Made by a program: the position numbers and the translations under genes. 64,000 nt of DNA, taken from assembly GCF_015627105.1 (NCBI RefSeq), contig NZ_VTDM01000010.1:62001-126000 (forward strand), given 5' to 3'. This document shows, in pieces, positions 1 to 64,000 of the stretch (position 1 is the stretch's first letter; every line of letters begins with the position of its first letter). The notes beneath the pieces were generated by a model, which was not told where the DNA came from, searched no databases, and saw only the letters and a list, made by a program, of their open reading frames with translations. The stretch comes from Acinetobacter baretiae. Its GTDB lineage: Bacteria > Pseudomonadota > Gammaproteobacteria > Pseudomonadales > Moraxellaceae.

Positions 1-1
1 T

Positions 2-898
2 CGCTGTACATTTTGTATTATTCCGAGCATGCGAGGTGATTTAGTCTCTCGTCCTGTTAGCTCTGTACTTGACGAAGCAGCAGCATTGAAGCGTGCAGGT
101 GTTAAAGAAGTTTTAGTGATTTCTCAAGATACTTCAGCGTATGGTTTAGACACTAAATATAAACTTGAGTTTTGGAATGGTCAGCCCGTAAAAACCAAAT
201 TTTATGATATGTGTGAGGCTCTAGGCCAATTGGGTATTTGGGTGCGACTACACTATGTATACCCATATCCACACGTAGATGCTGTGATTGATTTGATGGC
301 ACAGGGTAAAATTTTACCGTATTTAGATATTCCTTTTCAGCATGCAAGTCCTCGTATTTTAAAACTGATGAAACGTCCTGCGCATAGTGAAAATACACTA
401 GAGCGTTTAAAGGTGTGGCGTGAGAAGTGTCCAGAATTAGTGATTCGATCCACATTTGTGGTCGGTTTTCCGGGTGAAACGGAAGCGGATTTTCAGATGC
501 TTTTAGATTGGCTTGAAGAAGCACAGCTTGATCGTGTCGGGTGTTTTACATATTCACCTGTTGAAGGTGCTACAGCAAATGATCTTCCTGATCATGTTCC
601 TGAAGACATCAAACAAGCGCGTTATGAGCGTTTTATGCAAGTACAACAAAAAATCTCTGCGGCGAAATTACAACAACGTATTGGTCAAACTATGACCGTA
701 CTCGTAGACGGTTTAGAAGACGAATTTCCTGTAGCAATTGCACGTTCTTATGCAGATGCACCAGAAATTGACGGTAATGTTTTTGTTGAAGATATTGATA
801 AATCAACCATTAAAGCGGGCGATGTCTTGGTGGTTGAAATCACCGATGCTGATGAATACGACTTGTTTGCTAAACTGATTGATGTAAAAACAGCTTAA
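2..898 (+). CDS. rimO: Ribosomal protein S12 methylthiotransferase RimO, 5'-truncated by the window edge
   Basis: Radical-SAM enzyme that methylthiolates an aspartate of ribosomal protein S12. The frame is open from base 2 and the first residues read [12 protein letters not shown], which holds the last two cysteines of the radical-SAM CxxxCxxC cluster motif plus the [10 protein letters not shown] stretch typical of RimO rather than MiaB. A C-terminal TRAM-like region follows (about the last 65 residues). 298 codons are visible; the N-terminal UPF0004 domain and the first cluster cysteine lie outside the window. A gap of only 30 bp separates it from pyrH, so co-transcription is possible. Confidence 0.93.
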
Positions 899-928
899 AT
901 CGACAATATATTTATTTGAGAGAAAATT

Positions 929-1657
929 ATGGCAGATCCAAATAGCCCACGTTATTCAAGAATTTTACTTAAATTATCAGGTGAGGCTTTGTCTGGTAAT
1001 CGTGATATGGGTATTGATGCTCAAGTACTTGACCAAATGTCACTTTCTATTGCTCACTTGGTCGGTTTAGGTGTACAAGTTGGTATTGTGGTCGGTGGTG
1101 GTAACTTATACCGTGGTAGTCAGTTGCAGAAAGATGGACTGGTTGGTCGTGTAACCGGTGACCAAATGGGAATGTTGGCCACTGTCATGAATGGCTTAGC
1201 ATTGCGTGATGCATTGGTACGTCGAAACATTAAAACACGTTTAATGTCTGCATTATCGATTGGTACAGTGGTTGAACCATACTCAAGTCGTGATGCAATT
1301 CGTCACTTAAATGCGGGTGAAGTATGTGTTTTTGTCGCAGGTACAGGTAATCCATTTTTCACGACAGACACTGCCGCTTGTCTACGTGGTATAGAAATTG
1401 AAGCTGATTTGATCTTAAAAGCCACAAAGGTAGATGGCGTATATAACAAAGATCCAAGCAAATATGACGATGCGGTTAAGTATGACCATTTGACATTTGA
1501 TCAAGTCTTGGATGGTAAACTAGGTGTGATGGATTTAACCGCAATTTGTTTGTGCCGTGACCATGATGCGCAATTACATGTGTTTGATATGAATAAATCA
1601 GGTGCGCTTTTATCTGTAGTGATGGGTGAAAAAGAGGGAACTCACGTCACGAAGTGA
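929..1657 (+). CDS. pyrH: UMP kinase PyrH
   Basis: Phosphorylates UMP to UDP in pyrimidine nucleotide synthesis; a hexameric cytosolic enzyme of the amino-acid-kinase fold, unrelated to eukaryotic UMP/CMP kinases. The 242-aa length is normal. Visible motifs are [10 protein letters not shown] (about residues 13-22), the GGGNLYRG loop near residue 56, and [19 protein letters not shown] in the middle. ATG start with GAGAG about 9 bases upstream. The order pyrH-frr-uppS is the standard bacterial arrangement. A 7-bp inverted repeat (1641-1647 with 1661-1667) straddles the stop codon, without a U-tract. Confidence 0.96.
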
Positions 1658-1732
1658 TATACGTGAGTGACAAAGCTCTTTATACTAACCACAATTTTAG
1701 TTTTAACTCTTTTAATTATTTAGGAAGATCAT

Positions 1733-2287
1733 ATGATTAACGATCTAAAAAAAGACAGCGAACAGCGCATGCAAAAATCTATTGAATCTTTAGAGCAAGG
1801 TTTTGCAAAGGTTCGTACTGGTCGTGCACACCCATCCATTTTAAATGGTGTGATGGTCTCTTACTATGGTTCAGATGTTCCTTTAAACCAAGTAGCAAAC
1901 GTCGGTGTTGAAGATTCAAGAACGTTATTAGTACAACCATTTGAACGTCAAATGGTCACTGTCATTGATAAAGCGATTCGTGAAAGCGATTTAGGTTTAA
2001 ACCCTATTTCAGCAGACAGTATTCGTGTACCGCTACCTGCATTGACTGAACAAACGCGTCGTGACATGCAAAAAGTTGCTCGTAACGAAGCGGAAAATGC
2101 AAAAGTTGCCATTCGTAACATTCGCCGTGATGTACTTGGTGATATTAAAACATTACAAAAAGAAAAAGAAATCTCAGAAGATGATGAGCGTCGTGCAAGT
2201 GATGACATTCAAAAAATTACAGATAAATATGTTGCTGAAGTAGATAAGCGTCTTGCTGCAAAAGAAGCTGAACTCCTGAAGGTTTAA
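1733..2287 (+). CDS. frr: Ribosome recycling factor
   Basis: Works with EF-G to split post-termination ribosomes. The 184-aa protein has the conserved [11 protein letters not shown] segment (about residues 27-37) and the Arg/Lys-rich C-terminal helical bundle ending KEAELLKV. An AGGAAG ribosome binding site lies 7 bases before the ATG. Six bases separate its stop from uppS, suggesting coupled expression of the two genes. Confidence 0.97.
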
Positions 2288-2293
2288 CTGACT

Positions 2294-3043
2294 ATGACGA
2301 TCGTTGAAGATATTTGTCCTCCTCAACATGTTGCCATCATTATGGATGGCAACAATCGTTTTGCTAAAAAAAGGAATTTACCAAAAGGCGAGGGGCATCG
2401 ACAAGGAAAACTGATTTTAGATCCTGTAGTCGAACATTGTCGTAAGGTTGGAGTGAAAGCACTCACGGTATTTGCTTTTTCTAGTGAAAATTGGAATCGT
2501 CCTCAAGCTGAAGTTGATTTACTCATGTGGCTATTAGAACAGGCCATTCTTGAGCAAATTCCACGAATGATTGAATTTGAAATTGCCTTAAGATTTATTG
2601 GTGATCAAACAAAATTACCCCCACATTTAAAAACACTGATTGCAGATACAGAGCAACGAACAGTACATTTTCATAAAATGACACTGACTATTGCAGTAGG
2701 TTATGGTGGACAGTGGGATATTGCAAACAGTGCACGTCAGATTGCGCAAGATGCAGTAGATGGCAAAATTTCAGTGACAGATATTAATGCTGGACTGTTT
2801 AACCAATACGTTTGTTTAGGTGATTTGCCTCCTGTAGATTTACTGATTCGTACAGGCGGTGACTATCGTATATCTAACTTTTTACTCTGGCAATTGGCTT
2901 ATGCTGAGTTGTATTTTACAAAATCACTGTGGCCTGAGTTTTCTGTACAAGAACTTGAAAATGCATTTAAGGTATTTGCAGAGCGCGAACGCCGTTTTGG
3001 TAAAACCTCTGAGCAAATCCAACAAGATAAAATTGAGAATTAA
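2294..3043 (+). CDS. uppS: Polyprenyl diphosphate synthase (undecaprenyl-PP synthase, UppS/IspU)
   Basis: cis-Prenyltransferase that makes the C55 lipid carrier for peptidoglycan and O-antigen. 249 aa, the usual length. The catalytic Asp sits in IIMDGNNRFAKK (D18). SSENWNRP and the C-terminal RTGGDYRISNFLLWQLAYAELYF match the family. Three positions differ from the common pattern MDGNGRWA / TGGE: N21 for Gly, F23 for Trp, and D190 for the Glu that is normally present in the TGGE motif. I believe MDGNNRF is usual in Acinetobacter. Function is still expected because the rest of the active site is intact. Confidence 0.93.
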   Translation: MTIVEDICPPQHVAIIMDGNNRFAKKRNLPKGEGHRQGKLILDPVVEHCRKVGVKALTVFAFSSENWNRPQAEVDLLMWLLEQAILEQIPRMIEFEIALRFIGDQTKLPPHLKTLIADTEQRTVHFHKMTLTIAVGYGGQWDIANSARQIAQDAVDGKISVTDINAGLFNQYVCLGDLPPVDLLIRTGGDYRISNFLLWQLAYAELYFTKSLWPEFSVQELENAFKVFAERERRFGKTSEQIQQDKIEN

Positions 3044-3046
3044 TAC

Positions 3047-3874
3047 ATGTTTGAGCGGATAAAAACCGCATTGGTTTTAGTGGTTGTTGTTTTGAGTTGT
3101 ATGTTTGCCACGCCGTCTCATTACCCAATGCTTATATTGATGGTTGTTGTGGCAACGCTTGCAGGTGATGAGTGGTATAAACTCATGCCAACATCTGAAG
3201 GGGCGCAAGTGTCAAGCACAGCCTCTAAAGTGTATGCTGTGATCATTTTTATTGCGTCAGTAGTGACATTATACTTTAAAGATTTAGCATTACTACTTTG
3301 GGGTGGGGCAATTTTTGTGGCGATCTTTAGTGCCTATTGTATAAAAAACTACCCTCAGTATGATGCATGGTACAACAAAGGTTTAACCCTTGTTGGGGCA
3401 GTACTGATTACTGCAGCAATTACAGCCATCTTTTCTGTATGGTTAATTTCTGCTTGGTGGTTAATGTATTTGTTTTTGCTGGTATGGGCGGCAGACAGCG
3501 GTGCATATTTTGTCGGGCGAAAATTCGGTAAAAAAGCCATGGTACCTCATGTGAGTCCTAAAAAAACGCTAGAAGGGTTGTATGGTGGTGTGGCAATCTC
3601 TGCAATGATTGTGATTGCTGTACAAAGCGTATATTTGAATTTTAATTTATTACAACACGGCGCATTTTTAATTTTATCGTTACTTACAGTGTTGGCCTCA
3701 GTTTTAGGTGACTTAATTGAATCGATGTTAAAACGTCGTGCTGGCGTAAAAGACTCGGGGTGCTTATTGCCCGGGCATGGTGGAATATTGGACCGCATAG
3801 ATTCATTATTGACAGCAGCTCCTGTCTTTGCAGCAGGTATTTATTTATTAAAACTGATTGGTGTTGAACTATAA
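3047..3874 (+). CDS. cdsA: Phosphatidate cytidylyltransferase CdsA
   Basis: Integral inner-membrane enzyme forming CDP-diacylglycerol from phosphatidic acid and CTP, the branch point of phospholipid synthesis. 275 aa with several hydrophobic segments. The C-terminal CDS signature is clear: GDLIESMLKRRAGVKDSG followed by LLPGHGGILDRIDS (about residues 221-254). It begins 4 bases after the uppS stop, and its last base is the first base of the next start codon (TAATG arrangement), so uppS-cdsA-ispC read as one operon. Confidence 0.96.
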   Translation: MFERIKTALVLVVVVLSCMFATPSHYPMLILMVVVATLAGDEWYKLMPTSEGAQVSSTASKVYAVIIFIASVVTLYFKDLALLLWGGAIFVAIFSAYCIKNYPQYDAWYNKGLTLVGAVLITAAITAIFSVWLISAWWLMYLFLLVWAADSGAYFVGRKFGKKAMVPHVSPKKTLEGLYGGVAISAMIVIAVQSVYLNFNLLQHGAFLILSLLTVLASVLGDLIESMLKRRAGVKDSGCLLPGHGGILDRIDSLLTAAPVFAAGIYLLKLIGVEL

Positions 3875-5070
3875 TGCGACAAAACGTATGTATTTTGGGT
3901 GCAACAGGTTCTATTGGTGACAGTACACTCAAAGTTTTGGCACAGCATGCAGAGCATTATGCTGTTTTTGCTGTGACTGGCTATCACCGTATAGATAAAC
4001 TGATTGAAATCTGTATAGAACACCGACCTAAAGTGGTTGTTGTTCCTCAAAATAAACAACAAGAGACTTGGCAAAAATTACAGCAACACGGTTTATCTAA
4101 TATAGAGATTTTAACGGATGAACAGGGTTTAGTGCATGTATCTTCGCATGCAGATGTAGATGTGGTGATGGCAGCCATTGTGGGTGCGGCCGGATTGTTA
4201 CCAACACTTGCTGCAGTCAGAGCAGGAAAACGAGTTTTGTTGGCAAACAAAGAAGCTTTGGTGATGTCAGGTGACATCATGATGCAAGAAGCGCAAAAAA
4301 ATAATGCACTATTACTTCCTGTAGATTCAGAACACAATGCGATATTTCAGTGCCTACCACATGATTATAATATTTCAAAAAACAGTACTCCTTTAAAACA
4401 AGGTATTTCTCAAGTTCTATTAACAGCATCAGGTGGCCCATTTTTACATACGCCTGCCGATGAACTAATTAAAGTGACACCTGCTCAAGCCTGTAAGCAT
4501 CCTAATTGGTCTATGGGGCGAAAAATTTCTGTAGATTCTGCAACACTTATGAATAAAGGACTAGAGCTCATAGAGGCATGTCATTTATTTAATATTTGTG
4601 AATCTTATGTGACTGTGGTTGTGCATCCTCAAAGTATTATTCATTCTATGGTGCAATATATAGATGGTTCAACTTTAGCACAGATGGGTAATCCTGATAT
4701 GTGTACGCCGATTGCGCATGCATTGGCATGGCCTCAGCGGATTCATACGCCTGTACCTGCACTTGATTTATTTGTAAATCATCAGCTAGATTTTCAACCA
4801 CCTGATACTCAAAGATTTCCTGCGCTGCAATTGGCAAGAGAAGCGATCAAGGAAGGGGGTGTTATGCCAACCATACTAAATGCAGCAAATGAAATTGCGG
4901 TAGATGCTTTTTTAAATGAAAAAATAAAGTTTACAGATATTTCTAAAGTGATAGATTATGTACTTAATGCAACTAGCAATGTTGCTGCAAATGATCTAGA
5001 GGTTATTTTGAGTCATGATATATTGGCTCGGCGTACTGCAAATACATACATTCAACGCAAGGGGCAATAA
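3874..5070 (+). CDS. ispC: 1-deoxy-D-xylulose 5-phosphate reductoisomerase
   Basis: Second enzyme of the MEP isoprenoid pathway: converts DXP to MEP with NADPH and a divalent metal. 398 aa. The NADPH-binding loop GATGSIGDSTL starts at residue 9; LANKEALVMSG and MGRKISVDSATLMNKGLELIEA (metal and substrate region) are present. The ATG overlaps the cdsA stop codon by one base. Placing isoprenoid supply next to uppS is common in gammaproteobacteria. Also called dxr. Confidence 0.97.
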   Translation: MRQNVCILGATGSIGDSTLKVLAQHAEHYAVFAVTGYHRIDKLIEICIEHRPKVVVVPQNKQQETWQKLQQHGLSNIEILTDEQGLVHVSSHADVDVVMAAIVGAAGLLPTLAAVRAGKRVLLANKEALVMSGDIMMQEAQKNNALLLPVDSEHNAIFQCLPHDYNISKNSTPLKQGISQVLLTASGGPFLHTPADELIKVTPAQACKHPNWSMGRKISVDSATLMNKGLELIEACHLFNICESYVTVVVHPQSIIHSMVQYIDGSTLAQMGNPDMCTPIAHALAWPQRIHTPVPALDLFVNHQLDFQPPDTQRFPALQLAREAIKEGGVMPTILNAANEIAVDAFLNEKIKFTDISKVIDYVLNATSNVAANDLEVILSHDILARRTANTYIQRKGQ

Positions 5071-5075
5071 ATAAA

Positions 5076-6431
5076 ATGAATATACTTTTTATGATTGCCG
5101 CTGCTGCGTTATTACTTGGGCCATTGGTTGCTATTCATGAGTTTGGACATTATTACACTGCAAGAAAACTGGGTGTAAAAGTTTTAGTTTATTCGATTGG
5201 CTTTGGACCAACTTTGTTTAAATGGACGTCTAAAAAAACAGGTATTCAATACCAACTTTCTGCATTACCCCTTGGTGGTTATGTAAAAATGTTAGATGAA
5301 CGTGAAGGTAATGTGAAAGCTGAAGATTTACCTTATGCGTTTAATCGGCAATCCGTCTGGAAAAGAATAGCCATTGTTGCAGCAGGACCCATCATTAACT
5401 TGGTTTTAGCTGTAGTGTTATTTTGGATTTTATTTTTACCAACGCAAGAGCAGTTAAATACTCGTGTGGGTAAAGTTATCACCGATACATCAGCAGCACA
5501 TTCTGGGTTGCAAGTTGGCGATAAAATTATTGCCATAGATGGTCAAGCTGTATCTACATGGGAAGCTGTAAATTTTGCTTTAGTTCGTCGTGTTGGTGAA
5601 ACAGGAAATATAGATATTCAAGCAGAACATCAAGGTCAAATTAAAAACTTTAGCTTACCTATAGATCACTTTTTGAACGATCAGAAAAAATCTGTTTTTG
5701 ATAATTTAGGATTTTTACCATACCGTCCAAAAATTGAACCTATTGTACAAAAGTTAAGTGATAACGGTGCTGCAATTCGTCAAGGCATGCAAGTAGGCGA
5801 CCGCGTGGTTTCGATCGATGGTACTTCCACACCTGATTGGTTTGATGTTGTTGATATTGTTAGAAAATCACCTGAAAAAATGTTAAACATAGAAGTACTT
5901 CGGCAAGAACAAAAGGTGCATTTACAAGTCATGCCACAAGGTCATCGTGATGATATGGGAAATGTGACAGGTGTGCTTGGAGTTCAAAGTAATAACAGTA
6001 AAATAGTGATTCCAGATGACTATAAGCAAACAATACAGTATTCTCCTATAGAGGCATTAGGCCGAGCAGTTCATAAAACCTATGATATTTCTGGCATGAT
6101 GTTAAACTCGATTGTTAAAATGGTTCGGGGCTTGATTGGTTTAGATAATTTGTCAGGGCCAATTACTATTGCTAAAGTAGCAGGGCAAAGTGCTGAAATG
6201 GGGTGGCAGACATTTATTTCGTTTATGGCTTTGATGAGCGTGAGTTTGGGTATTTTAAATTTACTACCTATTCCTATGCTTGATGGTGGACATTTATTGT
6301 ACTACTTGATTGAAGCGATTCGGGGGAAACCTGTTTCAGAACAAATACAGCTATTTGGCTTAAAAGTCGGTATGGTACTGCTCGGTAGCATGATGATCCT
6401 TGCTTTATTTAATGATTTTATGCGTTTATAA
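5076..6431 (+). CDS. rseP: Site-2 intramembrane zinc metalloprotease RseP
   Basis: Cleaves membrane anti-sigma factors after a first periplasmic cut and clears remnant signal peptides. 451 aa. The zinc motif HEFGH lies in the first membrane segment (H21, E22, H25). Two PDZ-like regions fill the middle (around residues 115-190 and 220-300). The third zinc ligand region NLLPIPMLDGGHLLYYLIEA is near the C-terminus. It starts 5 bases after the ispC stop, upstream of bamA as in E. coli. Confidence 0.95.
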   Translation: MNILFMIAAAALLLGPLVAIHEFGHYYTARKLGVKVLVYSIGFGPTLFKWTSKKTGIQYQLSALPLGGYVKMLDEREGNVKAEDLPYAFNRQSVWKRIAIVAAGPIINLVLAVVLFWILFLPTQEQLNTRVGKVITDTSAAHSGLQVGDKIIAIDGQAVSTWEAVNFALVRRVGETGNIDIQAEHQGQIKNFSLPIDHFLNDQKKSVFDNLGFLPYRPKIEPIVQKLSDNGAAIRQGMQVGDRVVSIDGTSTPDWFDVVDIVRKSPEKMLNIEVLRQEQKVHLQVMPQGHRDDMGNVTGVLGVQSNNSKIVIPDDYKQTIQYSPIEALGRAVHKTYDISGMMLNSIVKMVRGLIGLDNLSGPITIAKVAGQSAEMGWQTFISFMALMSVSLGILNLLPIPMLDGGHLLYYLIEAIRGKPVSEQIQLFGLKVGMVLLGSMMILALFNDFMRL

Positions 6432-6475
6432 AAAACAAGGCTTACACAATATTCAACTTAGTGGAAAAAATAGGC

Positions 6476-8905
6476 ATGCGTCACACACATCTTTTTATGC
6501 CGCTTGCGCTCGTTAGTGCAATGGCAGCAGTACAACAAGCTTATGCAGCTGATGACTTTATTGCACAAAATATAAAATTTGATGGTTTAGTTCGTTTAAC
6601 ACCAGCCAATGTATCGAGTATGTTGCCAATTAAGAGTGGTGATCGTGTCAATGATGCCATACTCAATAGCGCAATTCATACCTTATACGATACAGGAATG
6701 TTTGATGATATTAAGGCATCTCAACAGCCAGATGGAACATTACTGTTAAAAGTCGCTGAGCGACCAATTATTGCCAAAGTGGAATTTAAAGGTAATAAAT
6801 TGATTCCTAAAGAGGCTTTACAAGACGGCCTTAAAAAAATGGGAGTGGCTGAAGGCGAAGTGCTTAAACCTGCTTTACTTCAAACGGTTGAAACAGAGCT
6901 TGAACAACAGTACACACAACAAGGTCGTTACAATGCAACCGTTAAAGTTGAAACGACAGCTCGCCCAAATAATCGTGTAGATGTGACAGTCAACTTTGTA
7001 GAAGGTAAATCTTCAAAAGTTATTGAAGTGAATTTAGTGGGTAATAAAGTTTTTAGTGATGAAGATATTAAACAAGTCTTTGCGCTAAAAGAAGCACGTT
7101 GGTACTCTATTTTAACACGTAATGATGCCTTTGCTCGAGAGAAAATGGCAACAAGCCTCGATGCAATGCGTGCACTTTACCTAAATAATGGTTATGTAAA
7201 TTTTGAAGTCAACTCATCTGACTTAAACATTAGTGAAGATAAAAATAAAATTTTTATTAACCTTTCTGTCAGTGAAGGTCAACAATTTAAAGTAGGAAGT
7301 ACCAAGTTTCTAGGTGATACACTCTATAAACCTGAAGAATTGAAAACTTTACAGATCTATAAAGATGGTGACGTATATTCACAAGAAAAAATTGATGCAG
7401 TTAAAAATCTTCTGTTAAGAAAATATGGTAATGCAGGTTATTATTTTGCACAGGTGAATGCTGTTCCTCAAATCGATAATGATAAAAAAATTGTCAATGT
7501 GGTTTATTTTATTAACCCAGGGCAACAAGTGACGATTCGTCGTATTAACTTTACTGGCAATACTAAAACTGAAGATACAGTATTGCGTCGTGAAATGCGT
7601 CAAATGGAAGGTGCTTTAGCAAGTAATGAAAAAATCGACTTGTCAAAAGTTCGCTTACAACGTACGGGATATTTCAAAACTGTAGATATGAAGGTTTCTC
7701 GTATTCAGAGTGTTCCCGATCAAGTAGATCTTGATGTTAATGTGGAAGAACAACACTCAGGTACAAGTACATTGGCAATTGGTTACTCACAAAGTGGTGG
7801 TGTTACGTATCAAGCGGGTATTAGTCAAACCAATTTCTTGGGTACGGGAAATAGCGTGGCTTTTGATTTTACACGTTCGTCGTATTCAACAAATTATAAT
7901 TTGTCGGTGACCGATCCGTATTTTACCATTGATGGCATTAGTGCAGGTTATAACGTCTATTATCGTGAAACTAAGCCATATGAAGACTATCATGTCAGTG
8001 ATTACTACTCTAAAGCATTGGGTGCAAGTGCAAGCTTGTCATACCCAATTGATGAGAATCAAAGTATTAGTGGTTCTTTAGGTATTGAAAATACCAAAAT
8101 CACCACAGATATTTATGGTTCAGTGGCCTACGGTGCTTACTTAAGAAATCATGATGGTACGACAGTTTCAGGAGATGTACCTACCTATAAGGGATCTTAC
8201 TTAAACTACTTAGCAAATCTAGGTTGGGCATTTAATACTTTAGACCGCCCAATGTTTCCAACATCTGGGCAATTACATTCGGTCAATCTAGAAGTGGCTT
8301 TACCTGGCAGTGATGCAAGTTACGAAAAATTGACTTATAGTGGTCAAGTATTCTTCCCAATTGGTAAAGGGTTTGGATTGCGTGGCTATGGTAAAGTTGG
8401 TTATGGTCATGACCTACCATTTTGGAAAAATTTCTATGCAGGTGGTTGGGGATCTGTACGTGGCTATGAAGACAATACTCTTGGCCCAAGATATCCTGGC
8501 GAGTACTACAGCGCAAAAAATCAAGTAGACTCTAATAAAGATCCTATTGGTGGTAATGCCTTAGTCCAGTTTGGTGGTGAAATTATTTTACCTGTACCGT
8601 CTAAAGGCGACTGGGCAAGAAATGTGAGACCTGCATTGTTTTTCGAAGGTGGACAAGTCTTTGATACCGAATGTAAAAATATCTCCGACTTTAATGATGG
8701 AACCACAACAGTTCCAGTGGCTGGTAAACAACACTGTAAAGATACCTACGGTTTTGATTTGTCTAACTTGCGTTACAGCGCAGGTGTTGGTTTAACATGG
8801 AATACCATGATTGGACCGCTTTCAATTAGTTATGCATACCCGTTGAACAAAAAAGACGGTGATGACACACAATCTATTCAATTCCAAATCGGTCGTACTT
8901 TCTAA
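6476..8905 (+). CDS. bamA: Outer-membrane protein assembly factor BamA
   Basis: Omp85 core of the BAM complex that inserts beta-barrel proteins. I choose the ATG at 6476 (809 aa), not the in-frame GTG at 6461: the ATG is preceded by GGAAAA and gives a clean signal peptide (MRHTHLFMPLALVSAM...QQAYA, about 24 residues). Five POTRA repeats follow (roughly residues 25-420), then a 16-strand barrel ending in a terminal Phe (QIGRTF). The GSVRGYEDN segment in the barrel is the conserved L6 VRGF/Y-type motif. A 9-bp hairpin spans its stop codon before skp. Confidence 0.97.
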   Translation: MRHTHLFMPLALVSAMAAVQQAYAADDFIAQNIKFDGLVRLTPANVSSMLPIKSGDRVNDAILNSAIHTLYDTGMFDDIKASQQPDGTLLLKVAERPIIAKVEFKGNKLIPKEALQDGLKKMGVAEGEVLKPALLQTVETELEQQYTQQGRYNATVKVETTARPNNRVDVTVNFVEGKSSKVIEVNLVGNKVFSDEDIKQVFALKEARWYSILTRNDAFAREKMATSLDAMRALYLNNGYVNFEVNSSDLNISEDKNKIFINLSVSEGQQFKVGSTKFLGDTLYKPEELKTLQIYKDGDVYSQEKIDAVKNLLLRKYGNAGYYFAQVNAVPQIDNDKKIVNVVYFINPGQQVTIRRINFTGNTKTEDTVLRREMRQMEGALASNEKIDLSKVRLQRTGYFKTVDMKVSRIQSVPDQVDLDVNVEEQHSGTSTLAIGYSQSGGVTYQAGISQTNFLGTGNSVAFDFTRSSYSTNYNLSVTDPYFTIDGISAGYNVYYRETKPYEDYHVSDYYSKALGASASLSYPIDENQSISGSLGIENTKITTDIYGSVAYGAYLRNHDGTTVSGDVPTYKGSYLNYLANLGWAFNTLDRPMFPTSGQLHSVNLEVALPGSDASYEKLTYSGQVFFPIGKGFGLRGYGKVGYGHDLPFWKNFYAGGWGSVRGYEDNTLGPRYPGEYYSAKNQVDSNKDPIGGNALVQFGGEIILPVPSKGDWARNVRPALFFEGGQVFDTECKNISDFNDGTTTVPVAGKQHCKDTYGFDLSNLRYSAGVGLTWNTMIGPLSISYAYPLNKKDGDDTQSIQFQIGRTF

Positions 8906-8912
8906 GTACGAC
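8892..8912 (+). promoter_or_regulatory. Hairpin over the bamA stop codon
   Basis: GTCGTACTT (8892-8900) and AAGTACGAC (8904-8912) are perfect inverted repeats around a 3-nt loop, with the bamA TAA lying in the loop and stem. No U-tract follows, so it is not an obvious terminator. It may affect mRNA decay or the bamA/skp ratio; that is inference. Confidence 0.55.
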
Positions 8913-8943
8913 TACTTTAAATGAAATATTAGAAGGTTTTCTT

Positions 8944-9432
8944 ATGAAAAAAATTGCAACAACTTTATTTGTTTTAGGTTCTAGCTTTGCAACACTTTCT
9001 CACGCTGCAGGATATGGCGTAGTTGATATGCAACGTATTGTTGAAAGCAGTACGTATTTAAAGCAACAAAATGATTCTTTACAACAAAGTGTAAAACCAA
9101 GTGCAACTCGTGCAGAACAGCTGAACCAAGAGATTCAAGCACTACAAGAAAAAGCAGCCAATGCAAAACCTGCTGAAGTGCAACAACTTAAAGTACAGTA
9201 TGAAGCTAAAGTGAAAGAAATTAATGGTCTTGAGCAAAGCATTCAACAACGCGTGCAAGCTGCATCTCAAACGACAAGTCAAATTTTTACCGCTCGAGTT
9301 CAACAAGCTGCTGAACAATTACGTAAAGAAAATAATTTAGATGTGGTTTTGAATAAAAATGCTGCATTAGCATATGACAATAATAGTGATTTAACTGATA
9401 AAATGCTACAAAAAGTAAACGTAGCTAAATAA
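8944..9432 (+). CDS. skp: Periplasmic OmpH/Skp-family chaperone
   Basis: Holdase that escorts unfolded outer-membrane proteins through the periplasm to BAM. 162 aa with a clear signal peptide (about 21 residues, ending LSHA before AGYGVVDMQ). The mature part is Gln/Ala/Lys-rich and strongly helical, matching the tentacle helices of Skp. AGAAGG lies upstream of the ATG. Its place between bamA and lpxD is conserved across gammaproteobacteria. Confidence 0.93.
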   Translation: MKKIATTLFVLGSSFATLSHAAGYGVVDMQRIVESSTYLKQQNDSLQQSVKPSATRAEQLNQEIQALQEKAANAKPAEVQQLKVQYEAKVKEINGLEQSIQQRVQAASQTTSQIFTARVQQAAEQLRKENNLDVVLNKNAALAYDNNSDLTDKMLQKVNVAK

Positions 9433-9435
9433 TCT

Positions 9436-10506
9436 ATGAATCAACAACACTACAAGCTCTTAGACATAGCTCATCTTGTAAAAGGTGAGTTATCTGGCCA
9501 AGAAGATTTTATTGTAACAGGCTTAGCAAGTCTTGATGCGGCAAATGAAAGTCAAATTTCTTTTGTAAATGGGCATAAATATTTGTCGCAAGCAAGCGTA
9601 TCTAATGCTGGAATACTAATTATCACCTCTGATTTGCAACAGGAATTACCTCAATTTAAACAATTTATTATTGTAGATAATCCATATCTTGCTTTTGCTC
9701 AATTAACACATGCTTTTGAAATCAAAGATACTCGTTTGGGGATTGAAGATACGGCAAAAATCCATTCATCGGCCGTGATTGCAGACACAGCCTATATTGG
9801 ACATTATGCCGTGATTGGCGAAAACTGTGTCATTGGTGATGGTACTCGCATTCAATCACACGTGAAAATAGACCGTGGAGTTGAAATTGGTAAAAACTGT
9901 TTTATTGATTCACATGCAACCATTACAGGTTTTTCCAAAATAGGAAACCACGTTCGTATTCATGCAAATACAGTGATTGGCGGTGAAGGATTTGGCTTTG
10001 CACCATATCAAGGTAAATGGCATCGAATTGCACAATTAGGTTCAGTAAAAATAGGAAACCATGTTCGTATTGGGTCAAATTGTAGTATCGATCGTGGTGC
10101 TCTAGATGACACGATTTTAGCAGATGGTGTGGTGATAGATAATCTTGTGCAAATTGCTCATAATGTTCACATCGGAGAAAATACTGCAATTGCGGCCAAT
10201 ACAGGTATTGCAGGAAGTACTGTCATTGGCAAAAATTGTGTTCTTGCTGGTGCATGTGGGATCAGTGGACATCTTAAAATCACAGATAATGTGACACTGA
10301 CAGGAATGTCAATGGTCACAAAAAATATTTTAGATCCAGGTGTACATTCATCAGGTACAGGTTCTTTTGAAAGTAAGCAGTGGCGAAAAATGGTTGTAGG
10401 TCTAAGACAATTAGCAGATGTGCCATTGACCAAACTTGTCAAACGGCTAGATCATATACAGACTCAAATAGAGTCAATTGAATCCACTTTAAAGATGCGT
10501 AAGTAA
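9436..10506 (+). CDS. lpxD: UDP-3-O-(3-hydroxyacyl)glucosamine N-acyltransferase LpxD
   Basis: Third step of lipid A synthesis: adds the N-linked hydroxyacyl chain from acyl-ACP. 356 aa. An N-terminal uridine-binding domain (about 1-100) is followed by a left-handed parallel beta-helix of hexapeptide repeats ([21 protein letters not shown] and so on), with the conserved [22 protein letters not shown] region holding the catalytic His. A C-terminal helix closes the protein. It starts 3 bases after the skp stop. Confidence 0.96.
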
Positions 10507-10507
10507 T

Positions 10508-10987
10508 ATGGTCACAGAGTCAGAAAAAACAAATCAAAATAAACCCGAATTGCCAATGAGTATTCAGCAAATTCGTGAATATCTACCTCACCGCTATCCA
10601 TTTTTATTGGTGGATCGTGTTGTTGAAATTACAGATAATGCAATTGTGGGTTATAAAAACGTTTCAATCAATGAAGAATTCCTACAAGGACATTTTCCAG
10701 AATATCCAATTATGCCTGGTGTACTGATTATTGAAGCACTTGCACAAGTATCTGGCATTTTGGGTTTCGTGATGAATGATGTTAAACCCACGCCAGGTTC
10801 TTTATTTTTATTTGCGGGTGCTGAAAAAATCCGTTTTAAAAAGCAAGTGGTCGCGGGTGATCAGTTAGTTTTAAAATCTGAACTGATTATGCAAAAACGT
10901 GGTATTTATAAATACCAGTGTACTGCCTCTGTTGATGGAGTTATCGCGACAACGGCAGAAATTATTATCTCCCATCAAAAATTATAG
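10508..10987 (+). CDS. fabZ: 3-hydroxyacyl-ACP dehydratase FabZ
   Basis: Dehydrates beta-hydroxyacyl-ACP in fatty-acid elongation; a hotdog-fold enzyme. 159 aa. The active-site block [23 protein letters not shown] has the catalytic His and Glu. [14 protein letters not shown] near the N-terminus is the family signature. An internal ATG (10556) would remove a non-conserved 16-residue N-terminal tail; the tail may or may not be translated. It sits between lpxD and lpxA, linking fatty-acid and lipid A synthesis. Confidence 0.95.
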
Positions 10988-10994
10988 AGTAGGC

Positions 10995-11783
10995 ATGAGA
11001 AATACGGCAAATATTCATTCCACAGCGATTATTGATCCATCTGCAGTTATTGCTCAAGACGTTTCAATTGGTCCGTATTGTATCATTGGTCCAGAGGTCT
11101 CAATCGCATCCGGAACAACGCTACATTCACATGTTGTTGTTGCAGGCTACACACGTATTGGTCAAAATAACCAAATCTTCCAATTTGCAAGTATTGGTGA
11201 AGTTTGCCAAGACTTGAAATACAATGGTGAAGAAACGTGGCTTGAGATTGGTGATCATAATATCATTCGTGAACATTCAAGTTTACACCGTGGTACGGTG
11301 CAAGATCATGCATTAACGAAAATCGGTAGTCATAACTTACTGATGGTCAATACACATATTGCACATGACTGTCAGATTGGCGATCATAATATTTTTGCAA
11401 ATAATGTGGGCATTGCAGGCCATGTTCAGATCGGCAACCATGTCGTCATTGGTGGTAACTCGGGTGTACATCAATTTTGTAAAATTGATTCCTACAGTAT
11501 GGTGGGGGGAGCATCTTTAATTCTTAAAGATGTGCCGTCATGTGTTATGGCATCGGGCAATCCTGCACATGCTTTTGGTTTAAATATCGAAGGTATGAAA
11601 CGTCGAGGATGGTCAAGAGAAACAATTAATGGGTTACGCCAAGCCTTTAAGTTAATTTATAAAGAAAGTTTGACTACGGTGCAGGCAATTGAACGTATTC
11701 GATCAGATATTTTACCAAATGTGCCAGAAGCTCAATTGTTAATTCACTCTTTAGAGCAATCTAAACGAGGTATCGTGCGTTAA
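10995..11783 (+). CDS. lpxA: UDP-N-acetylglucosamine O-acyltransferase LpxA
   Basis: First committed step of lipid A synthesis. I start at the ATG at 10995 (262 aa, the family length) rather than further upstream inside fabZ, because the sequence MRNTANIHSTAIIDPSA matches LpxA N-termini and lies just after the fabZ stop. A hexapeptide-repeat beta-helix fills residues 1-190, with the catalytic His in NTHIAHDCQIG; a helical C-terminal domain (GLNIEGMKRRGWS) follows. lpxB, which follows in E. coli, is absent; a bidirectional terminator ends the cluster. Confidence 0.96.
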   Translation: MRNTANIHSTAIIDPSAVIAQDVSIGPYCIIGPEVSIASGTTLHSHVVVAGYTRIGQNNQIFQFASIGEVCQDLKYNGEETWLEIGDHNIIREHSSLHRGTVQDHALTKIGSHNLLMVNTHIAHDCQIGDHNIFANNVGIAGHVQIGNHVVIGGNSGVHQFCKIDSYSMVGGASLILKDVPSCVMASGNPAHAFGLNIEGMKRRGWSRETINGLRQAFKLIYKESLTTVQAIERIRSDILPNVPEAQLLIHSLEQSKRGIVR

Positions 11784-11799
11784 TAATACATGGCAGTAA

Positions 11800-11830
11800 A
11801 AAAAGACGAGTGATTTCACTCGTCTTTTTT
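11800..11830 (+). terminator. Bidirectional intrinsic terminator between lpxA and cpoB
   Basis: Perfect stem GACGAGTGA (11805-11813) / TCACTCGTC (11816-11824) flanked by an A-run on the left and a T-run on the right, so it can serve both convergent genes. Confidence 0.9.
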
Positions 11831-11838
11831 ATTTTTAG

Positions 11839-12756
11839 CTAACTCTTTGATGCAGTTTTAAAGTAACCCGCTTCTTTTGATTTTGGATACTTACTTAAAA
11901 TGAGTTGTTTGTATGTGAGTGCAGCTGTTGAATTATGTTCCACTTCTTTAACTATACTATAAAGCTGATATAAGGCACGAGGTGCTTTGTCTGACTCAGC
12001 ATGTTGTTTGGCAACAATTTCATAATTCTTTTTTGCAGCAGTGTAATTGGCAGGTGTAACGGCAAGATTAAATTCTGCCAACCAAAAGTGAGCATTGCCA
12101 ATATAAATACTCTTCGGATAGTGTTTAATAAACTCTTGCATTGGTGCAATGGCTTGTTTTGCACCGCCTTGTTTATATGCCTCTAGAGCAAGTGTATATG
12201 CTTCTTTTTCGGTTAAATCTGTTTTTTGTTGTTCTGTCGTTGTGTTTGTTGAAGGGGCGGGTGTTGCAACTACTTTGTTGGGACTCGGTGCTTTAGTCGC
12301 AGCAGGTGCAGGTGTGTTCGTTTTTTCTTCATGAGTTGTTGCGGGATTGGTTGGTGTTGCATTGACTGGTGCTGTTGTAGAAGACGATGAAACACTTTGA
12401 GGTGTTTGTTGCTCATCAAGTTTTTGTTGTAATAACTGTAGTCGTTGATCTAGATCGGCATAGTGATTTTCTAAATCTTTCTTTAATTGTTGTATGGTGT
12501 TTTCATGTTCTTCAAGCGTCCCACGTAAGCGACGAACTTCTTCTTCTAGCTTTTCGCTTTTTTGCATGAGTTGCCAATTCATATTTACAGGAGCTGTACT
12601 TTCTTCTGAAGAGGTGGCATTGCTTTTTATTGTAGTTGGTGAAACTGATGCGGTACTGTCTTGACTTAAAGACATATTTTCTATGGGTATAGCTGCGTAA
12701 GATATAGAACAGCTAAATAGTGCGATCAAAGCATATGTGTATGTTGATAATTGCAT
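11839..12756 (-). CDS. cpoB: CpoB/YbgF-like periplasmic TPR protein
   Basis: YbgF/CpoB proteins link the Tol-Pal machinery with septal peptidoglycan synthesis. 305 aa: signal peptide about 1-21 (...SISYA), a heptad-rich coiled coil (roughly 60-115, EEEVRRLRGTLEEHENTIQQLK), a long Thr/Pro/Ala-rich low-complexity linker (about 120-175), then TPR repeats (about 180-300; YKQGGAKQAIAPMQEFIKHYPKS and similar). The layout matches CpoB, but the gene stands alone here, not in a tol-pal cluster, so the specific function is inferred. Confidence 0.75.
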   Translation of the reverse strand: MQLSTYTYALIALFSCSISYAAIPIENMSLSQDSTASVSPTTIKSNATSSEESTAPVNMNWQLMQKSEKLEEEVRRLRGTLEEHENTIQQLKKDLENHYADLDQRLQLLQQKLDEQQTPQSVSSSSTTAPVNATPTNPATTHEEKTNTPAPAATKAPSPNKVVATPAPSTNTTTEQQKTDLTEKEAYTLALEAYKQGGAKQAIAPMQEFIKHYPKSIYIGNAHFWLAEFNLAVTPANYTAAKKNYEIVAKQHAESDKAPRALYQLYSIVKEVEHNSTAALTYKQLILSKYPKSKEAGYFKTASKS

Positions 12757-12921
12757 AAAACAGACCTAGTTAAAAATTTCCCTTTTTATGACCATATGGA
12801 TGTCATATGGAAGATAGCAAGCATTCATAGTGTAAGCATTTTTTTTATTGGGGTATATGCCTTTAAGTGATTTATTAGTAATCAAACACACCGTATTTGC
12901 ATGAAAAAACTAATTTTTGAC

Positions 12922-12949
12922 TTGTATGGTTGAAAAAAATCTCTATACT
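12922..12949 (+). promoter_or_regulatory. Sigma-70 promoter for the SRP RNA
   Basis: TTGTAT (12922-12927), a 16-bp spacer and TATACT (12944-12949) place transcription start near 12956-12960, exactly where the RNA helix begins. Confidence 0.6.
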
Positions 12950-12959
12950 TGTCGTTGTG

Positions 12960-13075
<116 letters not shown>

Positions 13076-13082
13076 TTTTTTT

Positions 13083-13595
13083 TTAAGCTTCATCAATTTC
13101 ATCAGTTATTTTCATTTCAATCACTTTAAAAATAATATCTAAGCTATAACCCCTATATTGTAAAAATCTAATTTGTTTTGCCTTCATTTTTGGGTCTGTA
13201 GCAACTTCTTCACCAAATTTTCTAACTTTTAATTTATATGCTTCGGCAAGCCAATTGGTTGATTCAAGCTGTTCTTCAATAAACTGTACATCTACTGATT
13301 TTTGCTGAATTTTATGCTTAATACGTTGAGGTCCTTGTCCTTTGATGAGCTGGCTACGAAACATTTGTTGAGCGTATCTTTCATCATTTTGATAGTTGTA
13401 CTCAATCATTTGTTCAATAATTGTATGCACCTCATCTAGATCTTGTGCGTACTGCTGTAACTTTTGTGTGAGTTCGGCCTTAGAGTATTCTTTACGTGCA
13501 AGTAAAGCATATGCATAAGATCTCAACTTTGAACCAGTTAGTTGGGGTTTTTCAGAATGAGAATCTTTTGAAATGTAGCGTTTGGTTTTATACAT
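13083..13595 (-). CDS. recX: RecA regulator RecX
   Basis: Small helical protein that modulates RecA filaments. 170 aa, with RecX three-helix repeats: LRSYAYALLARKEYSKAELTQKL, then YNYQNDERYAQQMFRSQLIKGQGPQRIKHKIQQK, then a C-terminal repeat with LQYRGYSLDIIFKVIEM. It lies downstream of recA on the same strand, the usual arrangement, but a hairpin separates the two, so recX is probably made at lower levels by read-through. Confidence 0.92.
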   Translation of the reverse strand: MYKTKRYISKDSHSEKPQLTGSKLRSYAYALLARKEYSKAELTQKLQQYAQDLDEVHTIIEQMIEYNYQNDERYAQQMFRSQLIKGQGPQRIKHKIQQKSVDVQFIEEQLESTNWLAEAYKLKVRKFGEEVATDPKMKAKQIRFLQYRGYSLDIIFKVIEMKITDEIDEA

Positions 13596-13621
13596 AGTGC
13601 GTCAAATTGGTGATATTCATG

Positions 13622-13652
13622 TGAAAAGCCGAGCATAAATGCTCGGCTTTAC
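13622..13652 (-). terminator. Hairpin between recA and recX
   Basis: AAAGCCGAGCAT (13625-13636) and ATGCTCGGCTTT (13639-13650) form a perfect 12-bp stem with a 2-nt gap. On the minus strand it is followed by only a short T-run (TTTTC), consistent with partial termination of recA transcripts before recX. Confidence 0.75.
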
Positions 13653-13664
13653 GATGCAGACGAT

Positions 13665-14702
13665 TTACTCATCTAACGGGGGTAAGTCGTCTTCTACTTC
13701 TTCTGTTACAGTGACTTTAGTTAATAGTTCATTGCGTATTTTAGCTTCAAGCTCCGCAGCGACGTGTGGGTTTTCTTCAAAATAGCGTATAACATTATTT
13801 TTACCTTGACCAATTTTACCATCTTGATACGAATACCATGCACCTGCTTTTTTCACTAAATTTTGCTGTACGGCCAAGTCAACAATTTCACCATAATGAT
13901 TCACTCCTTTGCCATATAAAATTTGAAATAAAGCTTCTCTAAATGGGGGAGCCATCTTGTTTTTAACCACTTTAATTTTGGTTTCTGAACCAATAATTTC
14001 ATCGCCTTCTTTAACTTGTCCCGCACGACGAATGTCTAGACGAACAGAGGCGTAAAATTTGAGTGCATTACCACCTGTAGTAGTTTCTGGGCTACCAAAC
14101 ATGACACCAATTTTCATACGAATCTGGTTAATAAACACCACCATACAGTTTGAACGTTTTGCATTCCCTGTAATTTTACGTAGCGCTTGGCTCATGAGGC
14201 GGGCTTGTAAGCCCATATGAGAATCACCCATTTCTCCTTCAATTTCTGCACGTGGCGTCAAAGCAGCAACCGAGTCGACTACAATCATATCTACTGCGCC
14301 AGAACGAACCAACATATCAGCAATTTCTAACGCTTGTTCGCCATGATCTGGCTGTGAAACCAATAGGTTGTCAATATCTACACCTAATTTACGTGCATAT
14401 TGTGGATCTAAAGCATGTTCTGCATCAATAAATGCACAAGTACCGCCTGCTTTTTGGCATTCGGCAATGGCTTGTAGTGTCATAGTGGTTTTACCAGATG
14501 ACTCAGGACCATAAATCTCGACAATACGCCCTTTAGGTAGACCGCCTATACCAAGGGCAATATCCAACATTAAAGAGCCTGTAGAAATTGCCTCAACAGC
14601 TTGTACGGTATTACTTCCTAAGCGCATCACTGAGTTTTTACCAAATTGTTTTTCTATTTGTGCCAGTGCTGCATTTAAGGCTTTGCCTTTATTTTCGTCC
14701 AT
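13665..14702 (-). CDS. recA: Recombinase RecA
   Basis: ATP-dependent strand-exchange protein for homologous recombination and DNA-damage responses. 345 aa. Walker [10 protein letters not shown] (about 67-75), Walker B region [10 protein letters not shown], the L2 DNA-binding loop with [30 protein letters not shown], and an acidic C-terminal tail ([12 protein letters not shown]). A 6-bp inverted repeat (ACTCAA 14736-14741 / TTGAGT 14750-14755) lies in its upstream leader. I see no LexA-type box; Acinetobacter is known to lack a classical LexA regulon. Confidence 0.98.
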
Positions 14703-14846
14703 GTGAAGACCTCAAAATAATAAATATGATTGATAACTCAAGTGGACGTTTGAGTACATCTTGATTCCACGAGCGTTATAGTGACAGGTTTATAAACATT
14801 CGACTAGAGTATTTTGATTTGATGCGACAATTTGTGTCGTACTGCT

Positions 14847-15278
14847 TTATGGTTGATATGTCCATTGATCATTATTACTTTGTTTGAATTTATGAATTTG
14901 GCGACGATCTTTTTTATTGGGTCTATGTTCTGGTTTTGCTAGGTTATCAAGTTTGCGTTGAGAGGCGAGTAATTCTCTTTTTGCAATGCTTAAAGGTGTT
15001 TCTTGATATAACTGTTGGGCTACAGGTGCAGGGCCTCTTTGATTGGACAGTGCTTGAATCATTACTGTTTTTTTGTCCGATCCTTGTTGAATCGTCAGTT
15101 CTAAGCCCACGTAAACTTCTTTTGAAACTTTAACACGTTCTGATTGGTGATGGACTTTACCACCTTCAATTGCTGTTTTCGCTAAGGTACGCGTTTTAAA
15201 AAACCGTGCTGCCCAAAGCCATTTGTCAATACGCATGCGTTCTATAGGATGATTGTGAGGCTCAGTTAATTTTTTCAT
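14847..15278 (-). CDS. hslR: S4-domain RNA-binding heat-shock protein Hsp15 (HslR)
   Basis: Hsp15 binds stalled 50S subunits that carry nascent chain-tRNA and helps recycle them. 143 aa with an S4 RNA-binding domain at about residues 15-75 (RMRIDKWLWAARFFKTRTLAKTAIEGGKV), and a basic C-terminal tail. Its ATG overlaps the stop of the upstream HAD phosphatase by 4 bases (ATGA), indicating translational coupling. The same pair, yrfG-hslR, is adjacent in E. coli. Confidence 0.88.
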   Translation of the reverse strand: MKKLTEPHNHPIERMRIDKWLWAARFFKTRTLAKTAIEGGKVHHQSERVKVSKEVYVGLELTIQQGSDKKTVMIQALSNQRGPAPVAQQLYQETPLSIAKRELLASQRKLDNLAKPEHRPNKKDRRQIHKFKQSNNDQWTYQP

Positions 15279-15967
15279 CGTCTTCCTTTTTCAGGGTTTG
15301 GCAGGAATTTGAGAAGGTCTGTTAATTGCTCTAGCATAGGGTAATCACACGAAGGTTTTATTTTTCCTGTGCTTGAGGGGTGCGCAATACTCCATAGATT
15401 TTTCAAGCCAAACTGTTGGGCTTGATGTAATACCGCAGTGGTATCATCGATAAATACACTATCTTGTATGCAAAATGGAAAGCGAGTGTGTAGTGTATGC
15501 CAAAAGTTAATGTCCTCTTTGGCATAGCCAATTTGTTCACTACTAATAATATGTTTAAAATAAGGTGCTATTTGTGTTTTTTCAAGTTTTAAAGTTAATG
15601 TTTTGACATCTGCATTTGTAACAAGCCAACACTCATAATTTTTTTGTTTGAGTTGAGATAGTAGCTCAATACAATGTGGCCGCGTGCAAATATGTTCTGC
15701 GTATTGTTTATATATCTCGAAAATATTCAATTTGAGTGTGTGTGACCAAAATTGGGTTGAATACCAACGGAGTGTACGTTGGTGTTGTTGATAGCATTGA
15801 TCAATAAATGCGTAAGTTTGATCAGCACAAATATCGTGTGTGTTCATATAAGATTGAGGGACTTTAACATTCCAAATTAAATCATCGTATGCAAGATCGA
15901 GTAATGTACCATCCATATCAAACATGTAAACTGGTTTCAATTCTATCTCGTATTTAAAAGAACACAC
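15275..15967 (-). CDS. yrfG: HAD-superfamily nucleotidase, YrfG-like
   Basis: Probable GMP/IMP-type nucleotidase by similarity of context and length (230 aa). HAD motif I is DMDGT (D17 nucleophile, D19), motif II is WLVTNA, and motif IV is IDDTTAVLHQAQQFG. The annotated ATG gives 14 residues before the conserved core; an internal ATG at 15925 (MFDMDG) is possible. It is translationally coupled to hslR through a 4-base overlap. The substrate is not provable from sequence. Confidence 0.75.
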   Translation of the reverse strand: MCSFKYEIELKPVYMFDMDGTLLDLAYDDLIWNVKVPQSYMNTHDICADQTYAFIDQCYQQHQRTLRWYSTQFWSHTLKLNIFEIYKQYAEHICTRPHCIELLSQLKQKNYECWLVTNADVKTLTLKLEKTQIAPYFKHIISSEQIGYAKEDINFWHTLHTRFPFCIQDSVFIDDTTAVLHQAQQFGLKNLWSIAHPSSTGKIKPSCDYPMLEQLTDLLKFLPNPEKGRR

Positions 15968-16076
15968 TAAATTATGGCATGCTTTACGATAAAAAAGCCA
16001 TGATGTTTTTAATACATATCCATGCTATTTTTCAAGTAAAATCTATTGTAAGTTAAGCTTATTTATTAGAATTAAG

Positions 16077-16928
16077 ATGATGTTTAAACCTTGTATACCA
16101 CCTAATGATTTAATGTTGAATGACATTGTGAACACTTTGTCTGGAGCGATTGATATTTTACGACAGCAATATCAACAGTTCTTAATGCAAAGCGAAACCT
16201 TTAAAATTCAACATAAGGCAGACCAGTCTGCAGTTACACAGGCTGATTTTTATGTACATGAGTATGTATCGAAACAATTACACCAATTGAGTCAACAATA
16301 TCCAATTCTATCTGAAGAAGGGGTGTTTGATGAGCGTCATACATGGGATAGTTTTTGGTTATTAGATCCACTCGATGGTACAAAAGAGTTTTTAGCAAAA
16401 CGGCCTGAATTTACAATTAATTTAAGTTTGGTGGAGCAAGGTAAAACTACTTTTGCCGCGATTGCTGTGCCAGAAAAACAGTGTATTTACATCGGTTATT
16501 TAGGTCAAATGCCATTTAAATACCATACTTTAGATCATACATGGTCGATTTATGATAAACATGATGTTAACACGAGTATAAATATTGATCATATTTCTGT
16601 GGGCGTCAGTCATCGCAGTGATTCGAAGAAAATGTCTCATTTTTTGGACAAGCTGGCGCTAATTAAACCATTGAAATTTGTACGTGCAGGAAGTGCTTAT
16701 AAGTTTTGTTTAATGTTGGAACATCAGATTGATGTTTACCCAAGATTTCATCCAACGTGTGAATGGGATACCAGTGCAGGTCAATGTTTGCTTGAAAGTA
16801 TTGGTGGAGGTTTGTGGTCTAATAAACATACCGCTTTTACCTACAATCAAAGAGAGACATTGCTCAACGGAGATTTTATTGCTTTTACTCATATGGAGTA
16901 TGCAAAATATGCATTTAATGCGATGTAA
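16077..16928 (+). CDS. cysQ: 3'(2'),5'-bisphosphate nucleotidase CysQ
   Basis: Hydrolyses PAP to AMP, removing the inhibitory by-product of sulfate assimilation. 283 aa, inositol-monophosphatase fold. The metal-binding motifs are present: DQSAVTQAD (about 46-54), SEEG (about 80), LDPLDGTKEF (about 96-105), and the distal CEWDTSAGQCLLESIGG. Start is one of two adjacent ATGs (16077 or 16080). The role fits the sulfate-uptake genes at 34.6-40 kb, although they are not linked. Confidence 0.88.
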   Translation: MMFKPCIPPNDLMLNDIVNTLSGAIDILRQQYQQFLMQSETFKIQHKADQSAVTQADFYVHEYVSKQLHQLSQQYPILSEEGVFDERHTWDSFWLLDPLDGTKEFLAKRPEFTINLSLVEQGKTTFAAIAVPEKQCIYIGYLGQMPFKYHTLDHTWSIYDKHDVNTSINIDHISVGVSHRSDSKKMSHFLDKLALIKPLKFVRAGSAYKFCLMLEHQIDVYPRFHPTCEWDTSAGQCLLESIGGGLWSNKHTAFTYNQRETLLNGDFIAFTHMEYAKYAFNAM

Positions 16929-16972
16929 AAGGCCTTTATTTAGCTATATGAATATGAAAAAAGTGGGGTGAT

Positions 16973-17687
16973 ATGAGCTTATCACAACTCCCTGAACAGA
17001 TGATTGAAGCCATTTCAATGCTTCCAAAACATCTTCCTGTTGTATTAATTACTAGGCATTCTCTCCGAGAGGTAGTGCAGGGGCGTGGTTTAGCAGGTTA
17101 CGACTTACAACTAACGTCCGATGGTATTGTTTTAGCGCAAGCATGGGGGGGAGTATTTGGCGACGCAAGGCATTGTAATTAAAACCATCACCACAAGCCC
17201 TATACAGCGTTGTGTCGACACTAGTCATCACATGTTGGTTGGTACGGGACAAAACCCATCAGCAGGCTTAAAACATGCCTGTAGTGCATTGTTTGTAGAG
17301 CCGGGAAGTTTTGTGGTTGACATTGAGCAAGCTTCACCATCTTTTAAAGCATATGGTGCATTGGGTTTTATTAATGCTTTTTTAGCTGGACGCGTTGCTG
17401 GTATGAAAACTGTTCGGCAAGGTGTGTGTGATATTTTGACAAAAGTGTATCAACTCACTCAACAAGGTCACGGTCTACATTTGGTGGTTACGCACGATAC
17501 AATTTTGGCTGTGATTTATGCATATTTGGCAAAAGTAAATGTATTGGATCAGGCGGAGTGGCCACATATGATGGAAGGAATGTTTGTATGGTTTGAAGGG
17601 CAAGATTTCTTAAAGAGTGAGATGGTGTGGCTTTGGCGTGGTCAAATATCTCGTATTTCAACGCAAGAAATTTTTCATACCATATAA
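16973..17687 (+). pseudogene. Histidine-phosphatase (phosphoglycerate-mutase-like) gene broken by a +1 frameshift in a G-tract
   Basis: The first frame (16973 to about 17150) carries the N-terminal RH motif, LITRHSLREVVQGRG, and AQAWG. The second frame, offset by one base, continues with EYLATQGIVIKTITTSPIQRCVDTS and a LVVTHDTILAVIYAYL segment with the second catalytic His. The join is a run of seven G (17145-17151): removing one G restores AWGEYLATQG and a single product of about 237 aa. Either a real frameshift, a slippery or phase-variable tract, or a base-calling error. The substrate is unknown; the RHS in place of RHG is atypical. Confidence 0.8.
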
Positions 17688-17714
17688 AAAAGCCCCCTTG
17701 AAGGGGGCTTTTTT
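17686..17714 (+). terminator. Bidirectional terminator between the histidine phosphatase and rpsT
   Basis: A-run, GCCCCC (17692-17697), loop TTGAA, GGGGGC (17703-17708), T-run. A GC-rich stem with A and T tails, so it works for both converging genes. Confidence 0.93.
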
Positions 17715-17723
17715 ACTTATGCA

Positions 17724-17993
17724 TTAGTTAGAAGCAAGTGCTTTAACTTGTGCATTTAAGCGGCTCTTATGACGAGCAGCTTTGTTCTTATGGATAATGC
17801 CTTTGTCAGCCATACGGTCGATTACAGGAACTGCTTTTTTGTAAGCATCTGTAGCAACAGCATAGTCACCAGAAGCAATCGCACTTAACGTACGTTTTAA
17901 GTAAGTACGAACCATTGAACGCAAGCTTGCGTTGTGTTTACGTGCTTTTACGTTTTGACGCGCACGTTTTTTTGCCTGAGCAGAGTTTGCCAC
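17724..17993 (-). CDS. rpsT: 30S ribosomal protein S20
   Basis: Primary 16S rRNA-binding protein of the small subunit. 89 aa, highly basic and helical ([21 protein letters not shown]), all typical. It starts with GTG, preceded by AAGGAG at a 7-base spacing. In E. coli rpsT starts with UUG and the weak start is part of autogenous control, so a non-AUG start here is suggestive. A leader of about 85 nt with a hairpin precedes it. Confidence 0.96.
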
Positions 17994-18024
17994 TCTTGCA
18001 CTCCTTGAATTAGATTGGTCTGGG

Positions 18025-18071
18025 CGGGCTGAAACAAAACCGAAACCACACAGTTCCCCTTAGCCAGCCCG
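18025..18071 (-). promoter_or_regulatory. Stem-loop in the rpsT mRNA leader
   Basis: CGGGCTG (18025-18031) and CAGCCCG (18065-18071) are perfect inverted repeats separated by 33 nt, lying between the predicted start site and the ribosome binding site. A candidate for S20 autoregulation; no experimental basis from sequence alone. Confidence 0.5.
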
Positions 18072-18085
18072 TAAACAAGTGCGAT

Positions 18086-18114
18086 ATTGTGATGAATCAC
18101 AGCGATGAAGTCAA
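18086..18114 (-). promoter_or_regulatory. Promoter of rpsT
   Basis: On the minus strand TTGACT (18109-18114), a 17-bp spacer and CACAAT (18086-18091). It predicts transcription starting near 18079. Confidence 0.6.
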
Positions 18115-18262
18115 CCCTTATTCAGTCAGTGAAGCGGTGTGTTGTAAGGAAAATGTTGAAATGTGTTTATAAAGCCAATAAATTTAGACATATTGTATTT
18201 TTTTTAGTCACACTGAGTATATTAAAAAATAAATGATATAGATCTTCAAGTGTGAGAAAAAT

Positions 18263-18303
18263 TTATAGTCTCAGTTAGGCATTAGTATGAGATGAGACTA
18301 TAA
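18263..18303. repeat. Inverted repeat upstream of mfd
   Basis: TTATAGTCTCA (18263-18273) and TGAGACTATAA (18293-18303) are perfect reverse complements separated by 19 nt. No U-tract follows. It could be an operator, a processed RNA hairpin, or a terminator relic. Confidence 0.7.
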
Positions 18304-18365
18304 CAATGACATTGGATACATGTTAATATCTCGCTTTATGAAAATACAGATGATGTCTTGAGTCT

Positions 18366-21300
18366 ATGTTTATTTTTGAAAAAGAAATTTCAGCACTTCA
18401 CTTAGATCAGTTAAAACACAAACAAAAACGTTGGATTGGTGGTGTATCTGGTTCCGCCATAAGCGTATTGATCAAAGAAATTTTAACCACAAAAAAACCA
18501 TCACTTTTTGTGATGGTTGCAAAAAATTCGCAACACCTTATACAGTTAGAAAGTGAACTGGCATTTTATGGGGTACAGGCATTTGTTTTTCCAGATTGGG
18601 AAATTTTGCCCTATGATCGCTTATCACCCCATCAAGACATTGTTTCTGAACGTTTAGCCATTTTATCAAATATGCCAAACAGTGGCGTGTTATTGCTTAC
18701 AGCTTCTACATTTGCACAGCGTGTTGCACCACCTTCTTGGTTGTTAGGAGAGCATTTTGATATTCAAGTCGGGGATCAATTTGATTTAGAAAAACAAAAA
18801 AAACAGTTAATTCAAGCAGGGTATCACTTGGTTGATTCGGTATATGACCACGGAGAGTTTGCTGTGCGTGGCAGTATTATGGATATTTATGCTTCGGGTC
18901 AAACACAGCCTATTCGCATAGATTTATTTGATGATGAAGTGGAAACCTTAAGGTTTTTTGATCCAGAAACACAAAGAACAACAGAAAATTTAACGAAATT
19001 TAGTATTTTGCCTGCAAAAGAGTTTCCACTCAAAGAAGGCAGAACAATATTTCGTGACCGTTATGCGCAAAGTTTTCCTCGTTCCAATAGTAAAAAAAAT
19101 CCATTTTATCAAGATATTTTGGATGGAATATCATCACCGGGCATCGAATTTTACTTTCCTTTATTTTTTACTGAAGAAGCGATGTTGGCTGAAGGCTATG
19201 TGTCTTCATATTTACCCAATCATGCGGTGATTGTTACACATGATGGCCTTGATCAAGATTTATTAAATTTTTGGCAAGAAACTTATAAACGTTTTGAAGA
19301 TCGTAGACATAATTTAGACCAACCTCTTTTAGCACCTGAACAGCTTTTCCTACAGCCAAATCAACTGATTGAAAAGATGAATGCATTTCGCCGAATAGAA
19401 GTGTCTGAACAGGTATTGGCTGATAAAGTAGGTGTAATCAACTTAGCGACTCAGCCACCTCAAAAATTGGCTGTAGATATTAAAAAACAACAGCCGTTTG
19501 CGGAACTAAGTCAGTTTATTCGCTCGCAAACAGCGAAAGTACTTATTGTTGCAGAAACTGCGGGACGCCGAGAGTCATTAAAAGATGCATTACGTCCGCA
19601 TTTAGGCGAAGTAAAACAGGTTGGCTCTTATGCAGATTTTATTCAAGCTAAAACACCGTTAGCCATCACAAATGCACCATTAGATCGTGGTTTAGATGTA
19701 CCTCAACGTTTAGTCGTTATTTCTGAAAATCAACTCTATGAACATCGAGTCATTCAGCGTAGAAAGAAAAGACAGCAAGAAATATCTGAAGAATTTTTAA
19801 TTAAAAGTTTGACTGAGCTGAGTATTGGTTCACCGATTGTACATATAGATTACGGCGTTGGACGTTATGCAGGATTAGTGTTTTTAGAGATTGATGATCA
19901 AGCGCACGAGTTTTTACAGTTAAATTATGCAGGTGAGGCAAAAGTGTATGTTCCTGTATCGAATTTACATCTTATTAGCCGATATAGTGGAGGGGATCCT
20001 GATTTAGCACCTCTACACAAACTTGGTACAGATGCGTGGAATAAAGCCAAACGAAAAGCACTAGAACAAATACACGATGTAGCGGTTGAGCTATTGCATG
20101 TGCAAGCACGGCGTCAAGCAAAACCAAGTTTTGCATTTAAAGTGGATGAAACGTCTTACCCTTTATTTGCAAATTCATTTTTATATGAAGAAACATTAGA
20201 TCAAGCCAATGCTATTGAAATGACATTGCATGATATGCAGCAAGCAAAACCTATGGACCGTTTGATATGTGGTGATGTTGGTTTTGGTAAAACAGAAGTG
20301 GCAATGCGCGCAGCATTTGTCGCGGTTGAAAATGGTAAACAAGTTGCAGTTTTGGTACCAACAACGTTACTTGCACAACAACATTATGAATCATTTAAAG
20401 ATCGCTTTGCTGATTGGCCTGTGCGTATAGAAGTACTTTCTCGATTTGGTTCAAATAAAACCCATCAAAAAACCATTCAAGATCTTGCAGATGGGCAAGT
20501 GGACATTGTGATTGGTACACATAAAATTTTACAAGATCAAATCGTATTTAAAAATTTAGGTTTAATGGTGGTTGATGAAGAACATCGTTTTGGTGTTCGA
20601 GATAAAGAGCGTATTAAAGCATTACGTGCAGATGTCGATATGCTGACGCTCACAGCAACGCCTATTCCACGAACTTTAAATATGTCCTTTAGCGGTATGC
20701 GTAATTTATCTATTATTGCTACACCACCTGCACGTCGCTTGGCTGTAAAAACTTTTGTACAAGAGCAAACCAATGCCACAGTCACAGAGGCAATTTTGCG
20801 TGAGTTATTACGTGGTGGTCAAGTTTACTTTTTACATAATGAAGTCGATACCATTGAACGCACCGCAGAAAATATTCGAAGTTTAGTGCCTGAAGCACGC
20901 GTTGCGGTTGCACATGGTCAAATGCGTGAACGTGAGCTTGAGCAAGTGATGCAGCAGTTTTATCATAAAGAACATAATGTATTGGTGTGTTCTACAATTG
21001 TTGAAACAGGCATTGACGTACCAAATGCCAACACAATCATTATCGAACGTGCAGATAAACTGGGTTTAGCACAGCTTCATCAATTGCGTGGCCGTGTTGG
21101 TCGTTCGCATCATCAAGCCTATGCTTATCTTTTGGTTCCGTCTCTTAAAGGATTAAAAGGCGATGCTGAAAAACGTTTAGATGCCATACAACGTGCAACA
21201 CATTTGGGTGCAGGTTTTATGCTTGCCACTGAAGATTTGGAAATTAGGGGCGCAGGTGAGTTGCTTGGTGAAAAGCAAAGTGGTTCTATGCAAACCATTG

Positions 21301-21821
21301 GCTATAGTTTGTATATGGAAATGTTGGAAAAAGCGACTAAAGCTGTGCAAAAAGGTAAAACTGCAAATTTTGATGCGCCGTTGAATTTAACCGCAGAGAT
21401 CAATTTACATTTACCCGCACTGATTCCAGACAGTTATTTAGGAGATGCACATCAACGCCTTTTATTTTATAAACGGATTAGTAATACCAGTACTTCAGAT
21501 AAGTTGAACCACATTCGTATGGAGCTCATTGATCGCTTTGGGGTATTACCTGATGCGGTGAAACAGCTATTTGCAGTGCATGAAATTCGCTTAACTGCTG
21601 AACAATTAGAAATTAGTAAAATTGATGTTGCAGCTCAAGGTGGGTATTTAGAGTTTTCACCAACGACCCCTGTACAAGCAATCACTATTATTCAATTGAT
21701 GCAAAAGCAACCCAATCATTTTCGTATGGAGGGTGGCCAGCGTTTGAAATTATCTGTAAATTTAACGGACTATGCACAGCGTATTGCATTTGTTAAAGAG
21801 GTATTGGCACAGCTTTTATAG
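18366..21821 (+). CDS. mfd: Transcription-repair coupling factor Mfd
   Basis: Translocase that dislodges RNA polymerase stalled at lesions and recruits UvrA. 1151 aa, normal length. The N-terminal part is UvrB-like (GVSGSAISVLIKE and DWEILPYDRLSPHQDIVSERL match UvrB-homology modules). The RNA-polymerase-interacting domain follows near 480-560 (GSPIVHIDYGVGRYAGL). The RecG-like motor has Walker A GDVGFGKTE (near 636) and the DEEH box VVDEEHRFGVRDKERIK (near 736), TATPIPRT, and the helicase VI region QLRGRVGRSHHQAYAYLL. A C-terminal TRCF domain closes it. uvrB lies in the same window but far away. Confidence 0.97.
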   Translation: MFIFEKEISALHLDQLKHKQKRWIGGVSGSAISVLIKEILTTKKPSLFVMVAKNSQHLIQLESELAFYGVQAFVFPDWEILPYDRLSPHQDIVSERLAILSNMPNSGVLLLTASTFAQRVAPPSWLLGEHFDIQVGDQFDLEKQKKQLIQAGYHLVDSVYDHGEFAVRGSIMDIYASGQTQPIRIDLFDDEVETLRFFDPETQRTTENLTKFSILPAKEFPLKEGRTIFRDRYAQSFPRSNSKKNPFYQDILDGISSPGIEFYFPLFFTEEAMLAEGYVSSYLPNHAVIVTHDGLDQDLLNFWQETYKRFEDRRHNLDQPLLAPEQLFLQPNQLIEKMNAFRRIEVSEQVLADKVGVINLATQPPQKLAVDIKKQQPFAELSQFIRSQTAKVLIVAETAGRRESLKDALRPHLGEVKQVGSYADFIQAKTPLAITNAPLDRGLDVPQRLVVISENQLYEHRVIQRRKKRQQEISEEFLIKSLTELSIGSPIVHIDYGVGRYAGLVFLEIDDQAHEFLQLNYAGEAKVYVPVSNLHLISRYSGGDPDLAPLHKLGTDAWNKAKRKALEQIHDVAVELLHVQARRQAKPSFAFKVDETSYPLFANSFLYEETLDQANAIEMTLHDMQQAKPMDRLICGDVGFGKTEVAMRAAFVAVENGKQVAVLVPTTLLAQQHYESFKDRFADWPVRIEVLSRFGSNKTHQKTIQDLADGQVDIVIGTHKILQDQIVFKNLGLMVVDEEHRFGVRDKERIKALRADVDMLTLTATPIPRTLNMSFSGMRNLSIIATPPARRLAVKTFVQEQTNATVTEAILRELLRGGQVYFLHNEVDTIERTAENIRSLVPEARVAVAHGQMRERELEQVMQQFYHKEHNVLVCSTIVETGIDVPNANTIIIERADKLGLAQLHQLRGRVGRSHHQAYAYLLVPSLKGLKGDAEKRLDAIQRATHLGAGFMLATEDLEIRGAGELLGEKQSGSMQTIGYSLYMEMLEKATKAVQKGKTANFDAPLNLTAEINLHLPALIPDSYLGDAHQRLLFYKRISNTSTSDKLNHIRMELIDRFGVLPDAVKQLFAVHEIRLTAEQLEISKIDVAAQGGYLEFSPTTPVQAITIIQLMQKQPNHFRMEGGQRLKLSVNLTDYAQRIAFVKEVLAQLL

Positions 21822-21860
21822 CCTCCGAGCCTTTTATTGATTTTAATTGTTGTTAAAGAC

Positions 21861-21899
21861 AGCACTCTATGCGGTAAATTTTGTCACAAATAGAGTGCT
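21861..21899 (+). repeat. Inverted repeat downstream of mfd
   Basis: AGCACTCTAT (21861-21870) and ATAGAGTGCT (21890-21899) are perfect reverse complements with a 19-nt loop, 40 bases after the mfd stop. Without a U-tract it is a poor intrinsic terminator, though it could still define the 3' end. Confidence 0.65.
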
Positions 21900-21950
21900 T
21901 AGATATTCACAATTGCATCTATATGGTAGTATGAAGCAACTTCTACTGTC

Positions 21951-22400
21951 ATGATCTATAAAGATATGTTTAGTTTACATCCACAGTTAGCCCAAGATAC
22001 TTTTTTTGTTGGTGATTTTCCATTATCAACCTGTCGTTTAGTCAACGATATGCAATTTCCTTGGTTGATTCTTGTGCCAAGAGTGCCTGGTATTACCGAG
22101 TTGTATGAATTAAGCCAAGCAGATCAAGAACAATTTTTAAGAGAATCGAGTTGGTTGTCTAGCCAACTGGCAAAAGTATTTCGTGCAGATAAAATGAATG
22201 TTGCTGCTTTGGGAAATCTTGTGCCTCAGCTACATTTTCATCATGTTGTTCGTTATCAAAACGATACAGCATGGCCAAAACCTGTTTGGGGGCTAAATGC
22301 TGTACCTTACAGTAGTGATGTATTATCACATATGCGCCAAACACTGATGCTTGCCTTACGCGGACAAGGTGATATGCCATTTGATTGGCGTATGGATTAA
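21951..22400 (+). CDS. HIT-superfamily hydrolase-like protein
   Basis: 149 aa. The sequence LVPQLHFHHVVRYQNDTAWPKPVW carries a histidine-triad-like motif (H95, H97, H98), and FPWLILVPRVPGITELYEL resembles the N-terminal strand of HIT nucleotide hydrolases and transferases. Proteins of this kind act on nucleotide phosphoester or phosphoramidate bonds, but the substrate here is unknown. No strong ribosome binding site is seen before the ATG at 21951; an alternative ATG lies at 21966. Confidence 0.75.
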   Translation: MIYKDMFSLHPQLAQDTFFVGDFPLSTCRLVNDMQFPWLILVPRVPGITELYELSQADQEQFLRESSWLSSQLAKVFRADKMNVAALGNLVPQLHFHHVVRYQNDTAWPKPVWGLNAVPYSSDVLSHMRQTLMLALRGQGDMPFDWRMD

Positions 22401-22444
22401 TTCAAAATATATTCATGAATACACGGATTGCATAGGTGGCGTAG

Positions 22445-23896
22445 ATGCTATTTGAGCGTATTTCAATGAATAAATTTGTGATAGAAAGCATCTACCGTGC
22501 GGTCGGATATTTGATACTTTCTGTAGCTGTTTTTATTTACTATGCAAATGAAACAATGCAATTGGTGTATTGGATGGTACCCATTGCAAGTGTGGTACTT
22601 CTGCCTGTATCAATTAAAACCTTTGATTATTTAAAATATAAAGTGAACGAGGTTTTCGCACGACAGTTAGTTTTCGTGTACGATGTTATTGTGGCAGGGT
22701 TAGCAATAGCATCTGTACATTTTTCATTGGTTTTTAGCTTTTTATTAATTATTTGCCTTCTTTTTATTGGTACTACGTTTAAGGCCTCTTTTATTACTTT
22801 GGTCTTGATTAGTGCTATTGGTATAACAACCATTTGTTTAGCCAGTATTTTTGCTTTTGGTTTCGATCACTATTTTAATTTAAATCAAATACAATTAATT
22901 TTATATAGTTTTTTTTGTTTCTTATTATTTTTAGGCTCAGCTTTTTATTTTTATAAAAGCCATCTAGAGCATGTGAAAAAAACCAAGCATTATTATCAAG
23001 AACAAATGGATCGCTATATTCTTTTTTCAACTCAACTGAGTCGTTATGCACCAAAGCAATTGTGGCAGTCGATTATGAGTGGTGAAACAGAAGCCAAAAT
23101 TGATTATAAAAGAAAAAAAATGACGATTTTCTTTTCAGATATTCAAGGATTTACAGAGTTAGCTGAAAATTTACCTCCCGAAGAGCTTGCATTTTTATTA
23201 AATGATTATTTGGATCATATGACAGAAATTGCAAAAAAACATGAGGCGACTCTAGATAAATTTATTGGCGATGGTATTTTAATATTTTTTGGTGATCCAC
23301 ATAGTAAAGGCCTAGAACCAGATGCCAAAAAATGTATTGAAATGGCATTAATGATGCGTCAACAAATGCATGTATTGCGTGAGCGATGGTTGAGAATGGG
23401 TTTTCCTGAGTTACATATTCGTATGGGAGTAAGTACGGGATATTGCCACGTCGGTAACTATGGTTCTGATTACCGTATGTCTTATACTGTCATTGGACAT
23501 GATGTGAATCTTGCATCACGTTTGCAGGCGGTTGCTGATGTTGATGAAATCTTAATTGCAGACAGTACATATCATTTAATTAAAGATTATTTTATTTGTA
23601 TTCCAAAACAGCCTATGCAGTTGAAAGGAATGAATAATCCGATGAATACATGGCAAGTATTAGAAAAATATACAGGCAATACTGCAGATATACAGCAATG
23701 GTTCGATTACAATTATAAAGGATTTCATCTTTTACTTAATTTAGAGGAAATACAACATTATGAGCATGCTAAGCTGATTCAAATTTTAGAAAAGATGACA
23801 GATACGCTAAAAATGCAAAAAGAAATGACAACCAGCCAAGGTGTTGCAAAATTGACATTATCAGATGAATTAATTGAATTTATAGATAAAAAATAA
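22445..23896 (+). CDS. Membrane-bound class III adenylate/guanylate cyclase
   Basis: 483 aa. About six hydrophobic segments fill residues 15-175, then a short linker and a class III cyclase domain from about residue 220. Both metal-binding Asp are visible (FFSDIQGFTEL and DKFIGDGILIFFGDP). The Lys in LDKFIGDG and the Asp in VIGHDVNLASRLQ, at the base-selecting positions, suggest ATP as substrate, hence cAMP; the transition-state Arg lies in ASRL. AGGTGG sits 6 bases before the ATG at 22445. Possibly the Acinetobacter virulence-linked cyclase called CavA, which I cannot confirm. A candidate cAMP phosphodiesterase-like gene lies at 41.3 kb. Confidence 0.85.
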   Translation: MLFERISMNKFVIESIYRAVGYLILSVAVFIYYANETMQLVYWMVPIASVVLLPVSIKTFDYLKYKVNEVFARQLVFVYDVIVAGLAIASVHFSLVFSFLLIICLLFIGTTFKASFITLVLISAIGITTICLASIFAFGFDHYFNLNQIQLILYSFFCFLLFLGSAFYFYKSHLEHVKKTKHYYQEQMDRYILFSTQLSRYAPKQLWQSIMSGETEAKIDYKRKKMTIFFSDIQGFTELAENLPPEELAFLLNDYLDHMTEIAKKHEATLDKFIGDGILIFFGDPHSKGLEPDAKKCIEMALMMRQQMHVLRERWLRMGFPELHIRMGVSTGYCHVGNYGSDYRMSYTVIGHDVNLASRLQAVADVDEILIADSTYHLIKDYFICIPKQPMQLKGMNNPMNTWQVLEKYTGNTADIQQWFDYNYKGFHLLLNLEEIQHYEHAKLIQILEKMTDTLKMQKEMTTSQGVAKLTLSDELIEFIDKK

Positions 23897-23920
23897 ATGC
23901 TTAGCGTTACCTAAGCATTT
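23895..23920. terminator. Weak hairpin between cyclase and fdx
   Basis: AAATGCTTAG (23895-23904) and CTAAGCATTT (23911-23920) pair perfectly around a 6-nt loop, between convergent genes. The flanking T- and A-runs are short, so terminator strength is uncertain. Confidence 0.55.
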
Positions 23921-23934
23921 AAATGTCATTTTAA

Positions 23935-24273
23935 TTAATGATTTTCAGAAGCGTGATTGATCGTATATTTAGGAATTTCAACTTCTAGATCTTCATCTAC
24001 AATTTTAACCTGACAAGATAGACGTGAGTCAGGTTCAAGCCCCCATGCACGATCGAGTAAATCTGCTTCGACATCATTCATTTCATCTAGACCATCAAAG
24101 CCTTTACGAATCACAACATGGCAGGTTGTACATGCGCATGACATGTCACATGCATGTTCAATTTTAATGCCATGTTGATGTAGGCTAGAACATAAATTAC
24201 TATTTTCTTCAACTTCGAACTCTGCACCCTCTGGACAAAATTGTGCATGAGGAAGGACTTTAATACGTGGCAT
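23935..24273 (-). CDS. fdx: ISC-system [2Fe-2S] ferredoxin
   Basis: Electron donor for Fe-S cluster assembly on IscU. 112 aa, adrenodoxin-type. Cluster cysteines C42, C48 and C51 in ACDMSCACTTC plus a distal Cys in SRLSCQVK match E. coli Fdx (42, 48, 51, 87). Last gene of the isc operon, 9 bases after hscA. No iscX follows. Confidence 0.95.
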   Translation of the reverse strand: MPRIKVLPHAQFCPEGAEFEVEENSNLCSSLHQHGIKIEHACDMSCACTTCHVVIRKGFDGLDEMNDVEADLLDRAWGLEPDSRLSCQVKIVDEDLEVEIPKYTINHASENH

Positions 24274-24282
24274 AGCGGTTAC

Positions 24283-26148
24283 CTATTTAGTACTTGGGGT
24301 GGACCAGTCATCAAGTTTAGTGCCTTTGAGGGCGTGGTCAATATGGCGGTTCATACGTAAAGCAGCGAATTGGTCGCTATAGTGCTTTAGTTGTTTAATT
24401 GACCTTTCAATATCATCAATTTGATCACTTTGTAAAGTTGTGACTAATTGTTGTTGTGCTTGCTGTAGTTTGGTCAGTTGTTCTGGCGTGAGTAATGTCG
24501 CATCGGCTTTAATGGCTTGAGTTAATGCTTCAAGTTCACGCTCTGCTTCCATTTTAGTTTCATGTAAATGGCGTAAATGTTTATCTTCTTCTGCATACTT
24601 GTAGCCGTCAAGTAATAAGCGTTCCATATCTGTATCAGACAAGCCATAAGAAGGCTTAATATCAATATTTGCCTGTGTACCTGATGTGGTTTCTTGTGCA
24701 GATACAGCAAGTAATCCATCTGCATCGACTTGAAAGGTCACTTCGATACGTGCTTGACCTGCTGTCATCGGTGGAATACCGTGTAACACAAATTGACCTA
24801 GCGATCTACAGTGTTCGACTAAATCACGCTCACCTTGTAATACATGAATGAGCATAGCCGTTTGACCATCTTGATACGTAGTAAATTCTTGCTTACGTGC
24901 AATTGGAATTGCAGTATTACGAGGAATAAGGCGTTCCACTAAACCGCCCATCGTTTCTAAACCCAGTGAGAGAGGTGTAACATCTAATAACAGGGCTTGG
25001 TCTGTACGATTACCTATAAGCTGATCTGCCGTCATCGCAGCACCAATAGCAACCACTTCATCTGGGTTGATGCTACATAATGGTGTTTGCTTAAATAGTT
25101 GTTCTACAGCATCTTGTACAGCATATGAGCGGGTAGAGCCCCCGACAAGCACAACATGCTTGATATCTGTAAGTTCAAGTTTTGCATCTCGAAGTACACG
25201 TTTACATACGTGTAAAGTACGATCTAATGCAGGCTGTATAATTTTTTCAAATGTTACTCTATCTAATTCGATTTTTTGTTGTTCAACTTGAATCGAGACG
25301 TGTTTTTGTGTAGAAAGATCTTCTTTGGCTTTTTTGGCTGCAATGACCAAATGTGCATATGTTTCATTGTCTACATTATCAATCGCAAGTTGTTGTTTTA
25401 GCCATTTTACAATGAGTCGATCTAAATCATCACCACCTAATGCTGTATGACCACCTGTTGCTAAAACTTCAAAAACACCTTGTGAAAATCGTAAAATAGA
25501 GACATCGAATGTACCACCACCTAAATCGTAAATGACATAGTTTTGGTCTATTTCTAATTGAGATGTGTGATCTAAACCATATGCAACAGCAGCAGCAGTG
25601 GGTTCATTCAGTAAACGTAACACATTTAATCCAGCTAACTGCGCTGCATCACGAGTGGCTTGTCTTTGGGCTTCATCAAAATATGCAGGGACGGTAATAA
25701 CCGCACCTTGTATAGGATGAGCTACACTTTGCTCTGCACGATGTTTGAGTTGTGTGAGTAAGTCAGCTGAAATTTCGACAGGCGTTTTTTGACCAACAGC
25801 GGTTTGAAATGTTGGCATATCTTGTGCCGTACCTAAAAGTTGGTACGGATGTTGAAATTTAATGTCTGCCTGAGAGCGTCCCATAAAACGTTTAACAGAT
25901 GTAATCGTATTTGTCGGATCATTCACTAAAAAATCTTGTGCTTCATAGCCATAAGAGGTGGCTTCATTCGAGTAATGTACAACGGAGGGGAGCAATACAT
26001 GGCCATGTTGATCGGGCAGTACTTGTGCTTGACCCGATCGAACTGTTGCCACTAAAGAGTGCGTTGTTCCTAAGTCAATACCGATAGCGACACGATGTTG
26101 ATGTGGGTCGCTTGATTGTCCGGGCTCTGCAATTTGCAAAAGGGCCAT
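24283..26148 (-). CDS. hscA: Fe-S assembly Hsp70 chaperone HscA
   Basis: Specialised Hsp70 that drives cluster release from IscU, recognising its LPPVK motif. 621 aa. The ATPase domain opens with [17 protein letters not shown], with [13 protein letters not shown] and [14 protein letters not shown] following. The substrate-binding domain begins near residue 390 ([17 protein letters not shown]). It lacks the long acidic tail and EEVD-like end of DnaK. It lies between hscB and fdx. Confidence 0.95.
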
Positions 26149-26176
26149 GTGTTAAACATCCTTGATAAGTGTAAAG

Positions 26177-26689
26177 TTAGAAATCATCGTCTAAATGTGT
26201 TTGATGATCAAGAAGATCTTCTTCTGCTTTATCTATATCTTTTAAAACTTTCTGAAAAAATTGTAGTTTGCGAACGCTATCTTGAGCATCTGCCCATTGT
26301 TGTTGCGTAAACTGTGTATTAAATGTATGCGTTAAAGTTGCAACATTTGAATGTATTTCTTTTCTGAGTTGCTCGAGTTGCTCTACGGACAGTGCTTCAT
26401 CGAGCATTTCTCTCATCTCTAGTGCAGATTGTAAGAAATTTAAATCATGAATGGATTGGTCGAGATATTGATCTTGTTGCTTTAATTTTAATAGATAACC
26501 TGCGCGAGAGTCGACATGTAAGAGTGTTTTATACCCTTGGTTAATTTCACTTGACTGAATGAGCGCCGCATTTTTATCTTTTGCTTGATCTGGATGGTGT
26601 TGCTGTTGCAATTTTAGAAAATTTGCTTTGAGTAAACTTAGATTGATATCTAATTGCTCAGGAAGATCAAACTGTTCAAAATAGTTCAT
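26177..26689 (-). CDS. hscB: Fe-S assembly J-domain co-chaperone HscB
   Basis: Delivers IscU to HscA. 170 aa. The N-terminal J domain has the HPD triad in QQQHHPDQAKDK (about 36-38). The C-terminal domain is a helical IscU-binding bundle. The stop is 28 bp before hscA. A terminator-like hairpin lies between this gene and iscA, so hscBA-fdx may be expressed at a lower level than iscRSUA. Confidence 0.93.
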   Translation of the reverse strand: MNYFEQFDLPEQLDINLSLLKANFLKLQQQHHPDQAKDKNAALIQSSEINQGYKTLLHVDSRAGYLLKLKQQDQYLDQSIHDLNFLQSALEMREMLDEALSVEQLEQLRKEIHSNVATLTHTFNTQFTQQQWADAQDSVRKLQFFQKVLKDIDKAEEDLLDHQTHLDDDF

Positions 26690-26712
26690 ATGTCATCGCC
26701 ATAAAAAGCCAA

Positions 26713-26731
26713 AAACGGTGAAACACCGTTT
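26713..26731 (-). terminator. Terminator-like hairpin inside the isc operon
   Basis: AAACGGTG (26713-26720) and CACCGTTT (26724-26731) form a perfect 8-bp stem with a 3-nt loop. On the minus strand the stem is followed by a short T-rich stretch (TTTTTGGCTTTTT). Position: between iscA and hscB. Probably a partial terminator or an RNA-stability element. Confidence 0.65.
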
Positions 26732-26768
26732 AAAGGACATTGCAAAAGAGTGGACGTTTGCGTGAGAC

Positions 26769-27089
26769 TTAAACAGTGAAAGATTCACCACAGCCACATT
26801 CCCCTTTTTTATTGGGGTTATTAAACTCAAAACCTTCGTTTAAACCATTTTTGACATAGTCCATTTCTAACCCACTAAGATAAACCAAGCTTTTGGGGTC
26901 GATAAAAATTTTCGCCCCAAAATGCTCGAAGATGTGGTCGTGTTGGTCTATATCATCTACAAACTCAAGTACATATGCTAGACCTGAACATCCTGAAGTT
27001 TTCACCCCAACACGAATGCCTTCGCCTTTACCACGGTTTACAATGTAGTTGCGAATATGTGTTGCAGCGCTTTCGGTTAAGTAGATCAT
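26769..27089 (-). CDS. iscA: A-type Fe-S carrier IscA
   Basis: Binds iron or Fe-S clusters and passes them to apoproteins. 106 aa, with the three conserved cysteines C34 (SGCSGLAY), C98 and C100 (GECGCGESF). It is 24 bp after iscU and part of the isc operon. Confidence 0.94.
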
Positions 27090-27113
27090 GAAAACTCCGT
27101 CTGTTGGTAATAT

Positions 27114-27500
27114 TTAAGCGTGAGATTTTTTAGTACGAAAATCTTCAATGGCAGCTTTAATTGCATCTTCTGCAAGTACAGAGCAGTGTACTTTTACAGG
27201 AGGAAGTGCAAGTTCAGTTGCAATATCAATATTTTTAATCGCTTGTGCTTCATCTAACGTTTTACCTTTAAGCCATTCTGTGACTAAAGAGCTTGAAGCA
27301 ATTGCTGAACCACAACCATAAGTTTTAAAACGTGCTTGTTCAATGATGCCGTCGTCACCTACTTGAATTTGTAGACGCATGACATCACCACATGCAGGTG
27401 CACCAACCATACCTGTACCTACATTGTCTGCATTTTTATCTAAAACGCCCACATTTCTCGGGTTTTCGTAATGATCAATTACTTTATCGCTATATGCCAT
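27114..27500 (-). CDS. iscU: Fe-S cluster scaffold IscU
   Basis: Scaffold on which IscS sulfur and iron assemble. I choose the ATG at 27500 (128 aa, the family length; MAYSDKVIDHYENPRNVG). AGGAGA lies 7 bases upstream, and the 13 residues further 5' are not family-like. The cluster ligands are in GAPACGDVM, GCGSAIASSS and VHCSVLAED; the HscA recognition motif LPPVK is intact. Confidence 0.96.
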   Translation of the reverse strand: MAYSDKVIDHYENPRNVGVLDKNADNVGTGMVGAPACGDVMRLQIQVGDDGIIEQARFKTYGCGSAIASSSLVTEWLKGKTLDEAQAIKNIDIATELALPPVKVHCSVLAEDAIKAAIEDFRTKKSHA

Positions 27501-27572
27501 GATACTTCTCCTAACCTGGGTGTTGCCTAAGTTTTGCAATATATGTTGTTTAAATTTGAAAGAGTGGTGAAA

Positions 27573-28790
27573 TTAATGTTCAGCCCACTCAACCGATGAG
27601 AGGTCAATCCCATCTTTGTACATATCCCAAAGTGGAGATAAGTCACGTAGTTTTTCAACAGCAGATTTGGTAATGGCAATTACATGATCAATTTCCGCTT
27701 CAGTGGTGTATTTACCAAAACTAAAACGAATTGAACTATGCGCAAGCTCATCAGACAAGCCAAGTGCTCTAAGTACATAAGATGGCTCTAATGTTGCTGA
27801 AGTACATGCAGAACCACTTGACACTGAAATGTCTTTAAGTGCCATCATGAGCGATTCACCTTCAACAAAGTTGAAACTTACATTGAGATAGTTTGCAACA
27901 TTGTATACAGGGTGACCGTTTAAGAAGACTTGCTCTAAATCTTGTAAACCATTCCATAGACGGTCACGTAAAACACGTAATCTTTCTTGTTCAGCAACTA
28001 AGTTTTTGCCTGCAAGTTCAAATGCTTCGCCCATGCCTACAATTTGGTGCGTTGCTAAAGTACCTGAACGCATACCACGCTCATGACCACCACCGTGCAT
28101 TTGTGCTTTTAGGCGTACACGTGGTTTACGACGTACATAAAGTGCACCAATTCCTTTTGGGCCATAGATTTTATGTGCAGAAAAGCTCATTAAGTCTACG
28201 TTAAGTGTACTTAAATCAATTTTAACTTTTCCTGCAGCTTGTGCGGCATCTACATGAAAAAATGTTTTATTGGCACGTGTAAGCTCACCAATGGCTGCGA
28301 TATCAGTGGTGGTACCAATTTCATTGTTTACCATCATTAGTGAGACTAAAACTGTATCAGGACGTAATACTTCAGCAACCATGTCTGCAGTAATTAAACC
28401 TGTTTTCGCTTCAGGTTCAATGTATGTAATTTCGAAACCTTCCGATTCAAGCTCACGACAGGTGTCTAAAATGGCTTTATGCTCAATTTTACTAGTAACA
28501 ATATGCTTACCCTTTTGTGCATAAAATTGCGCAATTCCTTTTAGTGCCAAATTATCTGCTTCAGTTGCACCTGAAGTCCAGACAATTTCACGTGGGTCTG
28601 CGTTGACAAGATTGGCAACTTGTTCACGTGCATATTCGGCTTTTTCTTCAGATTGCCAACCATGAGCATGTGAGCGTGAGGCAGGGTTACCAAAGGTACC
28701 ATCGAAAGTAAGACATTCCATCATGCGTTCAGCCACGATAGGGTCTACTGGTGTTGTTGCTGCGTAATCAAGATAGATTGGACGTTTCAT
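27573..28790 (-). CDS. iscS: Cysteine desulfurase IscS
   Basis: PLP enzyme that turns cysteine into alanine and an enzyme persulfide, supplying sulfur to IscU and to tRNA thiolation. 405 aa. The PLP lysine is in [13 protein letters not shown]; the persulfide cysteine is in [15 protein letters not shown] single base separates its start from the iscR stop. Confidence 0.96.
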
Positions 28791-28791
28791 G

Positions 28792-29265
28792 TTAAATACC
28801 TGTCGCCTGTAAGGTGGCTGAATCGAGATTTGCTGATTTTTGGCGGATAGCTACAGTTTGCACATTCTTTGCAGAAGTAAGATCAGCAAGCGATATTTTT
28901 GCTAAATAGTTTTCGATGTGATTAGACAAATCATGCCATAGGTCGTGTGTCAGGCACATTGCACCATTTTGACAGTTACCTTGGTGGTCACAACGTGTTG
29001 CATCAACAGTTTCATTGACAGCTTCAATCACTTCTAAAACAGTGATTTTGTCTGCGCTTTTTGCTAGGTGGTAACCGCCATTTGCACCACGTACACTAAG
29101 TACAAGGCCATTACGTTTAAGTTTAGCAAAAAGTTGTTCCAAGTAGGCTACAGAGATAGTCTGACGTGTTGCTATTTCTGTAAGCGTAATTGTTTTATCT
29201 GCCGGTTGTAACGCAAGATCTAAAAGGGCAGTCACTGCGTAGCGACCGCGAGTGGTTAAGCGCAT
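28792..29265 (-). CDS. iscR: Fe-S-responsive regulator IscR
   Basis: Rrf2-family repressor that senses [2Fe-2S] status and shuts down the isc operon when loaded. I start at the ATG at 29265 (157 aa, [18 protein letters not shown]), the family N-terminus, not 12 bases upstream. The winged helix occupies the first 65 residues; the cluster cysteines form C-x5-C-x5-C in [14 protein letters not shown]. First gene of the isc operon. Its promoter carries a type 1 IscR box (separate entry). Confidence 0.95.
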
Positions 29266-29298
29266 GACTCGATACACATATTCAGACTAGATATTACA

Positions 29299-29330
29299 AT
29301 TTTAAGAATCCTGACTAAAATAGTCAAGTT
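29299..29330 (-). promoter_or_regulatory. iscR promoter with overlapping type 1 IscR box
   Basis: Minus strand: TTGACT (29322-29327), 17-bp spacer, TAAAAT (29299-29304). The -35 lies inside TTGACTATTTTAGTCAGG, which fits the known IscR type 1 core YYGACTRwwwYAGTCRRS at all its core positions. A bound IscR would cover the -35, predicting autorepression by Fe-S-loaded IscR. Confidence 0.8.
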
Positions 29331-29373
29331 TTAACTCAATAAAAGTCGTTACTGAGTTTATATACCATTATCT

Positions 29374-30021
29374 CTAATGAGTATGGCTATATACTAACGC
29401 AATAATTAAACTTACTGTAATGATAAAAAAGATAATATTAATTCGTTTTTGCGATGCTTTCATATGACGAACACGGTTTTTAAGCTGTTTGTTTTCGACA
29501 TACAGTTGATTGATCTTAGCGCGTTGATGGTCTATTTTTTCAAGTAAAGTCGAGGTGCGAAGAGGGGAACTAATAGTTTCTTTTTTTAAACTTGCACTAA
29601 AAATCCACTTTTTCCAATCACTACCAAGGTGAGGTAAAGATAATGAAATGAGAAAATCTCTCAATTGATCTTTGGTGGTGTTGTCTTCGCTATATATTTT
29701 AATACCATAGATACTTTTTTTATTCCCTAAAGCTAAAGCTTGAGCATAGCCAAAAATTGTACTGCTGATTTCAATTGTTGTGGTTTTTTCAGGGGGTTGA
29801 AGGTTAAAGAGCAGTCCTTGACTTGAAAAACTCACATAAAAATTAAAGTAGGGAATGTAACAATTGACTTTGAGAGAAATATTTTTCTCTACAAAAGGAA
29901 TTGCTTGTTGTTTGACAATTGGATCATGCTTAAAGACAAAGCTATAAAAGGTTTCTAAGACAATCATGAGTGCTTCAAGCAAGAAAGAAAGTCGCTTTTT
30001 TTCTTCTGTTGGTGTGTTCAT
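29374..30021 (-). CDS. Membrane-anchored protein of unknown function with a possible UbiJ/SCP2-like domain
   Basis: 215 aa. I do not recognise it confidently. The N-terminal 130 residues (LLEALMIVLETFYSFVF, then alternating strands, then STIFGYAQALALG and a final helix DQLRDFLISLSLP) follow the order of UbiJ, an SCP2-fold ubiquinone-biosynthesis factor: helix, LRVEVKG-type strands, then YASVL-like and QFV-like elements. After this comes a coiled coil (about 155-190, HQRAKINQLYVENKQLKNRVRHM) and one C-terminal membrane helix (about 193-210). UbiJ itself lacks the membrane anchor. It lies upstream of, and divergent from, hupB. Confidence 0.6.
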   Translation of the reverse strand: MNTPTEEKKRLSFLLEALMIVLETFYSFVFKHDPIVKQQAIPFVEKNISLKVNCYIPYFNFYVSFSSQGLLFNLQPPEKTTTIEISSTIFGYAQALALGNKKSIYGIKIYSEDNTTKDQLRDFLISLSLPHLGSDWKKWIFSASLKKETISSPLRTSTLLEKIDHQRAKINQLYVENKQLKNRVRHMKASQKRINIIFFIITVSLIIALVYSHTH

Positions 30022-30434
30022 GACTGAATATCCTAAATTAAATGTCGTTCATGCATCTATAAGCGTATTATTTTGTCGTGGGCTTATGCCTGTTACGCTT
30101 AACTTATTGGCTACTAAAATAGATCAAAAGTGCATATCTAGCAAGGTTGGAAGTTGCAATGATACATTGTTGCATAGTTCTTATACATGTTATTGACTAT
30201 AAATATAATTATAGATACTTTTTTTCATTGTCATTCATCGTAAACGCCGTAAAAGATACTGTTTTACGTAAAAATATGGCTTTTCGTGTTTTTTTTGTTT
30301 TTTTAAAATTAAAAAGTATGAAAAGCGATAACTGAGTCTTGCCTTTTCCCCCAAAGCATTGATATAAAGGCATTGAGGTAAGATATAGAACATGACTAGA
30401 TCTTAAATAGACCATATTAGAGGACATAATCTTC
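30022..30434. other. Intergenic region between the divergent unknown gene and hupB
   Basis: 413 bp, AT-rich with long T-runs near 30280-30310. No open frame with a convincing start is present. Promoters for both genes must lie here; I see only weak -10/-35 candidates and no clear operator. Confidence 0.6.
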
Positions 30435-30707
30435 ATGAATAAATCAGAATTGATTGATAACATTGCACAAAATGGGGGATTGTCAAAGGTTGATGCAGGA
30501 AAAGCACTTGATGCAACAATTGCGTCTATTACAAAAGCATTACAAGCTGGCGACACAGTAACTTTGGTGGGTTTTGGTACATTTGCTGTAAAAGAGCGTG
30601 CAGCACGTACAGGTCGTAACCCAAAAACAGGCGAAGAGCTACAAATTAAGGCGAGCAAAGTACCAAGCTTTAAAGCAGGTAAAAGCCTAAAAGATGCGGT
30701 TGTATAA
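30435..30707 (+). CDS. hupB: DNA-binding protein HU
   Basis: Histone-like nucleoid protein. 90 aa; [25 protein letters not shown] at the start and the DNA-binding arm [26 protein letters not shown] are characteristic. Upstream AGAGGACA provides a ribosome binding site. A strong terminator follows, so it is a single-gene unit placed before ppiD, a neighbourhood shared with many gammaproteobacteria. Confidence 0.95.
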
Positions 30708-30720
30708 TTACAAACCGTGT

Positions 30721-30748
30721 AAAAACGCGCTTAAAGGCGCGTTTTTTT
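30721..30748 (+). terminator. Intrinsic terminator after hupB
   Basis: ACGCGC (30725-30730), loop TTAAAG, GCGCGT (30737-30742) and a run of T. The A-run on the left extends the stem. Confidence 0.9.
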
Positions 30749-30839
30749 ATGCATGCTGGCAAAATAAATCTGGTGTAATACATGCATTGATGGTGTGATT
30801 TCAGTTAGAATTGCAAACAAATAAGATATTGGAATACAG

Positions 30840-32705
30840 ATGGAATCGTTTCGTAAACTGATTAAAGGTTGGTTGGGTATTGTATTACTTGTTTTATTCC
30901 TAATTCCTTTAGCGCTTGTGGGTGTTGAAGGCTATTTTAGTGGATCGAACAAGGGAGATGTTGCTAAAAAAGTGAATGGTCAGGATATTTCAAATAAAGA
31001 GCTTGATGAGTTGGTTAAATCTTATCAACAGCAGTATTTGCAATATGTTCAAGGTGATGAATCTCTTTTGAATACGGATGTGATTCGAGAATCAGCATTA
31101 AATACATTAATTGCCAGAACCTTACTTTTACAGCAAGCTGGTAAATTGGGTATCGAAATGAGTGATACTCAGTTTGTACAAATGTTGTCTCAGCTACCAG
31201 ATTTTCAAGTGAATGGTAAGTTTAGTAATGAGGTATTTGGTAATTACTTACGCAGTCGTGGTATTACAAAAGAAGCACTGCTTGCAAACTTACAACAAGA
31301 CCATGCTTTAAAAATGTTAACTGCAACAGCATCGAGTTACGCACTTACAACGCATCAAGGTGTTGAAAATTTTGTTAATTTACAGTCAGAACAAAGAGAG
31401 CTTTATCTGTCGAGTATTAAACTTGATGAATATAAAAAAGGAATTGTGATATCTAACCAAGATGTTGCTAATTATTATGAAAAACATAAAAATGAGTTTA
31501 GACGTAGTTCATCTGTAGACGTAGACTACGTAGTAGTTAAACCAAGTATGTTTACACAAACCACCCCAATTACAGAAGCAGAGCTTACACAAGCTTACAC
31601 GCAATATGTGGACGCACAAAAAAATAATGCTAAAAAAGATGTTCGCCATATCTTAATTACGAAAGATACACGTAGTGAAGAAGATGCTTTAAAATTGGCA
31701 AATGATGTAGAAGCAAAACTAAAAGCAGGTTTATCTTTTGCAGATGCAGCTAAACAATACTCTGAAGACCCAACTTCTAAAACTAAAGGAGGTTTGATTG
31801 AGGGGTATCAAGCAGGTACATTAGGCTCAACAGAGTTTGATGATGCAGTGAAAACATTGAAAGACCATACTATTTCTGCACCTGTAAAAACAAACTTTGG
31901 TTATCACATTATTGATGTGAACACTGAAGCAGTAAAAATTGCATCTTTTGAAGAAGAAAAGGCAAAACTGCAAGCAAGCTTAGAACAAAGTAAACGTGCA
32001 AATGCATATACAGATGCGGTAAATGGACTAAATGATGCCGCGGTAAGTGCCGATGCTTTAGATGTTATTACCCAGCAAATCAAAACCACCTCTATTCAAA
32101 GTGCTAAAAATGTCACACTTTGGACAAGTAACCCATATTTAAGTCAGCCTGTTGTGAAAACCAAGTTATTTAATAATGAAGTGAAAAATGGTGATCGTAA
32201 TATTTCAACGAGTATTGCATTGGCGAATGGTGAAACTTTGTGGTTAAAGGTTCGTAATTATCACCCTGAAGGGCTACAAACCTTAGAGCAAGCAACAGAT
32301 GCTATTAAAGTCACGCTGTTAAATAAAAAAGCAGCGGCACTTGCGACAGCTAAAATTATGTCAACTTTAGAGGCATTCAAAACAGAACCTGCAGCGCAGG
32401 TGATTGCAAAAAGCAATATTAAGTTTGAAAAACCTGCATTGTTTAATCGTCAGAATTTGAGAAAAGATATTGCAGATGTGGCTTTCACTCAACCTGTACC
32501 TAAAGCGGGTATGTGGTCTGTAGGTACAGCAGATTTAGCGGATGAGCTTGTGATTGTGGCTGTTTCTAAAGTAGATAGAGATGCATTTAGTAAGCTCACA
32601 CCTGAACAAGTACAGCAAGCTACCAAGGCGTATCAGCAACTTCGTGGTGAGCAAGAGTTAGCAGACTATATTGACTATCTAAAATCAATTGCAAAGATTA
32701 AGTAG
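30840..32705 (+). CDS. ppiD: Periplasmic folding chaperone PpiD
   Basis: Inner-membrane-anchored parvulin-like protein that meets proteins leaving the Sec translocon. 621 aa. One N-terminal membrane helix (about 10-33, GWLGIVLLVLFLIPLALVGVEG), a SurA-type N-domain, and one parvulin domain (about 260-355; DVRHILI ... GGLIEGY ... TNFGYHIIDV). The C-terminal region resembles the N-terminal fold half and is helical. Length and layout match E. coli PpiD (623 aa). Confidence 0.94.
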   Translation: MESFRKLIKGWLGIVLLVLFLIPLALVGVEGYFSGSNKGDVAKKVNGQDISNKELDELVKSYQQQYLQYVQGDESLLNTDVIRESALNTLIARTLLLQQAGKLGIEMSDTQFVQMLSQLPDFQVNGKFSNEVFGNYLRSRGITKEALLANLQQDHALKMLTATASSYALTTHQGVENFVNLQSEQRELYLSSIKLDEYKKGIVISNQDVANYYEKHKNEFRRSSSVDVDYVVVKPSMFTQTTPITEAELTQAYTQYVDAQKNNAKKDVRHILITKDTRSEEDALKLANDVEAKLKAGLSFADAAKQYSEDPTSKTKGGLIEGYQAGTLGSTEFDDAVKTLKDHTISAPVKTNFGYHIIDVNTEAVKIASFEEEKAKLQASLEQSKRANAYTDAVNGLNDAAVSADALDVITQQIKTTSIQSAKNVTLWTSNPYLSQPVVKTKLFNNEVKNGDRNISTSIALANGETLWLKVRNYHPEGLQTLEQATDAIKVTLLNKKAAALATAKIMSTLEAFKTEPAAQVIAKSNIKFEKPALFNRQNLRKDIADVAFTQPVPKAGMWSVGTADLADELVIVAVSKVDRDAFSKLTPEQVQQATKAYQQLRGEQELADYIDYLKSIAKIK

Positions 32706-32717
32706 TTGATTTGTATC

Positions 32718-32752
32718 CATGTCATTCTCTAGAGAGTGACATGAATTTTTTT
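32718..32752 (+). terminator. Intrinsic terminator after ppiD
   Basis: The 13-nt arms 32718-32730 and 32731-32743 pair end to end with one G-T wobble (CATGTCA...TGACATG), followed by a run of seven T at 32746-32752. Confidence 0.88.
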
Positions 32753-32762
32753 AGATTAAGAC

Positions 32763-32791
32763 TTGTCAGTATCCGTAAAATAGCGTATTTT
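32763..32791 (+). promoter_or_regulatory. Candidate promoter of the aroG leader
   Basis: TTGTCA (32763-32768), 17-bp spacer, TATTTT (32786-32791), about 30 bases before the first leader-peptide start. This is the only reasonable match between the ppiD terminator and the leader; a TAAAAT at 32791-32796 could instead serve as the -10. Confidence 0.45.
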
Positions 32792-32824
32792 AAAATGAGA
32801 TCATATTTATTTTGAAGACAATAC

Positions 32825-32881
32825 ATGACCTTGTTGATGCAATCTGTTTTTTCATACGTATACTTTTGGCACTTTAGATAA
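32825..32881 (+). CDS. Aromatic-rich leader peptide 1 of aroG
   Basis: 18-codon ORF with the product MTLLMQSVFSYVYFWHFR. Phe occupies 9, 14 and 17, Tyr 11 and 13, Trp 15: six aromatic codons in nine. A second in-frame ATG is at 32837. A weak purine-rich site (GAAGAC) lies before 32825. Codons for the products of the pathway cluster just ahead of a terminator, as in PheL, TrpL and PheM leaders. The stop codon directly abuts the first strand of the hairpin series. Too short for a normal gene call; the evidence is composition and position. Confidence 0.8.
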   Translation: MTLLMQSVFSYVYFWHFR

Positions 32882-32963
32882 TTGCCCCTATACGTATGGG
32901 CAAAAGAAAGGTTGCCCATCAACATTTATGAACCTGATTGGCAGCCACCAATCAGGTTTTTTT
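32882..32963 (+). promoter_or_regulatory. Transcription attenuator of aroG (alternative hairpins and terminator)
   Basis: Strand 1 TTGCCC (32882-32887) pairs with strand 2 GGGCAA (32898-32903). Strand 2 can instead pair with strand 3 TTGCCC (32912-32917). Strand 3, as GGTTGCC (32910-32916), can pair with GGCAGCC (32940-32946) inside the terminator, giving an antiterminator. The terminator stem is AACCTGATTGG (32931-32941) / CCAATCAGGTT (32948-32958) with seven T (32957-32963). In addition CATACGTATA within the leader ORF (32853-32862) is a perfect complement of 32889-32898. The direction of control is inferred: early stalling at Tyr/Phe codons leaves 1:2 free to form, releasing 3 for the antiterminator. 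Confidence 0.75.
32931..32963 (+). terminator. Terminator hairpin of the aroG attenuator
   Basis: Perfect 11-bp stem, 6-nt loop CAGCCA, and seven T. It lies within the leader, upstream of aroG, so by position it is conditional rather than final. Confidence 0.9.
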
Positions 32964-32987
32964 ATGTCATATTTTTGGAGATTTCAC

Positions 32988-33077
32988 ATGAGTGACCATT
33001 TTAACTTTTACTTTTTCTATAGCCAATCTTATCTATCACAGCATACTCATCATCAAATACGATCTTCCCAGAAATAA
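32988..33077 (+). CDS. Second Phe/Tyr-rich small ORF between attenuator and aroG
   Basis: 29 codons; ATG with GGAG 7 bases upstream. Residues 4-12 read HFNFYFFYS, with a further Tyr at 15: four Phe and three Tyr in residues 5-15. The stop is 33 bases before the aroG ATG. An in-frame upstream ATG (32964) would add MSYFWRFH, which is also aromatic-rich. A GGGT-TTCG-ACCC mini-hairpin (33083-33094) sits between its stop and the aroG ribosome binding site. It could be a second, translational control level. No second terminator is visible. Confidence 0.65.
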   Translation: MSDHFNFYFFYSQSYLSQHTHHQIRSSQK

Positions 33078-33110
33078 GGTAAGGGTTTCGACCCCATAAA
33101 AGGATATACC

Positions 33111-34130
33111 ATGAACACAGTTGTTTTACCCATTCAAGAACAAGCACTTCCTACGCCACAGCAGTTAAAACAAGATTTACCCCTTTCAAGTGCGCTCAAA
33201 CTACAAATTACACAGCACAGACAGGTTGTAGATGCTATTTTAGCGGGTCAAGATGATCGGTTATTACTTATTATTGGTCCTTGTTCCATTCATGATCCTG
33301 TTGCAGTATTAGAATATGCAAAAAAATTAGAAAAACTACAACAACACGTCAAAGATCATATTTTTATTGTGATGCGTGCTTATATTGAAAAACCAAGAAC
33401 AACTGTGGGATGGAAAGGGTTTTTGTACGACCCAATGTTAGATGGTCGTGCAAATTTAAAACAAGGTATTGAAAAATCTCGCGAATTGTATCTCAAATTG
33501 GTTGAGATCGGCATTCCGATTGCAAGCGAAATTCTTAACCCAATGGCAACAGGTTATTTTGATGATTTGATTGCTTGGGGAGCAATTGGTGCAAGAACGT
33601 CTGAGTCGCAAATTCATCGTGAAATCTCAAGCAGTTTACCTTTTGCGGTAGGTTTTAAAAATGGTACAGATGGTTCGGTACAAATTGCTTTAGATGCTAT
33701 ACAGTCTGCTGCGGCTAAACATGATTTCTTCGCACTTGGGCAACATGGTGCGCCTGTCTTAAAGAGTAGTTTAGGCAATCCATTTCCGCATTTGATTTTA
33801 CGTGGTGCTAATACGGGCACGAACTATGATGCACAGTCAGTACAAAATATCAAAGACAAAGTGGGCGAAAATATGCCTGCTTTAGTGATTGATTGTAGTC
33901 ATGGTAATAGTGGTAAAGACCCTTTGAAGCAACCTGCGATTTTAAAACAAATTATTGCAGAAAGAAAGCTCACTCAAGTCAGGGGAGTTATGGTAGAAAG
34001 TCATCTTCTTGATGGTGCACAAAAAATTTCAACAGACATGACTTACGGAAAATCGGTGACAGATGGTTGTTTAGGATGGGAAAAAACTGAGCAACTTGTA
34101 TTGCACGTATGTCGTGATTTATCTATTTAG
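33111..34130 (+). CDS. aroG: 3-deoxy-7-phosphoheptulonate (DAHP) synthase, AroG/AroF type
   Basis: First enzyme of the shikimate pathway: condenses PEP and erythrose 4-phosphate. 339 aa, type I alpha class. LLIIGPCSIHDPVAVLEYA, MRAYIEKPRTTVGWKGF, GARTSESQIHRE, VGFKNGTDGS and DCSHGNSGKDP are the active-site blocks. Which aromatic amino acid inhibits it cannot be read from the sequence; the leader codons point to Phe, Tyr and Trp. AAAAGGA precedes the ATG. Transcription is probably attenuated (entries above). Confidence 0.94.
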   Translation: MNTVVLPIQEQALPTPQQLKQDLPLSSALKLQITQHRQVVDAILAGQDDRLLLIIGPCSIHDPVAVLEYAKKLEKLQQHVKDHIFIVMRAYIEKPRTTVGWKGFLYDPMLDGRANLKQGIEKSRELYLKLVEIGIPIASEILNPMATGYFDDLIAWGAIGARTSESQIHREISSSLPFAVGFKNGTDGSVQIALDAIQSAAAKHDFFALGQHGAPVLKSSLGNPFPHLILRGANTGTNYDAQSVQNIKDKVGENMPALVIDCSHGNSGKDPLKQPAILKQIIAERKLTQVRGVMVESHLLDGAQKISTDMTYGKSVTDGCLGWEKTEQLVLHVCRDLSI

Positions 34131-34150
34131 TACGACTTTGAAAAGTAGGG

Positions 34151-34179
34151 TACAGGTGCTTTGAGCACCTGTATTTTTT
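34151..34179 (+). terminator. Bidirectional terminator between aroG and gcvH
   Basis: TACAGGTGCT (34151-34160), loop TTG, AGCACCTGTA (34164-34173), then T-run to 34179, which touches the gcvH 3' end. Confidence 0.9.
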
Positions 34180-34552
34180 ATAGACCTGCTTCGTATGCTG
34201 TACTCGAAAGTAAATATTCTAGATCTTTAATATTGTCTGGCTTTATTTTATAAATCCAACCTTTACCATAAGGATCATCATTAATGAAATCGGGGTCATC
34301 CTCTAACGCATCATTTACTTCTACGATAGTGCCTGAAATCGGCATATGAATATCTGATGCAGTCTTTACTGACTCGACGACACCCGTTTGAGTCGTGGCT
34401 TCGATATGTTGTCCAATGTCAGGTAGTTCAACATACACTAAATCACCTAGAGCATCTTGTGCATGATCTGAGATTCCTGTAACAACTAAATCACCTTCGA
34501 GTCTAACCCATTCATGGGTTGAAGCATATTTTAGATCTGCTGGATGGTTCAT
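34178..34552 (-). CDS. gcvH: Glycine cleavage system H protein
   Basis: Lipoylated shuttle protein of glycine cleavage. 124 aa with the lipoylation motif VESVKTASD (Lys63) and the [13 protein letters not shown] fold core. It is alone here; gcvP and gcvT are not in the window. A stand-alone H protein can also serve as a lipoate carrier for other enzymes, so its main role may be lipoyl relay. Confidence 0.92.
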
Positions 34553-34598
34553 AAAAATATCCTATTTTATATCTAGAAGCATATTGTATTTTGAAATG

Positions 34599-34633
34599 AA
34601 AAAACCTACTTATCATGATGAGCAGGTTTTTTT
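34599..34633 (-). terminator. Terminator after cysB
   Basis: ACCT...AGGT stem of about 12 bp with one wobble and one mismatch, flanked by runs of A and T, 15 bases past the cysB stop (minus strand). It ends the sulfate-uptake transcription unit before gcvH. Confidence 0.75.
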
Positions 34634-34648
34634 ATTGCTTAAACGTGT

Positions 34649-35572
34649 TTATTCATCTGGGTATGCGGCTTTTTTTAAGGCTTTGATATTGGCTTCAGGT
34701 GAACATAACGAAATAAAATTGTAGCCATAACCACGCAGTAAGTGCCCTTTACGTACAGCAATCCATGTAGTGTTGATATCAAAAAGTGTTGTTTTCACTT
34801 GTGATAAGTGAATGTCACGTTTTTCATCATAGGCAATACTGTTAATAATACCAATACCCATACCTAATTCTACATAGGTTTTAATCACATCTGTATCTAA
34901 GGCAGACATTACAATATCTGCATCTAAATGGGCATCGATGAATGCTTGATTGATTTTAGCTCGACCCGTAAAGCCTTCATGATACGTTACAATAGGATAT
35001 TGCGCCAAGTCTTCAAGCGTGATGTGCTCAAGCTTGGTCAAAGGATGTTCTTTGGGCGTAATAATACTATGCTGCCATGTATAGTATGGAATACCCGCTA
35101 AATTATCTTCTGTGGTTAATGATTCTGTTGCAATGCCGATATCGGCTTGCCCCTGTAAAAGCATTTCTACAATTTCAGAAGGGCTTGCTTGTTGTAATAC
35201 CAAGTGGACTTTGGGAAATTGCTTTTTAAATAAATTGACAATCGGTGGTAAAATATAACGTGCTTGGGTATGTGTAGTTGCAATCGTTAATGTACCTTCA
35301 TCGATTTTATTAAATTCATCGGCAAGACGTTTGATGTTTTCTGCATCAATTAACATACGCTCTACCACAGACAATAGAGCTTGTCCTGGCTCGGTCAAGC
35401 CTAAAATTCTCTTTCCTTTACGAATAAAAAGTTGAACACCGAGTTCATCTTCTAGGTCTTTAATGTGTTTACTTACGCCAGATTGTGAAGTAAATAACGC
35501 AGCAGATGCTTCGGTTAGATTAAAGTTTTGTCTAACCGTTTCACGAATAATGCGTAATTGCTGAAAATTCAT
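34649..35572 (-). CDS. cysB: LysR-family sulfur regulator CysB (or Cbl-like)
   Basis: Activates sulfate uptake and cysteine synthesis genes when its inducer (N-acetylserine in the well-studied case) is present. 307 aa. The winged HTH is in residues 1-60 (NLTEASAALFTSQSGVSKHIKDLEDELG, exactly CysB-like), followed by a type 2 periplasmic-binding-like effector domain (TTHTQARYILPPIVNLFK; DTDVIKTYVELGMGIGI). It lies just downstream of cysA on the same strand, so it may regulate its own operon. Cbl cannot be excluded. Confidence 0.88.
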   Translation of the reverse strand: MNFQQLRIIRETVRQNFNLTEASAALFTSQSGVSKHIKDLEDELGVQLFIRKGKRILGLTEPGQALLSVVERMLIDAENIKRLADEFNKIDEGTLTIATTHTQARYILPPIVNLFKKQFPKVHLVLQQASPSEIVEMLLQGQADIGIATESLTTEDNLAGIPYYTWQHSIITPKEHPLTKLEHITLEDLAQYPIVTYHEGFTGRAKINQAFIDAHLDADIVMSALDTDVIKTYVELGMGIGIINSIAYDEKRDIHLSQVKTTLFDINTTWIAVRKGHLLRGYGYNFISLCSPEANIKALKKAAYPDE

Positions 35573-35590
35573 GTTTTTATACTCTTATTG

Positions 35591-36655
35591 TTAGGCTATA
35601 GAGGATGACTTCGTTTCAAACAGATGTAAATGCTTTGCAGTAATCCAAACGGTTTGACCTGCTGTTAAAATTTGAGCACTGGCTTCTTCTTGTGAAACAA
35701 AAATCTCAATTGGATGTTGGTTACGATCTTCTAGTTCAGCAATAATTTTACCTGCAACCCAGACATAACGTAAGAAGGTGGCTTCAATAGAATGTGCTAA
35801 ATGTTGTGTATGAATAATAAGTTCATGTGGTCGAGCAAATGCAGTGACCTGTCCATTTTCACGCGATGATGTTAGTTCTAAACTGTCATTACCGATATGT
35901 AGCACACTATTTTGTGTTGTTCCTTCAAATCGATTGGCTTGTCCTAAAAAGTCAAAAACAAAAGGCGTTTGTGGTTGTTGGTATACTTCACGAGGTGAGC
36001 CAATTTGCTCAATATTTCCTTTATTCATGACAACAATTTTGTCTGCAACCTCTAAGGCTTCTTCTTGGTCATGTGTAACAAAAATAGAGGTAATATGTAG
36101 TTCATCGTGTAAATGTCTTAGCCAACGTCTTAATTCTTTGCGTACTTTAGCATCTAGTGCCCCAAATGGTTCATCAAGTAACAATACCCGTGGTTCTACA
36201 GCCAATGCTCTTGCAAGGGCAATACGTTGGCGTTGTCCACCTGAGAGTTGTGATGGGTAACGGTCAGAGAGAAAATCTAGTTGAACGAGTTCAAGAAGTT
36301 GGTGTACACGTTGTTTAATTTCTGCATCTGACGGGCGGGTAGATTTTGGACGTACACGTAAACCAAAGGCAACATTTTCAAAGACTGTCATGTGTCTAAA
36401 AAGTGCATAATGTTGGAACACGAATCCTACTTGTCGCTCTCTTACGTGTGTGCGGGTGGCATCTGAACCTTCGAGCAAGACTTGCCCCGAGTCAGCTTGC
36501 TCTAACCCAGCAATAATACGCAATAAAGTGGTTTTACCACAGCCTGATGGGCCAAGTAGTGCCACCAATTGACCTTCAGGAAAGTCTAAGCTAATGTTGT
36601 TGAGAGCGTGAAAATCACCAAAATGCTTTTCTATATTTTTAACTTGGATACTCAT
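35591..36655 (-). CDS. cysA: Sulfate/thiosulfate ABC transporter ATP-binding protein CysA
   Basis: ATPase of the sulfate importer. 354 aa. Walker [10 protein letters not shown] (about 34-42), signature [15 protein letters not shown], Walker [13 protein letters not shown], and a C-terminal TOBE-like regulatory domain (about 235-350). It follows cysW by 12 bases. With CysT, CysW and Sbp it forms a complete system. Confidence 0.95.
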
Positions 36656-36667
36656 TGAACATGCTCC

Positions 36668-37540
36668 CTATGTAGTACTTGAATTATTTTTTTCTTGGCG
36701 AACTTCTACCCATGTTTTAATAATCAGGGTAAGGATTGCTAAGAAGGCTAAAAGTGATGCCACGGCGAAAGCTGCACTGTAGCTGTAGTCGTTGTATAGA
36801 ATTTCTACATGTAAGGGAAGGGTGTTCGTTTCTCCACGAATATGCCCAGATACGACAGATACCGCTCCAAACTCACCCATTGCACGTGCATTACATAAAA
36901 TCACACCATACAGTAAACCCCATTTGATATTAGGCAGAGTAATTTTCCAAAATGTGGTCCAACCTGATGCACCAAGTAAAATGGCCGCTTCTTCTTCCTC
37001 GTTTCCTTGTGCTTGCATCAATGGAATGAGTTCTCGCGCGACAAAAGGTACTGTAATAAACACAGTAGCCAAAACAATAGCAGGTACAGAGTACAAAATT
37101 TGAATATTGTGGGTTTGCAACCAACTACCGAGCCAACCTTGTGTACCGAACATTAGCACAAGCATCAAACCTGCAATGACAGGCGACACAGAAAATGGGG
37201 TATCTATGAGTGTGGTGAGAAGTGTTTTTCCTTTAAAGTTGAATTTAGCAACGGCCCATGCGGCTGCGACACCAAATACTACATTTAATGGAACAGCAAT
37301 CGCTGCTGTGAGTAGGGTAAGTTTTACTGCAGATAGTGTATCTGGCTCAACCAGTGCTTTGAAATAAACTTCAACCCCTTGGCGGAAGGCTTCAATGAAA
37401 ACTAAGCCCAATGGTAAAATAAGTAATCCAAGAAAAACAATGAGACTAATACTCAGTAACACTCGTCTGACCCATGCTGGTTCACGTGTAGCATCTTTTG
37501 CTTGGAGTTGTTGTGCTAGATTTTGATGAGAACCGGCCAT
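36668..37540 (-). CDS. cysW: Sulfate ABC transporter permease CysW
   Basis: Second membrane subunit. I use the ATG at 37540 (290 aa; MAGSHQNLAQQ), which overlaps the cysT stop as TAATG and has GGAGAA upstream, rather than the longer in-frame start 33 bases further 5'. Six membrane segments. The ABC-permease EAA loop is EEEAAILLGASGWTTFWKITLPNIKWGLLYG. Confidence 0.93.
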   Translation of the reverse strand: MAGSHQNLAQQLQAKDATREPAWVRRVLLSISLIVFLGLLILPLGLVFIEAFRQGVEVYFKALVEPDTLSAVKLTLLTAAIAVPLNVVFGVAAAWAVAKFNFKGKTLLTTLIDTPFSVSPVIAGLMLVLMFGTQGWLGSWLQTHNIQILYSVPAIVLATVFITVPFVARELIPLMQAQGNEEEEAAILLGASGWTTFWKITLPNIKWGLLYGVILCNARAMGEFGAVSVVSGHIRGETNTLPLHVEILYNDYSYSAAFAVASLLAFLAILTLIIKTWVEVRQEKNNSSTT

Positions 37541-38370
37541 TAGACATTTCTCCCTGTACGGCGTGTTGCCCAAGATTGAAAAATATTAATGAGTAATAAA
37601 ATGGCAAATGATAAAAGCAGCATAATAACAGCAATGGTTGTGGCACCTGCATAGTCGTATTCTTCGAGTCGAGAAACGATCATGAGTGGTGCAATTTCAG
37701 TTTTGTAGGGTTGGTTGCCTGCAATAAAAATAACTGAGCCATATTCACCTACACCACGTGCAAAAGCCAAGGCGAACCCTGTAATTAAAGAAGGCAAAAT
37801 AATGGGCAAAATCACATGTCTAAACGTTTGCCAACGGGTTGCACCAAGGGCAGAAGCTGCCTCTTCAAGCTCAGTTTCTAAGTCACTTAAGACCGGTTGT
37901 ACTGTACGAACAACAAAAGGTATACCAATAAAAATTAATGCTAAGGTAATTCCTGTTGACGTATAAGCGACTTTGATTCCCAAAGGTTCTAGATATTGGC
38001 CAACCCAGCCTGTAGACGCATATAATGAAGTAAGTGCAATCCCTGCAACAGCTGTGGGCAGTGCAAATGGCAAATCAATGAGGGCATCGACAATGCGTTT
38101 AGCGGGAAACGTATATCTAACCAAACACCATGCTAAGAGTAAGCCTAAAAACACATTGACCAAGGCGGCAATGAACGCTGTAGTAAAGCTCAGCTGTAAG
38201 GCCTTTAATATGCGGGTATCTTGAATAATATCGAGTAGGCCACTCCAACCGATACCAAAAGATTTAATAAATACCGCTGACAGGGGTAAAAATACAATAA
38301 TAGATAAATAAAGTATTGTATAACCTAAAGATAAACCAAAACCTGGTAAAACAGCTTTGTTGTTACGCAT
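37540..38370 (-). CDS. cysT: Sulfate ABC transporter permease CysT
   Basis: First membrane subunit (also called CysU). 276 aa with six hydrophobic segments; the EAA loop ELEEAASALGATRWQTFRHVILPIILPSLITG contacts CysA. It overlaps the cysW start. Upstream is the serine-hydrolase gene, 28 bp away. Confidence 0.93.
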   Translation of the reverse strand: MRNNKAVLPGFGLSLGYTILYLSIIVFLPLSAVFIKSFGIGWSGLLDIIQDTRILKALQLSFTTAFIAALVNVFLGLLLAWCLVRYTFPAKRIVDALIDLPFALPTAVAGIALTSLYASTGWVGQYLEPLGIKVAYTSTGITLALIFIGIPFVVRTVQPVLSDLETELEEAASALGATRWQTFRHVILPIILPSLITGFALAFARGVGEYGSVIFIAGNQPYKTEIAPLMIVSRLEEYDYAGATTIAVIMLLLSFAILLLINIFQSWATRRTGRNV

Positions 38371-38398
38371 GATAATCTCTCAAATAACAGCCTATTTT

Positions 38399-39028
38399 CT
38401 ATATAGACTGCACTAAAACATGATTTTTCTGGCTTCCTACCGAGGCATAATGTGCACGGTCTCGTATATCTTGTTTTTGCATTGCAACGAGATAAGGTAG
38501 CAATTGAGGAAAAGCGCCAAAGCCTGAATCAACATTAATGTGTCCGACTTGCCCTAAGTTAACATAAGGCACTTTCCACTGTTTGGCAAAGTATTTTGCA
38601 TCGTCAAAGCTCAACCAAGGGTCATTTTCACTGACTAGCATGACTGTAGGCACATTAATTTGCAATGATTTAAAGTATGTAAAGAGATGATCATGTTCTG
38701 GTTGAGCAAAACCATGTGATGAAAAACGTGCAGGGTTGGCTGGTGCAACCAAAATCAGTTTTTCAATACGTGGTTGTAGATGAGGGTGTTGTGCAAGTGC
38801 TGCAATACTAGTGAGGCAACCAAAGCTATGCGCAATAATTTGTAGCTTACCATTTTGAGTGGTGGCAATGGTTTTGACCCATTGTTCAATCCATTGATCT
38901 AAAATGGGTTGTTGCCATTGTTGTACAACACGTTTGGTTTGTGGCAAACGTTGTTCTAACCACGTTTGCCAGTGTTTTTCATTACTTCCACCAACACCAG
39001 GAACGATAATATTGTATAGCTGTGTCAT
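38399..39028 (-). CDS. RBBP9/YdeN-family alpha/beta hydrolase within the sulfate operon
   Basis: Small serine hydrolase of unknown substrate. I choose the ATG at 39028 (209 aa), which has AGGAGC 6 bases upstream. IVPGVGGSNEKHWQTWLEQRLP is the family N-terminus. The nucleophile Ser lies in IIAHSFGCLTS, the Asp in VSENDPW, and the His in GQVGHINVDSGFG. It is unusual to find this family between sbp and cysT; it might release sulfur from esters or act on thio-metabolites, which is inference only. Confidence 0.85.
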   Translation of the reverse strand: MTQLYNIIVPGVGGSNEKHWQTWLEQRLPQTKRVVQQWQQPILDQWIEQWVKTIATTQNGKLQIIAHSFGCLTSIAALAQHPHLQPRIEKLILVAPANPARFSSHGFAQPEHDHLFTYFKSLQINVPTVMLVSENDPWLSFDDAKYFAKQWKVPYVNLGQVGHINVDSGFGAFPQLLPYLVAMQKQDIRDRAHYASVGSQKNHVLVQSI

Positions 39029-39066
39029 ATTATTGCTCCTATTAGATGTGGTCATGAAGGTGATTT

Positions 39067-40080
39067 TTATTTGCTTTGAGCATTGGCTTTGATGATTTTG
39101 TCAAAAATACCATCATTTTCAAAATGCGTTTTTTGTACATTTTTCCATCCACCAAATTCTTGATCAATGGTCACTAAAGTTAATGGTTTAAATACATTGC
39201 TGTACTGTTTGAGTACGGCAGGGTTGCGAGGGCGGTAAAAGTTTTTAGCAATAATTTCTTGTGCCAATGGTGAATACAAAAAGTTTACATACCCTTGAGC
39301 AACCAAAGCATTTCCATCTTTTTTAGCATTTGCATCGACAATTGCAACAGGTGGTTCTGCTAAAATAGACAACGATGGAGTAATGATTTCAAATTTACCA
39401 GGTTGTTCACGCGTAGCAAGATAGGCTTCATTTTCCCATGCGATCAGTACATCACCAATGCCACGCTCTGCAAAGGTTGTTGTTGCACCACGAGCACCTG
39501 AGTCTAAGACTTTCGTGTTTTTATAAATTTTGCTCACGAAAGTTTGCGCTGTTTGGTCATTACCCTGTGGTTGATGTTTCGCCCATGCCCACGCAGCAAG
39601 ATAATTCCAACGTGCGCCACCTGATGTTTTTGGATTTGGTGTAATAATTGCTACATCTGGACGCACTAGGTCATTCCAGTCTTTAATTTGTTTTGGGTTG
39701 CCTTTACGCACTAAAAAAACAATGGTAGATGTATATGGCGATGAGTTTTGTGGTAAACGCGACTGCCAATTGGTCGGTAGTTTTCCTGTTTTTTCTGCAA
39801 TGGCATCAATATCAGCGGCCAACGCTAAGGTCACTACATCTGCATTTAAACCATCAATAACAGCACGTGCTTGTTTGCCTGAACCACCATGCGATTGTTT
39901 GAAGTTAATGCTTTCACCTGTACGTTGTTTCCAATACTGACCATACGCTTGGTTGATTTCTGTATATAGCTCACGAGTTGGGTCATATGACACATTTAAG
40001 AAGTCTTTTGCAGCAATCGTGTATGATGAAGCACTGAGTAAAGTGGCAACAATAGCAAGTTTAATCTTCTTAAATGACAT
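39067..40080 (-). CDS. sbp: Sulfate-binding periplasmic protein Sbp
   Basis: Binds sulfate for the CysTWA importer. 337 aa with a signal peptide of about 23 residues (...SYTIAA). The mature start [22 protein letters not shown] and the ligand-site segment [15 protein letters not shown] are characteristic. First gene of the sulfate operon. The upstream 139 bp are very AT-rich, as is common for CysB-bound promoters, but I cannot place a defined CysB site. Confidence 0.94.
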
Positions 40081-40219
40081 AGTTTGGTTTCCCTATAGCT
40101 AAGTATGGCGAGGTAAGGGGTAAGAATACAGATAATGTCTCAGCATAAAAAATAATAAATAATCATGTTTATATGAATTAAATGAATAATCGATATCAAA
40201 GGTAGGGTTATGGGTGATT

Positions 40220-41185
40220 TTATTTTGTTTTTTCTGCAAATCGACTCGCTAAAATTCCACAGGTAATCAGTTGTATTTGATGAAATAACATAAGTGGTAA
40301 AATAATTAGACCAAAAGCATGTCCTGCAAATAAAATTTTAGCCATAGGTACACCACTTGCTAATGTTTTTTTAGATCCACAAAATAAAATCGTGATTTGA
40401 TCTGCACGATTAAAGCCAAGTTTTCGACTTGAAAAATAAATCACAAACATCGCTATAAACAGTAATGCCATGCATACAACAACTAATACAATGAGTTGAT
40501 TTGCTGATACTTGTTTCCAAACACCTTCTATGACAGCTTCACTAAATGCAGAATAAACCACCATTAAAATTGAGCCTTGATCTACGATTTTAATTTTATT
40601 GGGCTGTCGTTTTAATATCGGTCGTATTTTTTGGCTAAATAGTTGACCTAATACAAAGGGTACAAATAGTAAACCAATAATATTCAGTACGGCTGATAAT
40701 GAAAAAGATGATTGAGTTGATGAACCTGTGATTAAAAATAATCCAACTAAACAAGGCGTGATGAACATTCCTAAAATATTAGATGCAGATGCACTACATA
40801 AAGCTGCAGGTACATTGCCATGTGCGATCGATGTAAAAGCAATCGAGGATTGTACGGTGGAGGGAAGTAAGCAGAGGTATAATATGCCTAAATACAGTTG
40901 ATGGCCTAAAAGTGGCTCAAGCAATGGCTTTAAGGCCAACCCAAGGAAAGGAAACAAAATAAAAGTGGCACTAAAAATGGTTAAATGCAATCGCCAATGT
41001 GTAATACCTGCATAAATGGCTTCACGAGATAGTTTTGCGCCGTGTAAAAAGAATAACAGTGCAATAGCCACGTTGGTTAGTGTGTTAAAAGTGATGGCTG
41101 CTTGACCTTGTATGGGCAGTACAGTTGCAAGTATTAACATGGCAACGATCATACAACTAAAACGATCTGGCAGATATTTCATCAT
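40220..41185 (-). CDS. Bile acid:sodium symporter (BASS) family transporter, YfeH-like
   Basis: Predicted 321-aa inner-membrane protein with nine to ten hydrophobic helices. Family features are PFLGLALKPLL, LYLCLLPSTVQSSIAFTSIAHGN with its Asn-x-Pro-like core (GNVPAALCSASASNI), and GSKKTLASGVPMAKILF. I use the ATG at 41185, preceded by AAGGAAA; a TTG 57 bases upstream would give 340 aa. The substrate is unknown; organic anions or sodium-coupled carboxylates are typical of the family. Confidence 0.82.
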   Translation of the reverse strand: MMKYLPDRFSCMIVAMLILATVLPIQGQAAITFNTLTNVAIALLFFLHGAKLSREAIYAGITHWRLHLTIFSATFILFPFLGLALKPLLEPLLGHQLYLGILYLCLLPSTVQSSIAFTSIAHGNVPAALCSASASNILGMFITPCLVGLFLITGSSTQSSFSLSAVLNIIGLLFVPFVLGQLFSQKIRPILKRQPNKIKIVDQGSILMVVYSAFSEAVIEGVWKQVSANQLIVLVVVCMALLFIAMFVIYFSSRKLGFNRADQITILFCGSKKTLASGVPMAKILFAGHAFGLIILPLMLFHQIQLITCGILASRFAEKTK

Positions 41186-41291
41186 CTGTAAAAAATTTCC
41201 TTCACTAGAAATGGGAGAGTATGACCTAGATTGTCTAGTCAAGGGATTAAAACAACATTAATTCTTATTAATGTTGTTTTGGTTGTGAGTG

Positions 41292-42122
41292 CTAATCAAT
41301 TAAACCATTTTCATCATAAAATGGATACGTGGCTTCAGGCGTACCTAAATTTAAGTAGTGTGTTGTAAATCCATGTTTAATATTCCAACGGTGTAATAAC
41401 ATCCCAGCAGGTTCTAAACTGAAGTGTGCAGGTGCGTCGAGACGAAAGTCGGGGGCAACTTGGTGTGATGTTCCAGGCGCACTACATACAGTAATACCTG
41501 CAAGTGTTGTAGTAATAAAGCGGTGTAAGTGGCCACACAATATACGCTGTACTTGCGGGTGTTTTTTGAGTGTACATTCTAAACGTTCAATACCACGTAA
41601 ATTTTGTTGATCCATATGACCAATACCACTTAAAAATGGGTGGTGATGTAACAAAATAATCGTGGGTTTATGTGGGTGTAGTGAGAGTGTTTGCTCTAAC
41701 CATTCTTGTTGGTCTTTACAAAACTCACCCCAAGGTTTATTTGGAACGGTTGAATCTAGGCCAATGATTTGTATAGGTAGGTCACTGATAACCCAGTTAA
41801 AAAATGTTCCTTGTTCAGGCTGCCAAGGTTGATTTTTATAAGCGACTCGAAGATTTTCACGATCATCGTGATTTCCTGCAATGGCAACCCAAGGAAGATT
41901 TAACGAGGCAATTGCATCTGTGAAGGCTTTGTATTCGTCACTGCGTCCGAAGTCGGTTAAGTCTCCTGTAATGGCAACTAAATCAGGCGCAGGAGACAGT
42001 TGGTTTAAGTGCTCGATACAGCGTTTAAAAGCGTGTAGTGTGTCTACTTTCTTATAAGATAGTTTACCGTGTGCTTTAATATGTAAATCACTAATTTGAG
42101 CGATAACAAATTGGTCTTTCAA
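41292..42122 (-). CDS. Class III metallophosphoesterase (CpdA/GpdQ-like phosphodiesterase)
   Basis: About 276 aa from a TTG start at 42122, preceded by AGGAC; a longer frame from 42203 would overlap the upstream ABC gene. The complete metal-site set is visible: ISDLHIKAHG, ITGDLTDFG, AGNHDDR, LLHHHPF and CGHLHRF. Such enzymes hydrolyse cyclic nucleotides or glycerophosphodiesters. Last gene of a LacI-ABC operon, so import-linked phosphodiester or phosphonate use is the likely role rather than cAMP turnover, but both remain open. Confidence 0.82.
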   Translation of the reverse strand: MKDQFVIAQISDLHIKAHGKLSYKKVDTLHAFKRCIEHLNQLSPAPDLVAITGDLTDFGRSDEYKAFTDAIASLNLPWVAIAGNHDDRENLRVAYKNQPWQPEQGTFFNWVISDLPIQIIGLDSTVPNKPWGEFCKDQQEWLEQTLSLHPHKPTIILLHHHPFLSGIGHMDQQNLRGIERLECTLKKHPQVQRILCGHLHRFITTTLAGITVCSAPGTSHQVAPDFRLDAPAHFSLEPAGMLLHRWNIKHGFTTHYLNLGTPEATYPFYDENGLID

Positions 42123-42132
42123 TGTTTGTGTC

Positions 42133-43107
42133 CTAAATTGCGTGAAATAATCGTTCTGGTGAAATATGTAAACTGACTTGTTGTCCGATTTGCCACTGTT
42201 CATGTGGTGAACAGGTCACCGTCAAAGTATGATGATTTTGATCAACGACCATAAGTTTTTGGGTTTGGCCTAAAAATGTAATTTGGCTAATTTTACCGTG
42301 ACTAAAAGCTGAAGTTTGTTGGTTAAGTAGTAAATCTTCTGGTCGGCAAAATAAAATTTTATCATTCATTTGAATGTGATTTGTACTTCCAACAAAATGA
42401 GCAACAAATGCTGTTTCGGGGTGTTGGTAAATTTGTTTGGCTGTGCCAATTTGCTCGATTTTCCCATGTTGCATGACTGCAATACGGTCACCTAAAGCCA
42501 TAGCTTCTTGTTGATCATGTGTGACATAAATTGCGGTAATACCGAGGCTTTTTAAAAGTATTTTAATATCTTCGCGTAGTTTTTCTTTAAGCTTTACGTC
42601 TAAAGCCGCAAGTGGCTCATCAAACAGTAATATTTTTGGACGAGCAGCTAAAGCACGTGCTAAAGAGACCCTTTGTTTTTGCCCACCAGATAAGGTGTTG
42701 ATATTGCGATCAGCGTATCCATTTAAATCCACCATGCCGAGCATTTCTTCTACTCGTCTTTTGATCTCATGTGCAGGCAGTTTTTGTATTTTTAAAGCAT
42801 ATGCAACATTTTGCCCGACTGTAAAATTGGGAAATAAGGCATAGTGTTGAAATACCATGCCCACGTGGCGCTTTTCAATTGGAAGAGATGTTACATCGTC
42901 AGCGCCAAAAAATATTTTCCCGCCGTGATCGGGTTGTTCTAAACCACTAATTAGTCGTAATGTAGTGGTTTTCCCACAGCCCGATGGACCCAGTAAAACG
43001 AGCGTTTCGGACTCATATATATCTAGATCTAGTGGTTTAAGCACTTGATTGTTAGGGTGAAAGGTTCTAGCACACTGACGTAAACGAATATGGATAGTTT
43101 GAGTCAT
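42133..43107 (-). CDS. ABC importer ATP-binding protein (2-aminoethylphosphonate/iron/polyamine type)
   Basis: 324 aa. Walker [10 protein letters not shown], signature TLSGGQKQRVSLARALAA, Walker B ILLFDEPLAALD, and a C-terminal TOBE domain (about 235-320). The sequence is like PotA/FbpC/PhnT ATPases, which do not separate well by sequence. It overlaps the downstream permease gene by 4 bases (43104-43107), so translation is coupled. Confidence 0.85.
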   Translation of the reverse strand: MTQTIHIRLRQCARTFHPNNQVLKPLDLDIYESETLVLLGPSGCGKTTTLRLISGLEQPDHGGKIFFGADDVTSLPIEKRHVGMVFQHYALFPNFTVGQNVAYALKIQKLPAHEIKRRVEEMLGMVDLNGYADRNINTLSGGQKQRVSLARALAARPKILLFDEPLAALDVKLKEKLREDIKILLKSLGITAIYVTHDQQEAMALGDRIAVMQHGKIEQIGTAKQIYQHPETAFVAHFVGSTNHIQMNDKILFCRPEDLLLNQQTSAFSHGKISQITFLGQTQKLMVVDQNHHTLTVTCSPHEQWQIGQQVSLHISPERLFHAI

Positions 43108-43904
43108 ATTTTTTTCTCGTTTGAAGGGCTAATCAAGTGGCGAATAAAATGTAAAGTCAGCAGTAATGGAATAATCATGACAAAAAATAGCGTAGTGTAA
43201 GCAGATCCGATTTCTAAACGCATAGACGCATAACTGTCTGCAAGTCCTACTGGTAGTGTTTTGGTCAGTGGGGTGTGCAACATCCATGTGATATTAAACT
43301 CTCCAATAGAGAGTGTAATTACAGTAAATGCACCTGCAAGAACACCTGTAATACAGTTTGGAACAATCACATTAAAAAAACGTTGTCGAGGTGTAGCACC
43401 TAGACTTGCTGCTGCTTCATCAAGTATGTGTAGGTGTGATGATTTCATCACCACTAAAATGGAGCGCACCATAAACGGTAGCGTAAAAAGTACGTGACCC
43501 ACTAAAATGAATACCCAACTTTCACGGAAATCACGAAAACTACCATAGACTAATAATAGTCCGAGTGCAGTTGCCATACCGGGAATTGCAACAGGTAACA
43601 TTAAGCATTCTTCAATATAGGTTGCTATTTTTGAGGGGCTTTTAAGCAATGCCCATGCCGTTGGTAGACCTAAAACAATGGTAATTGCTAAACAACACAG
43701 GGCGATAAGAAGTGAAAGCCAAAATGTATTGGCGTACATGGCCCAAACTTCATGAATCCAACGCAACGTAAAGCCACTTTTAATACCAATAAAATAGTTT
43801 TCTGTAAAACTTGCCAAAATAGACATGGCGATTGGAACCAATAAGAAGAGGCAAACGCAAAGTGTTAAACACAGTTGTAAAGTAAAGATAACGTGACGGT
43901 TCAT
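43104..43904 (-). CDS. ABC importer permease, second subunit
   Basis: 266 aa, six predicted membrane segments. The EAA loop is HILDEAAASLGATPRQRFFNVIVPNCITGVLAG. The 4-base overlaps with both neighbours indicate a tight operon. The order SBP, two permeases, ATPase, phosphoesterase is like phosphonate (PhnSTUV-type) clusters; assignment stays tentative. Confidence 0.86.
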   Translation of the reverse strand: MNRHVIFTLQLCLTLCVCLFLLVPIAMSILASFTENYFIGIKSGFTLRWIHEVWAMYANTFWLSLLIALCCLAITIVLGLPTAWALLKSPSKIATYIEECLMLPVAIPGMATALGLLLVYGSFRDFRESWVFILVGHVLFTLPFMVRSILVVMKSSHLHILDEAAASLGATPRQRFFNVIVPNCITGVLAGAFTVITLSIGEFNITWMLHTPLTKTLPVGLADSYASMRLEIGSAYTTLFFVMIIPLLLTLHFIRHLISPSNEKKI

Positions 43905-44740
43905 GGCAGACTACCTGCAGAGTTGCCTGTTAATTTTCGTGTCATAATAAGTGTAAGCCAACAAATTAATCCCATGAGCACAGATAATGCAGCAGAAACA
44001 GTAAAGTTGGCGTAGTTGGTAAATTCACCATAGATGGTTAATGGTAAAACATCGAGGTTTGTGCCTAACGTAAAGGCCGTACCAAAAGCACCAATACTGG
44101 TTGCAAAACAAATGGCCATACTCGAAACAATCGCAGGTGAAAGGCTCGGAATAATCACATCTCGCGTGACTCTCCATCGACTTGCACCCAAAGAACGTGC
44201 TGCTTCTTCGAGTTGAATATCTATTTTTTCACACGCTGCCACTAAAGTCATAATGACTCGAGGGATTGAAAAATATAAATAGCCTAAAAACAGTCCAACT
44301 AAGCTATAAGCAAAAATAATTTTTCCCATGCCTAAGCTTTGTCCTAGTTGGGCAAATACTCCCTGACGCCCCCCGAGCATAATGATAAAAAAACCAACAA
44401 CAGCACCGGGAAATGCAATAGGAAAAGTCAGTAAAGTGAGGAGCAGTTTTTTTCCTATAAAGTGTTGTCTTGCTAAAAAGTAAGCAATGGTTGTTGAAAT
44501 AATCACAGCAACAACGGCAACGAGTGCCGAAATACTAAAAGTTGTAATAAAACTAGAGAGATAACGTGGTTGGCTAATCACAGACCAATATGCCATTTTA
44601 TGATTGGATTGATCGGGGAGGGTACCTAGAACCACAAGGTACCCAAAAGGAATAAGCCAAAATGCACAAAAAGCGATGATGGTTGGAATAAGTAACCATA
44701 CTGTTTTTGGCAAAATCGTTTGCTTAAACCTCACATTCAT
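43901..44740 (-). CDS. ABC importer permease, first subunit
   Basis: 279 aa with six membrane segments. EAA loop: IDIQLEEAARSLGASRWRVTRDVIIPSLSPAIVSS. It overlaps the binding-protein gene by one base (44740), again suggesting coupled translation. Confidence 0.86.
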   Translation of the reverse strand: MNVRFKQTILPKTVWLLIPTIIAFCAFWLIPFGYLVVLGTLPDQSNHKMAYWSVISQPRYLSSFITTFSISALVAVVAVIISTTIAYFLARQHFIGKKLLLTLLTFPIAFPGAVVGFFIIMLGGRQGVFAQLGQSLGMGKIIFAYSLVGLFLGYLYFSIPRVIMTLVAACEKIDIQLEEAARSLGASRWRVTRDVIIPSLSPAIVSSMAICFATSIGAFGTAFTLGTNLDVLPLTIYGEFTNYANFTVSAALSVLMGLICWLTLIMTRKLTGNSAGSLP

Positions 44741-45747
44741 TACTTAACCTCACGCAAATACTGCTGTGAAAAGTCTTTTTGAATGTCTGCCATCTCTTTA
44801 TAGTTTAAAGTATGTGCACGTTTATATTCACTATCAGGTAAGAATTGCGCTTTGGCTGTGGGTGAAATTGCTTTTTCATCTACAGGTCTTAACCAACTGT
44901 CTGCCCAGATTTTTTGTCCACGATCTGATAACACATAATCTAGCACTTTCTTACCGTTGTCACTATGTGGTGCATTTTTAACAAGCCCCATCACATATGG
45001 AACTTTGATGGTACCTTCTTTTGGAATAACAAAAACCACATTTGCTTTGTCTTTGTATTTTGCACGGTATGCATTAAAGTCGTAATCAATGAGGATAGGG
45101 ATTTCACCCGATAAAACGCGTGGGTAAGCGGTTTGTTTTGGAACGATTGGTTTGTTCGTACTGAGCTTTTTGAAATAGTTAATGGCAGGTGTAAAGTTTT
45201 TGAGTGTACCGCCTTTTGCCATATTTACAGCAGTGGCAGCAGCATAACCAACAAATGCACTAGATGGATCTAGATAACCTACCATTCCTTGATATTCAGG
45301 TTTTAATAGGTCATCCCAGCTTTTTGGAATAGGTGCACCATTAAGCGCATCTACGTTAACCATAAATCCAATTGTACCTGAATGAACAGCAACCCATTTT
45401 CCGTTTGGATCTTTTAAATCTTTTGGAATTTTATCCCAACCCTTTGGTTTGTAGTTGGCCAAGACATCTGCTTGGTCTGCTTGCATACCAAAAGTAATTC
45501 CCAAATAGGTAAAGTCCGCAATTGGGCTGGCTTTTTCTGCCACAAGCTGTGCTAAAGCTTGACCTGAGTTTTTATTATCTGGTGGAACAACGACCCCTGT
45601 ATCTTTAGCAATTGCTTGAATTTGTACTCCCCAATTTGCCCATTCAGGCGGGCAATTATAACAAATTGCTGTATTATTTTGTGCAAATGCGAGAGTTGGC
45701 ATAATAGACGCGGCGCACAATAAATGACTTAAAAGCTGTTTTTTCAT
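44740..45747 (-). CDS. Periplasmic substrate-binding protein of the LacI-controlled ABC importer
   Basis: 335 aa with a signal peptide of about 22 residues (...PTLAFA). Extracellular solute-binding family 1 (FbpA/PotD/PhnS-like) fold, with VAVHSGTIGFMVNVDAL, PKSWDDLLKPEYQGMVGYLDP and LSGEIPILIDYDFNAYRAKY. Two cysteines occur early in the mature protein (AICYNCPPEW). The ligand cannot be read; 2-aminoethylphosphonate or a glycerophosphodiester would fit the neighbouring phosphoesterase. Confidence 0.8.
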   Translation of the reverse strand: MKKQLLSHLLCAASIMPTLAFAQNNTAICYNCPPEWANWGVQIQAIAKDTGVVVPPDNKNSGQALAQLVAEKASPIADFTYLGITFGMQADQADVLANYKPKGWDKIPKDLKDPNGKWVAVHSGTIGFMVNVDALNGAPIPKSWDDLLKPEYQGMVGYLDPSSAFVGYAAATAVNMAKGGTLKNFTPAINYFKKLSTNKPIVPKQTAYPRVLSGEIPILIDYDFNAYRAKYKDKANVVFVIPKEGTIKVPYVMGLVKNAPHSDNGKKVLDYVLSDRGQKIWADSWLRPVDEKAISPTAKAQFLPDSEYKRAHTLNYKEMADIQKDFSQQYLREVK

Positions 45748-45762
45748 GAATGATCCTTGTAA

Positions 45763-46767
45763 TTAGCTGTTGTTTGTTTGAGGTGCATTTGACATGCTTT
45801 CCTCAAGATTGAATTGTGTGCATAGGGTTTGTGAAGTAACGGCTTCACCTGAAATCATTTGTAACAGTGTTTTTACCGAAAGCCACCCCAAAAGCTCTCT
45901 TGGTTGTGCTACAGATGATAAAGCAGGATAAAGTGTTTTTCCAAGAGCAATTCCATCAAATCCAACGACAGAAATTTGTTCTGGAACTGAATAGCCTAAG
46001 CGTTGTAAGTTTCCAATACTGCTTAAAGCTAACAGGTCATTTGAACATAGCAGACCTGTTATTTTTTGTTTTAAAAGCGGAATAAGATTGTCTATATAGA
46101 CTTCGGTATGACTTTGCATTTCAACTACAGGTAGATGATTTAAGCCTGCAGCTTTCATTGCATCAGCATACCCTTGATAACGTAAAGCTGACCGATCCGA
46201 CTGAAAAAATGGCCCAGTCAGCATTGCAATATTTGTATGGCCATAGTGAATTAATCGTTGTGTTGCATCATACATTGCGCTGTAATTGTCTATACTAATG
46301 CTAATAAAATCTGTATTTTCAACAGGGTTATGTGTGAGTACTGTAGGTATAGCTTCTTGTTTGATTTTATTTAAGCAGTCACTTTGTTGTGCATTGGCAA
46401 CAGTCAGAATTAAGCCATCTACTCGTTGTCTGAGCATGTTTTCTAAGACTTCGAGTTCTGCTTGAGGGTCATATTCAGTCGTTGCCACCAATAAAGAATA
46501 ATCGTGTTCTCGAGCTGCTTTTTCCATGGCCTCAAGTTGTCCACTAAAAATTGGATTATCTAAAGTGGGTAGCATGACGCCTAACATTTTACTGCTTTGT
46601 GTTCTGAGCTGACGAGCAGCGTAGTTGGGTCTAAAGCCTAACATTTTTGCGACTTGATATATTTTTTCTCGAGTTTCGAGTTTCACTTGTTCAGGCGAGG
46701 AAAACGCCCGAGCAACTGTTGCACGAGAGACCCCAACAATTTTAGATACTTGAACCAAATTACTCAT
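45763..46767 (-). CDS. LacI-family repressor of the ABC importer operon
   Basis: 334 aa from the ATG at 46767 (MSNLVQVSKIVGVSRATVARAF), the standard LacI N-terminus with its HTH; an upstream frame adds five non-family residues. Hinge helix AARQLRTQ at about 52-59, then the PBP1-like effector domain. A palindrome lies just upstream. The binding-protein gene follows by 15 bases, so regulator and transporter are one operon and share the operator. Confidence 0.88.
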   Translation of the reverse strand: MSNLVQVSKIVGVSRATVARAFSSPEQVKLETREKIYQVAKMLGFRPNYAARQLRTQSSKMLGVMLPTLDNPIFSGQLEAMEKAAREHDYSLLVATTEYDPQAELEVLENMLRQRVDGLILTVANAQQSDCLNKIKQEAIPTVLTHNPVENTDFISISIDNYSAMYDATQRLIHYGHTNIAMLTGPFFQSDRSALRYQGYADAMKAAGLNHLPVVEMQSHTEVYIDNLIPLLKQKITGLLCSNDLLALSSIGNLQRLGYSVPEQISVVGFDGIALGKTLYPALSSVAQPRELLGWLSVKTLLQMISGEAVTSQTLCTQFNLEESMSNAPQTNNS

Positions 46768-46781
46768 AATCACACCACCCA

Positions 46782-46799
46782 AATGAGAACGATCTCATT
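46782..46799 (-). promoter_or_regulatory. LacI-type operator
   Basis: AATGAGA (46782-46788) and TCTCATT (46793-46799) form a perfect 7-bp inverted repeat around ACGA, a CG-centred 18-bp palindrome typical of LacI/PurR-family sites. It lies directly upstream of the lacI-family gene. Confidence 0.8.
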
Positions 46800-46879
46800 G
46801 GTTATCATGATAGCAAATAAAATATGACAGTCGCATGACAGTTTAATGATAGTTTAGTTGAATAAAAAATAACAGAGTT

Positions 46880-47422
46880 TTATGGTAAAGCTTGTTTTAA
46901 TTGCTTTTTATAATGCCGTACCGAGCGTGCATATTTTTTCGCTTTATGTCGTGTAAAAAAACTAGCACGGTAGCCTGTTGGCCCAACGTTATAATAAGCT
47001 GAGGCTTTAAACCAAGAGCCTGAAAGGACTTTGTAATGTGCTAAAATATAGGCATTGCAATAAATATTTACACTGTCGTCATATAAATTACCAGGGCAAA
47101 CCTCTGACCAATAGCTAGGGATAATTTGAGCTAAACCGACTGCACCGCCTGTGGATTTAATTTGACTATGAAAATTTGATTCTTGTCGAATCGTGGCGGC
47201 AATCAGTTCAGCAGGTACATGATATTGGTCCGCAGACTGAATAATAAGGGGTGAAACGGCATTGGCTTTATCATAAGGTACATGATAGGCCTGTTGTAAA
47301 GCAGTAGATAACTTGACAGATCTTTGTTGAACAGAACCACCATGAGGTCCAAGTGTAGAGCATGCTGTGAGTAAACTCACTGTGGCAAGGGTAAAAAATT
47401 TAAAATATCTGTGTACCGGCAT
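46880..47422 (-). CDS. Lytic transglycosylase (SLT-domain) lipoprotein
   Basis: 180 aa. Lipobox LLTAC (C21), then an SLT lysozyme-like domain with the catalytic Glu in IAATIRQESNFHSQ (near residue 84), GGAVGLAQIIPSYW and a YNVGPTGYR-type motif. Cleaves peptidoglycan from the outer-membrane side. Small compared with MltC or MltE, and without a non-catalytic domain. No partner genes beside it. Confidence 0.87.
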   Translation of the reverse strand: MPVHRYFKFFTLATVSLLTACSTLGPHGGSVQQRSVKLSTALQQAYHVPYDKANAVSPLIIQSADQYHVPAELIAATIRQESNFHSQIKSTGGAVGLAQIIPSYWSEVCPGNLYDDSVNIYCNAYILAHYKVLSGSWFKASAYYNVGPTGYRASFFTRHKAKKYARSVRHYKKQLKQALP

Positions 47423-47567
47423 TACAAATGACTTGAAACAATGGAGATGATTTATAGTAGTTTTTTATTGCTCATATCATGTTGATGTTGTGTAATTAGA
47501 TGTGTTTGTCGTGCACACTTTTTGTATATTAATAAGCACAACTCATTGTGCTATAGTGCGGTATGCC

Positions 47568-49832
47568 ATGACAAAAACAATTAATATTTACGGTGCAAGA
47601 CAAAATAATTTAAAAAATATTTCTTTGCAAATTCCTAAAAATAAAATTGTTGTATTTACTGGAGTTTCAGGCTCAGGAAAATCTTCTTTAGTCTTTGAAA
47701 CCATTGGTGCAGAAGCACAACGTCAAATCAATGAAACATACGATACTTTTACTCGAAATCGATTACAAAGTGCACCTCAAGCCGAAGTTGATCGCATTGA
47801 ACATTTAAATGTACCTGTCATTATTGATCAAAAACCATTATCAGGTAACATTCGTTCAACGGTGGCCACAGCCACTGATATTTATGCAAGTTTAAGATTG
47901 TTATTTTCTCGCCTAGGTACGCCTTTTGTCGGATACTCACATGTTTTTTCTTTTAATCATCCCAATGGAATGTGTCTTCGCTGTGAGGGAACAGGTTTGG
48001 AACAAACACTCAATATTTATAAAATTTTAGATCAAGAAAAATCGTTAAATGAAGGTGCTATTTTATTTCCAACTTATCAACCTCATGCATGGCGTTGGTT
48101 ACGTTATGCAGATTCAGGCTATTTTGATTTAGACAAGAAATTAAAAAACTATAGTGCGTTAGAATGGGATTTATTGCTCAATGCTAAACAACATAAACCG
48201 AAAAATCCAACATCACAGTGGAAAAAAACAGCGCTATATGAAGGGTTAATTACCCGTTTTGAACGTAATTTTATGAAAGGACAAGCTCAAGAGAAACAGC
48301 GTTATCAAGCTAGGCTTGATGATATTATTCATGTTAAAGAATGTTCTGAATGTCATGGCCAACGTCTCAATGAAAAATCATTAAGTTGTAAAATTCAAGA
48401 TCTTAATATTGCACAATGCACAGCACTTTCTGTAAAAGGGTTGCGTGAATTTATCACATCAATCGATGCATCTAAATATCAAATTTTATTAGATGAAATC
48501 TTACATAAGTTGGATATGTTGTCTTTGGTTGGATTGAGCTATTTAAGTTTGAATCGTACGAGCAATACATTGTCAGGTGGGGAAGGACAGCGTATTAAAA
48601 TGGTTAAACATTTAGGCAATAGTTTGGTTGATTTACTTTATATTTTTGATGAACCTAGTGTGGGCTTACATCCAAGAGATGTCGCTAATATTGCACAAAT
48701 GATTGAAAAAATAAGAGATAAAGGGAATTCAGTATTGTTGGTTGAACATGATCCAGATTTAATTAAAATTGCAGATCAAGTGATTGATATTGGTCCTAAG
48801 TCAGGTTTAGAGGGAGGGCAATTGGTATATCAAGGGGATTTTGTGGGGTTAGCATCGTCAAAAGGTTTAACAGGACAATACTTTTCACAGCCTCGAACAT
48901 TTAAACAGCATCCTAGATCATTTCAACAAGTGCTTACGTTAAAAAATGCCGATCATTTTAATTTAAAAAATATTACGGTTGATCTTCCTCTTCATTGTTT
49001 AATTGCTGTCACGGGCGTAGCAGGTTCAGGTAAAAGTACTTTAATGACACAAGTATTACCCAAACAATATCCACGAGCAAAAGTGATTAATCAATCTGCA
49101 ATCATGGCCAGTGTACGTTCAAATTTATTAACCTTTCTTGATCTATCTGACGAGATACGTAAGTTATTTGCAGAGCAAAACAAGGTGAGTATGAAGTGGT
49201 TTAGCTATAACAGCGAAGGTGCATGTCCTCATTGTCATGGTTTAGGTATAGAAAAAATTGAATTGGCATTTTTAGATGATATTGAGTTGTTATGTGAGGT
49301 TTGTCATGGTACAGGTTATAAACAAGAGGTTTTAACGTATACCTATCAGGGTAAAAATATTACACAAGTATTGGCCATGACTGTGTCTGAGGCCGTTCAC
49401 TTTTTTAAACAAGATAGAATTCAACATAAATTACAGCGTTTAATTCGTTTGGGTTTAGATTATTTGGCGTTAGGACAGCGTTTAAATACATTTTCAGGTG
49501 GAGAGCGTCAGCGTTTAAAGTTAAGTAAAGAGCTGGGTCAAAGTAATCATATTTTAATTTTAGATGAACCAAGTACAGGATTACATCCTTCAGATACACA
49601 AAAACTCTTAGTGCTTTTAAATGCGATTGTCGATGATGGCAACACGGTCATTATTATTGAACATAATTTAGATTTGATTGCTCAAACAGATTGGGTGATT
49701 GATATTGGCCCTGATGCAGGTGAGCAAGGCGGTGAAATTATGTTTACAGGTACGATTCAAGCATTATTAGAAAATCCTAATATTTCTTTAACATCCCAAT
49801 ATTTGGTCAAGTATTTGCAAGAAGGATTATAA
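47568..49832 (+). CDS. Short UvrA-like ABC ATPase (UvrA2/DrrC type)
   Basis: 754 aa from the ATG at 47568 (MTKTINIYGARQNNLKNISLQIPKNK); classical UvrA is about 940 aa. Two UvrA ATPase halves: Walker A GVSGSGKSSL and GVAGSGKSTL, signatures LSGGEGQRIKMVKHLG and FSGGERQRLKLSKELG, Walker B DEPSVGLHP and DEPSTGLHP. Zinc-type CxxC pairs are CLRC, CSEC, CPHC and CEVC. It lacks the length for the full UvrB-binding domain. Such paralogues occur with drug resistance or minor repair roles. The true uvrA is not in the window. Confidence 0.85.
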   Translation: MTKTINIYGARQNNLKNISLQIPKNKIVVFTGVSGSGKSSLVFETIGAEAQRQINETYDTFTRNRLQSAPQAEVDRIEHLNVPVIIDQKPLSGNIRSTVATATDIYASLRLLFSRLGTPFVGYSHVFSFNHPNGMCLRCEGTGLEQTLNIYKILDQEKSLNEGAILFPTYQPHAWRWLRYADSGYFDLDKKLKNYSALEWDLLLNAKQHKPKNPTSQWKKTALYEGLITRFERNFMKGQAQEKQRYQARLDDIIHVKECSECHGQRLNEKSLSCKIQDLNIAQCTALSVKGLREFITSIDASKYQILLDEILHKLDMLSLVGLSYLSLNRTSNTLSGGEGQRIKMVKHLGNSLVDLLYIFDEPSVGLHPRDVANIAQMIEKIRDKGNSVLLVEHDPDLIKIADQVIDIGPKSGLEGGQLVYQGDFVGLASSKGLTGQYFSQPRTFKQHPRSFQQVLTLKNADHFNLKNITVDLPLHCLIAVTGVAGSGKSTLMTQVLPKQYPRAKVINQSAIMASVRSNLLTFLDLSDEIRKLFAEQNKVSMKWFSYNSEGACPHCHGLGIEKIELAFLDDIELLCEVCHGTGYKQEVLTYTYQGKNITQVLAMTVSEAVHFFKQDRIQHKLQRLIRLGLDYLALGQRLNTFSGGERQRLKLSKELGQSNHILILDEPSTGLHPSDTQKLLVLLNAIVDDGNTVIIIEHNLDLIAQTDWVIDIGPDAGEQGGEIMFTGTIQALLENPNISLTSQYLVKYLQEGL

Positions 49833-50195
49833 GAAATAGTGATGATATAATGGAGATTATATTGAAATTTGTATACAAAAAAGGCATTTAGTCATTTTTA
49901 TGTAAGATATTCTTTATTTGATTTTAAATGATGTTTTAAAGGCTTGAAATAATATTGATTAGAAATAATGGTAAAAATAAATGAATTTGATGCATGAATT
50001 TTATTAATTAATTTAAATACTTAGTTTCTTTTGTAGTATGGTTTCCATGAAAAGTTTGTATTTTGACTGATGGATGCTTTGTATTTTTTCACACTCATAT
50101 ATAGGCAATATATTTTTTTTCAATAAACATAGTTGTAAAACTTAATTTACATAAAATGTAATGTTTGTAACATAATAATACATTGAATAAGAGCT
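49833..50195. other. Intergenic region before the TonB-dependent receptor
   Basis: 363 bp, strongly AT-rich. It contains a palindrome TTACAT-AAA-ATGTAA (50149-50163), 33 bases before the receptor ATG, in a promoter-like context. I see no RNA gene or ORF worth naming. Confidence 0.6.
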
Positions 50196-52625
50196 ATGTC
50201 GAATATGAATAATAAGTTTCAAGTCAAACTGCTAGCACTTCTTATTGCAAGTAGTCTTTATCCTGTTGTAGTACAGGCACAAGAAAGTAAAATATCTACT
50301 GTAAATACAGAAAATGAGAATAAAGTACAGGCATTAAGTGCAATTATTGTGACAGGAACACGTAAAGTGAACCGTTCAGCGACACAATCTTCACAACCTA
50401 TTGATGTCGTTACGACAGAAGAATTACAAAAACGTACAGGCACGAGTGAATTAGGTACGGCACTTTCTAAACTCATTCCTTCGATTAATTTTCCAAGGCC
50501 ATCTGTTGCAGATGGTACAGAGTTTGTGCGACCAGCACAGTTGAAAGGTTTATCACCTGATCAAGTATTGGTTTTGGTTAATGGTAAACGTCGTCATACG
50601 AGTGCTTTTATAAATATGGGAGGAACTATTGGTCGTGGTTCTTCACCAACAGACTTAAATGCCATTCCAATGTCTGCAGTAAGCCGTATTGAAGTATTAA
50701 AAGATGGTGCATCTGCACGCTATGGTTCAGATGCTATAGCAGGTGTCATTAATATTATATTAAAAACAGACACCAATCATGGTGATGTTGGCGTACGATA
50801 TGGTAAATATAGTGCAGGTGATGGTGAACAGAAGCAAACCTATGTATCTGGCGGTACAAGTTTAAATGGAAAAGGCTTTGTGACCTTTGCAGGAGAGTTA
50901 GAGGGAGACGAAAGTACAAATCGTGCAGGCTTAGATAGGCGTAATCCACTATCTAATACTTATGGTCAACGTAATTTTCGCTACGGTGACCCTAAACAAG
51001 AAAGTGTAAAAATCGCGCTAAACAGTGAATATGATTTAACTGATCATGCGACTTTATATAGCTTTGCCACATACAGCCGTAAAGATGCTGAATCTGCTGC
51101 GTTTTATCGCTTAGATACGTCATTTGCCAACACTGAAAAAGGCAATAATCTCAAAAAAATGTATCCAAAAGGCTTTTTACCACTCATTTTTGGTCAGTCT
51201 GAAGATGTTGCTGGTGTATTTGGCATCAAGGGTGATCTTAATGATTGGCGTTATGATTTGTCTGCAGACTTTGGTCGGAACAAGTACCAAGTACGAACAG
51301 ATACTATCAACGTCAGTACTTATAACGATTTTAATTACACGCCAACACGTTTTTACAATGGTGCATTAATTAATGATCAAACAGTGGTTAATTTAGATTT
51401 ATCACGTGATTTTGATGTGAACGGTTTAAGTGGGCCACTTACATTTTCTACAGGCGTTCAGTATTTGAATCAAAATTATCAAATCAAAGCAGGTGACCCA
51501 AATTCATATTACAAAACAGGTTCTTCAGGGTTGGCAGGCTTTAGAGATGCAGATGCAGGAAAATGGTCACGTGATAATCTTGCTGCCTATTTAGACGTCG
51601 ATGCAATAATTACAGATAAGCTTTCTGGTTCATTGGCTTACCGTCATGAGTATTATAACGACTTTGGTCATACAAATAATGGTGCGTTGTCGTTGCGTTA
51701 TGCACTCAATCCAATGATTGCATTTCGTGGTAATTTCTCTTCAGGCTTTCGTGTACCAAGTTTAGCGCAATCCAACTATACACAAACATCTTCACAATTA
51801 ATTAATCAAAGTATTGTTGAGGCTGGTACATTCTCTACCACTTCGAAGGTAGCACGATTATTAGGTGCAGAAGATTTAAGACCAGAAACATCTCGTGATT
51901 ACAGTTTGGGCTTTGTACTGACACCAACTGACAATTTTTATCTTACTTTTGATGCTTATCTCATTGATATTAAAAACCGTATTAGCTTGTCATCAAATAT
52001 TGATGCAAGTAAACCCGCTGCTCAAGAATATCTGGTTGCACATGGGATTCGTGATATTAATTTTCAAACAGTACGTTTTTTTAATAATGCCGCAGATACT
52101 CGTACAAAAGGTTTAGACCTTGTTGCCAATTATGCATGGAATAACTTGCCTTATGGACAACTCAACACTTCACTTGCATATAATTATAATGAAAATAAAG
52201 TCACCAAGATTCGTGCCAACCCTGCTATTTTGGATGTCTTAGGAGGTAAACGTATAGATCGCCGTGAACAATACGGAATTTTAGCTGACAGTACGCCAAA
52301 GCAAAAATTAAGTATAACCAATGACTATACATTAGGTCATTGGGGAATCAGTACTAATGTGACACGTTATGGTAGCTTTAAGTCATATAACAGCACAAAT
52401 CCAAGTTTAGATCAAAAATATTCAGCAAAATGGCTATTAGATTTAGCATTGTCGTATAAAACGGATCATTGGAAATTTGAGATCGGTGGCGATAATATTA
52501 CCAATGTTTATCCAGATAAAGACCGTGATACAAAAGGTTCTGGTGGTAGTATTCAGTACAGTTTATTTTCACCATTTGGTGCAAATGGTGCATTTTATTA
52601 CACACGTATCAATTATCATTGGTAA
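50196..52625 (+). CDS. TonB-dependent outer-membrane receptor
   Basis: 809 aa, signal peptide about 29 residues (...YPVVVQA). TonB-box-like LSAIIVTGT near residue 48, plug domain (about 60-190, ending SRIEVLKDGASARYGSDAIAGVINIILK), then a 22-strand barrel ending INYHW with a terminal aromatic. The AAGAG site precedes ATG. A strong terminator separates it from a family-3 ABC importer on the same strand, suggesting a shared uptake task for an unknown ligand. Confidence 0.9.
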   Translation: MSNMNNKFQVKLLALLIASSLYPVVVQAQESKISTVNTENENKVQALSAIIVTGTRKVNRSATQSSQPIDVVTTEELQKRTGTSELGTALSKLIPSINFPRPSVADGTEFVRPAQLKGLSPDQVLVLVNGKRRHTSAFINMGGTIGRGSSPTDLNAIPMSAVSRIEVLKDGASARYGSDAIAGVINIILKTDTNHGDVGVRYGKYSAGDGEQKQTYVSGGTSLNGKGFVTFAGELEGDESTNRAGLDRRNPLSNTYGQRNFRYGDPKQESVKIALNSEYDLTDHATLYSFATYSRKDAESAAFYRLDTSFANTEKGNNLKKMYPKGFLPLIFGQSEDVAGVFGIKGDLNDWRYDLSADFGRNKYQVRTDTINVSTYNDFNYTPTRFYNGALINDQTVVNLDLSRDFDVNGLSGPLTFSTGVQYLNQNYQIKAGDPNSYYKTGSSGLAGFRDADAGKWSRDNLAAYLDVDAIITDKLSGSLAYRHEYYNDFGHTNNGALSLRYALNPMIAFRGNFSSGFRVPSLAQSNYTQTSSQLINQSIVEAGTFSTTSKVARLLGAEDLRPETSRDYSLGFVLTPTDNFYLTFDAYLIDIKNRISLSSNIDASKPAAQEYLVAHGIRDINFQTVRFFNNAADTRTKGLDLVANYAWNNLPYGQLNTSLAYNYNENKVTKIRANPAILDVLGGKRIDRREQYGILADSTPKQKLSITNDYTLGHWGISTNVTRYGSFKSYNSTNPSLDQKYSAKWLLDLALSYKTDHWKFEIGGDNITNVYPDKDRDTKGSGGSIQYSLFSPFGANGAFYYTRINYHW

Positions 52626-52635
52626 GCTTTATTCC

Positions 52636-52674
52636 AAACATGCATGTGTCTAAAAAGATACATGCATGTTTTTT
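52636..52674 (+). terminator. Terminator between the TonB receptor and the ABC importer genes
   Basis: Arms 52636-52651 and 52656-52671 pair over 16 positions with one G-T wobble (ACATGCATGT core), followed by a T-run. Only 18 bases before the next ATG, so the importer needs read-through or its own promoter. Confidence 0.88.
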
Positions 52675-52691
52675 ATTTGTAGGATGTAAAG

Positions 52692-53672
52692 ATGTCCTCT
52701 ATGACTCGAATTTTAATCTTATTTATCATGTGTTCGATAATCATGTTACAGGGTTGTGAACCCCACCAAAGCAGTGATTCATCTGTATCTAATGCCACAA
52801 TACTGACAATGCCTAAATCTATGCGAGATTTATTGGCACGTAATAGTATGCCCATTCATGGGAAAGTAGATATAACAGCAGTTGAAAGTATTCCAGCACA
52901 TTATCATTTTGTGAATGCAGGTTATTTCACGGTTGCCGTTATTGCGGGTAACTCCCCGCCGATTACTACACTGGCATTAGATAATAAAACACCGATCGGT
53001 ATTGAAGTTGATGTTGCTCGATTGATTGCAGATAGTTTAGGTCTTCAACTTAAGCTTGTACCTACCTCATGGGAAGATTGGCCTTTGGGGATTAATTCAG
53101 GAAAATACGATGCAGCACTAATTAATATTTCTGTAAGTAAAGCGAGAAAGGAACGATTTGATTTTGTCACTTATCGTAAAGATAGTTTAGGTTTGTTTGT
53201 GGCAAAAGATAGCTCCATTCAACATATTTCTGAAGCTAAAGATGTGGCAGGACAACGTGTAATTGTAGGTGCAGGAACAAATCAAGAAAAAATTTTATTA
53301 CGTTGGATTGATGAAAATCAAAAGCAGGGGCTAGCAACCACTACACCTGTGTATTTTGAAGATAAAGCGATGGCAATTTTAGCGATTGAATCAGGTCGGG
53401 CAGATGTTTATTTTGTACCTAATCCATCAGGTACATGGCGTATGGAAAATGGTGCGCGTATTAAACGAGTCGGTTATTTAAATGGGGGCTGGCCTAAAAC
53501 AGCAGATATTGCAGTCACCTTAAAAAAAGGCACAGGGCTTGATCAAGCAATACACCTTGCAGTGAATGCCAATATTCAAAATGGAAATATGCATACCGTA
53601 CTTGCACGTTGGGGGCTTGTTAATGAAGTTTTACCATACTCTGAAATTAATCCTTCAGGTTTTGGGGAGTAG
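52692..53672 (+). CDS. Family-3 periplasmic-binding lipoprotein of an amino-acid-type ABC importer
   Basis: 326 aa. Lipobox MLQGC (C22). SBP family 3 features: NSPPITTLALDNKTPIGIEVDVARLIADSLGLQLKLVPTSW, then NSGKYDAALINISVSKARKERFDFVTY. Typical ligands are amino acids or related small sulfur or nitrogen compounds. An alternative ATG lies 9 bases downstream. First gene of a three-gene importer operon. Confidence 0.87.
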   Translation: MSSMTRILILFIMCSIIMLQGCEPHQSSDSSVSNATILTMPKSMRDLLARNSMPIHGKVDITAVESIPAHYHFVNAGYFTVAVIAGNSPPITTLALDNKTPIGIEVDVARLIADSLGLQLKLVPTSWEDWPLGINSGKYDAALINISVSKARKERFDFVTYRKDSLGLFVAKDSSIQHISEAKDVAGQRVIVGAGTNQEKILLRWIDENQKQGLATTTPVYFEDKAMAILAIESGRADVYFVPNPSGTWRMENGARIKRVGYLNGGWPKTADIAVTLKKGTGLDQAIHLAVNANIQNGNMHTVLARWGLVNEVLPYSEINPSGFGE

Positions 53673-53678
53673 ATAAAA

Positions 53679-54578
53679 ATGATGAATCAAAATTCACAGT
53701 TACCTTATCGGGTGGTTAAAGCTCGCCATCCTATGCGCTATATTGGAAGTGTTGTTGCTATATTATTTATTTTAATTTTATTAGAGTCTGTTTTTTTTAA
53801 CTCAAAATGGGAATGGTCTGTTTTTAGATTATGGTTTTTTGATCCTGCAGTATTAAGTGGTTTATATTTAACTTTAAAATTGACCTTTGCAGCCATGTTA
53901 TTGAGTTTTTTCTTGGGTGGACTTTTAGCAATGATGAGGCTATCGTCATCATGGTTAGTGCAAAGTGTAGCATGGTTTTATATTTGGTTATTTCGTTCTG
54001 TGCCATTGTTGGTGGTTTTAATTGTATTATATAACTTCTCCTATCTATATAAAAAAATTGCAATTGCAATCCCTTTTACAGAAGTCATTTTCGTCAGTTA
54101 TAAAACAATTAATGCACTTGATCAATTTACCACAGCATTGATTGGTCTTGCGATTGTACAAAGTGCATATACTGCTGAAATTATTCGTGGTGGTATTTTG
54201 GCTGTAGATAAAGGTCAATTTGAGGCATCATCTGCGCTAGGTTTATCATGGTGGCATAGAACCTATCGTATTATATTTCCACAAGCTATTCGCAGTATTT
54301 TACCTGCTCTTGTAAATGAGTGTATTAGTTTATCTAAAGGCACAGCGATTGTTTATGTATTAGCTATGCCTGAGCTGTTTTATACGGTACAAATGGTCTA
54401 TAACCGTAATCAACAGATTATTCCATTACTGATGGTGGCTGCTGTTTGGTACACCATTATTACCAGTGTTTTCTCTATTGTTCAGTATGCAATTGAAGCT
54501 AAACTTTCAAGAATACAAAAGCGCAATCATGGTTTTCAAGCATGGAAACATAGACTAACATCAAAGTGGGTAAAATAA
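53679..54578 (+). CDS. Amino-acid-type ABC importer permease
   Basis: 299 aa (ATGATG start). Hydrophobic segments and the family EAA loop [36 protein letters not shown]; HisM/GlnP-type core [16 protein letters not shown]. Starts 6 bases after the lipoprotein gene. Confidence 0.9.
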
Positions 54579-54579
54579 G

Positions 54580-55362
54580 ATGACGAAAGCTGTAAAGCAT
54601 GCCTTAGGCCATATTTCTATTCAACATGTTTCTAAAAAATTTGGTGCTGAATATGCGCTTAGAAATGTCAATTTAGACCTTCCTGCTGGGTCTGTTACTG
54701 TGATTTTAGGCCCTTCAGGGTCAGGAAAAACCACTTTACTTCGAACGATAAATCACTTAGAAAAAGCAGATGAAGGTGTGGTAAAAATTGACAATGATTT
54801 TATGGGGTATCGTTTAAAAAATAATGTGTTATATGAGCTAAAAGAACAAGAAATACTTAAACAGAGAATACATGTTGGATATGTTTTTCAAAATTTCAAT
54901 CTTTTCCCACATTTAACAGTTTTACAAAATATTATTGAAGCACCGCTTGCACATAAAAAGATGAATAAATCTCAAGCAATACATCAGGCACAACAATTGT
55001 TAGCAAGTGTTGGTTTAGAGGAAAAAGCAGATGCATGGCCTCAACAGCTTTCAGGTGGACAGCAACAACGTGTAGCCATTGCAAGAGCGTTGGCATTAGA
55101 ACCAAAAGTCATTTTATTTGATGAACCGACCTCTGCACTAGACCCTGAATTGGTTGGTGAAGTATTGGCCGTGATTAAGCAGTTGGCAAAACTTGGCAAA
55201 ACAATGGTCGTTGTTACGCATGAAGTTGGTTTTGCCAAAGAGGTTGCTGACTATGTTGTTTTTATGGATAAAGGCATTGTTGTTGAGCATGGCCGTGCAG
55301 ATATGGTGTTAAATCATCCAACTCAACAGCGTACTCAAAACTTTTTATCTAAAGTTATCTGA
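54580..55362 (+). CDS. Amino-acid-type ABC importer ATP-binding protein
   Basis: 260 aa, GlnQ/HisP type. Walker [10 protein letters not shown], signature [16 protein letters not shown], Walker [21 protein letters not shown]. It starts one base after the permease stop, ending a tight three-gene operon of lipoprotein, permease and ATPase. Confidence 0.92.
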
Positions 55363-55416
55363 AATAGCGATTGATATTTGGTGTTGAATATGCTTTTATT
55401 CAAAGATAACTTTTGA

Positions 55417-55809
55417 ATGGTTGTTGCTGTGAAAGCGAAATCCGTATTTTTCATGTTACTTAGCTGTGTATTGCTACTCCAAGGTGTTTGGAACGTAGCT
55501 GCTGCTTTGTGTTTGCATGAAAATACACAGATGACTACAGTAGATCGTTCGCATTTTGGTCACCATGTCGTGACCACAAGTCATAACACGTTGCATACTC
55601 AATTAGAGAAAGTCATCGCTTCTGAACAACATGATCATAGTGATCATTTACCATCACTGAATCCAATCATGTTGTCTCAATCGCAACAAGCGATAGAACA
55701 CGCTGCACATAAGTATGTGTTAACCCGCGATAGAACAGATTGGGAAAACTTATATCAATCACCTGATCTGGCATTTAGCTCCCCACCTCCGATACTTACC
55801 CCGCTATAA
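55417..55809 (+). CDS. CzcI-like small periplasmic protein, first gene of a czc cluster
   Basis: 130 aa, signal-peptide-like N-terminus (VFFMLLSCVLLLQGVWNVAAALC). The rest is His-rich (FGHHVVTTSHNTLHTQ, EQHDHSDHLPSLN) with a Pro-rich end. The composition and the position before czcC suggest a CzcI-type metal-linked protein. Start choice is uncertain because the first residues precede a second possible start. Confidence 0.7.
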   Translation: MVVAVKAKSVFFMLLSCVLLLQGVWNVAAALCLHENTQMTTVDRSHFGHHVVTTSHNTLHTQLEKVIASEQHDHSDHLPSLNPIMLSQSQQAIEHAAHKYVLTRDRTDWENLYQSPDLAFSSPPPILTPL

Positions 55810-55861
55810 GGTGGGGTAGCCAAAAAATAGCCCACCGTCATAAATTTTATTTTATACGGGG
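55799..55861 (+). promoter_or_regulatory. Inverted repeats between czcI and czcC
   Basis: CCCCG (55799-55803) can pair with CGGGG (55857-55861), the G-rich part of the czcC ribosome binding site. An inner stem GGTGGG (55810-55815) / CCCACC (55831-55836) lies between. This could hide the czcC site unless czcI is translated to its stop. Inference. Confidence 0.45.
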
Positions 55862-55867
55862 CATTTT

Positions 55868-57223
55868 ATGTTCAAATCTATATTCAAACATCGTAGTCAA
55901 ATCGTGCGTGCTGTTTTGCCGCAATCTATACGGCTTAGTATGGGCGTTGCAGTCGTGTCGATGGTCAGCCTATCACACGCCAATTTAAGCTTAAATGAGC
56001 TGAATGAAAAAGTATCTGCTTACCAACAAAGCAAAATGGTATGGCAAACACAACAAGATATTTTACAGCTTGAACGTAAGCATCAATTGACGTGGCAAAA
56101 CCCAACATTAACTGTACAGCAAACAGGGTTTAAAAATAGCCAAGAACAAGAGCTAGAAGTTCTAATTTCACAGCCTATTGATGTTTTTGCAGTGCGACGT
56201 AAAGCAGCAAATTTGGTCGATTTACAAGCTGAACAAACTGCTCTGTTAGAAAAGAGTATGCAGCAACAACAAGCTTTGGCATTAGAATACTTCTGGGTAC
56301 AGTTACATTTATTTAGTCAAGACGTTGAGCTGTTAAAACAACAGCTGCAAATGAGTCAGGAAAACTTAGATGCAACAAAGCAACGCTTTAAAGCAGGCTC
56401 TATTGCACAATTAGATGTAGATCGAGTGGAAATCCAACATTTAGATTTACAATCAAGCTATTTACAGCAAGTACAAGCATTAAACGCCATGAAGCGTCAA
56501 CTCTCGAGTACATGGGGAGAAAATACAACGGCGTATGAATTATCGACTTTAGAAACTTTAAATAAGACGTCTATTCGTGAAAGACTGAATATTGATGCAA
56601 AAAGTAATGTAAATGTACGTTTAATGCAATTACAAAGTCGCGAATCTGAAGCACAACTTGCTTATTTAAAAGCGCAAGCTAAGCCTATGCCTACATTAAG
56701 TTTTGGTGTGGTTTCTGTTCAAGATGCAGACTCTAAAGCCAAAGATCAACAGGTGCGTGTAGGTGTGGAATTACCATTAGCGGTCTTTCAACGTCAACAG
56801 TATCGTCAACAGATTGAGCATTTGAAAATGCAAACAACGGCTCAAGCTCAACCTCGCTATCAGAAAAATTCAGAATTAAATCAAACAAGAATTAATTCTG
56901 AATATGACATGTTGTATGAACAATACCAGCAAGTGACGCAACAACAAATTCCACTTGTTAAATCGATGAAAGAAAAAACCTTAATTGGGTTTATGGCAGG
57001 AAAATACACCGTGACAGAGGTTCAATTGGCAACTTCTGCATTACAACAACGCCAATTACATGCGCTTCAAATTAAGAAACAGCTTTGGAATAAATATCTC
57101 GAACAAAAAGCAATGCTACTTGGTATCTCTTTCGAGCAAATTTCTAACATAAATATGGTGAATGATTTAAATCAGGATCTTTGGCGTAATACACGTAATT
57201 TACCTGTCGTGGGTGGGGAGTAA
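55868..57223 (+). CDS. czcC: CzcC/CusC-type outer-membrane channel of an RND metal efflux system
   Basis: TolC-family outer-membrane factor. 451 aa; signal peptide region MVSLSHA near residues 36-42. Long Gln-rich coiled-coil helices typical of outer-membrane efflux proteins (QQDILQLERKHQLTWQNPTLTVQQTG...; MSQENLDATKQRFKAGSIAQLDVDR...). Adjacent to its periplasmic adaptor, which begins 4 bases downstream. Confidence 0.87.
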   Translation: MFKSIFKHRSQIVRAVLPQSIRLSMGVAVVSMVSLSHANLSLNELNEKVSAYQQSKMVWQTQQDILQLERKHQLTWQNPTLTVQQTGFKNSQEQELEVLISQPIDVFAVRRKAANLVDLQAEQTALLEKSMQQQQALALEYFWVQLHLFSQDVELLKQQLQMSQENLDATKQRFKAGSIAQLDVDRVEIQHLDLQSSYLQQVQALNAMKRQLSSTWGENTTAYELSTLETLNKTSIRERLNIDAKSNVNVRLMQLQSRESEAQLAYLKAQAKPMPTLSFGVVSVQDADSKAKDQQVRVGVELPLAVFQRQQYRQQIEHLKMQTTAQAQPRYQKNSELNQTRINSEYDMLYEQYQQVTQQQIPLVKSMKEKTLIGFMAGKYTVTEVQLATSALQQRQLHALQIKKQLWNKYLEQKAMLLGISFEQISNINMVNDLNQDLWRNTRNLPVVGGE

Positions 57224-57227
57224 AATC

Positions 57228-58481
57228 ATGAGTGCACAAAAAAAACGTATGGAATGGGTGTGGGTTTTAATTCTAGCTGTGGTTACGGCAGGTATTGCAC
57301 TAGGATTATTCTTTAAATCTGATAAAGATGCGCATGGCGAAGAAAAAGATCATGAGCACTCAGAGAAAGAAAAAGAAAGTAAAACTGCAGATGAGCATGA
57401 GCATTCAGAAGGTGAAGGTGAGCATGATGAAACAGAAGAATCTGAAGAAGCCATCAAAATGTCTGCAACTCAAGCAACGGAACAGGGCATTCAATTTGCT
57501 CAAGTTGATGAAGGAAAAATCAGTGCAACACAGCGCTATCCTGCGAAGATTGTGAGCAATTTAGACCAACAGGCGCATATTTCTTCTGGTTATGCAGGAC
57601 GTGTGGAACAGGTCAATGTTGTATTGGGCCAAAGTGTGAAAAAGGGACAAGTTATCGCGACCATTTATGCACCTGATTTAATTGAACAGCAAGCCAATCT
57701 AGATATTGCTGTTCAAAACTTAGCGCTTGCAAAACAAGACTATTTACGTGAGAAAACTTTATTTGATCAGGGTGTATCGGCAAAACAAGACTATTTACGT
57801 GCACAAAATGGATTTAAACGTGCTGAAATTGAAGTGCAAGCATTACAAAGCAAGTTTAAGGCATTGGGTTTAAGAGTACATGCCCAAGGACGTTATGCGA
57901 TTTCATCACCTATAGATGGAGTGGTGTCTAAAAAAGATCTTGTTGTTGGAGAGTACGTTCAAATGACAGATCAATTGGTGACGATTGATCAAACAGGTCG
58001 TTTATGGCTTGAGTTTATTTTACCTAGCAATGTCATTGTTCGCCCACAGCAGAAAATTAATTTCCAATCGTTACAGTCAGATGTGATTTCTCAAGCAGTT
58101 GTTAAGCGCATATTACCTGAAGCAGATACAACGACAGGACAATTAAAAATACAGGCTGAAGTATCAGACTCATCTGTAATTTTAAAGCCTAATGTGATGG
58201 TTAATGTTTGGCTAGCTAGTAACAATGATGAGGTTGTTGTACCACGTGTTGCAAAATCGGCAGTGCAACAGGTTGAAGGGAAAGCCGTTGTCTTTGTGGT
58301 ACAGGAAAAAGAAGGGCAATTGCAATTTACCCCTCAACCTGTAGACCTTGGCGCAACATCAAGCGATCAAAAATGGATCGAAGTGAAATCTGGACTCACG
58401 CAAAAACAGCGTTATGTGACTCAAGGTAGCTTCGTTTTGAAATCTGAAATGGAAAAATCAGAGGCCGGCCATGCACACTAA
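57228..58481 (+). CDS. czcB: CzcB-type periplasmic adaptor of the RND metal efflux system
   Basis: 417 aa from the ATG at 57228, with GGGGAG 7 bases upstream; a GTG at 57213 would overlap czcC. One N-terminal membrane helix, then an acidic His-rich stretch (DKDAHGEEKDHEHSEKEK..., DEHEHSEGEGEHDE) and barrel-sandwich and alpha-hairpin domains (QQAHISSGYAGRVEQVNVVLGQSVKKGQVIATIYAPDL). It ends EAGHAH. The His-rich region suggests metal binding. Confidence 0.9.
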   Translation: MSAQKKRMEWVWVLILAVVTAGIALGLFFKSDKDAHGEEKDHEHSEKEKESKTADEHEHSEGEGEHDETEESEEAIKMSATQATEQGIQFAQVDEGKISATQRYPAKIVSNLDQQAHISSGYAGRVEQVNVVLGQSVKKGQVIATIYAPDLIEQQANLDIAVQNLALAKQDYLREKTLFDQGVSAKQDYLRAQNGFKRAEIEVQALQSKFKALGLRVHAQGRYAISSPIDGVVSKKDLVVGEYVQMTDQLVTIDQTGRLWLEFILPSNVIVRPQQKINFQSLQSDVISQAVVKRILPEADTTTGQLKIQAEVSDSSVILKPNVMVNVWLASNNDEVVVPRVAKSAVQQVEGKAVVFVVQEKEGQLQFTPQPVDLGATSSDQKWIEVKSGLTQKQRYVTQGSFVLKSEMEKSEAGHAH

Positions 58482-61400
58482 AACAGACCAAGACTTACCG
58501 AAACCACAAGGGCTATTTGACCGAATTATTCAAGCATCTATAAAAAATGCTTTATGGGTGGTGTTGTTTACGTTTATTTGGATTGTGGTGGGTATTTTAA
58601 GTTACCAAAAACTATCCATCGATGCTGTGCCTGATATTACCAATGTACAGGTACAAATTAATAGTTCAGCTAAAGGTTTTACGGCATTAGAAACAGAACA
58701 GCGGATCACTTATCCGATTGAAACTGCGATGTCGGGTTTACCTAATTTACAACAAACACGCTCAGTGTCACGTTATGGTTTATCACAAGTTACTGTTGTG
58801 TTTAAAGATGGCACAGACATTTACTGGGCTCGACAATTAATTAATGAGCGATTGCAACAAGCACGTGAAGAAATGCCTAAATCGGTTGAACCTGAAATGT
58901 CTCCGATTTCTACAGGTTTAGGTGAAATTTATCAGTGGGTGGTGCGTGCGGAACCTAATGCTAAAAAACCAGATGGTCAGGCATATACACCGTTAGACTT
59001 AAGGGAAATTCAAGACTGGATTGTTCGACCACAACTACAGCGTGTTGCAGGGGTTGCAGAAGTCAATAGCATTGGGGGTTACAATAAAACGTATATTGTG
59101 ACGCCAAATTTACAGCGTTTACAGCAATTGAATGTTTCGTTAGAAACTTTGTTGCAAGCACTTGAAGTAAGTAATGAAAATCGTGGTGCGGGTTTTATTG
59201 AACAAAATGGTCAACAACTCACAGTGCGTGTTCCTAACACTTTAAATCGTTTGAGCGATATCGAAAATGTTATGGTGGAGCAAAAGCAAGGCGCTATTAT
59301 TCGTGTTGCTGATGTCGCGACTGTTGCAATTGGGCATGACTTGCGCACAGGTGGTGCAACATATAATGGGCAAGAAACCGTACTTGGTATTGCCATGATG
59401 ATGATGGGTGAGAACAGTCGTAGTGTTGCTCAAAAAGTACATCAAAAAATGCAAGAAATTCAGGGAACTTTACCTGATGGTGTTGTGATTGATACAGTAT
59501 ATGACCGAACCAGTTTGGTGGATAAAGCCATCAAAACAGTGGCTAAAAACTTAATTGAAGGTGCCATTTTAGTCATTGCCATTTTATTCATTTTTTTAGG
59601 AAACTTACGTGCTGCATTAATTACGGCCTGTGTTATTCCACTATCGATGTTATTTACCTTAACAGGAATGGCTGAGCAAAAAATTAGTGCTAACCTCATG
59701 AGTTTAGGTGCATTAGACTTTGGAATTATTGTTGATGGTGCTGTCGTAATTGTTGAAAACTGTATACGGCGTTTAGCAACAGCACAACATCAAAAAGGGC
59801 GATTACTGACAAAATCAGAACGTTTTACGGAAGTATTCTTAGCCGCACAACAAGCCCGCAGACCTTTGATTTTTGGTCAGCTGATTATTATGGTGGTGTA
59901 TATTCCTATTTTTGCACTGACAGGTGTAGAGGCAAAATTATTTCACCCTATGGCGATGACTGTGGTACTTGCTTTAATTGCAGCGATCATTTTGTCCGTG
60001 ACTTTTGTACCTGCGATGGTTGCATTATGTGTAACAGGTCGTGTGCAGGAAAAAGAAAGTCGTTGGATGCATTATATTAAAAGCAAATATGAGCGTGGTT
60101 TAGATGTTTGCTATGCGTATAAACGGGTATTACTTGCGGGAATCGTTGCAATACTTTGTGTGACAGGCATGTTGTTTGTGAAAATGGGAAGCGAGTTTAC
60201 ACCGAAACTGAGTGAAGGTGATTTTGCAATACAATTTATGCGTTCACCAAGTACGGGTATTGAACAATCGTTACTCATGCAGGAAAAAGTAGAACAGCAT
60301 TTGCTTAAAAACTTTCCAGAGATAAAAGCAATCTTTGCTCGAACAGGTACTGCGGAAGTGGCAACAGATGTTATGCCACCAAATATCTCAGACAGTATTG
60401 TGCTACTTAAACCACATAAGGAATGGCCAAACCCTAAAGAAAGTTTATCTGATTTACGTCAGCGAATGATGAAAGATGTTGATCAACTGTCTGGTAATGC
60501 CAATGAGTTTTCACAACCGATTGAATTACGCTTTAATGAGCTAATTTCAGGGATCCGTAGTGACATTGGTGTTAAATTATTTGGTGATGACTTAGATGTT
60601 TTGGCACAAGAAGCACAAAAAATCGAAAAGCAACTCAAAAATATTCCAGGTGCTAGTGAGGTAAAAGTCGAGCAGACGCAAGGATTGCCGATGCTTAATG
60701 TTGAGGTTAACCATCAAGCTGCTGCGCAATACGGTGTTTCTGTTAAACATATTCAAGACCTTGTTGCCTTGAGTGTAGGAGGACAATCGGTTGGACAAAT
60801 TTTACAAGGCGATCGCCGTTTTGACTTCGTTGTACGCTTAAATCCAAGTATGCAAAGTCCTGAACAATTGAAAAATTTACCTGTGCAATTACCAAATGGT
60901 GGTTTGGTGGCTTTAAAAGATATTGCAACAGTCAATGAAATTTTAGCAGCCAGCCAAATTAGTCGCGAAGATGGAAAACGCCGTATTGTTGTTTCTGCGA
61001 ATGTTCGAGACCGCGATTTAGGTTCATTTGTGGAAGAAGTCCAAAGTCGTTTGTCTGAGACTAAATTACCTGTTGGTTATTGGATGAGCTTTGGCGGACA
61101 GTTTGAAAACTTACAGTCTGCGACACAACGTATGCAAATTGTGGTACCGATTGCATTGGTGCTTATCTTTGCATTGTTAATGGCTGTATTTGGACGTGTA
61201 CAAGAAAGCCTGCTTGTCTTTATGGGTGTCCCTTTTGCGCTATCAGGTGGCGTAATTGCGTTATGGCTCAGAGATATTCCACTGTCCATGTCTGCAGGTG
61301 TTGGTTTTATTGCACTGTCAGGGGTGGCCGTGCTGAATGGTTTAGTCATGTTAAGTTTTATTAAGGAATTACGTCAAACGCAAGACATTGTTTCTGCAAC

Positions 61401-61620
61401 ATGGCAAGGTGCAATTTTACGACTGCGCCCTGTACTTATGACTGCATGTGTGGCTTCGTTTGGTTTTATTCCTATGGCTATTGCAACAGGCACGGGTGCT
61501 GAAGTACAGCAACCTTTAGCTACAGTGGTTATTGGTGGGATTATGTCATCGACCTTACTGACTTTAATTGTATTACCTGTGGTATACCGCTGGTTAAATC
61601 ATAAAGAAACATCTGCTTAA
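58471..61620 (+). CDS. czcA: CzcA-type RND transporter of heavy-metal efflux
   Basis: 1049 aa proton-driven inner-membrane pump of the HME-RND class. Two repeats of a periplasmic loop between membrane blocks. The fourth-helix motif GALDFGIIVDGAVVIVEN has the Asp residues of the proton relay, and the metal-family pattern is clear. The gene overlaps czcB by 11 bases. It likely exports Co, Zn or Cd; the exact metal cannot be read. Confidence 0.93.
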   Translation: MHTKTDQDLPKPQGLFDRIIQASIKNALWVVLFTFIWIVVGILSYQKLSIDAVPDITNVQVQINSSAKGFTALETEQRITYPIETAMSGLPNLQQTRSVSRYGLSQVTVVFKDGTDIYWARQLINERLQQAREEMPKSVEPEMSPISTGLGEIYQWVVRAEPNAKKPDGQAYTPLDLREIQDWIVRPQLQRVAGVAEVNSIGGYNKTYIVTPNLQRLQQLNVSLETLLQALEVSNENRGAGFIEQNGQQLTVRVPNTLNRLSDIENVMVEQKQGAIIRVADVATVAIGHDLRTGGATYNGQETVLGIAMMMMGENSRSVAQKVHQKMQEIQGTLPDGVVIDTVYDRTSLVDKAIKTVAKNLIEGAILVIAILFIFLGNLRAALITACVIPLSMLFTLTGMAEQKISANLMSLGALDFGIIVDGAVVIVENCIRRLATAQHQKGRLLTKSERFTEVFLAAQQARRPLIFGQLIIMVVYIPIFALTGVEAKLFHPMAMTVVLALIAAIILSVTFVPAMVALCVTGRVQEKESRWMHYIKSKYERGLDVCYAYKRVLLAGIVAILCVTGMLFVKMGSEFTPKLSEGDFAIQFMRSPSTGIEQSLLMQEKVEQHLLKNFPEIKAIFARTGTAEVATDVMPPNISDSIVLLKPHKEWPNPKESLSDLRQRMMKDVDQLSGNANEFSQPIELRFNELISGIRSDIGVKLFGDDLDVLAQEAQKIEKQLKNIPGASEVKVEQTQGLPMLNVEVNHQAAAQYGVSVKHIQDLVALSVGGQSVGQILQGDRRFDFVVRLNPSMQSPEQLKNLPVQLPNGGLVALKDIATVNEILAASQISREDGKRRIVVSANVRDRDLGSFVEEVQSRLSETKLPVGYWMSFGGQFENLQSATQRMQIVVPIALVLIFALLMAVFGRVQESLLVFMGVPFALSGGVIALWLRDIPLSMSAGVGFIALSGVAVLNGLVMLSFIKELRQTQDIVSATWQGAILRLRPVLMTACVASFGFIPMAIATGTGAEVQQPLATVVIGGIMSSTLLTLIVLPVVYRWLNHKETSA

Positions 61621-61634
61621 GTTAAATTCACTGT

Positions 61635-61662
61635 ATTTAAATCGGGTTTAGTCGATTTAAAT
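61635..61662 (+). repeat. Hairpin downstream of czcA
   Basis: ATTTAAATCG (61635-61644) and CGATTTAAAT (61653-61662) pair perfectly with an 8-nt loop. No U-run follows. Just upstream of the stronger terminator. Confidence 0.6.
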
Positions 61663-61669
61663 TGTATTA

Positions 61670-61712
61670 AAAATGGTCTTTACGGCATAAAAATCGTAAA
61701 GGCCATTTTTTT
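61670..61712 (+). terminator. Intrinsic terminator after czcA
   Basis: AAATGGTCTTTACG (61671-61684) and CGTAAAGGCCATTT (61695-61708) form a 14-bp stem with one G-T wobble, followed by a T-run to 61712. Confidence 0.88.
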
Positions 61713-61784
61713 AAAATTGTGCCTTATGTTAGAATTGCGCGTCTTTTGATATGGCATACGTCCAATCTTTTAGGAGCATTTTGC

Positions 61785-62531
61785 ATGGCAGGTCATTCTA
61801 AGTGGGCCAATATTAAGCATCGTAAAGCAAAACAAGATGCAAGTCGTGGTAAGGTTTTTACCAAATATATTCGTGAATTGGTCACGGCGGCAAAATTAGG
61901 TGGACCAGATCCACAAGCTAACCCACGCTTACGTGCAGTGGTTGAAAAAGCATTGTCAGTGAATATGACACGTGACACCATTAACCGTGCCATTGCTCGT
62001 GGTGCAGGTGGTGAAGATAACGATGACTTAAAAGAAGTGACGTATGAGGGATATGGGGTAGGTGGTGTAGCCGTACTGGTAGAAACCATGACGGATAATC
62101 TCAATCGTACTGTACCTGATGTACGTCACTGTTTCACTAAAACCAATGGTAATTTAGGTACTTCAGGTTCGGTAGCATATCTATTTACCAAACGTGGTGA
62201 AATTTCTTTTGAAGATGTTTCTTTAGAAGATCAAATTATGGAAGCTGCATTAGAAGCAGGTGCTGAAGATATTGAAGTGGCTGAAGATGGTATTTTAGTG
62301 ATTACCACACCAGAAAGTTTTGGTGATGTGCAAGATGCGCTTGCTGCGGCAGGTTTAAAATCTGACAATGCCGAAGTTGTTATGAGCCCATCGACCAAAG
62401 CAGAAATCACAGATGTTGATCAAGCAAAAATGATTTTAAAAATGATTGATATGTTTGATGATTTAGATGATGTACAAAATGTGTATACCAATGTAGATAT
62501 TCCAGATCATATTTTAGAACAGCTTGATTAA
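61785..62531 (+). CDS. yebC: YebC/PmpR-family protein
   Basis: 248 aa from the ATG at 61785 ([23 protein letters not shown]), the family start, with TAGGAG upstream. YebC-family proteins are described as DNA-binding regulators and, more recently, as factors helping ribosomes with difficult sequences. Family blocks include [19 protein letters not shown] and [19 protein letters not shown]. Followed by a terminator. Here it precedes uvrB rather than ruvC. Confidence 0.94.
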
Positions 62532-62562
62532 AAATTAAGCGCAAATCTTCAAAATGATCGAT

Positions 62563-62588
62563 AAAAGGTGGGTTAGCCCACCTTTTTT
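62563..62588 (+). terminator. Intrinsic terminator after yebC
   Basis: GGTGGG (62567-62572), loop TTAG, CCCACC (62577-62582), with A-run and T-run extending the stem and tail. Confidence 0.9.
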
Positions 62589-62713
62589 AGGTTTATATCT
62601 TTTGATATCTATTTATGTTGTGATCAACTCACTTACATTTTATGCTTGATTCATACACTCATGAGCCTAATATAAAGCAATAACAAACTTAGACAATAAA
62701 TTGAGAGAATATT

Positions 62714-64000
62714 TTGAGCGAACAGCCTTTTGATCTTGTAACCGAATATCAACCTGCAGGTGACCAACCTGAAGCAATTAAAAAAATTGTATCGGGCATT
62801 GAGCGTGGTTTGAAAAATCAATTACTACTTGGTGTTACAGGTTCAGGTAAAACGTACACTATGGCCAATGTGATTGCTCAAACTCAACGCCCGACTATTA
62901 TCATGGCACACAATAAAACACTTGCCGCACAGCTTTATGGCGAATTTAAATCATTTTTTCCATACAATGCGGTCGAATACTTTGTCAGTTATTACGATTA
63001 TTACCAACCTGAAGCCTATGTCCCATCGTCAGATACCTTTATTGAAAAAGATTCAGCAATTAATGATCACATCGATCAGATGCGTTTGTCTGCAACACGT
63101 GCATTGTTAGAGCGAAAAGATGCCATTATCATTGCATCTGTATCTGCAATTTACGGTTTGGGTGACCCGCAAGCTTATATGCAAATGCTATTACATGTTG
63201 TGCAAGGCGATCGAATTAATCGCGATGAGATTATTCGTCGTTTGGTCGAAATGCAATACATGCGTAATGAACTCGAATTTTTGAGAGGTACATATCGCAT
63301 ACGAGGTGAAATTATTGATATTTTCCCTGCAGAGTCTGATCAGCATGCTGTGCGTATAGAGCTTTTTGATGATGAAGTGGATTCGATTCGTTGGTTTGAT
63401 CCAATTAATGGAAAAATGGTTAAAAAGGTATCACGTATTACTATTTATCCGAAAAGCCATTATGTTACGCCTAAGGACAACTTACAGCGTGCAATTGACA
63501 CTATAAAAGTTGAATTAAGAGCGCAGATTGCACATTTCACAGCAGAAAATAAATTATTAGAAGCTCAAAGGATTGAACAACGAACTCGTTATGATTTAGA
63601 GATGTTACAACAGCTTGGTTATTCGAATGGTATTGAAAACTATTCTAGACATTTATCAGGTCGTCAAGCTGGAGAAGCACCACCTACATTATTTGATTAT
63701 ATTCCTGAAGATGCTTTATTGATTATTGATGAGTCGCATGTGAGTGTGCCTCAAATTGGCGCAATGTATAAAGGCGATCGCTCACGTAAGGAAAATTTAG
63801 TCAATTATGGTTTCCGTTTACCGAGTGCCTTAGATAATCGACCAATGAAATTCGAAGAGTGGGAACGAATTATACCGACCACATTATTTGTTAGCGCAAC
63901 CCCTGCAAAATATGAACTTGAAAAATCAGAACAAATCGCTGAACAAGTGGTCAGACCCACCGGCCTAATAGATCCAGAAATCGAAATTCGACCTGTACTC
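62714..64000 (+). CDS. uvrB: Excinuclease ABC subunit B (UvrB), 3'-truncated by the window edge
   Basis: Damage-verification helicase of nucleotide excision repair. 429 codons visible from a TTG start at 62714 (TTGAGCGAACAGCC), with GAGAG upstream; the downstream ATGs lie inside conserved sequence. Walker A is [15 protein letters not shown]. The beta-hairpin [21 protein letters not shown] and the Walker B-like [29 protein letters not shown] are diagnostic. The C-terminal domains lie outside the window. Confidence 0.96.

Follow-up and report, generated by a model that had tools for sequence, protein, structure and literature searches.

The intergenic region in front of aroG in Acinetobacter baretiae appears to be a two-stage control region that responds to aromatic amino acids. 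A short reading frame rich in Phe, Tyr and Trp codons (L1) is followed by mutually exclusive RNA pairings and an intrinsic terminator, and a second aromatic-rich frame (L2) lies between the terminator and the gene. The two frames, and the covariation of the terminator, of the helix between segments 1 and 2 and of a hairpin before the aroG Shine-Dalgarno sequence (SD hairpin), come from comparison between loci, while the dependence on ribosome position is computed. From these we infer translation, tRNA sensing and the entire mechanism of the second stage.

The aroG leader and its first reading frame

Positions are those of the window, the 64,000-nucleotide stretch of the A. baretiae genome that was analysed. 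The leader and its surroundings are laid out as follows.

30840-32705: gene for a PpiD-like peptidyl-prolyl isomerase, the 5' neighbour
32706-33110: intergenic leader of 405 nt, with the ORFs L1 and L2 and a terminator-like hairpin inside
32763-32791, plus strand: probable sigma-70 promoter, TTGTCA-N17-TATTTT (9/12 in a consensus scan; sites with this score are no rarer in shuffled sequence)
32825-32881, plus strand: L1 leader peptide ORF, MTLLMQSVFSYVYFWHFR and stop, present in 66/66 Acinetobacter-type aroG loci
33111-34130, plus strand: gene for an aroG-type class-I DAHP synthase of 339 aa

An earlier note on this DNA had placed a leader of 405 bp before a DAHP synthase gene, and both statements hold. 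The gene product scores above cut-off with TIGR00034 (aroFGH; 404 bits, cut-off 173) and with NF009395 (460 bits, cut-off 343), and its relatives of solved structure include the Tyr-sensitive 6agm and the Phe-regulated 1kfl/1gg1. The upstream gene, which ends at 32705, has its own terminator-like hairpin at 32718-32743, and the scanned region holds three terminator-like sites vs 0.4 expected from shuffles. The promoter-like sequence ends about 33 nt ahead of the L1 start, and a site resembling TTGWCA-N15-19-TAYNNT stands 5' of L1 in 37/66 loci. We found no Rfam leader family, riboswitch or T-box in 32706-33110, and a scan of 30000-36000 gave chance-level matches below the gathering scores. In E. 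coli, DAHP synthase is under the TyrR and TrpR repressors. Neither a Trp repressor (PF01371) nor a TyrR-type HTH (PF18024) was found in the A. baretiae genome by searches that were positive in E. coli controls, and RNA leader control may stand in for these regulators.

L1 has 18 codons, with its ATG at 32825 and a TAA at 32879-32881. The peptide sequence proposed earlier is confirmed, as are the six aromatic residues within nine codons (F9, Y11, Y13, F14, W15 and F17), which include all three amino acids. The Shine-Dalgarno sequence of L1 is weak in this genome (GAAG) and across Acinetobacter, and several Pseudomonas-type loci have GGAG ahead of L1. By itself, the composition of L1 is modestly unusual and amounts to weak evidence: 1.5% of dinucleotide shuffles of the leader hold an ATG ORF with at least six aromatics in nine residues (2.7% if any start codon is allowed), and 5/975 short ATG ORFs in the window reach this density, two of the five being those of this leader.

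Conservation is decisive. From named genomes we collected 80 DAHP synthase loci, of which 65 Acinetobacter-type loci were analysed together with the window, giving 66. L1 occupies the same place in all 66 with zero in-frame stops, and the other two frames contain 90 and 55 stops. Its pooled pN/pS is 0.45 in frame (bootstrap 0.27-0.66) vs 1.13 and 1.14 in the other frames, which serve here and for L2 as the control for RNA-level constraint. The last nine codons always include at least five aromatics (mean 5.8), and F, Y and W all occur in every L1. The Trp codon is invariant and the codon after it nearly always begins with CA, as expected if these bases also pair (segment 0, below). The conservation check that the earlier note had called for thus comes out in its favour, as the ORF and its aromatic codons are kept across the genus under in-frame constraint, and at the level of sequence comparison this makes certain that L1 is a real conserved coding sequence. 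That the aromatic run arose by chance in an AT-rich leader, as the 1.5-2.7% of shuffled leaders might allow, is refuted by this conservation and has a negligible probability; the feature also recurs in Pseudomonas-type genomes, whose GC-rich composition makes aromatic codons rare.

As controls we took 40 regions upstream of other DAHP synthase genes from the order, some of them second copies within leader-bearing genomes, and 38/40 lack an ORF with at least five aromatics in nine. One of the two exceptions, L151, is the same locus as L111. The other, L135 (family f40), has a different aromatic-rich short ORF ending in ..MAPIGWWFTYFKS, about 140-235 nt 5' of the DAHP synthase match, which is possibly a separate, independent leader ahead of an other-type DAHP synthase. 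The paralogous DAHP synthase locus of the A. baretiae genome (L002) has no leader of note upstream.

Alternative pairings between L1 and the terminator

As the earlier note had stated, L1 ends directly before a series of hairpins and a terminator. We divide this RNA into five segments that are alternately complementary.

32854-32871, plus strand: segment 0, ATACGTATA (32854-32862) and GGCA (32868-32871), within the L1 control codons
32882-32887, plus strand: segment 1, TTGCCC, immediately 3' of the L1 stop codon and covered by a terminating ribosome
32898-32903, plus strand: segment 2, GGGCAA, partner of segment 1 or segment 3
32910-32918, plus strand: segment 3, GGTTGCCCA, partner of segment 2 (terminator state) or segment 4 (antiterminator)
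32940-32946, plus strand: segment 4, GGCAGCC, upper 5' stem and loop of the terminator and antiterminator partner of segment 3
32930-32963, plus strand: intrinsic terminator, a 12-bp stem and T-run (hairpin proper 32930-32959)

Helix conservation was scored on a 36-sequence alignment against 500 shuffles and slid controls. The terminator is paired in 99.4% of cells, 8 of them changed on both sides, and the 1:2 helix in 97.2%, with 12 changed on both sides; for each, 0/500 shuffles match. The 0:1 helix is paired in 95.6% of cells, and its GGCA/TGCC core in 36/36 sequences; the GGCA lies in the Trp-His codons, and ATACGTATA is an extension in this genome. The 2:3 and 3:4 helices are paired in 89.5% and 90.7% of cells; all three values exceed those of the slid controls. 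The 0:1, 2:3 and 3:4 helices are almost invariant in Acinetobacter, as expected for segments that have two partners, so that the support for 2:3 and 3:4 there is invariance and not covariation. In the Pseudomonas-type set, which we call P15-type for reasons given below, compensatory changes are seen in the 3:4 antiterminator (UA to AU, 5 cells, 0/500 shuffles).

The calculated folds agree with a switch between these pairings. The whole leader folds into 0:1, 2:3 and the terminator (-38.3 kcal/mol, z -5.2); in this minimum free energy fold, with L1 untranslated, segment 0 pairs with segment 1 and with 32889-32897. Without segments 0 and 1, the fold consists of 2:3 and the terminator. When segment 1 is free and the 3' arm of the terminator is incomplete (32882-32951), the 1:2 helix and the 3:4 antiterminator form instead. 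We then placed a model ribosome along L1 in the 66 sequences. An A-site placed in the aromatic stretch, three to seven codons ahead of the stop (-7 to -3), gives a p12 of about 1.0 and a p34 of 0.80-0.84; near the L1 stop, p12 falls to 0.01-0.03 and p34 to about 0.43, and the probability of 2:3 with the ribosome at the stop codon is about 0.4. In 65/66 sequences, a ribosome on the aromatic codons favours the antiterminator more strongly than one at the stop does. The folds and the scan are equilibrium calculations on truncated RNAs and not kinetics. Because the complete RNA prefers the terminator at equilibrium, antitermination must be kinetic, as is usual among attenuators.

These models contain a mutually exclusive antiterminator that is switched by ribosome position. 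With all three tRNAs (Phe, Tyr and Trp) charged, a ribosome would reach the L1 stop codon and cover segment 1, and segments 2 and 3 would pair. Segment 4 would then stay in the terminator, and transcription would end after about 165 nt. If any one of these charged tRNAs is scarce, the ribosome would wait at the aromatic codons and the 1:2 helix would form, which would free segment 3 for segment 4 and let RNA polymerase continue into aroG. If L1 is untranslated, the fold of this genome predicts that 0:1 and 2:3 form and that the terminator wins. We regard it as highly likely that the L1 region is a ribosome-mediated transcription attenuator, and the switch very probably allows aroG to be read out only under aromatic amino-acid shortage. 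The attenuation proposed in the earlier note is thus supported for L1 by conservation, exclusive pairings and a conserved terminator; translation and tRNA sensing are, as before, what we infer from them. That reading was also incomplete: L2 and the SD hairpin were missed, as were the wide spread beyond Acinetobacter and the fact that the Pseudomonas version is P15.

The element shares with E. coli trpL, pheL and pheM a short, conserved leader ORF with a run of product codons, alternative hairpins and an intrinsic terminator before a biosynthetic gene. Unlike these, the Acinetobacter leader would control a DAHP synthase, has codons for all three aromatic products in L1 alone, contains five segments of alternating complementarity, with segment 1 immediately after the stop codon, and carries a second leader after the terminator.

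A second reading frame between the terminator and aroG

The stretch between the terminator and the gene contains four further features.

32977-32980, plus strand: L2 Shine-Dalgarno sequence GGAG, of GGAG/AGGA type and at the expected spacing in nearly all Acinetobacter loci
32988-33077, plus strand: L2 leader peptide ORF, MSDHFNFYFFYSQSYLSQHTHHQIRSSQK and stop, between the terminator and aroG
33083-33094, plus strand: SD hairpin, GGGT-TTCG-ACCC, 3' of the L2 stop codon and 5' of the aroG Shine-Dalgarno sequence
33098-33104, plus strand: aroG Shine-Dalgarno sequence AAAAGGA, with a counterpart in other loci

L2, whose Shine-Dalgarno sequence is a good one in this genome, is kept at the same place in 66/66 Acinetobacter-type loci with zero in-frame stops, and its pN/pS over these loci is 0.71 in frame (0.55-0.87) vs 1.10 and 1.00 off frame. 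The first 20 residues contain a mean of 8.6 aromatics in Acinetobacter vs 2.3 expected from base composition, and 6.4 vs 0.7 in the P15-type set. In the latter, L2 was located by the TGGCGATTTA pattern, which 33/35 loci had, and its pN/pS (0.79, 0.62-1.01, in frame vs 0.90 and 0.87 off frame) does not fall clearly below the off-frame values, partly because TGGCGATTTA is fixed at the nucleotide level. This sequence (Trp-Arg-Phe, with CGA and TTT codons) is nucleotide-identical in L2 of GC-rich, widely separated genomes (L153-L187). Such identity exceeds the need of the peptide, and an RNA-level or slow-codon role is possible.

The SD hairpin covaries, with 5/6 pairs changed on both sides in 23 cells (0/500 shuffles). 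In this genome it has just 4 bp, and the local fold is no more stable than shuffles. We considered a second intrinsic terminator after L2 and rejected it, as the hairpin is followed by no U-run (T-run in the DNA) in any lineage looked at. RNAalifold on the L2-aroG interval recovered the SD hairpin alone in the main clade and nothing once the clade of the window was added; a conserved competing helix that would hide the aroG Shine-Dalgarno sequence or pair with L2 codons was not found in this search. The modelled probability that the aroG Shine-Dalgarno sequence is unpaired drops from 0.60 for a ribosome in mid-L2 to 0.36 for one that has reached the L2 stop, a modest change.

The L2 frame varies among relatives in two ways. 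In Acinetobacter populi, A. puyangensis and A. qingfengensis (L064, L065 and L067) it overlaps the aroG start codon, so that some effect on aroG translation is hard to avoid. In L089, L094, L096 and L097, L1 and the terminator stand directly 5' of aroG without a clear L2, and L2 is thus dispensable in some lineages.

A second stage, made up of L2 and the SD hairpin, would act on RNA that has passed the terminator, and its most likely target is aroG translation. A ribosome waiting at the L2 aromatic codons would leave the SD hairpin intact and the aroG start free, and a ribosome at the L2 stop would break the hairpin and let the aroG start region fold. We tentatively favour translational control of this kind, that is translational attenuation, and put it at slightly below an even chance. 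It is rather unlikely that L1 alone is regulatory, with L2 encoding a conserved small protein or serving to load ribosomes and with its aromatics unrelated to sensing. The C-terminal end of L2 is also kept (..RPITLK, ..RTLR), and both the missing U-run and the absence of L2 from some relatives would fit that reading. It does not account for the aromatic excess of the first 20 residues in two distant groups (6.4-8.6 vs 0.7-2.3 expected), for the placement of L2 between attenuator and gene, or for the covarying hairpin that separates its stop codon from the aroG Shine-Dalgarno sequence. We also consider it unlikely that L2 provides translational coupling or mRNA protection, with its ribosomes barring Rho and RNases or re-initiating at aroG. 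The overlap with the aroG start in the three species named above agrees with coupling, as does a hairpin that draws the L2 stop near the aroG Shine-Dalgarno sequence. Under simple coupling, however, AroG would fall when aromatics are short, contrary to the need of the pathway, and the aromatic codons of L2 would go unexplained.

Distribution of the leader and its relation to Rfam P15

A covariance model built for the L1 attenuator element (R1) detects a single copy in each of 114/119 Acinetobacter genomes, and in the A. baretiae genome it finds this place only. The five negative genomes (G315, G316, G317, G318 and G363; loci L188-L193) are without this aroG and keep only other-type DAHP synthases that are 47-51% identical, which suggests that aroG and its leader were lost jointly. 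Outside the genus, orthologous aroG genes with L1 equivalents occur in Pseudomonas matsuisoli (L066), in Alcanivorax (L069, L070) and in several other families of the order. These frames, for example ..GYFFYGYWFSQRRA and ..AFYGYWFSHGVP, are followed by a terminator and often by an L2 such as MNTTYYRYYRNSDWRFSSALRATQRALPRTLR, and the order L1, terminator, L2, hairpin, aroG recurs in Pseudomonas-type loci. Of the ten R1 matches that rank below that of the window, nine fall where the leader is expected, though they are weak individually. Homology of the leader across families is supported by gene orthology, by the order of the elements and by these position-exact matches.

The L1-terminator region of the Pseudomonas- and Alcanivorax-type loci is Rfam RF00627, 'Pseudomonas sRNA P15' (matches at L066:1117-1235, L069:1146-1262, L083:1066-1186, L086:1055-1172, L089:1287-1409 and L090:1114-1231), with matches above the gathering score in Pseudomonas and some Alcanivorax-type orthologous loci. 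The Acinetobacter leader resembles P15 in its orthologous place 5' of an orthologous aroG, in an L1 with ..YWFS.. and in the same order of segments and terminator. It differs in that RF00627 matches neither the window nor any other part of the A. baretiae genome, so that the Acinetobacter version goes undetected. Direct cross-detection between the Acinetobacter model and P15 was tried and gave only weak matches, though position-exact ones. P15 is found in 70/99 genomes of the Pseudomonas-like family and in 14/195 genomes sampled across the order, the latter all in three families that also have this aroG. The 29/99 genomes of the Pseudomonas-like family without a P15 match include several whole genera. 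In all 35 P15 loci examined, this aroG lies downstream and an L1 ORF runs across the element, and 33/35 also have L2.

Rfam types RF00627 as a gene and not as a cis-regulatory leader, and PMC2375449 lists P15 with the sRNAs that Livny et al. detected in P. aeruginosa, so that a short transcript from this locus has apparently been seen. Both points would agree with a trans-acting small RNA in which the leader ORF is incidental. A short RNA is also the expected product of attenuation, every one of the 35 loci is upstream of this aroG with an L1, and L1 is under coding constraint in Acinetobacter; we therefore consider a purely trans-acting RNA very unlikely, and an additional trans role could exist beside cis attenuation. 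P15 is most simply read as the terminated leader of the first stage, and the Rfam type of RF00627 probably needs to be changed to cis-regulatory leader.

Related leaders have been reported elsewhere. A putative attenuator leader peptide (Phe-Tyr-Phe) precedes the DAHP synthase gene aroF of Corynebacterium glutamicum (PMC4046766), which belongs to another phylum; that gene is a different one, and the cited part of the source describes a single leader whose stated motif is without tryptophan. The Shewanella aroF and aroH genes, which are DAHP synthase genes of Gammaproteobacteria, have predicted regulatory RNAs of attenuator type (PMC2659441), listed as predictions and, in the part of that source cited, with no tandem leader described. 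Tandem attenuators with two short ORFs in one leader of one transcript are described for Salmonella mgtCBR (PMC3641672). As presented there, mgtCBR is a Mg2+ transport and virulence operon with different signals, while both Acinetobacter ORFs hold codons for the products of one pathway. Our literature search, whose reach stopped short of older comparative surveys of proteobacterial attenuators, found no report of an Acinetobacter aroG leader or of P15 as an attenuator. What appears to be new is a leader for three products on a DAHP synthase gene, a second leader in tandem with it and the assignment of P15; the class of mechanism is classical.

Taken together, the region may be a serial two-stage attenuator, with L1 acting on transcription and L2 on translation and both reading Phe, Tyr and Trp. 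It would extend from Acinetobacter to Pseudomonas and further families, be a main control of DAHP synthase where TyrR/TrpR-type regulators are absent, and yield P15 as its first-stage terminated product. We hold this full reading to be plausible, at a little less than an even chance. The leader offers a mechanism by which Acinetobacter controls entry into the aromatic pathway, in a genome without TrpR or a TyrR-type HTH, and it gives a function to the Pseudomonas 'sRNA' P15, a family that Rfam has not classed as cis-regulatory. If true, the reading of the same amino acids by another leader after the terminator would be an unusual serial double check, and metabolic engineers seeking aromatics overproduction in P. 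putida or A. baylyi would have to take both leaders into account.
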